Shown: piece by piece, positions 1-20,333 of the stretch
Layout of the letters: each line of letters opens with the position of its first letter
How positions within the stretch are numbered: the stretch's first letter is position 1
Origin: a virus
DNA: 20,333 nucleotides
Reading direction: 5' to 3' (one strand)
Virus record (IMG/VR): IMGVR_UViG_3300045964_000082
Coordinates: 1 to 20,333 of that record
Position numbers and translations under genes: made by a program
Notes under the pieces: model-generated
Told to the model about the DNA's origin: nothing
Databases searched by the model: none
What the model saw: only the letters and a program-made list of their open reading frames with translations

Positions 1-333
1 GAAGAAATCGACGCTGCCCGGCCCGCCCTTGTACAGATCATCGTCCCACGCCTCCATCGACACCTCAGCGCCGATGGCATAGGTCTTGTGGGTGAGCCGC
101 TTGGTGTTCCCCTCAAGAGGCGAGACGGTCTGAATGTCCTGCGTCTCGGGCTTCTCGGTGGCGATGGGGAGACCCGCCGCAGCGAGGTAATCCTCGTACT
201 TCTTCATCGAGGTGCCAACGTTGTACAGTCGGCTGTAGTAGCTCTCGCGCCCGCCAAGCTTCGCACCGATGATGGAGCGGAGCCCGGGGGCGAGATGGTT
301 GCTGAAACTGCCACTCAGAACGGTAGACGGCAT
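1..333 (-). CDS. Major capsid protein, N-terminal part (runs off left edge)
   Basis: The open frame starts at an ATG whose codon occupies 331-333, is preceded by a strong AGGGAGG ribosome site at 341-347 (7-base spacing), and stays open to base 1, giving 111 codons. The protein contains a segment around residues 75-98 reading THKTYAIGAEVSMEAWDDDL, the type of 'ytHk.Y.iG.eVs.e..dDDly' stretch common near the N-terminus of HK97-fold phage capsid proteins. It would form the icosahedral shell and be the last gene seen in the head operon, after the scaffold candidate and one unknown gene, which is the expected position. The rest of the gene lies outside the window, so total length and the C-terminal fold cannot be judged. 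The capsid assignment rests on this motif plus gene order. Confidence 0.7.
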   Translation of the reverse strand, partial: MPSTVLSGSFSNHLAPGLRSIIGAKLGGRESYYSRLYNVGTSMKKYEDYLAAAGLPIATEKPETQDIQTVSPLEGNTKRLTHKTYAIGAEVSMEAWDDDLYKGGPGSVDFF

Positions 334-355
334 CTCCCATCCTCCCTGTTACGAA

Positions 356-859
356 TTACGTGCGTCGGGCTCCTGTGTAGCCAACGCGGTTGGTGCTGGT
401 GTTAGTGCGGTTAGCGTGCTCTTTGCGATCTTCGTACTCGTCCATGTCCCACTTGCGGGCGCGGACGCCGCGGATGCCTTCCATACGCGCCATGTAGGCG
501 TCGTCGATGCCTTCGAGACGCTCGGCAGCGGCCTTGCGAATGGCCTCTTCGCGGGCGGCGCGCTCTTGAAGTGGGATGTAGCCGAGGATGAGGCCGTCGG
601 GGCCATCGGCCGCGGTGATGCGATCCATGGTGCTGTTGTAGTAGGCATCGGGGAGACCGAGTTCGCGGAGGGTCTCCATGGTCTTTTCCTTCCCCTCGCC
701 GCCGAAGAGGCGATAGCCGGGGTAGCCGCTGGTATTCATCGTCTTGAGACGCAGGTTGCGGGCGGACATGCCGATCCAGCGGAGGTACAGGCCCTTCTCT
801 TTCCAGATACCGCCAGGCGCGTTGGGGATGTAGAAGATGTCCTTGTCGCTGACGTTCAT
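356..859 (-). CDS. Unknown head-operon protein (167 aa)
   Basis: The ATG overlaps the TGA of the upstream scaffold-like gene by one base (TGATG), and a GGGGG-containing ribosome site lies about 7 bases upstream, so the two genes are translationally coupled. The product begins with a compact aromatic-rich part (residues 8-55: FYIPN, GIWKEKGLYLRWIGM, GYPGYRLF). It continues into an acidic and basic helical stretch (about 95-150) and ends in a basic tail (RVGYTGARRT). No catalytic motif or signal peptide is visible. I do not recognise the family. Its position between scaffold and major capsid protein suggests a head-assembly or decoration role, but that is inference from synteny only. Confidence 0.75.
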   Translation of the reverse strand: MNVSDKDIFYIPNAPGGIWKEKGLYLRWIGMSARNLRLKTMNTSGYPGYRLFGGEGKEKTMETLRELGLPDAYYNSTMDRITAADGPDGLILGYIPLQERAAREEAIRKAAAERLEGIDDAYMARMEGIRGVRARKWDMDEYEDRKEHANRTNTSTNRVGYTGARRT

Positions 860-1629
860 CAGAACGCCCCCTTCTTGATGACGCGGGCGCCGGGGCTGGT
901 GGAGCGGGGGAGGCGTTCATCGAAGAGGGGATAGCCCTTGCCTTCGAAAAAGTCGGGGCTGCCGTGGTAGTCCTCGACGGCCTTCTTGCTGGCGGTGTAG
1001 TGTTCGGGGGAGACACCAAGTACGGCTGCGATAGCGGCGTCCTCGTTGTCGCCAGTGTAGTTGCTGCCGCCACGGGAGCCGCCAGCGAGAGGGGCGAGCC
1101 GGTTCTTGTACTCCTCCTCGATGCGGGCGCGGGCTTCCTTCTCCTGCTCGGCGATGATCTCGTCTAGGTGATTGCCGCGGACGCGCCGAACGGCGTCCTC
1201 CCACTCGTCATGCAACAGCCGCTTCTCAGGGGGGAGCTTATCAACGATGGCGGATACCTCGGCGCCCCAGCGGTCGAACACAGCCTTGTTGTCGGCGCGC
1301 ACATCCCGACGAGTCGTCTCAACCATGTGCTTGTAGGCGGGGAGGGTGGTCGGGTCTACCGAAGGCTGCTGCTTCTGGAAGTGGGCGGCGAACTTGGCCA
1401 TCGCTTCCGTACCGTGACCGTCGGCGATCAGTGCGTCGCACTCCGTCTTAAGCTTGTCGAACTCGGCGGCGGGGTCACCGACGGCGACAGGTGTGCTGGA
1501 CGACCGCTGCGCCGCAAGTTCCTGCATGAACGCTTCGGTGACCTTCTTCTGGTTGGCGGCGATCTCCTTGATGGTCTCAAGGTTCGCATCTACGGTGGGA
1601 GCGGGAGTTTCCTTAGTCTCGTCGGGCAT
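859..1629 (-). CDS. Probable capsid scaffolding protein
   Basis: The reading frame is open from 1671, but the ATG at 1629 is preferred because TAGGAG lies six bases upstream; this gives 256 residues starting MPDETKETPAP. The protein is highly charged. It has a proline/glutamate-rich N-terminus, long predicted helices with coiled-coil-like EK/AR patterns (about residues 20-160, for example EQEKEARARIEEEYKNR), a glycine/serine linker (GGSRGGSN) and a basic C-terminal tail ending RVIKKGAF. Phage scaffold proteins are typically 150-300 residues, helical, with a basic C-terminus that contacts the capsid protein, and lie between portal and capsid genes as here. There is no sequence signature that proves the role, so the call rests on composition and position. 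Confidence 0.6.
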   Translation of the reverse strand: MPDETKETPAPTVDANLETIKEIAANQKKVTEAFMQELAAQRSSSTPVAVGDPAAEFDKLKTECDALIADGHGTEAMAKFAAHFQKQQPSVDPTTLPAYKHMVETTRRDVRADNKAVFDRWGAEVSAIVDKLPPEKRLLHDEWEDAVRRVRGNHLDEIIAEQEKEARARIEEEYKNRLAPLAGGSRGGSNYTGDNEDAAIAAVLGVSPEHYTASKKAVEDYHGSPDFFEGKGYPLFDERLPRSTSPGARVIKKGAF

Positions 1630-1719
1630 ATGGCTCCTAGCACAAAGGAGTGCCGGGGTCAAGATTAGCACTCGGTGTGGATTTGTGATTCATTGTGGTG
1701 GCACGGTGGTGCATGACAA
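1630..1719. other. Short non-coding gap in the head operon
   Basis: This 90-bp stretch separates the small helical protein from the scaffold-like gene and is the widest gap in an otherwise overlapping operon. It carries GAGTGC (1648-1653) and GCACTC (1668-1673), an inverted repeat with a 14-base loop directly in front of the scaffold ribosome site. It could be an RNA hairpin or operator affecting scaffold expression. No T-run follows it, so it is not a typical intrinsic terminator. Confidence 0.4.
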
Positions 1720-1980
1720 TCAATCGGCCGCATCGCCGAGACGCTTCTTTGCGTAACGGGCGAAGGCGTACAGTGTCGTCTCAAGTAGGTTGGCGCCTGC
1801 GATGACGCCCTGTGCATGGCGGATCTCGGCGATGTCGGTGCTGTTTCGCAACGTGTGTTCGGCGGCACCTACCCGCGACTGGATCTCCCCCCGAATCTCC
1901 TGCCACAGTTGGCTATCGAGGAAGTCGTAGGCTTGACTGTGGCAGTCGGAGAGTTCAGCGCGAGTCAGCTGCTTCCACAT
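1720..1980 (-). CDS. Small helical head-operon protein (86 aa)
   Basis: The open frame extends upstream to 2187, but the real gene most likely starts at the ATG at 1980 (MWKQLTRAEL). The upstream extension is the out-of-frame shadow of the GroES-like gene, which ends at 1955, and the two genes overlap by 26 bases. No strong ribosome site is visible, so coupling to the upstream gene is likely. The product is almost entirely helical with a conserved-looking pattern: two tryptophans (WKQL, WQEIRGEI), then IAEIRHAQGVIAGANLLETTL and a basic end. Small proteins of this pattern (W..i...l..r...A...L.......i...QG.i.a...L) recur next to portal or scaffold genes in phages, but their function is not known to me. 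Confidence 0.7.
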   Translation of the reverse strand: MWKQLTRAELSDCHSQAYDFLDSQLWQEIRGEIQSRVGAAEHTLRNSTDIAEIRHAQGVIAGANLLETTLYAFARYAKKRLGDAAD

Positions 1981-2275
1981 CTGCGGTCTCACATACGGCC
2001 AGCACATCCCCGCTGCCGATGACGAAGTAGGCAGTTTCAACTTCGCCGTCATAGATGGGGAGGCCAGCGAATTCGGGGATCCATACGTCGTCGCCGGGGT
2101 GGATGTCATCCACATCAGGTGCGACACGTAGCACCGTCGCGGCGACAGCGAACGCTTCACGTCGTCGCTCTGGAATCCACACGCCATTGACCATGATCGG
2201 CTCGCCGGTTGGGAGATGGTGGCGATGGATCAGCATGCGGCCAGAGCGGGGGATGAAGCTATCCAACATGCTCAT
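1955..2275 (-). CDS. GroES-like co-chaperonin
   Basis: This 106-residue protein fits the GroES/Cpn10 layout. It has a first strand (RMLIHRHHLPTGEP, residues 13-26) and a mobile-loop-like segment followed by GVWIPE (31-36). The strand AVAATVLRVAPDV (43-55) matches the GroES 'GeVlaVG.G' strand. HPGDDVWIPEFAG (59-71) matches 'vkvGD.Vlf..y.G', and the last strand YFVIGSGDVLAVCE (83-96) matches 'vlimsesDILAi.e'. In the family the protein caps GroEL and helps fold substrates; T4 gp31 is a phage example dedicated to capsid protein folding. It starts with a four-base ATGA overlap on the portal gene and lies just before scaffold and capsid genes, which suits a capsid-folding helper. Function is inferred from pattern only; an IMV tripeptide (27-29) may be the GroEL contact. 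Confidence 0.6.
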   Translation of the reverse strand: MSMLDSFIPRSGRMLIHRHHLPTGEPIMVNGVWIPERRREAFAVAATVLRVAPDVDDIHPGDDVWIPEFAGLPIYDGEVETAYFVIGSGDVLAVCETADVEAADSR

Positions 2276-4200
2276 GCGGCGTTCTGCTCCCCACCCCCGC
2301 CGCCCATAGCCTGCATCATCATCTGCTGCTGTTGGGCCTGCTGCATCATGGGGGCGACTTCGGCGAGGGCGCGCTCTAACTCAGCAACCTGTGGCAGCAC
2401 ATCCGCGGGGTTGGCAATGCTGTCGATGGTGTTCAACATCGCCTTGACGCCGTTCTCTACTTTCTGTAGCACGCTCATGAGTGCGGACTGAAGCGGCGGC
2501 GGGAGTTGAAGGGCCATCATCGCATACTGTAAAAGCTTGTCCGTGTATCCCATCAAGAACTGATTAATCATCAGCAATTCCTGCTTGCGGGATTCCATCG
2601 CGCTCGCCGCATCCTGCGCGTTGATGGTGAGCACGAACTGCTGCCGCGTGGTGGTCTCACTGGGGGTGAACACCATATCGGCCATGAGCATGGCTTCATC
2701 GAGGGGGAGAACCGCGGCAATCGACTCGATTGGTGGGCGGCGCTTCCACAGATCACCCGTCAGATACGCCCCTTGCTTGAGTGTCTTGGCGAAACTCTTG
2801 ATCGAGTTGATGACGAGGGTGCGGCCTTCGCGCTGGATGGAGATGCCGAGGGAGGCAGGTACGCGCTTACCGGTCTCCACCTGTCCGAAGGAGCCCTCAT
2901 CGAGCCCGAGGATGCGGAAGACATACTGTTTGGTATTCCCCTCCTGCATGAGCGCGACTTCGCTGCCGCGGGGATCGCCGAGGGGTTTCAGCACGAGATC
3001 CTCTTTGGGATCTTCGGTGACGGCGACATCGCCAGGGTTGACCGACATGCCAGCGTCGCCGAATTCCTTGGCGGCGTTGGAACCCTCTTTAATCATGACG
3101 GCGTGGGCGGTTGCACGCTTCGCAGCCTCGATGCCGAGGTTGTGGATTACGTCGGTCTCTTCCTGCGCGCCTTCTAGCTTCTCGCAGACGCCCTGTCCGC
3201 GCGCCTTCGTCGGGTCGGGTTCATCGTCGAGACGTGCGAGGAAGATGGGCTTGATGCCGCCGGGGATGGGACTACGCACGCAGCGTAACAGTTCGCCAGC
3301 CTCTACGTGCCACGTAAGTACAAGCGCGGTGGGGTAACCGGTGTAATCACGCGCATCGGGGTCGTCAATGCAGTAGCGCAGGTGCAACTCGGCGACACGG
3401 TGCGTCTTCAACTTCGCGGGCATGTCGTCGTAGGGGAGGGAGGCCATCGTCGTGTGCCCGGGGTTGTAGTGGGCTTTCACGCGGTCGAGTACGTTGGGGT
3501 AGAACTGTTTCGCCGCTCGCCAAATCTCCATCTCGCCCCATGTGATGTCGTATTCATGACCGCATAGAGGCATCGCCTGCGTGTCGTCGCCGTAGCCATC
3601 GACATAGATGAGATCTTGGAAGGCGATGAAGTCCCACTTGACGCGGCTCTTCGACGGTACCAGCGTGGGGACGCCGTTCGCGTCGAGCACATAGCACGGC
3701 GGGGTGATCTCTTCATAGACCTTGATGCCCGCGGTGCCGAGATTGACCACCTCGTTGATGGCTTTCTCGACTGCGGTGGCGCCGTCGAGGCCGTTGGGGC
3801 TGTCGAACTCAGCTTGAAAGACGCGACTGTAGGCGGTGGCGAGGCGGTTGAGATCCACCCCGCTGTCACTGGCCGACTTGAGGGGGAGAGCGGCAAGGAC
3901 CGGCTTACTCTCAAGCACCGCCTGTCGAATACGCGCACGAATCGCTGCCGATGCCCACAGTGTAAGCGGCGTGCTGAGATTACTGACACCGCGTCGAAAC
4001 GGCGGTACACGCCGCACGCCTCGTAACGTTGAATGCCACGTTGCAATGCGGTCTTTGATATTGTCGTTTTTATCCCGATTCATACGAAGTGTCGGGATGT
4101 ATGCACGTAACCACGCAGTTAGTTGCTTGTGAACCTTATCCGGCAGCACCAGGAGGGGCGTATGCTGCATCTCTTCAAGCGGATCTTTCTCGTCAGCCAT
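2272..4200 (-). CDS. Portal protein
   Basis: A 642-residue protein lies directly after the large terminase and before scaffold and capsid genes, the standard portal position. The ATG has a TAGGAGA ribosome site seven bases upstream. The sequence has the look of large portal or head-to-tail connecting proteins: an N-terminal part with helices and a VYEEITPPCYVLDANG strand region (about 165-182), a central segment DFIAFQDLIYVDGYGDDT, and PGGIKPIFLARLDDEPD (about 315-330). A long helical C-terminal crown region follows, with a Q- and M-rich stretch and a GGGGG tail near the end. The portal forms the dodecameric ring through which DNA enters and leaves the head. A role other than portal is unlikely given size, position and composition, though no single diagnostic motif exists. 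Confidence 0.8.
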   Translation of the reverse strand: MADEKDPLEEMQHTPLLVLPDKVHKQLTAWLRAYIPTLRMNRDKNDNIKDRIATWHSTLRGVRRVPPFRRGVSNLSTPLTLWASAAIRARIRQAVLESKPVLAALPLKSASDSGVDLNRLATAYSRVFQAEFDSPNGLDGATAVEKAINEVVNLGTAGIKVYEEITPPCYVLDANGVPTLVPSKSRVKWDFIAFQDLIYVDGYGDDTQAMPLCGHEYDITWGEMEIWRAAKQFYPNVLDRVKAHYNPGHTTMASLPYDDMPAKLKTHRVAELHLRYCIDDPDARDYTGYPTALVLTWHVEAGELLRCVRSPIPGGIKPIFLARLDDEPDPTKARGQGVCEKLEGAQEETDVIHNLGIEAAKRATAHAVMIKEGSNAAKEFGDAGMSVNPGDVAVTEDPKEDLVLKPLGDPRGSEVALMQEGNTKQYVFRILGLDEGSFGQVETGKRVPASLGISIQREGRTLVINSIKSFAKTLKQGAYLTGDLWKRRPPIESIAAVLPLDEAMLMADMVFTPSETTTRQQFVLTINAQDAASAMESRKQELLMINQFLMGYTDKLLQYAMMALQLPPPLQSALMSVLQKVENGVKAMLNTIDSIANPADVLPQVAELERALAEVAPMMQQAQQQQMMMQAMGGGGGEQNAA

Positions 4201-4209
4201 TCACGTCTC

Positions 4210-6801
4210 CTAGATGCCGGTGCCAGTTACGCCGGAGGTGGCGAGGCGTAGGGCGCGATGTGCGCGGCGGGCGGCGGTCTGTGCATCGATGCCGCCGTCG
4301 GATTGGTTCAGGAAGACTTCCTCGGCTTGTGCGAGCGTGTCGAGCCAGTCGAGGGTGCCACTTGGAAAATGTCGCACTTCATGCAGCGGGAGTTGAAGTC
4401 CGGCACGTACATACAACAACCCCTGTCCAATCACATTCCCCACACGACGTTTGATACGATCCAGCTTGGATGTGCCCTTCGCAGGGGGGATCATTTCGAT
4501 GGGGGGCAGGGTGCGGCGTTTCTTACGGACGCCATCACGTGTCATACCGGCGGCATGCTTGATCGCGACCGCCATGTAACTCTGCGCCGCAACCTTCTCA
4601 ATCACCATCTTGCGCACCTTGCCGGGGATCTTCTCGTCCATCTCGTCTAGCATGTCCATGACTTGCCAGACGGATTCATCGGGGCCAAAACGGTCCGCCC
4701 TTACCGAGATCGTGAACCGGCGCCGCGTCGGCCGGTCGTAGGCGAACCAGCTGATCGACGTGCGGGCCGAGGTTGCTTCTTGTGAAGTGGCGGGGTCGAT
4801 GGAGATGATGTGGGGTTCAAGTTGTGAAAGTGGGAGAACCTCTTCTCCTCCTTCCCCATTAAGGAGGACACACCACTCTCGATTTGTGCGACCATTTGTC
4901 GTAACTGGGCAGATGTCGAGTTTGAAGTCGCGGATCTTATCGACTTTGAGTTCGCTGGCTTGGGTGGGGTCGTTGAGACGTTGAGCCGAGTTGGATGAAG
5001 CGATACCCCAAACGACATAGTTACCTGAAGTCGTGCAAAGCGCATAGACACGCTCCACACCCGCGGGCTCGATGCTCGTGACCTTGATTCGGCCATTTTG
5101 TTGGCCCTCTTTACGCAAACCAAGTCGTCCGGGATGCTTCCACATCCGATCAACAATTTGCTGTTTCTTACCGATGGCCGTGCGTGTGAGTAGGCGTGAC
5201 ATGAAGTCACGGTCTGAGTTAAGCACCCAAGTTAGCGGTACGTTTTGACCGTTACGCCATGTCTTGTCATCAGTCCGTTTATACTTCTTACGGAGATGCG
5301 GAATCTTAAGTGCAGACAAGCACCGATCAATTCGCTCGACCACGCAGCCGTTGACTTCCTCAACCTGTGTGATGGTGATGTTGGTGTGCTTAAGGGAACC
5401 TTCGCCATCAAGAATGCCCGCTAGGTAATGCCACTCGGAGTTGTCGGTCTCATTTAGCCAGTCGTTGACAACGCGAACGAAACGACGACCGGCACGCGGT
5501 ACGTCATACAGCTTGCGTGCGGTCTGGCTACTACCCTTATCTGGTAAGCGTCCGGTGTAGAACTTGTGTTCGGGAGTGCAGCGGATTACGGAGCCGTCAC
5601 TGAAGGTGACTTTAACGACCGGTGCGACGCGCGATCCGACAGCCAACACGGTAGCCTTGACAAGCTTCGCCCGCTTTCCTGTGGCGACAGGCTCAAACCC
5701 CACCACCTCATCACCGACTTTGACTTCATCTAAACGCCGCTGTGTCCAATCAGACATCAGGATTGGCGCTTCACCGGGGTTACAGAAGATCGCTTCGCCT
5801 TCTTCTTGTCGTAGGCGAGCGAGTGCTTCGGCGTCGCGGTACGGACCTTCCGGCCATAGCGACTGTTCCGTCGGCGCACAATCCTTAGTCTCGTCAGAAC
5901 CCCAGCGACCACAATTGCCAACGCCATGCACGTAGCAACGAAAAACACCACGGCGCCAGATGTCCCATTCGGTGTACTCGTTGTGGATAAGAGAATTGAC
6001 ATCATCGAGCGTCCATCGGTTTTCCTCGACGAGTACGAAGCCGCCGTAGGGCTGTCGGGGGTCTCTGTGCGACAAGAGCGCCGGTGCGGTCTTCAACCAG
6101 TCGCGGAGCCGGTTCATTTCGCCACTGCTACGCCAGTTGTGATCGCCGACAAGATCGCTGACGATGAGCCCGTCGAGGCGGCCGCCGACGATGGCGGTCT
6201 CGGTGCCGAATGCGGTGAGGAAGGCGCCAGGTAACTCCGGCTGCAACCGCCCTGGTAGATACATCTCCTCGTCGTTGAAGGAGCCGTAGTCGGTGCGAAG
6301 TGGATTCTCCCAATTCAACTCGGGGAAGAGGAAGCGGAAGAAGGGGTTGGTGAGGTAGAAGCGGCGTACTGCACCGGTGAAACGAGTAGCGGCTTTCTTC
6401 GTGTCGCCCGCGATCGCAAGCCGCATATCCGTGCCCTTGAGGTGCGGGTGCTGCATGAGGAATGCATCGATGCGGGCGAGTTCGTTGGGGTGGTCATAGC
6501 GGTCGTCGCCACGTTGGATGCTGCACCACACGGGGATGGTGCGGGTGCTGCCGGTCGTTTTCACGTAGCTGCGGGGATCCTCTAGCAGCCCGCGCTTCTT
6601 CTCACATACGATCCATTGCAGCCAGTCCTGCCGCTCTTTGAATACCTCCGCGGTCATCGTGTTGCGGGGCTCGTTGTAGCTGACGAGCATCTTGGCGGTG
6701 AGGTAGAGGGAGCGGCGGACCATGGCGCGCAAGGTGGCCCGCACTTCCCAACTCTCGCTGAGAATGATGGCTTCGATATCGGCTTTGTTGAGATCCTTCA
6801 T
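4210..6801 (-). CDS. terL: Terminase large subunit interrupted by an intein
   Basis: The 863-residue product contains terminase motifs split by a 265-residue intein; the spliced protein would be 598 residues. The ATPase half carries the deviant Walker A region EDPRSYVKTTG (74-84) and Walker B region RLDGLIVSDLVGD (208-220). The nuclease half has an RNase H-like first acidic site in HIISIDPATS (D669), a second in MVIEKVAAQSY (E735) and a third in TLDWLDTLAQA (D818/D821). The enzyme would cut concatemeric DNA and pump it through the portal. The exteins join as EEGEAIF/SAQRLNDP, which matches the conserved 'F..Q..NDP' element of TerL proteins and confirms that the insertion is precise. The gene lies six bases after the upstream small gene. 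The intein boundaries are annotated separately. Confidence 0.93.
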   Translation of the reverse strand: MKDLNKADIEAIILSESWEVRATLRAMVRRSLYLTAKMLVSYNEPRNTMTAEVFKERQDWLQWIVCEKKRGLLEDPRSYVKTTGSTRTIPVWCSIQRGDDRYDHPNELARIDAFLMQHPHLKGTDMRLAIAGDTKKAATRFTGAVRRFYLTNPFFRFLFPELNWENPLRTDYGSFNDEEMYLPGRLQPELPGAFLTAFGTETAIVGGRLDGLIVSDLVGDHNWRSSGEMNRLRDWLKTAPALLSHRDPRQPYGGFVLVEENRWTLDDVNSLIHNEYTEWDIWRRGVFRCYVHGVGNCGRWGSDETKDCAPTEQSLWPEGPYRDAEALARLRQEEGEAIFCNPGEAPILMSDWTQRRLDEVKVGDEVVGFEPVATGKRAKLVKATVLAVGSRVAPVVKVTFSDGSVIRCTPEHKFYTGRLPDKGSSQTARKLYDVPRAGRRFVRVVNDWLNETDNSEWHYLAGILDGEGSLKHTNITITQVEEVNGCVVERIDRCLSALKIPHLRKKYKRTDDKTWRNGQNVPLTWVLNSDRDFMSRLLTRTAIGKKQQIVDRMWKHPGRLGLRKEGQQNGRIKVTSIEPAGVERVYALCTTSGNYVVWGIASSNSAQRLNDPTQASELKVDKIRDFKLDICPVTTNGRTNREWCVLLNGEGGEEVLPLSQLEPHIISIDPATSQEATSARTSISWFAYDRPTRRRFTISVRADRFGPDESVWQVMDMLDEMDEKIPGKVRKMVIEKVAAQSYMAVAIKHAAGMTRDGVRKKRRTLPPIEMIPPAKGTSKLDRIKRRVGNVIGQGLLYVRAGLQLPLHEVRHFPSGTLDWLDTLAQAEEVFLNQSDGGIDAQTAARRAHRALRLATSGVTGTGI
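4990..5784 (-). mobile_element. Intein with LAGLIDADG homing endonuclease domain, inside TerL
   Basis: The intein begins at Cys340 (codon 5782-5784) in CNPGEAPILMSDWTQRRLDE and ends at Asn604 (codon 4990-4992), followed by Ser605 as the first downstream extein residue. Splicing block A is the N-terminal segment up to VGDEVVGF; block B is IRCTPEHKFYT with H412; block F/G is VYALCTTSGNYVVWGIASSN. The penultimate residue is Ser instead of the usual His. A single LAGLIDADG-type motif is visible at 459-470 (YLAGILDGEGSL), so the endonuclease part is short. Inteins splice themselves out of the precursor and, if the endonuclease is active, spread to intein-less alleles. Total length of 265 residues is between a mini-intein and a classic two-motif intein. 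Confidence 0.92.
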
Positions 6802-6807
6802 GGCGTG

Positions 6808-7161
6808 CTAGCGGCGGACTTTCTTAAGGCTGATCTTGCCGAGATCGTCGTCTTCGGGGTTGGCGACTACGTCGGTGATGGCATCGCTGGCGGGCGGGGC
6901 GAGGGGGGAGTGTGCGTCACGATCGTGGAGGATCTGTGCGACGGTGTGCTCGTCGATGCCGTGCTTGGCGAGTTCGGTGCGTAACTTGGCAAGTGCGCGC
7001 CGTCCGATGGTCTGTACAGTCCGCGCCTCGTACTCCACTACCTCGTTGTCGGGGATGCCGAGGTACTCGGCGAGGATGTAGTTATCCTCGTTGAGCGTGT
7101 CGGCGATCTCCGCCCACGTGCGGACGGTGCCCTTGTTGGGGATGCGCTTAGGACGGGGCAT
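6808..7161 (-). CDS. Small basic DNA-binding-like protein between the terminase genes
   Basis: The ATG at 7161 (MPRPKRIPNKGT) gives 117 residues and overlaps the upstream TerS candidate by 14 bases; the longer open frame to 7386 is a shadow of that gene. No good ribosome site is seen, so translation is probably coupled. The protein has a basic N-terminus, a helical segment WAEIADTLNEDNYILAEYLG, and a stretch VQTIGRRALAKLRTELAKHG (about 48-67) that resembles the recognition-helix end of sigma-70 region 4 or similar helix-turn-helix domains ('RQIeakALrKLR'). The tail is acidic and then basic (KISLKKVRR). It may assist the terminase in DNA recognition, or be an alternative small terminase subunit; neither is proven. 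Confidence 0.75.
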   Translation of the reverse strand: MPRPKRIPNKGTVRTWAEIADTLNEDNYILAEYLGIPDNEVVEYEARTVQTIGRRALAKLRTELAKHGIDEHTVAQILHDRDAHSPLAPPASDAITDVVANPEDDDLGKISLKKVRR

Positions 7162-7939
7162 CGTTGTCGTTCGCAGGTTCGGGGGTAACGTCGATGACTG
7201 CGGGGGAGGTGTCGCCGTCGCCAAGAGGGTCATCGGTATCGGGCGGCGTGAACAAATCGCTGATGTCGATGTCCGCTTCGGCAACCATCTGGTTGATGAC
7301 GATGGCCTTGTCGGCTTGGATCTTGAAGTTGGCGTCGGGGGAGGAGCCACCGGCGTTGCGTTCCATCCCCTCGTGGTTGAAGGCAACGTTGGCAGCTTCG
7401 ATGCCAGCTTTCAATATCGCCGCCTTGACGTTGCCGCTATGCTCGGCGATGTGGGTGCGAACCTGATCGAGCACCTCGCCGATGACGGTCTGGCCGCGGG
7501 TTACGAGCGCACGCTTGCGGATGACGGTGGGGAGCTTCTCATCCCGCAGCGCACCAGACACATCGGCCGCGTGCTTATCACGTTCACGCAGGTAGACAGC
7601 TTGTAGGCGGGGATCACGCAACCGGGTGCGTATGTACTGGACCTTCACCCCGCGGATAGTGGCGATCTCAAGGGGGGTTTGGCCTGCTAGCACTCGTAGT
7701 GCGATGTCCGTGAATTCGGCGTCCGTCTGCAATTGCTTGATCGAGGGTGTCTTCTTGAGGACGGCATCGCGGTTGGTGCGGTCGATCACGTCCCCGTACT
7801 TGGGGACCATGGCGGCGTTGAGCGCTTCGAGATCCTTGGCGAGTACGGGCGGGTTGGGTTTGCGTCCTAGTTTCGCGTAGGGAGTGCCGTCCTTCTTGAG
7901 ACGGACCGGCTTCGGCGGGGGGACGGGGGTATCAGCCAC
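7148..7939 (-). CDS. terS: Terminase small subunit candidate (helix-turn-helix)
   Basis: A GTG at 7939 (reading MADTPVPPP) is preferred, giving 263 residues; a TTG at 7960 is possible but would lie inside the tandem repeat. There is no clear ribosome site, so the message could be nearly leaderless. After a proline- and lysine-rich start, residues about 79-111 form a helix-turn-helix pattern (IALRVLAGQTPLEIATIRG, then VQYIRTRLRDPRLQAVYL) of the kind seen in phage TerS and transposase-type DNA-binding domains. Long helices follow (residues about 115-210) and then an acidic proline-rich tail. Being the first gene before TerL, it would recognise the packaging site and stimulate the large subunit. 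The fold is supported, the exact role inferred. Confidence 0.7.
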   Translation of the reverse strand: MADTPVPPPKPVRLKKDGTPYAKLGRKPNPPVLAKDLEALNAAMVPKYGDVIDRTNRDAVLKKTPSIKQLQTDAEFTDIALRVLAGQTPLEIATIRGVKVQYIRTRLRDPRLQAVYLRERDKHAADVSGALRDEKLPTVIRKRALVTRGQTVIGEVLDQVRTHIAEHSGNVKAAILKAGIEAANVAFNHEGMERNAGGSSPDANFKIQADKAIVINQMVAEADIDISDLFTPPDTDDPLGDGDTSPAVIDVTPEPANDNDAPS

Positions 7940-7946
7940 GATACCC

Positions 7947-7970
7947 AAACAGTAACACAAACAGTTACAG
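7947..7970. repeat. Tandem 12-bp repeat at the late-operon start
   Basis: AAACAGTAACAC (7947-7958) is followed immediately by AAACAGTTACAG (7959-7970), ten of twelve bases identical. The pair also creates a dyad GTAAC-N7-GTTAC (7952-7956 with 7964-7968). It lies just upstream of the GTG start of the TerS candidate and would overlap any promoter there, so it is a likely binding site for a regulator of the head operon. Confidence 0.55.
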
Positions 7971-7978
7971 ATTGCAAG
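7950..7978 (-). promoter_or_regulatory. Candidate late-operon promoter
   Basis: On the minus strand, TTGCAA is followed by a 17-base spacer and TACTGT, a modest fit to -35 and -10 boxes. It overlaps the tandem 12-bp repeat. Transcription from here would begin within about ten bases of the GTG start at 7939, implying a very short leader. The -10 match is weak (three of six bases), so this is only a candidate. Confidence 0.3.
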
Positions 7979-8138
7979 GAGCGTGCCAGTTCTGTGTGTG
8001 GGGGATGTGCTGGTAGGAGGTGCGCCGTATGTGCTCGGGGCGAAGAACGCCCCTGCGCGGCGTTTTCGGAGGCATAGTGGGTGGATGGGATATCGGCGCC
8101 CCTATCGCCAACAACCCCTGGTGATATTGCCAGATTGT

Positions 8139-8199
8139 GCTGGTGGCCGTCACGAACCACTTGACTATCGGGGCGGTGGGGGTCTACATTCCCACCAGC
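8139..8199. repeat. Perfect 8-bp inverted repeat flanking a candidate promoter
   Basis: GCTGGTGG at 8139-8146 is mirrored exactly by CCACCAGC at 8192-8199. The 45-base interval between the arms contains the candidate promoter at 8161-8190. The arrangement would allow looping between two bound protein units, or a long-stem structure in RNA. Confidence 0.45.
8161..8190 (+). promoter_or_regulatory. Candidate rightward promoter 1
   Basis: TTGACT (8161-8166), an 18-base spacer and TACATT (8185-8190) fit sigma-70 boxes at five and four of six positions. It sits between the arms of an 8-bp inverted repeat. No gene follows for almost 1 kb, so it may drive a leader or small RNA rather than a protein directly. 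Confidence 0.35.
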
Positions 8200-8370
8200 G
8201 CACACCTGCCGCACCTTTCCCTATAGACACACGCCAGCCCGCCAACGTGCGACCCCCGCCACGTGGGGTTGCCCTGCGCGCCGATCACCACACGCACCCA
8301 TACCAACCCGAAAGTCCTGAACATATGGCGGTTGGTAGGGGTGTTACCCGGGGGGTAGGCGCGTGCGGTA

Positions 8371-8388
8371 AGGGGGTCCCCACCCCCT
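8371..8388. repeat. GC-rich perfect hairpin
   Basis: AGGGGGT (8371-8377) and ACCCCCT (8382-8388) are perfect complements with a four-base CCCC loop. No T-run follows on either strand, so it is not a standard intrinsic terminator. It lies in the middle of the control region. Confidence 0.45.
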
Positions 8389-8523
8389 CTTGTGTGCGCG
8401 CGGGTTGTGACGGGGTGGGTGGCGAGCTGAGGGGTGGGATGGTGGTATGCGTGGGAGCGCAGGGGATACAGGCACGCATCGAATCCAGGGGTGTCTAGGT
8501 ATGGACGCGCCCCCGATCGTCGA

Positions 8524-8543
8524 TCCTGGGGCATCCTGGGGCG
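8524..8543 (+). repeat. Tandem 10-bp direct repeat
   Basis: ATCCTGGGGC occurs twice back to back (8524-8533 and 8534-8543) with no mismatch. A related TCTAGGGGTG motif appears nearby at about 8560-8569. It could be a pair of protein-binding sites spaced one helical turn apart. Confidence 0.5.
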
Positions 8544-8598
8544 TTGCAGTTGTGTAGTCTAGGGGTGTGATGGTGGGACGAGCTACCAACCAACGCGA

Positions 8599-8614
8599 TA
8601 GGTTACATTACCTA
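8599..8614. repeat. Short inverted repeat TAGGT-N6-ACCTA
   Basis: TAGGT (8599-8603) and ACCTA (8610-8614) are separated by six bases that include part of a TTACA motif like those clustered at 14122-14234. This may be an operator; a chance origin is possible at this arm length. Confidence 0.3.
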
Positions 8615-8707
8615 CATCATGCGTGCTCCCCCCACCGCCCCGCACACACGGCAGCGAAAGCAAGGTCCGATAACATCTAGTATGTCAACTCGATGAGCGT
8701 GATTAGC

Positions 8708-8737
8708 TTGACGTGGCGCGCTCACCCCCGTTATGCT
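8708..8737 (+). promoter_or_regulatory. Candidate rightward promoter 2
   Basis: TTGACG (8708-8713), an 18-base spacer and TATGCT (8732-8737) fit sigma-70 boxes at five and four of six positions. It is the better-placed candidate for driving the early operon that begins at 9160, leaving a leader of about 400 bases that contains several inverted repeats. Confidence 0.4.
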
Positions 8738-8832
8738 ACTTTCGCCCCCAATCGACCGCGGTAATCGCGCGCTTTCGCCTCAGCTGCCGCACCGCACACA
8801 GCATGGCACGCTGCGTTGCAGCGCACATAACA

Positions 8833-8886
8833 CATATGCGCCATACCACAACACGCATATGCAGCATCATCACATCCCATATGCGA
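8833..8886. repeat. Three CATATGCG-type sites
   Basis: CATATGCG (8833-8840), its reverse complement CGCATATG (8854-8861) and CATATGCG again (8879-8886) occur within 54 bases. The first two starts are 21 bp apart, about two helical turns, so they would present on the same face of DNA. Sites of this kind are typical of operators or origin iterons. Exact 8-bp identity of all three makes chance unlikely. Confidence 0.5.
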
Positions 8887-9159
8887 AAAGGCTGGAATAG
8901 GCGTCGGGTTTTGAGTGGGCTAAACTTTCCCCTCCCCACGCCAACACAGCCGCAAGATTCGTGCCAAGTATGATTGTGGTTATCGAGCGTGACGAAATAT
9001 CAACCTTTTTCGTGGTGCCTAGCCATGAACGGGCGGCATTATACCGGCAGGCGTAGGGGAGGCGAAAGGAGTGTTAAATGTGAGGCGGGGGCTTGCACGA
9101 CGATGCGCCATGACGTACATTCACGGCGTAACGTCATTCAAGGAAGGAAGGGTGTACTC

Positions 9160-9330
9160 GTGCGAATACATGTTGATTGCCTCTCTTGTGGTCAGTCTTA
9201 CGACTCCAACGTAAGGTTTGGTTACGAAGTTAAGGTGTTTGAGTTTCCCAAGTGCGGCGCTTGTGGCTGCGATCACCCCGATATGGTTATTCAGCGTGTG
9301 CTAAAGACGCCGCTACGGGATAAGGAGTGA
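9160..9330 (+). CDS. Small zinc-ribbon-like protein (56 aa)
   Basis: The frame is open from 8974, but the GTG at 9160 is preferred because a strong AGGAAGGAAGG ribosome site (9141-9151) lies eight bases upstream. The product has two cysteine pairs, CLSC near the N-terminus and CGACGC after FEFPK, the layout of a small zinc ribbon. It would be the first gene of the rightward early operon. The function is unknown; small zinc proteins of this type in early regions often bind nucleic acid or host proteins, but nothing here is specific. Confidence 0.75.
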   Translation: MRIHVDCLSCGQSYDSNVRFGYEVKVFEFPKCGACGCDHPDMVIQRVLKTPLRDKE

Positions 9331-9338
9331 ACCGATCG

Positions 9339-9563
9339 ATGAACCACATAGACCAGCTGGCTAGCTTGAAGGGACGGCGCGGGACGTTGAGTCTGCGCCA
9401 CCGTTGCGGAATCGTGCTGAGCGCGGCGGTTGAGGTAATCGACGCCAAGACCAATTTTGGCGGCACGATCATCAAGATTGTGGATGGGCGGCAGGTGAGC
9501 GCATGGGTCGCGTTGGATAGCGTGACGTTTGATGTGGAGGAGGTGTCTGATGAGCGTGCATAG
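9339..9563 (+). CDS. Small early protein, beta-rich (74 aa)
   Basis: ATG at 9339 (MNHIDQLASLKG) is served by AAGGAG at 9322-9327, which also covers the end of the preceding gene; a GTG at 9327 is a less likely start. The sequence alternates hydrophobic residues in a way suggesting a small beta barrel (GIVLSAAVEVID, GTIIKIVDG, VSAWVALDSVTFDVEEV). No known family was recognised. It overlaps the next gene, as expected in a compact phage operon. Confidence 0.7.
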   Translation: MNHIDQLASLKGRRGTLSLRHRCGIVLSAAVEVIDAKTNFGGTIIKIVDGRQVSAWVALDSVTFDVEEVSDERA

Positions 9564-9786
9564 TGCGGTCACCTGTTCATGCTGCCGCATCAACATCCTC
9601 ACCCACGGTGAGGCGATTGCGCAATGGGTGTATCTGGATCACGAGGGGGAGCGGGTTGAATCGCCAATCTGCGACCTGTGCGCGGGGGAATTGGTCGAGC
9701 AACTGAGGGACTATGCGATGCGTTCGTTCACGCCTAGTGTGGTGCCGGATACGTTGGAAGAGATGGTAATGGGAGAGAAGCGATGA
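9550..9786 (+). CDS. Small protein with two CxxC pairs (78 aa)
   Basis: The ATG at 9550 follows a GGAGGTG ribosome site with about six bases spacing and overlaps the previous gene. The product holds CSCC near the start and ICDLCAGEL about 35 residues later, a four-cysteine zinc-finger arrangement, followed by a helical C-terminus (ELVEQLRDYAMRSF) and an acidic end. It overlaps the next gene by four bases. It is probably a zinc-binding protein of the kind often found in phage early regions; the role is unknown. Confidence 0.72.
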   Translation: MSVHSAVTCSCCRINILTHGEAIAQWVYLDHEGERVESPICDLCAGELVEQLRDYAMRSFTPSVVPDTLEEMVMGEKR

Positions 9787-10082
9787 ATAAACACACACCG
9801 GGGCCTTGGGAGCTAGAGGCTGGCAGAACGCTACGCACACGAAGCGGGACGTTCTACTTAACCTATGGGACAGAACCGAAAACAGGAAAATGGAGTTTTG
9901 ACTCTCCTACGGAACTAGACGCAAACGCCCGCCTAATCGCCGCCGCGCCGGATATGTTGGAGGCGTTGGAAGACGTACTCCTTATGCTACAGGATATGCC
10001 TACGGAACGGTATGCGACAGGAGCAGACAAACCAATGCGCGAGCGTGTACACGCAATCATCCGCAAGGCGAGGGGGGAGTAG
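9783..10082 (+). CDS. Conserved phage protein of the HTPGPW family (99 aa)
   Basis: Start ATG overlaps the preceding stop by four bases (ATGA). The protein has the two hallmarks of a very widespread phage and prophage family: HTPGPWE at residues 4-10, and DANARLIAAAPDMLEALEDVL at about 47-66. Proteins of this family are about 80-130 residues and occur in early or replication arms of many siphoviruses. Their biochemical role is unknown to me. The family assignment is firm; the function is not. Confidence 0.9.
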   Translation: MNKHTPGPWELEAGRTLRTRSGTFYLTYGTEPKTGKWSFDSPTELDANARLIAAAPDMLEALEDVLLMLQDMPTERYATGADKPMRERVHAIIRKARGE

Positions 10083-10084
10083 GG

Positions 10085-10294
10085 ATGTACTGGCTAGAAG
10101 CCTACCAAAAGGCATGCAATCATCTAGTCGCCTTTGGTAGTTACGGGGGTGACCGCGCGCAGGGTCGCAAACTGATTGCTGATGCACTTCGCGTGATTCG
10201 CGCGAAGTATGGTCGGGAAGCTGCAAGGCGTGAACGGTATCATATGTTATTCATATCGGGACAATTTCCTGTAAAGTGTGGGAAAGGGGAGTAA
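10085..10294 (+). CDS. Small basic helical protein (69 aa)
   Basis: ATG at 10085 lies two bases after the previous stop and behind a purine-rich GGGGGGAG ribosome site. The product is helical and basic (QKACNHLVAF, GRKLIADALRVIRAKYGREAARRERYHM) with pI likely high. No family was recognised. A small DNA- or RNA-associated protein is possible, but only from charge. Confidence 0.68.
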   Translation: MYWLEAYQKACNHLVAFGSYGGDRAQGRKLIADALRVIRAKYGREAARRERYHMLFISGQFPVKCGKGE

Positions 10295-10300
10295 ATTGAT

Positions 10301-10768
10301 ATGAGCGACAGCACACAGTACGAAAAGCACGACGACGAGTCTTATGAGCAGCACGCGGCACGGTTGGCAGATATCGTCGGACTGCGTGTTGAGATTAAAC
10401 AAGGCGTGCCGAAATGTCCGGCGTGGGGGAAGTCCGCGGTAGGCGGCGTGCACTGTCCTTATGGTAAATGTGATGGACACCACGGTAAGCATTGGCGGGT
10501 TGCGTTACACACGGCGCACAGCAATTACGAATTATCATTTTGGCAGAGTGTGCATGATGACATGCAGCCTTACCACAAGCCGGGATTGTACGACGTGCTT
10601 AGTTGTTTAGATTGGCAGGGGCCTGTCGATCCCGACGAGATCGCAGAGGAATATGGCCCGATGAAACCGTCACAGGCGATTGCGTGTGCAGAGCAGAATA
10701 GGGCGCTGCGTGCGTTGTGGGGCGTGGGCGGATCGGCTAGGGCGGCTATCTTGGGGCATATCCAATGA
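10301..10768 (+). CDS. Conserved phage protein with YELSFW/YDVL motif (155 aa)
   Basis: ATG at 10301 follows GGGGAG with nine bases spacing. After a polar N-terminus there are cysteine and histidine residues (KCPAWG, HCPYGKCDGHHGKHW, residues about 39-65). A segment ANYELSFW-like (NYELSFWQSVHD, about 75-86) and KPGLYDVLSCL (about 91-101) come next, then an acidic 'DPDEIAEEYG' stretch and a helical end. The core YELSFW-to-YDVLsCL pattern is shared with a family of uncharacterised phage early proteins I recognise by pattern only. The Cys/His cluster might bind zinc. Function unknown. Confidence 0.82.
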   Translation: MSDSTQYEKHDDESYEQHAARLADIVGLRVEIKQGVPKCPAWGKSAVGGVHCPYGKCDGHHGKHWRVALHTAHSNYELSFWQSVHDDMQPYHKPGLYDVLSCLDWQGPVDPDEIAEEYGPMKPSQAIACAEQNRALRALWGVGGSARAAILGHIQ

Positions 10769-11100
10769 GCAACCCCCACAATTGGCTACGTCAACCCCCA
10801 CGCTACACCTATCAGCACGCGGACGAGATAGCGGCGTGGTTGGCATACGAAGATACGTACAGGCAGCCATGTGCCGGGGGGCGATGCTATCACATAGTCG
10901 AGTACCACGATGGGGATTACTGCGACAGGCACGGCGAGGCGCGACGGGAGCGTGTACTGCTAGAGGCGCGCTGGTCGTGTCGAGAACGGCATGGGGGATT
11001 CGAGGCGGGCGATGCGGCGTTTGAGCGGTGCGTGCGAACCGTGCGAGATCCGCTGCGCGCTACTCAATCCAACATGGAGGACGAACGCAATGCGGCGTAG
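10765..11100 (+). CDS. Unknown small protein rich in Cys, His and aromatics (111 aa)
   Basis: The ATG overlaps the preceding stop by four bases (ATGA), indicating coupled translation. The product starts MSNPHNWLRQPPRYTYQHADEIAAW-like, and has a middle part CAGGRCYHIVEYHDGDYCDRH with three cysteines and three histidines that could bind metal. It then has an arginine- and glutamate-rich helical end. No family recognised. The tight packing and lack of in-frame stops support it as a real gene. Confidence 0.7.
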   Translation: MSNPHNWLRQPPRYTYQHADEIAAWLAYEDTYRQPCAGGRCYHIVEYHDGDYCDRHGEARRERVLLEARWSCRERHGGFEAGDAAFERCVRTVRDPLRATQSNMEDERNAA

Positions 11101-11272
11101 CAAGATCAAGGATGTCAGCGCGCTGGCGACGTTGCGATATCTGCAAGCAATCGGCTACCGGGGGAATTTGGTGGTTACCGTGCCAGCTGGAAAGGTCGAT
11201 ATGCGGCTACTTGACAAGTTGCGTGAACGGGCACAACGTGAAGGGCGGACGCTTGAACTACGGTGCGCGTAG
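11090..11272 (+). CDS. Small early protein (60 aa)
   Basis: ATG at 11090 lies behind GGAGG (11076-11080) and overlaps the previous gene by 11 bases. The product has a hydrophobic strand (GNLVVTVPAG) between two basic helices (ATLRYLQAIG; DMRLLDKLRERAQREG). It is too small and generic to assign. A nucleic-acid-binding role is possible from charge alone. Confidence 0.65.
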   Translation: MRRSKIKDVSALATLRYLQAIGYRGNLVVTVPAGKVDMRLLDKLRERAQREGRTLELRCA

Positions 11273-11296
11273 CGGCGTGCATCGAACGGGGGAATC

Positions 11297-11587
11297 GTGC
11301 GAACCTTGAATGGAATTGCCATCGTGGCCGGGACGGGGTATTGGCGCTGTGTCATGGCGGAGGACACCATGCGACGAATCGAGCGGACGTATCAGCTGGC
11401 TATGGACGCTGCACGGGACGCAGGGGACAGGAACATGCGGCGTGGGGGTAGGAGTGATTGGGACGCAGGGGATTACTACGTAGCGAACGAGACGTTTGCC
11501 GCGCTGTGGCCCATGCCAGTCAACAAGATCGAGCGCGCGCGGTCGCAGTCACACAAGTCTACCCCCGCCCACGAAATGCACAAGTAG
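11297..11587 (+). CDS. Unknown small protein (96 aa)
   Basis: GTG at 11297 gives 96 residues; a GGGGGA site is close (three-base spacing). The ATG at 11354 (MAEDTMRRIERT) is an alternative, giving 77 residues. The start is therefore uncertain. The body is helical and basic (MRRIERTYQLAMDAARDAGDR) followed by WDAGDYYVANETFAALWPMP. Its last 39 bases overlap tail-to-tail with the membrane-protein gene on the other strand. No family recognised. Confidence 0.6.
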   Translation: MRTLNGIAIVAGTGYWRCVMAEDTMRRIERTYQLAMDAARDAGDRNMRRGGRSDWDAGDYYVANETFAALWPMPVNKIERARSQSHKSTPAHEMHK

Positions 11588-11776
11588 CCAGATTAGGAAC
11601 GAGATTAGCGCGACCCGGCGTAGTTTGGCGAAGCGGCCGGTACCGCGCATGCAGAACCACGTCCATACATGTTCGCTGAGGGTATCGCCACGCCGCTTGT
11701 CACGCAAGGCGGCGCCTTCGATAACGACGAAGCCAAGCAGCCAGAGCAGCCATAGGACCGTGTAGGTTGTGTTCAT
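11549..11776 (-). CDS. Small two-helix membrane protein, TLSEHVW family (75 aa)
   Basis: The minus-strand ATG at 11776 has AGAGGAG about 13 bases upstream. The protein has an N-terminal membrane helix (TVLWLLWLLGFVVIEGAAL, residues about 6-24), a polar loop containing GDTLSEHVWTWF (30-41), and a second membrane helix (RVALISFLIWLLVHFVGGG, about 54-72). The E-A-L...GDTLSEHVW pattern is shared by small membrane proteins of many siphoviruses, whose role is not established; holin-like functions have been suggested for proteins of such shape, which would be inference here. It is encoded against the surrounding early operon, implying a separate transcript. Confidence 0.78.
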   Translation of the reverse strand: MNTTYTVLWLLWLLGFVVIEGAALRDKRRGDTLSEHVWTWFCMRGTGRFAKLRRVALISFLIWLLVHFVGGGRLV

Positions 11777-11821
11777 CGGACCGAATTGACTCCTCTAGGA
11801 CCAAACGGGGGTGTATGCACA

Positions 11822-12091
11822 ATGTGGAACCACGAACCGCCGACGGGTTGGACGGCGTATGATTGCGAAGTGTTTCTTATGCGGTTGTTCAAGTATGACG
11901 CTTGCGAGCGGTGCGGACGGGGGGATATTCACCATATCGTGCGGGCGACGGCGGGGCTGCCTGACATGCCGTCGGTGGTGTGCGTTGTACCCGCCGGGAT
12001 ACCTACCCTCGCACCCTTAAGACCAAACGCGAATGCGCACAGAAAAGGGGAGGAGGTTCGCGATGAACCCCCTCCCCCGGATGTTTCGTAG
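11822..12091 (+). CDS. Small protein with Cys/His metal-binding pattern (89 aa)
   Basis: ATG at 11822 (MWNHEPPTGW) gives 89 residues, with GGGGG about ten bases upstream. The middle segment CERCGRGDIHHIVRATAG (about 29-46) resembles an HNH-like or zinc-site stretch: a CxxC pair followed by HH. It lacks a second CxxC pair that a full HNH endonuclease would need. The final ~30 residues are coded by the strong hairpin at 12047-12077 and are proline-rich, so the true C-terminus may not be under selection as protein. It is the last plus-strand gene before the minus-strand island. Confidence 0.6.
   Translation: MWNHEPPTGWTAYDCEVFLMRLFKYDACERCGRGDIHHIVRATAGLPDMPSVVCVVPAGIPTLAPLRPNANAHRKGEEVRDEPPPPDVS
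12047..12077 (-). terminator. Strong hairpin terminator for the minus-strand island
   Basis: Arms 12047-12059 and 12065-12077 pair over 13 positions with one mismatch (A12054 against C12070), with a five-base loop GCGAT. On the minus strand the stem is followed by TTTTCT, as expected for a Rho-independent terminator ending the transcript that comes from the genes at 12112-14103. It lies inside the end of the plus-strand gene 11822-12091, so it may also slow transcription in that direction. Confidence 0.65.
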
Positions 12092-12111
12092 CTAGTTGCT
12101 AAGTGTCTAAC

Positions 12112-12366
12112 TTACCTACGCTTGCGGCGTGCGGCACGTTCGGCGGGATCATCTTGCGGTGCGCGATACTCTTGCAACGAGTCGTCGAGTTGGGGAGTGT
12201 CGTCACCACCCTTCTGCTTGACACGTAGACCGCCGCCGGATGGGTTGCGCGTCTGATCGCCAGGGTAGACGACATCACCCGTGCCGATGTCTCCCCATTC
12301 GAAGGTACCAGCACGGCGAACCTTCCCTTTACCGCCCGTGATGCGACCGACTGCCTTGCCCGCCAT
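12112..12366 (-). CDS. Small basic protein, unknown (84 aa)
   Basis: ATG at 12366 lies two bases beyond the stop of the Ig-like gene. The product has a short N-terminal glycine- and lysine-rich part, a stretch FEWGDIGTGDVVYPGD suggesting a small beta structure, and a charged tail ending RAARRKRR. No family recognised. As the last gene before the terminator it would be co-transcribed with the Ig-like and ClpP-like genes. A weakly defined ribosome site suggests coupling. Confidence 0.65.
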   Translation of the reverse strand: MAGKAVGRITGGKGKVRRAGTFEWGDIGTGDVVYPGDQTRNPSGGGLRVKQKGGDDTPQLDDSLQEYRAPQDDPAERAARRKRR

Positions 12367-12368
12367 GG

Positions 12369-12689
12369 TTACTTAGGCACCGGCGTGTCAGCATTCAGAC
12401 CAAGGTTCGTTGCCATCGCGCCGAGGACGTGGCAGCTGATCGTGTCGGCGATCGTCTGCACGCCACTGCCGAGGTCCGCATCCGCGCTGACCAGCACGGA
12501 CGAATCGCCGGGGTCATCGCCAGAGACGATGTAAGCACTCGTCGCGTCGATCGCCTCGATGGTGCAGGTACCAAGGACAACCTCGAACGCCACCGGCCCG
12601 TCCAGCTGCGCAGGCCGACCGGTCGAAGTAACCGGGGTAACGGAGACGCGAATCTTCTCCTCATTCGTGAACGAAAGATCAAGAGCCAT
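12369..12689 (-). CDS. Ig-like domain protein (106 aa)
   Basis: The frame is open to 12824, but ATG at 12689 is preferred: a GAGGAGG ribosome site lies six bases upstream. An extension from ATG 12785 has coding-like codon use and cannot be excluded. The product is beta-rich and reads like a bacterial Ig-like (Big-type) domain: EKIRVSVTPVTSTGRPAQLDGPVAFEV-like, then YIVSGDDPGDSSVLVSADADLGSGVQTI and ending with an alanine-rich segment (GAMATNLGLN). The 'SGDDPGdS.v.VsADADLGsGvqtI.dti' pattern is shared by small phage proteins of the Ig-like type. Such domains decorate virions or bind surfaces in some phages; this gene is remote from the structural operon, so its role is open. Confidence 0.75.
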   Translation of the reverse strand: MALDLSFTNEEKIRVSVTPVTSTGRPAQLDGPVAFEVVLGTCTIEAIDATSAYIVSGDDPGDSSVLVSADADLGSGVQTIADTISCHVLGAMATNLGLNADTPVPK

Positions 12690-12842
12690 GTCCATCCTCC
12701 TCTTGGATTCAACGGGGCCAATGTGGTAGTGGAATGCGGTGGCGCGGGGCTTTGGCTTCTTGCGGAAAAGGTTGCTCCATCCCATGACGGTCATACTAGC
12801 AGCAGCGGGGTGTATGTGAGTCATTGTGTGCGATCTGTGCGA
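12690..12842 (-). other. Region between ClpP-like and Ig-like genes
   Basis: This 153-bp stretch is free of a stop codon in the frame of the Ig-like gene for its left two thirds and could encode an N-terminal extension from 12785 (starting MGWSNLFRKK, basic). No ribosome site precedes that ATG. The alternative is a leader with a promoter; no clear boxes were seen. Confidence 0.35.
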
Positions 12843-13454
12843 TCACAACGGCCACGTCGCACCAGACTTGATGACATGATCCGCGGCGCCATGCTTGACA
12901 GCCTCGTCAGCAGACATGAAATGGTCGCCGGTTTCTTGCCAACGGTTGCGGAGGCGCGAATCGACGGTGGTGTAGGCGTTGATGATCGCACGGTCGGTCT
13001 CTTCGCACAGTTCCCCTTCGCGCTTGTTGCGGGTGTTGGTAGACGTAGCGTGGGTCATGTACGTCGATAGCTCATGTGCGTAGCGATGCCCTTTGCTGCC
13101 GCTGATGAAGATGTTAAACGCGGCGCTGCACACATCGCCCACGCCGATGGTTGTGACGACGAGACCGCTCGCTTTGCACGCTTCGATGGCGCCGATGGCG
13201 GCACGGGCGTAGGGCTCCTCACCGCCGGGGCTGCAGATTATCAACGTAGGGGGTTGCGCGCGTTTCAGTGCAAGTAGCAGGAACGAGAGACACATATCCC
13301 CGACCGCCTCATCGATCACACCTGCAAGCGTGAAGATGCCATGATCGTTGGCGAGGGTGGTTGCTTGTGTATGCGAGAAGGCGGCACCGAACGCAGGCGG
13401 TGAGGTGACAGTCGGCGTGCAGGTATTACAAGTATTCTCGATTTCGTCGCTCAA
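12843..13454 (-). CDS. ClpP-like serine protease
   Basis: The 203-residue product shows the ClpP fold pattern. IFTLAGVIDEAVGDMCLSFLL (40-60) matches strand 1 and helix, LIICSPGGEEPYARAAIGAI (71-90) carries the SPGG oxyanion motif, and TTIGVGDVCSAAFNIFISGSKGHR carries the nucleophile Ser110. STYMTHAT carries His135, and GDHFMSADEAVKHGAADHVI places Asp177 where E. coli ClpP has its catalytic Asp171. The triad thus looks complete. The start is a TTG at 13454 supported by a GGAGA site, with a four-base overlap on the HExxH gene upstream. ClpP-like proteases in phages usually act as prohead proteases next to capsid genes; this one lies in an accessory island, without an associated capsid gene and without a visible ClpX/ClpA partner. 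Substrate unknown. Confidence 0.85.
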   Translation of the reverse strand: MSDEIENTCNTCTPTVTSPPAFGAAFSHTQATTLANDHGIFTLAGVIDEAVGDMCLSFLLLALKRAQPPTLIICSPGGEEPYARAAIGAIEACKASGLVVTTIGVGDVCSAAFNIFISGSKGHRYAHELSTYMTHATSTNTRNKREGELCEETDRAIINAYTTVDSRLRNRWQETGDHFMSADEAVKHGAADHVIKSGATWPL

Positions 13455-13942
13455 TTGTCATCTCCGTCTGTGATACATGGTGCAAGTTCGCCATGGAAGC
13501 CGAGGGTCGCCTGCACCCACGATTCGCTGTCCATGGATGTGAATGTGGTGCCGTATTTTGTCACAAGTCGGGTGTGTATGGCGTGTAGGTACTCATGGGT
13601 CAGCACGATGGGTAGCCAGCACTCTTCGGATGGCAGTAGGTAGACAATGATGCGCTCCCGTAACACCACTGTACCAGCCGCGTCGATTTCATAGCCAGCT
13701 AGGTACATGCCGAGGATGCGATTGGCGCCGTCGGGGGTGCGGAGGACGCGCCACTCTCGCACCACTTCAGGAGAATGCCACTGTGAGGGCACCAGATGCC
13801 CTGTGTTGAGCGTAAGAGCGCGGGCGGTACTCCAAGACGCCCGCTCTACCATCACCTGCCTAGGGGCATCCACGCAGGCTACAGAAGAAACCACTACAAT
13901 TGTAAGAATCAGTCGTTGTACGGGATGTGCAGAACAACGCAT
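13451..13942 (-). CDS. Exported HExxH metallopeptidase-like protein (163 aa)
   Basis: The N-terminus has a basic start and a hydrophobic segment (MRCSAHPVQRLILTIVVVSS, then VACVD), consistent with a signal peptide or a lipoprotein signal with C23 as the candidate lipid site, though Ser rather than Leu at -3 is atypical. The core motif is PIVLTHEYLHAIHTRL (111-126) with H116, E117 and H120 as in zinc metallopeptidases; a third ligand cannot be located with confidence. It would act outside the cytoplasm, unlike the overlapping ClpP-like gene downstream. The start overlaps the upstream small gene's end. Role could be wall or surface protein cleavage; this is inference. Confidence 0.68.
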   Translation of the reverse strand: MRCSAHPVQRLILTIVVVSSVACVDAPRQVMVERASWSTARALTLNTGHLVPSQWHSPEVVREWRVLRTPDGANRILGMYLAGYEIDAAGTVVLRERIIVYLLPSEECWLPIVLTHEYLHAIHTRLVTKYGTTFTSMDSESWVQATLGFHGELAPCITDGDDN

Positions 13943-14103
13943 GGGAGCACCACGATACCGGTACCGGGAATGAACACTCGAACGGAAACGCCGCCCTCGT
14001 TGTTGTAGCGATCCTTGAATGCGCTAGACACCACCATGCCCAGTGGTGCACTCGGGTTGTCGCCGATCTGAACCAGCAAGCCGACCTTGGGATTGCTAAC
14101 CAC
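13909..14103 (-). CDS. Small beta-rich protein, unknown (64 aa)
   Basis: GTG at 14103 (MVSNPKVGLL) is favoured because GGAGGG lies six bases upstream; the frame is open further to 14151 but that start lacks a ribosome site. The product is rich in beta-forming hydrophobics (VGLLVQIGDN, GMVVSSAFKD, VSVRVFIPGTGIVVLPCVV). No family is recognised. It is the first gene after the TTACA-rich region and overlaps the start of the HExxH gene by 34 bases, so it opens that operon. Confidence 0.6.
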   Translation of the reverse strand: MVSNPKVGLLVQIGDNPSAPLGMVVSSAFKDRYNNEGGVSVRVFIPGTGIVVLPCVVLHIPYND

Positions 14104-14231
14104 GACCGTCCCTCCATACGCTGTAAGCCCAAAGTGTAAAGATCCCTGCACAGTTCAGGGATTTACAGCAGGGTCCGTTACAATCTGTATCTGTTGTAAA
14201 CAAAGAACTTACACAGCACACTTCGGTTTTG
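14104..14231 (-). promoter_or_regulatory. Regulatory region with seven TGTAA/TTACA motifs
   Basis: The 128-bp gap between the ATPase gene and the next gene holds TGTAA or its complement TTACA at 14122, 14135, 14163, 14179, 14195, 14209 and 14230 (the last partly reaching the ATPase stop). Two pairs form dyads: TTACAA-N10-TTGTAA (14178-14183 with 14194-14199), and a longer bulged hairpin GTAAAGATCCCTG with CAGGGATTTAC (about 14136-14169). It likely contains the promoter of the 14103-12112 genes and operators for a regulator. No convincing -35/-10 pair could be fixed. Confidence 0.55.
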
Positions 14232-15179
14232 CTACCCATTTACAGTGGAAAATTCCCGTACTCGGGCGATGCGCTTTCGCACCATGTTTGCCGAGATACC
14301 CATGACTCCTCCCTTGCCTGGTAGACGGTTCCCCAAAGCCATGGCTTCAATGTTCGTCACCTCCCGCTTGCCGGTTACGATTTCGTCATAGGGAAGCTTG
14401 AGCGCCGTACACGCCGCTTGCAGCTGCTTGATGATCGTTCGCGCACGGGACTCGTTGTACGCTTCGGCTTGCCCCGCATCATCAATGTAGAGACGGATGT
14501 CATTCGAGAGCAGCGGGGAAACTTGACTCTTGCTGTGGGTGAGCCGAGATTCGCTATGGCCGGAACGCCGCATGGACAACTGAACCGTGCAGTGGGCTCG
14601 CCATAACTGACTGCCAAGGAACGATTCGCTGCCAAATTCCTTGGTTTCCTGGGACATTTTTCGGTCATGTCCCAGAAGGATGATGAGCCGGTTGGGGAAT
14701 AGTTGATGTAGGCGGGTGACGACTAGGTTGGCTGTGTCATCGTCTCGGATTGAACGTCCGCCTAATAGACCGCCCAAGGCATCCACGGCGATGATCTGGA
14801 CGTTGTTGTCCGTCACATACTCCGCGATCTTACCAAGATACAAAGCATTCGATGGACTTGTTACGTCCATCCGATCCATACAGCACACTGCGAATTTGGG
14901 ATTGAAGTTCGCCCAACGGATCTTCAAAGAAGATTCGTTCATGTCGTTGCACAGTAGAATAGAACTAGTCGGCGTTGTCGGGATGCCTAGATAGGGCGCA
15001 CCATCCGCACAGTGATGAAGGATGCCCCACAGCAGGGCGGACTTACCGCAACCAGGGGAGCCGTGCAGTAGTACGACACCGCTGCTGGGTAGTACGCCCT
15101 CCCATACGAATGTCGGATTTGTAAGTGATTCGGCATGATTCATCCAGCCCTCCGGGCGAATAATTTTAGGCTCGCTCAA
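14232..15179 (-). CDS. RepA-like (AAA_25-type) P-loop ATPase
   Basis: A TTG at 15179 with AAGGAG ten bases upstream gives 315 residues; an ATG at 15143 with GGAGGG five bases upstream is an alternative start. Walker A is GSPGCGKS (40-47), Walker B is VQIIAVDALGG (127-137) with D133, and LIILLGHDRK (165-174) and FLGSQLWRAHCTVQLSM (188-203) match RecA/RepA-like helicase motifs (sensor and 'RGSsal' type). The C-terminus (VTNIEAMALGNRLPGKG, then MVRKRIARVREF) looks like a winged-helix DNA-binding part. Such ATPases act as hexameric replication helicases or DNA-binding ATPases in plasmids and phages. It is transcribed divergently from the Sak4-like operon. Confidence 0.8.
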   Translation of the reverse strand: MSEPKIIRPEGWMNHAESLTNPTFVWEGVLPSSGVVLLHGSPGCGKSALLWGILHHCADGAPYLGIPTTPTSSILLCNDMNESSLKIRWANFNPKFAVCCMDRMDVTSPSNALYLGKIAEYVTDNNVQIIAVDALGGLLGGRSIRDDDTANLVVTRLHQLFPNRLIILLGHDRKMSQETKEFGSESFLGSQLWRAHCTVQLSMRRSGHSESRLTHSKSQVSPLLSNDIRLYIDDAGQAEAYNESRARTIIKQLQAACTALKLPYDEIVTGKREVTNIEAMALGNRLPGKGGVMGISANMVRKRIARVREFSTVNG

Positions 15180-15235
15180 TTGACTGTAGCTCCTTGGCGT
15201 TTGTCTAAGGAAACTCTATAGCAGAGAGGGTACCA

Positions 15236-15262
15236 CACACATTTGTCATTGACAATCGTGTG
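15236..15262. promoter_or_regulatory. Palindromic operator over the rightward promoter
   Basis: CACACATTTGTC (15236-15247) and GACAATCGTGTG (15251-15262) form an imperfect 12-bp inverted repeat with two mismatches around a three-base centre; the inner TTGTC-ATT-GACAA is perfect. The right arm covers the -35 box TTGACA, so a bound dimer would block the promoter. Confidence 0.55.
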
Positions 15263-15277
15263 GCACCTCGGTATGTT
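15249..15277 (+). promoter_or_regulatory. Strong sigma-70-type promoter of the right operon
   Basis: TTGACA (15249-15254, six of six) is followed by a 17-base spacer and TATGTT (15272-15277, four of six). Transcription would start about 15284, shortly before the ribosome site of the first gene at 15303. Confidence 0.62.
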
Positions 15278-15302
15278 TGTGCAACGAGGGAGGATGAACA
15301 CA

Positions 15303-15485
15303 ATGGCGAAGGTTAGAACACGTCGGGTGTTGGAAGTGAAGGGACGCGGGGTAGAGGCGGCAGATGCGCTTCGGACGTATCTCGCCGAATATCACGATCA
15401 ATTACAAATCATCTCATATGACTACTCGCGATTGAATGATATGAGCGCATTCACGCTTGAGGAGGTGGATGATGTTCGAATCTAA
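15303..15485 (+). CDS. Small basic protein, first gene of right operon (60 aa)
   Basis: ATG at 15303 (MAKVRTRRVLEV) is preferred over 15294 because AGGGAGG gives a nine-base spacing. The product is basic at the N-terminus and acidic at the C-terminus (MSAFTLEEVDDV), with a central helix (GVEAADALRTYLAEYHDQLQ). No family recognised. It follows the strong promoter with a short leader, so it is likely among the first proteins made. Confidence 0.7.
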   Translation: MAKVRTRRVLEVKGRGVEAADALRTYLAEYHDQLQIISYDYSRLNDMSAFTLEEVDDVRI

Positions 15486-15660
15486 CGGTGCGTCTGCGGC
15501 AGCTGCGGAACAACGCGCCATCCGCCGCATGCGGAACATGGTCGAGCGGATTGCGAAGATTGCCAAGGTCGCGCATGAGACCGGCATCCCGTTGAACGCG
15601 GGCGCCGTCCACCTCAAGTTGGAATCGGTGCTCGAAGAGGTAGATCGTGTCGTTCGATAG
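15472..15660 (+). CDS. Small helical protein (62 aa)
   Basis: ATG at 15472 (MFESNGASAAAA) lies behind GAGGAGG (15459-15465) and overlaps the previous gene. It is helical and basic (AIRRMRNMVERIAKIAKVA, then LKLESVLEEVDRVVR). No family recognised. Overlap with both neighbours is typical of the compact operon. Confidence 0.68.
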   Translation: MFESNGASAAAAEQRAIRRMRNMVERIAKIAKVAHETGIPLNAGAVHLKLESVLEEVDRVVR

Positions 15661-16072
15661 CATCGACATATCCACCAGGCAGGCGGAGTTCATTGCCGCT
15701 TGGAAGGGGGTTGTGGTTGCGCTTGCACGTTTATGCGCCGCCACCTCCGAGATCGTCGGCGAAGTGCGGCAGAACGGCGATGAGAAGGACAACGACACCT
15801 TCGAATACATCGCGAAGAAGGCTGTGCAGTCGTGGGTCGATGCGTACAACCATCATGCGTATTCGGCGCCGATGGTGCGGTTGTTGTGTGCGTATGCGGC
15901 ACAGGGGGAGACGGCGTTGGGACCGCTGCGAACGGACATCATGGCGGAGCGGAGTGAGATCTACGCGCCGCTATTGGATGTGCAGAAGCACAGCGACCGC
16001 ATTCGTTCCGAAGCGATGCTGACGATTTTCATGTTTGATGGGAAGCATGCGATGGGAAAGGATGGGAATTAG
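15647..16072 (+). CDS. Unknown helical protein (141 aa)
   Basis: GTG at 15647 (MSFDSIDISTRQ) has GAGG six bases upstream and overlaps the preceding gene by 14 bases. The product is helical throughout, with tryptophans (AAWKGVVVALARL; SWVDAYNHHAY) and no visible motif. It ends immediately before the Sak4-like gene, which suggests co-function in replication or recombination, but I cannot assign a role. Confidence 0.7.
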   Translation: MSFDSIDISTRQAEFIAAWKGVVVALARLCAATSEIVGEVRQNGDEKDNDTFEYIAKKAVQSWVDAYNHHAYSAPMVRLLCAYAAQGETALGPLRTDIMAERSEIYAPLLDVQKHSDRIRSEAMLTIFMFDGKHAMGKDGN

Positions 16073-16942
16073 ATGGGCGCCGTAGTCAAGCCGAATTTCA
16101 ATGCGCCGCGTGCGGTGGTCAACACGCCGCCCACCGTGCAAGCCGCTCCCGAGATCCACGAAGGTGAGCCGAGCGACATGATGCTGTCGATGCTCGTGCA
16201 GGGGGATAGTGGGACGGGGAAGACGCATGGCATCTATTCGTTAATCGAAGCGGGGTACAACGTGCTCGTCGTGGCTGTCGAAGCAAAGGTTGGACGACTG
16301 CTCAGCAAGCGGCCGAAGGTGGTTTACATCGACGGGCCGGTTGAAGATCGTGCGACGGGTGCCAAGCGACCCCCCACCATCAACGAGAAGTTCGAGCGGC
16401 TGGTGGCGTTCAAGGAGGCCCTCGCCAATGGCAAGTATCGCGAACACAACGGGCGCGCCATCGACATCATCTGCGGCGACGGGATCATGGAAGTGATGGA
16501 TGTCATGAAGGCGTACCGGTTGAAGAACATGCCGGTTGCCAAGACGACGGGGGAACAGAACACCTTCCGCGCATATGACCTAATCGGCCAGGATGGGGTG
16601 GACTTCGTCAAGGGGATCAAGGTTGCGGCTTCGGAGGTATGCAAGCAATACGGCATGGAACCCGTCGGGCAGTACTGGACCGTCGGGGAGGAGTATGAGA
16701 ACGGTAGTGGGCGGTTCATCCCCATCCTACCGGGGAAGATTGCTCCGCGGGCGCTGCCTTACCAATTCGAGGTGACGTTACGCCTTGCCGTCGAGCAGGG
16801 GCAATACCTCGCGCATACCGTCGCAGGTGCACAGTGGGCGGCGAAGTGTCCACCGAATATCTTCGAGCAAACCGTCAACAATCCCAACATCGGCGAGATG
16901 TGGGGGAAGTTGATGGCGTATTACCGTGGGGAGGGTCAGTAA
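16073..16942 (+). CDS. Sak4-like phage nucleotide-binding protein (RecA-like ATPase)
   Basis: The 289-residue protein has Walker A GDSGTGKT (44-51) preceded by a strand (MLSMLVQ), a second strand in VLVVAVE (64-70), and a Walker B-like segment AIDIICGDG (129-137). This is the phage AAA_24/Sak4 layout, small RecA-core ATPases that act with a single-strand DNA-binding protein in annealing and recombination. The next large gene at 17346 looks like an SSB-type protein, a common pairing. ATG at 16073 has AAAGGA about ten bases upstream. Confidence 0.84.
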   Translation: MGAVVKPNFNAPRAVVNTPPTVQAAPEIHEGEPSDMMLSMLVQGDSGTGKTHGIYSLIEAGYNVLVVAVEAKVGRLLSKRPKVVYIDGPVEDRATGAKRPPTINEKFERLVAFKEALANGKYREHNGRAIDIICGDGIMEVMDVMKAYRLKNMPVAKTTGEQNTFRAYDLIGQDGVDFVKGIKVAASEVCKQYGMEPVGQYWTVGEEYENGSGRFIPILPGKIAPRALPYQFEVTLRLAVEQGQYLAHTVAGAQWAAKCPPNIFEQTVNNPNIGEMWGKLMAYYRGEGQ

Positions 16943-17109
16943 TGAACTTCGAAGCGTGGTGGGACGACAATATTACAGCATTACGCACCTTAACTGCTGA
17001 ACAGCGAGAGACGGTACACACTTGGGCCCGTTTGGCTTGGAGGCAAGCAGCAAGCGAAGCCGCAACACAGGTGCTTGAATTTGCGAAAAAGCAAATCAAC
17101 GATCTATGA
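16942..17109 (+). CDS. Small tryptophan-rich protein (55 aa)
   Basis: ATG at 16942 (MNFEAWWDDN) has GGGGAGGG six bases upstream and overlaps the preceding stop. It has four tryptophans and a helical C-terminal half (QAASEAATQVLEFAKKQIND). No family recognised. It is likely co-translated with the Sak4-like gene. Confidence 0.65.
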   Translation: MNFEAWWDDNITALRTLTAEQRETVHTWARLAWRQAASEAATQVLEFAKKQINDL

Positions 17110-17315
17110 CATCCTGTCGTCACGTACAAAGTCTCGCCCGTCTGCGGGATGTGCTTGCCAGCTGCTTCGGCGATGATGCACGCGAGGATGAGCAGCCGAT
17201 TGATATGGCGGTTCGGTTGCTGTTGGAGTACCGCGCGGCGATGACGGGGGGCAGCGTCGAGGCGACGACGCAACTCAAGCGAGCGTTCGATAACATAAAC
17301 AACGGCGACCATTGA
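17106..17315 (+). CDS. Small helical protein (69 aa)
   Basis: ATG at 17106 overlaps the previous stop by four bases (ATGA). The protein is helical with an acidic middle (GDDAREDEQPIDMAVRLLLEY). No motif or family seen. Confidence 0.63.
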   Translation: MTSCRHVQSLARLRDVLASCFGDDAREDEQPIDMAVRLLLEYRAAMTGGSVEATTQLKRAFDNINNGDH

Positions 17316-17345
17316 CCGTCGCCACACATGGAGGATAGAGAAGCG

Positions 17346-18023
17346 ATGAGTAGCAATGTCTACGAGGCAGCATTCGAAGCGATGGAGTTCCAGGAGTTCG
17401 GCGGTGGGGGGCGGATCATTCTCCCCGAGTCGTTCTACCCCGCGCGGATTTCGGTGATGGTGCCGGGGTCGAGTCAGGTGCGCGAGGATGGCACCGGCGG
17501 CACCCCCTTCATCGATCTCAGCGTTCGCATCACCGATGGCCCGTTCAAGGATACGACCGTCCAGAGCCGGATGTACCTCTCGCCGGGGCTGATTGGTTTC
17601 CTGCGTTCCGCCACCAAGACGCTCACCAAGACGGGCGCCGACTACAGCGTGAACGAGAAGTTCGGTTTCAACTTCAGCGAGCTTGGTGCGATTGATCCTA
17701 GCAACAAGGACGACCGCAAGGCGCTTGCGGAGATGTTCAAGGCGCAGTTTTACGGACTGTCCCCCGAACAGAGGCTTGACTACATGCTCAAGCATCTTCG
17801 CATCAACCAGTGGGATGGCAAGAACGCGATCGTCAAGTTCAGCATCGAAAGCAACGAGAGTGACAAGATCAATCCTGCGACGGGGACGCCGTATGTCAAT
17901 ACGCGGAATCGTATCGCCGGTTTCTTCGACGTGACGGATGCGAAGAACGGGCTGTCCATCGTCAAGACCCGCGATTTCCCCGCCCAGCAGGCAGCGATCG
18001 CCGACTCGGTGCTGGTTAACTAG
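17346..18023 (+). CDS. Probable single-strand DNA-binding protein
   Basis: The start at 17346 (MSSNVYEAAF) is served by GGAGG about 11 bases upstream. The 225-residue product has a beta-rich core that reads like an OB-type domain: YPARISVMVPG (strand 1), TPFIDLSVRITDGPFKDTTVQ, MYLSPG, and later NAIVKFSIES plus a C-terminal IAGFFDVTDAKNG. The pattern resembles the phage SSB-like proteins that accompany Sak4-like ATPases, and the gene order fits. No zinc or catalytic residues are apparent. The assignment is by pattern and context. Confidence 0.65.
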   Translation: MSSNVYEAAFEAMEFQEFGGGGRIILPESFYPARISVMVPGSSQVREDGTGGTPFIDLSVRITDGPFKDTTVQSRMYLSPGLIGFLRSATKTLTKTGADYSVNEKFGFNFSELGAIDPSNKDDRKALAEMFKAQFYGLSPEQRLDYMLKHLRINQWDGKNAIVKFSIESNESDKINPATGTPYVNTRNRIAGFFDVTDAKNGLSIVKTRDFPAQQAAIADSVLVN

Positions 18024-18106
18024 GCTCCTCTCCTCCTTCCTCGTGGGGGTGGCGGTCGTCGGTGGCCGTCACCCCTGCACTTTCGATCGCGCGTCGGGGA
18101 TACACG
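18024..18106 (+). other. Short gap with a hairpin
   Basis: An imperfect inverted repeat GGGTG(G)CGG with CCG(T)CACCC lies at about 18045-18074, just after the SSB-like gene. No T-run follows, so termination is doubtful; it may be an RNA processing or stability element. Confidence 0.3.
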
Positions 18107-19060
18107 ATGGCTATGTCCGGGGCGGAACGGCAGGCGAAATACCAACGCACATCGAAGGGACGTGCGGCGAGTCGGCGTCGGGATGAGAAGCGCCGTATCG
18201 ACGGGACGAAGTACAAGGAGAAAGCGGCGACGAATAACGCGCGTAGTCGAAAGTTCCGTGCGGCGCAGATCATTGGGGTGAGTGCGCGGGATAAGCGGAT
18301 CAGAGCGAGTGCTAAGCGCATCGTCGTGCTGAGCGATATTCACATTCCGTTTGAGGATAGCGACGCGCTGAACGCCGCTATCAATTACACCCGCGCCTTC
18401 AAGCCCGATCTCATCATCTTGAACGGTGATGTGCTGGACTGCTATGCGTTGTCGAGCTACACGAAAGATCCTGAGAACGCATGGGCGACGGTGGCGGTTG
18501 AGCGGGATCGTGGCTTGATCGTGCAGCGAACGTGCCGAGAGATCACGCCGAATGTCATCTGGTTAGGGGGGAATCATGAGGTGCGCTGGGACAAGGCAAT
18601 CTCGCACGAGCTAGAGCACCCATCGCCACGTGGGAAGGCGGTGTTGGAAGTGCTCGCTGGTGGGGAGATCTCCCCACAGCGTGCGTTTGAGCGGTTCTTC
18701 GTCGCGTCGGGTGTGACGTGGAAGCCGTATGGCTGGCGGGTTGAACTCGCGAACGGCAACCTCGTCGTCACGCATGGCTTCAGACTGTCAGCGCACTCAG
18801 CCTACAGCGCACGTATGCATCTTGAGCGGCTTGGGGTGAGCGTCATCATCGGACATACGCATCGCATGGGGGCGTACCACAACGCCAACCTACGCGGGAA
18901 ACAGGGCGCGTGGGAAAACGGCTGCCTGTGCGATATGAACCCGGAATACATGCAATTTCCGAATTGGCAGCAGGGGTTCAGCACGGTCACCGTCAATGGC
19001 GATCGATTTCACGTGACGCAGGTACCCATCGTGGGTGGGAAGGTGGTGGGGGGTGAGTAG
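18107..19060 (+). CDS. Metallophosphoesterase (calcineurin-like)
   Basis: ATG at 18107 (MAMSGAERQA) is favoured, with GGGGA six bases upstream; 317 residues. The five motifs of the family appear in order: SDIHIPFED (D77, H79), NGDVLD (106-111), GGNHE (154-158), VTHG (221-224) and GHTH (249-252). The first ~65 residues are highly basic with few hydrophobic residues (KYQRTSKGRAASRRRDEKRR), like a nucleic-acid-binding tail. Such proteins in phages are annotated as phosphoesterases acting on nucleic acid or nucleotides; the substrate is unknown. It may process DNA ends with the neighbouring Sak4 and SSB-like proteins. Confidence 0.88.
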   Translation: MAMSGAERQAKYQRTSKGRAASRRRDEKRRIDGTKYKEKAATNNARSRKFRAAQIIGVSARDKRIRASAKRIVVLSDIHIPFEDSDALNAAINYTRAFKPDLIILNGDVLDCYALSSYTKDPENAWATVAVERDRGLIVQRTCREITPNVIWLGGNHEVRWDKAISHELEHPSPRGKAVLEVLAGGEISPQRAFERFFVASGVTWKPYGWRVELANGNLVVTHGFRLSAHSAYSARMHLERLGVSVIIGHTHRMGAYHNANLRGKQGAWENGCLCDMNPEYMQFPNWQQGFSTVTVNGDRFHVTQVPIVGGKVVGGE

Positions 19061-19400
19061 CACGGCTCTTACAACACTCGCCGATATCGATTTTGTGATC
19101 TCGCCCGTGGAGGACGAGCCGGGGTATCACATCGAGCAGTGGCAGACGACGTTGGAGCAGGCGGAGGCGTTGCGGGAGTTTGTGCTGCTGCTGCAAATGG
19201 CGATGAAGGATGGCGGGGTTAAGCGGGCGGCGGGGGACAAGCCGTCGTGGAAGGTTGATACAAGCCATCTACCTGCCATATTCAGCCATCTTAACAAGTA
19301 CATGCACGGGGAGAAGGTGGACAAGGACAGCGGCGCGCATCCGTTGGTTCACCTTGCGTGTCGGGCGTTGATGAAGGCTTGGCAGGAGATGAAGAGATGA
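19053..19400 (+). CDS. DUF5664-like protein (115 aa)
   Basis: The start is probably the GTG at 19053, overlapping the previous stop; GTG 19035 is possible. The C-terminal half reads KRAAGDKPSWKVDTSHLPAI then HLNKYMHGEKVDKDSGAHPL-VHLACRALMKAWQEMKR, matching the 'HlpAifsHl.k...GE.vD.DSG.HplvHLa.RaL..a' pattern of phage proteins annotated as dATP/dGTP diphosphohydrolase-like (DUF5664). The N-terminal half is an unrelated short acidic region. The enzymatic activity is not proven for this subtype. Confidence 0.6.
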   Translation: MSSTALTTLADIDFVISPVEDEPGYHIEQWQTTLEQAEALREFVLLLQMAMKDGGVKRAAGDKPSWKVDTSHLPAIFSHLNKYMHGEKVDKDSGAHPLVHLACRALMKAWQEMKR

Positions 19401-19879
19401 TCTTTCATCATATGGCTTGTCGATGTGGGTGTTGGCATGCTCACAGTCAGTACGGTAGCATTCAGTACTCAGTAGACGCCCCATGCAACTGCTCCCTCCG
19501 CTCACACCTGTGCGCGCCGCCGGATGCTGTGTCACCAGCACCATCGCTCACACCTGCTAATTATGGTACGGGTGCCGCCATTCAGCCGATACAGTGGACC
19601 ATCGCACCCCCCTCACCCCTCTTCAACGATGCGCCACCGCCACCCACACAGGAGCCGCCCGACATGGCCTGGATCGAACGACAGACGAAGCATCTGCAGC
19701 CGGGATCGGCGAAGGGGCGCTGCCTAGCCACTAGCGGCGATCTCAAGAACATCATCGACAAGCACGGCAACCGCTACGCCATCATTTCGTGCTCGCGGTT
19801 GAAGGGGCACGAGGGGCAGCACATTGCGTACCCCGGGCATAACGAGACGATGACGGCGCTTCATAGTTGGGAGAGCTAG
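19397..19879 (+). CDS. Cys/His-rich protein with a C-terminal zinc-like motif (160 aa)
   Basis: ATG at 19397 overlaps the preceding stop by four bases (ATGA). Residues 1-42 are rich in cysteine and histidine (MACRCGCWHAHS, PCNCSLRSHLC), then a long proline-rich linker (about 44-92), and a C-terminal part GRCLATSG ... IISCSRLKGHEGQHIAYP that resembles the 'C.l..GHeG.H' zinc motif found in many small phage proteins. The linker is low complexity. Function unknown; metal binding is likely. Confidence 0.65.
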   Translation: MIFHHMACRCGCWHAHSQYGSIQYSVDAPCNCSLRSHLCAPPDAVSPAPSLTPANYGTGAAIQPIQWTIAPPSPLFNDAPPPPTQEPPDMAWIERQTKHLQPGSAKGRCLATSGDLKNIIDKHGNRYAIISCSRLKGHEGQHIAYPGHNETMTALHSWES

Positions 19880-19881
19880 CC

Positions 19882-20253
19882 ATGTTCGCTTTGATGATGC
19901 TACTTGCCGTTGCCACCCCCTGTACTGAGAGCAGCCTCGCCTTTCTTGCACACGCCGCACAACTCGTAAAGACAGAGGCGAATCCGCGCGTTACCTCGAC
20001 TGAGACGGCGTGTATCAGCACACCGCAGATTACCGATGGGGCGCTGTATCACAAATTCGTCATGCAGGACAGTGCCGCGCTGGGGACGGGGTGTGAGGAG
20101 CCGAGGTACATCGGTGCGCACGAGGTAGCGGGGGTGACTCGGTACGGGGTGATGATCCTTTGTGACAAGGTGGCGAGGTATTACAGCCTTGATCCAGCCG
20201 CGGGGCAGATGGCTGTTTTCACCATACGAATTGATGAAGTGGGAGGGGAGTAG
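19882..20253 (+). CDS. Probable secreted small protein (123 aa)
   Basis: ATG at 19882 (MFALMMLLAVATPC) has GGGAGA upstream. The first ~20 residues form a hydrophobic segment compatible with a signal peptide or membrane anchor, followed by a predicted cleavage region near SSLAFLA. The rest is soluble, with cysteines (ACIST, TGCEEP, ILCDK). No family recognised. A secreted early protein could act on the infected cell's envelope; that is a guess. Confidence 0.62.
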   Translation: MFALMMLLAVATPCTESSLAFLAHAAQLVKTEANPRVTSTETACISTPQITDGALYHKFVMQDSAALGTGCEEPRYIGAHEVAGVTRYGVMILCDKVARYYSLDPAAGQMAVFTIRIDEVGGE

Positions 20254-20255
20254 TC

Positions 20256-20333
20256 ATGCCCATCATCGGCTGGAAGTGTCCTATCCATCGTGACGAGGTG
20301 CCGTTCGACCACTTCGACACATGCACGGCGATG
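20256..20333 (+). CDS. Small protein, N-terminal part (runs off right edge)
   Basis: ATG at 20256 has a strong GGGAGGGGAG ribosome site at 20241-20250. The 26 visible codons read MPIIGWKCPIHRDEVPF then DHFDTCTAM; the CPIH ... HFDTC arrangement is like small phage proteins with a Cys/His metal site ('GW.CP.H...VPF.HFd.C'). The gene continues outside the window. Confidence 0.65.
   Translation, partial: MPIIGWKCPIHRDEVPFDHFDTCTAM

Follow-up and report, generated by a model that had tools for sequence, protein, structure and literature searches.

Gene content and genomic context

The locus is a block of minus-strand genes in a virus record of 20,333 bases (the window), which is part of a circularly closed, podovirus-like genome of approximately 50.4 kb. 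The record IMGVR_UViG_3300045929_000104 (G001, 50,568 bp) represents the same phage at 100% identity, and since a 127-bp repeat located at positions 8796-8922 of the window is found at both ends of G001, the genome closes to a circle of this size. The remainder of G001 is podovirus-like in content and encodes a scaffold-like ORF, a capsid protein (PF25209, phrog_371), an SU10-type adaptor (PF24175), a virion protein matching phrog_3287 and a 1360-aa protein. The capsid ORF (G001 8590-9561, minus strand) starts at about position 333 of the window and runs off its left end. Searches of viral_contigs recovered no close relatives of the whole phage except the same genome, and no tRNA or Rfam elements were found.

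The block, all features of which are encoded on the minus strand, is headed by an AAA_25-type (RepA/KaiC-like) ATPase gene at 14232..15179 (Pfam AAA_25 at 2e-10, over the cut-off), which also matches the DNA polymerase/primase family phrog_906 (1.4e-8) and carries AAGGAG ahead of its TTG start. The initial annotation described a cluster of five genes; all five ORFs are present at the places it gave, and the ATPase gene adds a sixth to the block upstream of them. A 64-aa protein (13909..14103) is read from GTG14103 with GGAGG upstream, a longer alternative reading begins at GTG14151, and profile searches returned no family match for it. It is followed by the gene for a probably exported 163-aa HExxH protein (13451..13942), a putative lipoprotein and zincin whose start, ATG13942, has a weak ribosome site, and by the gene for a 203-aa ClpP-like serine protease (12843..13454) that starts at TTG13454 with ACGGAG. 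The last two genes encode a 106-aa Ig-like protein (12369..12689) and an 84-aa small basic protein (12112..12366), the latter without a family match among Pfam and PHROG profiles. For the Ig-like gene a 151-aa reading was rejected in favour of the 106-aa start, ATG12689, which is preceded by AGGAGG.

Downstream of the 84-aa gene a hairpin at 12078-12046, with a 14-pair stem containing 9 G-C pairs followed by the T tract CTTTTC, forms a convincing intrinsic terminator that closes the block; the surrounding region (12030-12100) folds with -32.2 kcal/mol (z = -4.7), in agreement with the strong terminator originally proposed. The genes for the HExxH protein and the ClpP-like protein overlap by exactly four bases (13451-13454), also as described. 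At least three further 4-base overlaps occur in the same phage (G001 16341-16344, 20924-20927 and 33308-33311), and with at least four such junctions in one genome this overlap is no sign of a special pairing. An inverted repeat (ATCCCTG...CAGGGAT, 14140-14165) lies between the ATPase gene and the gene for the 64-aa protein and could be an operator or a weak terminator. A reading of the cluster as anti-phage defence was rejected, as none of its five proteins has a match in PADLOC; the upstream ATPase gives two weak matches there, to TRIP13 (0.0015) and mads_8 (0.017).

A viral ClpP with a shortened handle region

Profile, catalytic triad and predicted fold identify the ClpP-like protein as a true member of the S14 proteases. 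It matches PF00574 at 9.6e-15 (55.4 bits, cut-off 20.2), and a profile scan of viral sequences yielded at least 426 matches, of which the best 80 (the phage itself and 79 others) were kept; the spacing and neighbourhood figures given here are derived from this set and describe the nearest relatives only. The Ser-His-Asp triad, noted from the sequence at the outset, holds up in the alignment: Ser110 (codon 13125..13127), His135 (13050..13052) and Asp177 (12924..12926), as well as the oxyanion residues G77-G78, are invariant in 80/80 sequences (best 80 of at least 426). An AF2 model based on the window protein together with 46 viral relatives (47 sequences) reached a pLDDT of 78 and a pTM of 0.72 and retains the ClpP fold, aligning with M. 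tuberculosis ClpP1 (2c8t_A, VIA-align) over 166 residues at a Z of 23.1 and an rmsd of 2.2.

The protein scores 59.4 bits against its best viral relative and 28.8 bits against the best cellular PDB chain, and it therefore belongs with the viral set. Bacterial ClpP, such as the M. tuberculosis enzyme, shares its fold and catalytic residues but only 19-24% identity. The viral family to which it can be compared (PF00574 / MEROPS S14) includes the proteins of Synechococcus phage BUCT-ZZ01 (ON615601) and Sinorhizobium phage Phosso (PV764938), which have the triad and the oxyanion Gly-Gly in common with it at an identity of no more than 35%; in the regions viewed, their clpP genes, like that of the window, have no capsid gene next to them. 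The phage has no other ClpP, and a search for an AAA_2 Clp ATPase among its genes came up empty.

Where the window protein departs from this family is the handle region. The stretch between the catalytic His and Asp measures 42 residues, nine fewer than the 51 found in 79/79 viral relatives (best 80 of at least 426), whereas the distance from the Gly-Gly pair to the catalytic Ser is three residues longer (33 versus 30, again in 79/79 relatives of the best 80). With 49 residues in F. tularensis ClpP, the bacterial enzyme is likewise longer, so that the window protein falls short of the usual handle length of standard tetradecameric ClpP (42 versus 49/51). The GKEHEL handle motif of the BUCT-ZZ01/Phosso family is absent from it, and the AF2 model renders the region as a low-confidence stretch followed by a 16-residue helix. 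The shortened handle suggests an altered stacking of the rings.

A probable exported protein with a zincin signature

The HExxH protein is a probable zinc peptidase and a putative exported lipoprotein. Its motif HEYLH (residues 116-120; 13583..13597, minus strand), the putative zinc site, lies within a match to PROSITE PS00142 (VLTHEYLHAI), the sole one among ORFs of at least 80 aa in the phage sequence searched. In the viral clpP loci, which amount to 873 kb of DNA from other viruses, the signature turned up a single time, and at this frequency the match is unlikely to be due to chance. Glu140, embedded in DSESWV, is a candidate third zinc ligand. At the N-terminus a lipobox (LTIVVVSSVAC, residues 13-23) preceded by Arg2 follows the rule of PROSITE PS51257, and the signal-bearing HExxH protein of the initial annotation finds support in the signature and in a lipobox-type signal predicted by sequence rule. 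A single-sequence AF2 prediction was poor (pLDDT 41); in it the HExxH motif is helical, and Glu140 opens the helix that follows.

In Pfam nothing exceeded the cut-off for this protein, the best match being DUF2268 at 0.16. Weak alignments to zincin families (DUF2268, Tox-MPTase5, SprT-like) centre on the HExxH motif in the window protein and in two look-alikes, L020 and L138, but lie far below the cut-offs, and the window protein differs from these families in being small and in carrying an export signal; it is accordingly not filed in any named family. The protein has no sequence match in the phage collection or the PDB, and its profile found no relative in genome_contigs; a match at E = 6 in the phage collection was ignored.

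A scan with a DNA pattern recovered the one clear homologue, L020, in a phage record of 50,033 bp (G002). The two proteins are 33% identical over 120 aa, and L020 keeps both HEYLHAI and the DSE of the putative third ligand. Because the motif had served as the search seed, the part preceding it was tested alone: it scores 50 compared with 26 +- 4.6 in shuffles, a value that 2/5000 shuffles reach, while downstream of the motif the similarity is not significant. The first 4 bp of the L020 gene, which starts at 4559, overlap the end of a gene for an M15 endolysin (4083-4562; phrog_465, 2e-11). At the protein level (E 1e-3) G002 has only the DNA polymerase A and the HExxH gene in common with the phage of the window. 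A second scan, for HEY.HA, returned mostly unrelated zincins; only L138 has the same architecture, with a similarity that is not significant, and its record contains no ClpP.

The two proteases are not a conserved pair

The initial annotation singled out the locus as an accessory island that pairs a ClpP-like protease with an exported HExxH protein. A terminated cluster away from the capsid genes is indeed what is found; the pairing as a meaningful unit, on the other hand, finds no counterpart at the loci of relatives. An ORF with the HExxH signature within 2.6 kb of clpP was seen at 0/79 viral loci (best 80 of at least 426 matches), a result that speaks to close linkage only, given that many flanks are short and that part of the contigs are fragmentary. 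The 48-kb phage G004 (L023) encodes both a ClpP and an exported HExxH protein of the metzincin type, more than 10 kb apart; this latter protein contains HEYLHAMGSQGH, and clpP lies there between exonuclease-like and HD-hydrolase-like ORFs.

The neighbours vary from phage to phage. The G002 record, which holds the HExxH homologue, contains no ClpP. The Ig-like protein, which matched no known family and nothing in the phage collection, has a homologue (51% identity across 95 aa) on L192, a contig of 7.5 kb assigned to a Peregrinibacteria bin, and neither a ClpP nor an HExxH gene was seen among the listed ORFs of that contig. On L192, probably a phage contig, the homologue adjoins a second ORF of similar ending, the two lying at 4764-5502 on the minus strand. 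As the HExxH, ClpP and Ig-like proteins each have relatives that lack the others, the pairing is not conserved, and from sequence comparison the locus has the appearance of a common accessory-gene mosaic rather than of a conserved two-protease machine.

Setting aside a tempting but unsupported pairing leaves two less ambitious leads. One is the divergent viral ClpP, whose short handle makes it a suitable case for studying whether assembly differs among phage ClpPs. The other is a small family of probably exported HExxH proteins, present in two otherwise nearly unrelated phages and in one of them encoded by a gene overlapping that of an endolysin, which could be a lysis helper.

Functional interpretation

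The reading that we consider the more probable one, albeit with reservations, is that of a mosaic accessory operon in the early or replication arm of a podovirus-like phage, with two proteases that most likely act independently; the assignment to this arm follows from the gene types in the neighbourhood. The ClpP-like protein would act in the cytoplasm during takeover or replication. Since the search for an AAA_2 Clp ATPase of the phage itself was negative, it may borrow the Clp ATPases of the host; alternatively, it could act without an ATPase on unfolded or small substrates. The HExxH protein would be a zinc peptidase anchored in the envelope, where it would trim one of the envelope proteins, most likely so as to sensitise the cell to lysis, or else to remodel its surface.

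Possible, though with a distinctly smaller probability, is a narrower version of the envelope half of this reading, in which the HExxH protein belongs to a wider phage family of lysis accessories and its place in this operon is fortuitous. The overlap of the L020 gene with the endolysin gene in G002 argues for it, as does work on Listeria, where a phage-derived secreted metzincin and a TIMP-like lipoprotein sensitise the cell to phage lysis (PMC8235301). By analogy, this locus is the closest system studied by experiment in which a phage zinc protease is exported and acts on lysis: Mtz is an exported protein encoded beside a partner gene (PMC8235301), as the window protein is predicted to be, but compared by description the window protein does not have the metzincin HExxHxxGxxH motif, and its partner gene encodes a cytoplasmic serine protease. 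Against a lysis accessory stands the position of the phage's own M15-type endolysin, which lies elsewhere (G001 33308-33679), so that such a role hinges on the single clear homologue; the L138 gene, of the same architecture though not significantly similar, is not located beside an endolysin gene.

Phage lipoproteins with roles in superinfection exclusion or host range are known, and the lipobox-type signal would suit a role of the HExxH and Ig-like proteins as surface factors of this kind. We regard this as rather unlikely, since the Ig-like protein (106 aa) showed no evident export signal and matched no known family.

The relatives' neighbourhoods bear on a further reading, in which the ClpP-like protein would serve in head maturation, as a prohead protease whose gene has moved away from those of the capsid. 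The initial annotation took ClpP-like phage proteases to sit usually beside capsid genes and noted that capsid genes lie more than 11 kb away here. The distance is real: some 12 kb separate clpP from the capsid gene, and its block has a terminator of its own. The premise is nevertheless unfit for this family. The PHROGs frequent among 49 genes flanking the ClpP relatives (best 80 of at least 426) comprise DNA primase, helicase, thymidylate synthase, endolysin, tape measure and NUDIX. Head morphogenesis was matched two times, and terminase, portal and major capsid proteins are not among the 25 most frequent families. By these sequence matches, the window protein is a member of a widespread viral ClpP family with mostly replication, nucleotide-metabolism and lysis genes as neighbours, for which the distance from the capsid genes is normal. 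ClpP has also been listed among the host-metabolism-type genes in environmental viral genomes (PMC5332604). A match to phrog_94 'head maturation protease' (1.7e-7), whose ClpP-type members share the S14 domain, and the presence of no other ClpP in the phage count in favour of a prohead protease; phrog_1827 'ATP-dependent protease', however, is matched about equally, and the same is true for all 47 family members. Head maturation proteases are encoded among portal and capsid genes, a setting that the window clpP lacks, and the capsid protein matches major-head profiles from about residue 12, which would leave no long N-terminal domain to be removed and gives no sign of a cleavable N-terminus. 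A displaced prohead protease is thus improbable.

Still less credence is due to a relay across the membrane, in which the anchored HExxH protein would cut an envelope protein and ClpP degrade the released cytoplasmic part, akin to the regulated proteolysis of anti-sigma factors: the genes are adjacent, overlap by four bases and have products predicted in opposite compartments, but the pairing is absent at the 79 viral clpP loci (best 80 of at least 426), the record that carries the HExxH homologue has no ClpP, overlaps of four bases are a common feature of the phage, and neither an intramembrane protease nor an anti-sigma-like gene was noticed in the vicinity. Just as implausible is a two-compartment module of a membrane-anchored zinc peptidase and a co-translated, short-handled ClpP acting sequentially on one host envelope protein or regulator in the course of infection.

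Other features of the genome

Two observations concern genes outside the block. In a part of G001 beyond the window (L009, 31305-37960) the DNA polymerase A is represented by two ORFs approximately 4 kb apart, between which lie HNH and homing-endonuclease-like ORFs, the M15-type endolysin and membrane or exported ORFs; no Rfam intron was found. Within the window, the ORF for the terminase large subunit (4210-6801, minus strand) contains an intein at approximately residues 338-608 with a LAGLIDADG-like stretch, the nearest phage matches of which lie in mycobacteriophage portal genes, one of them annotated as intein-containing.
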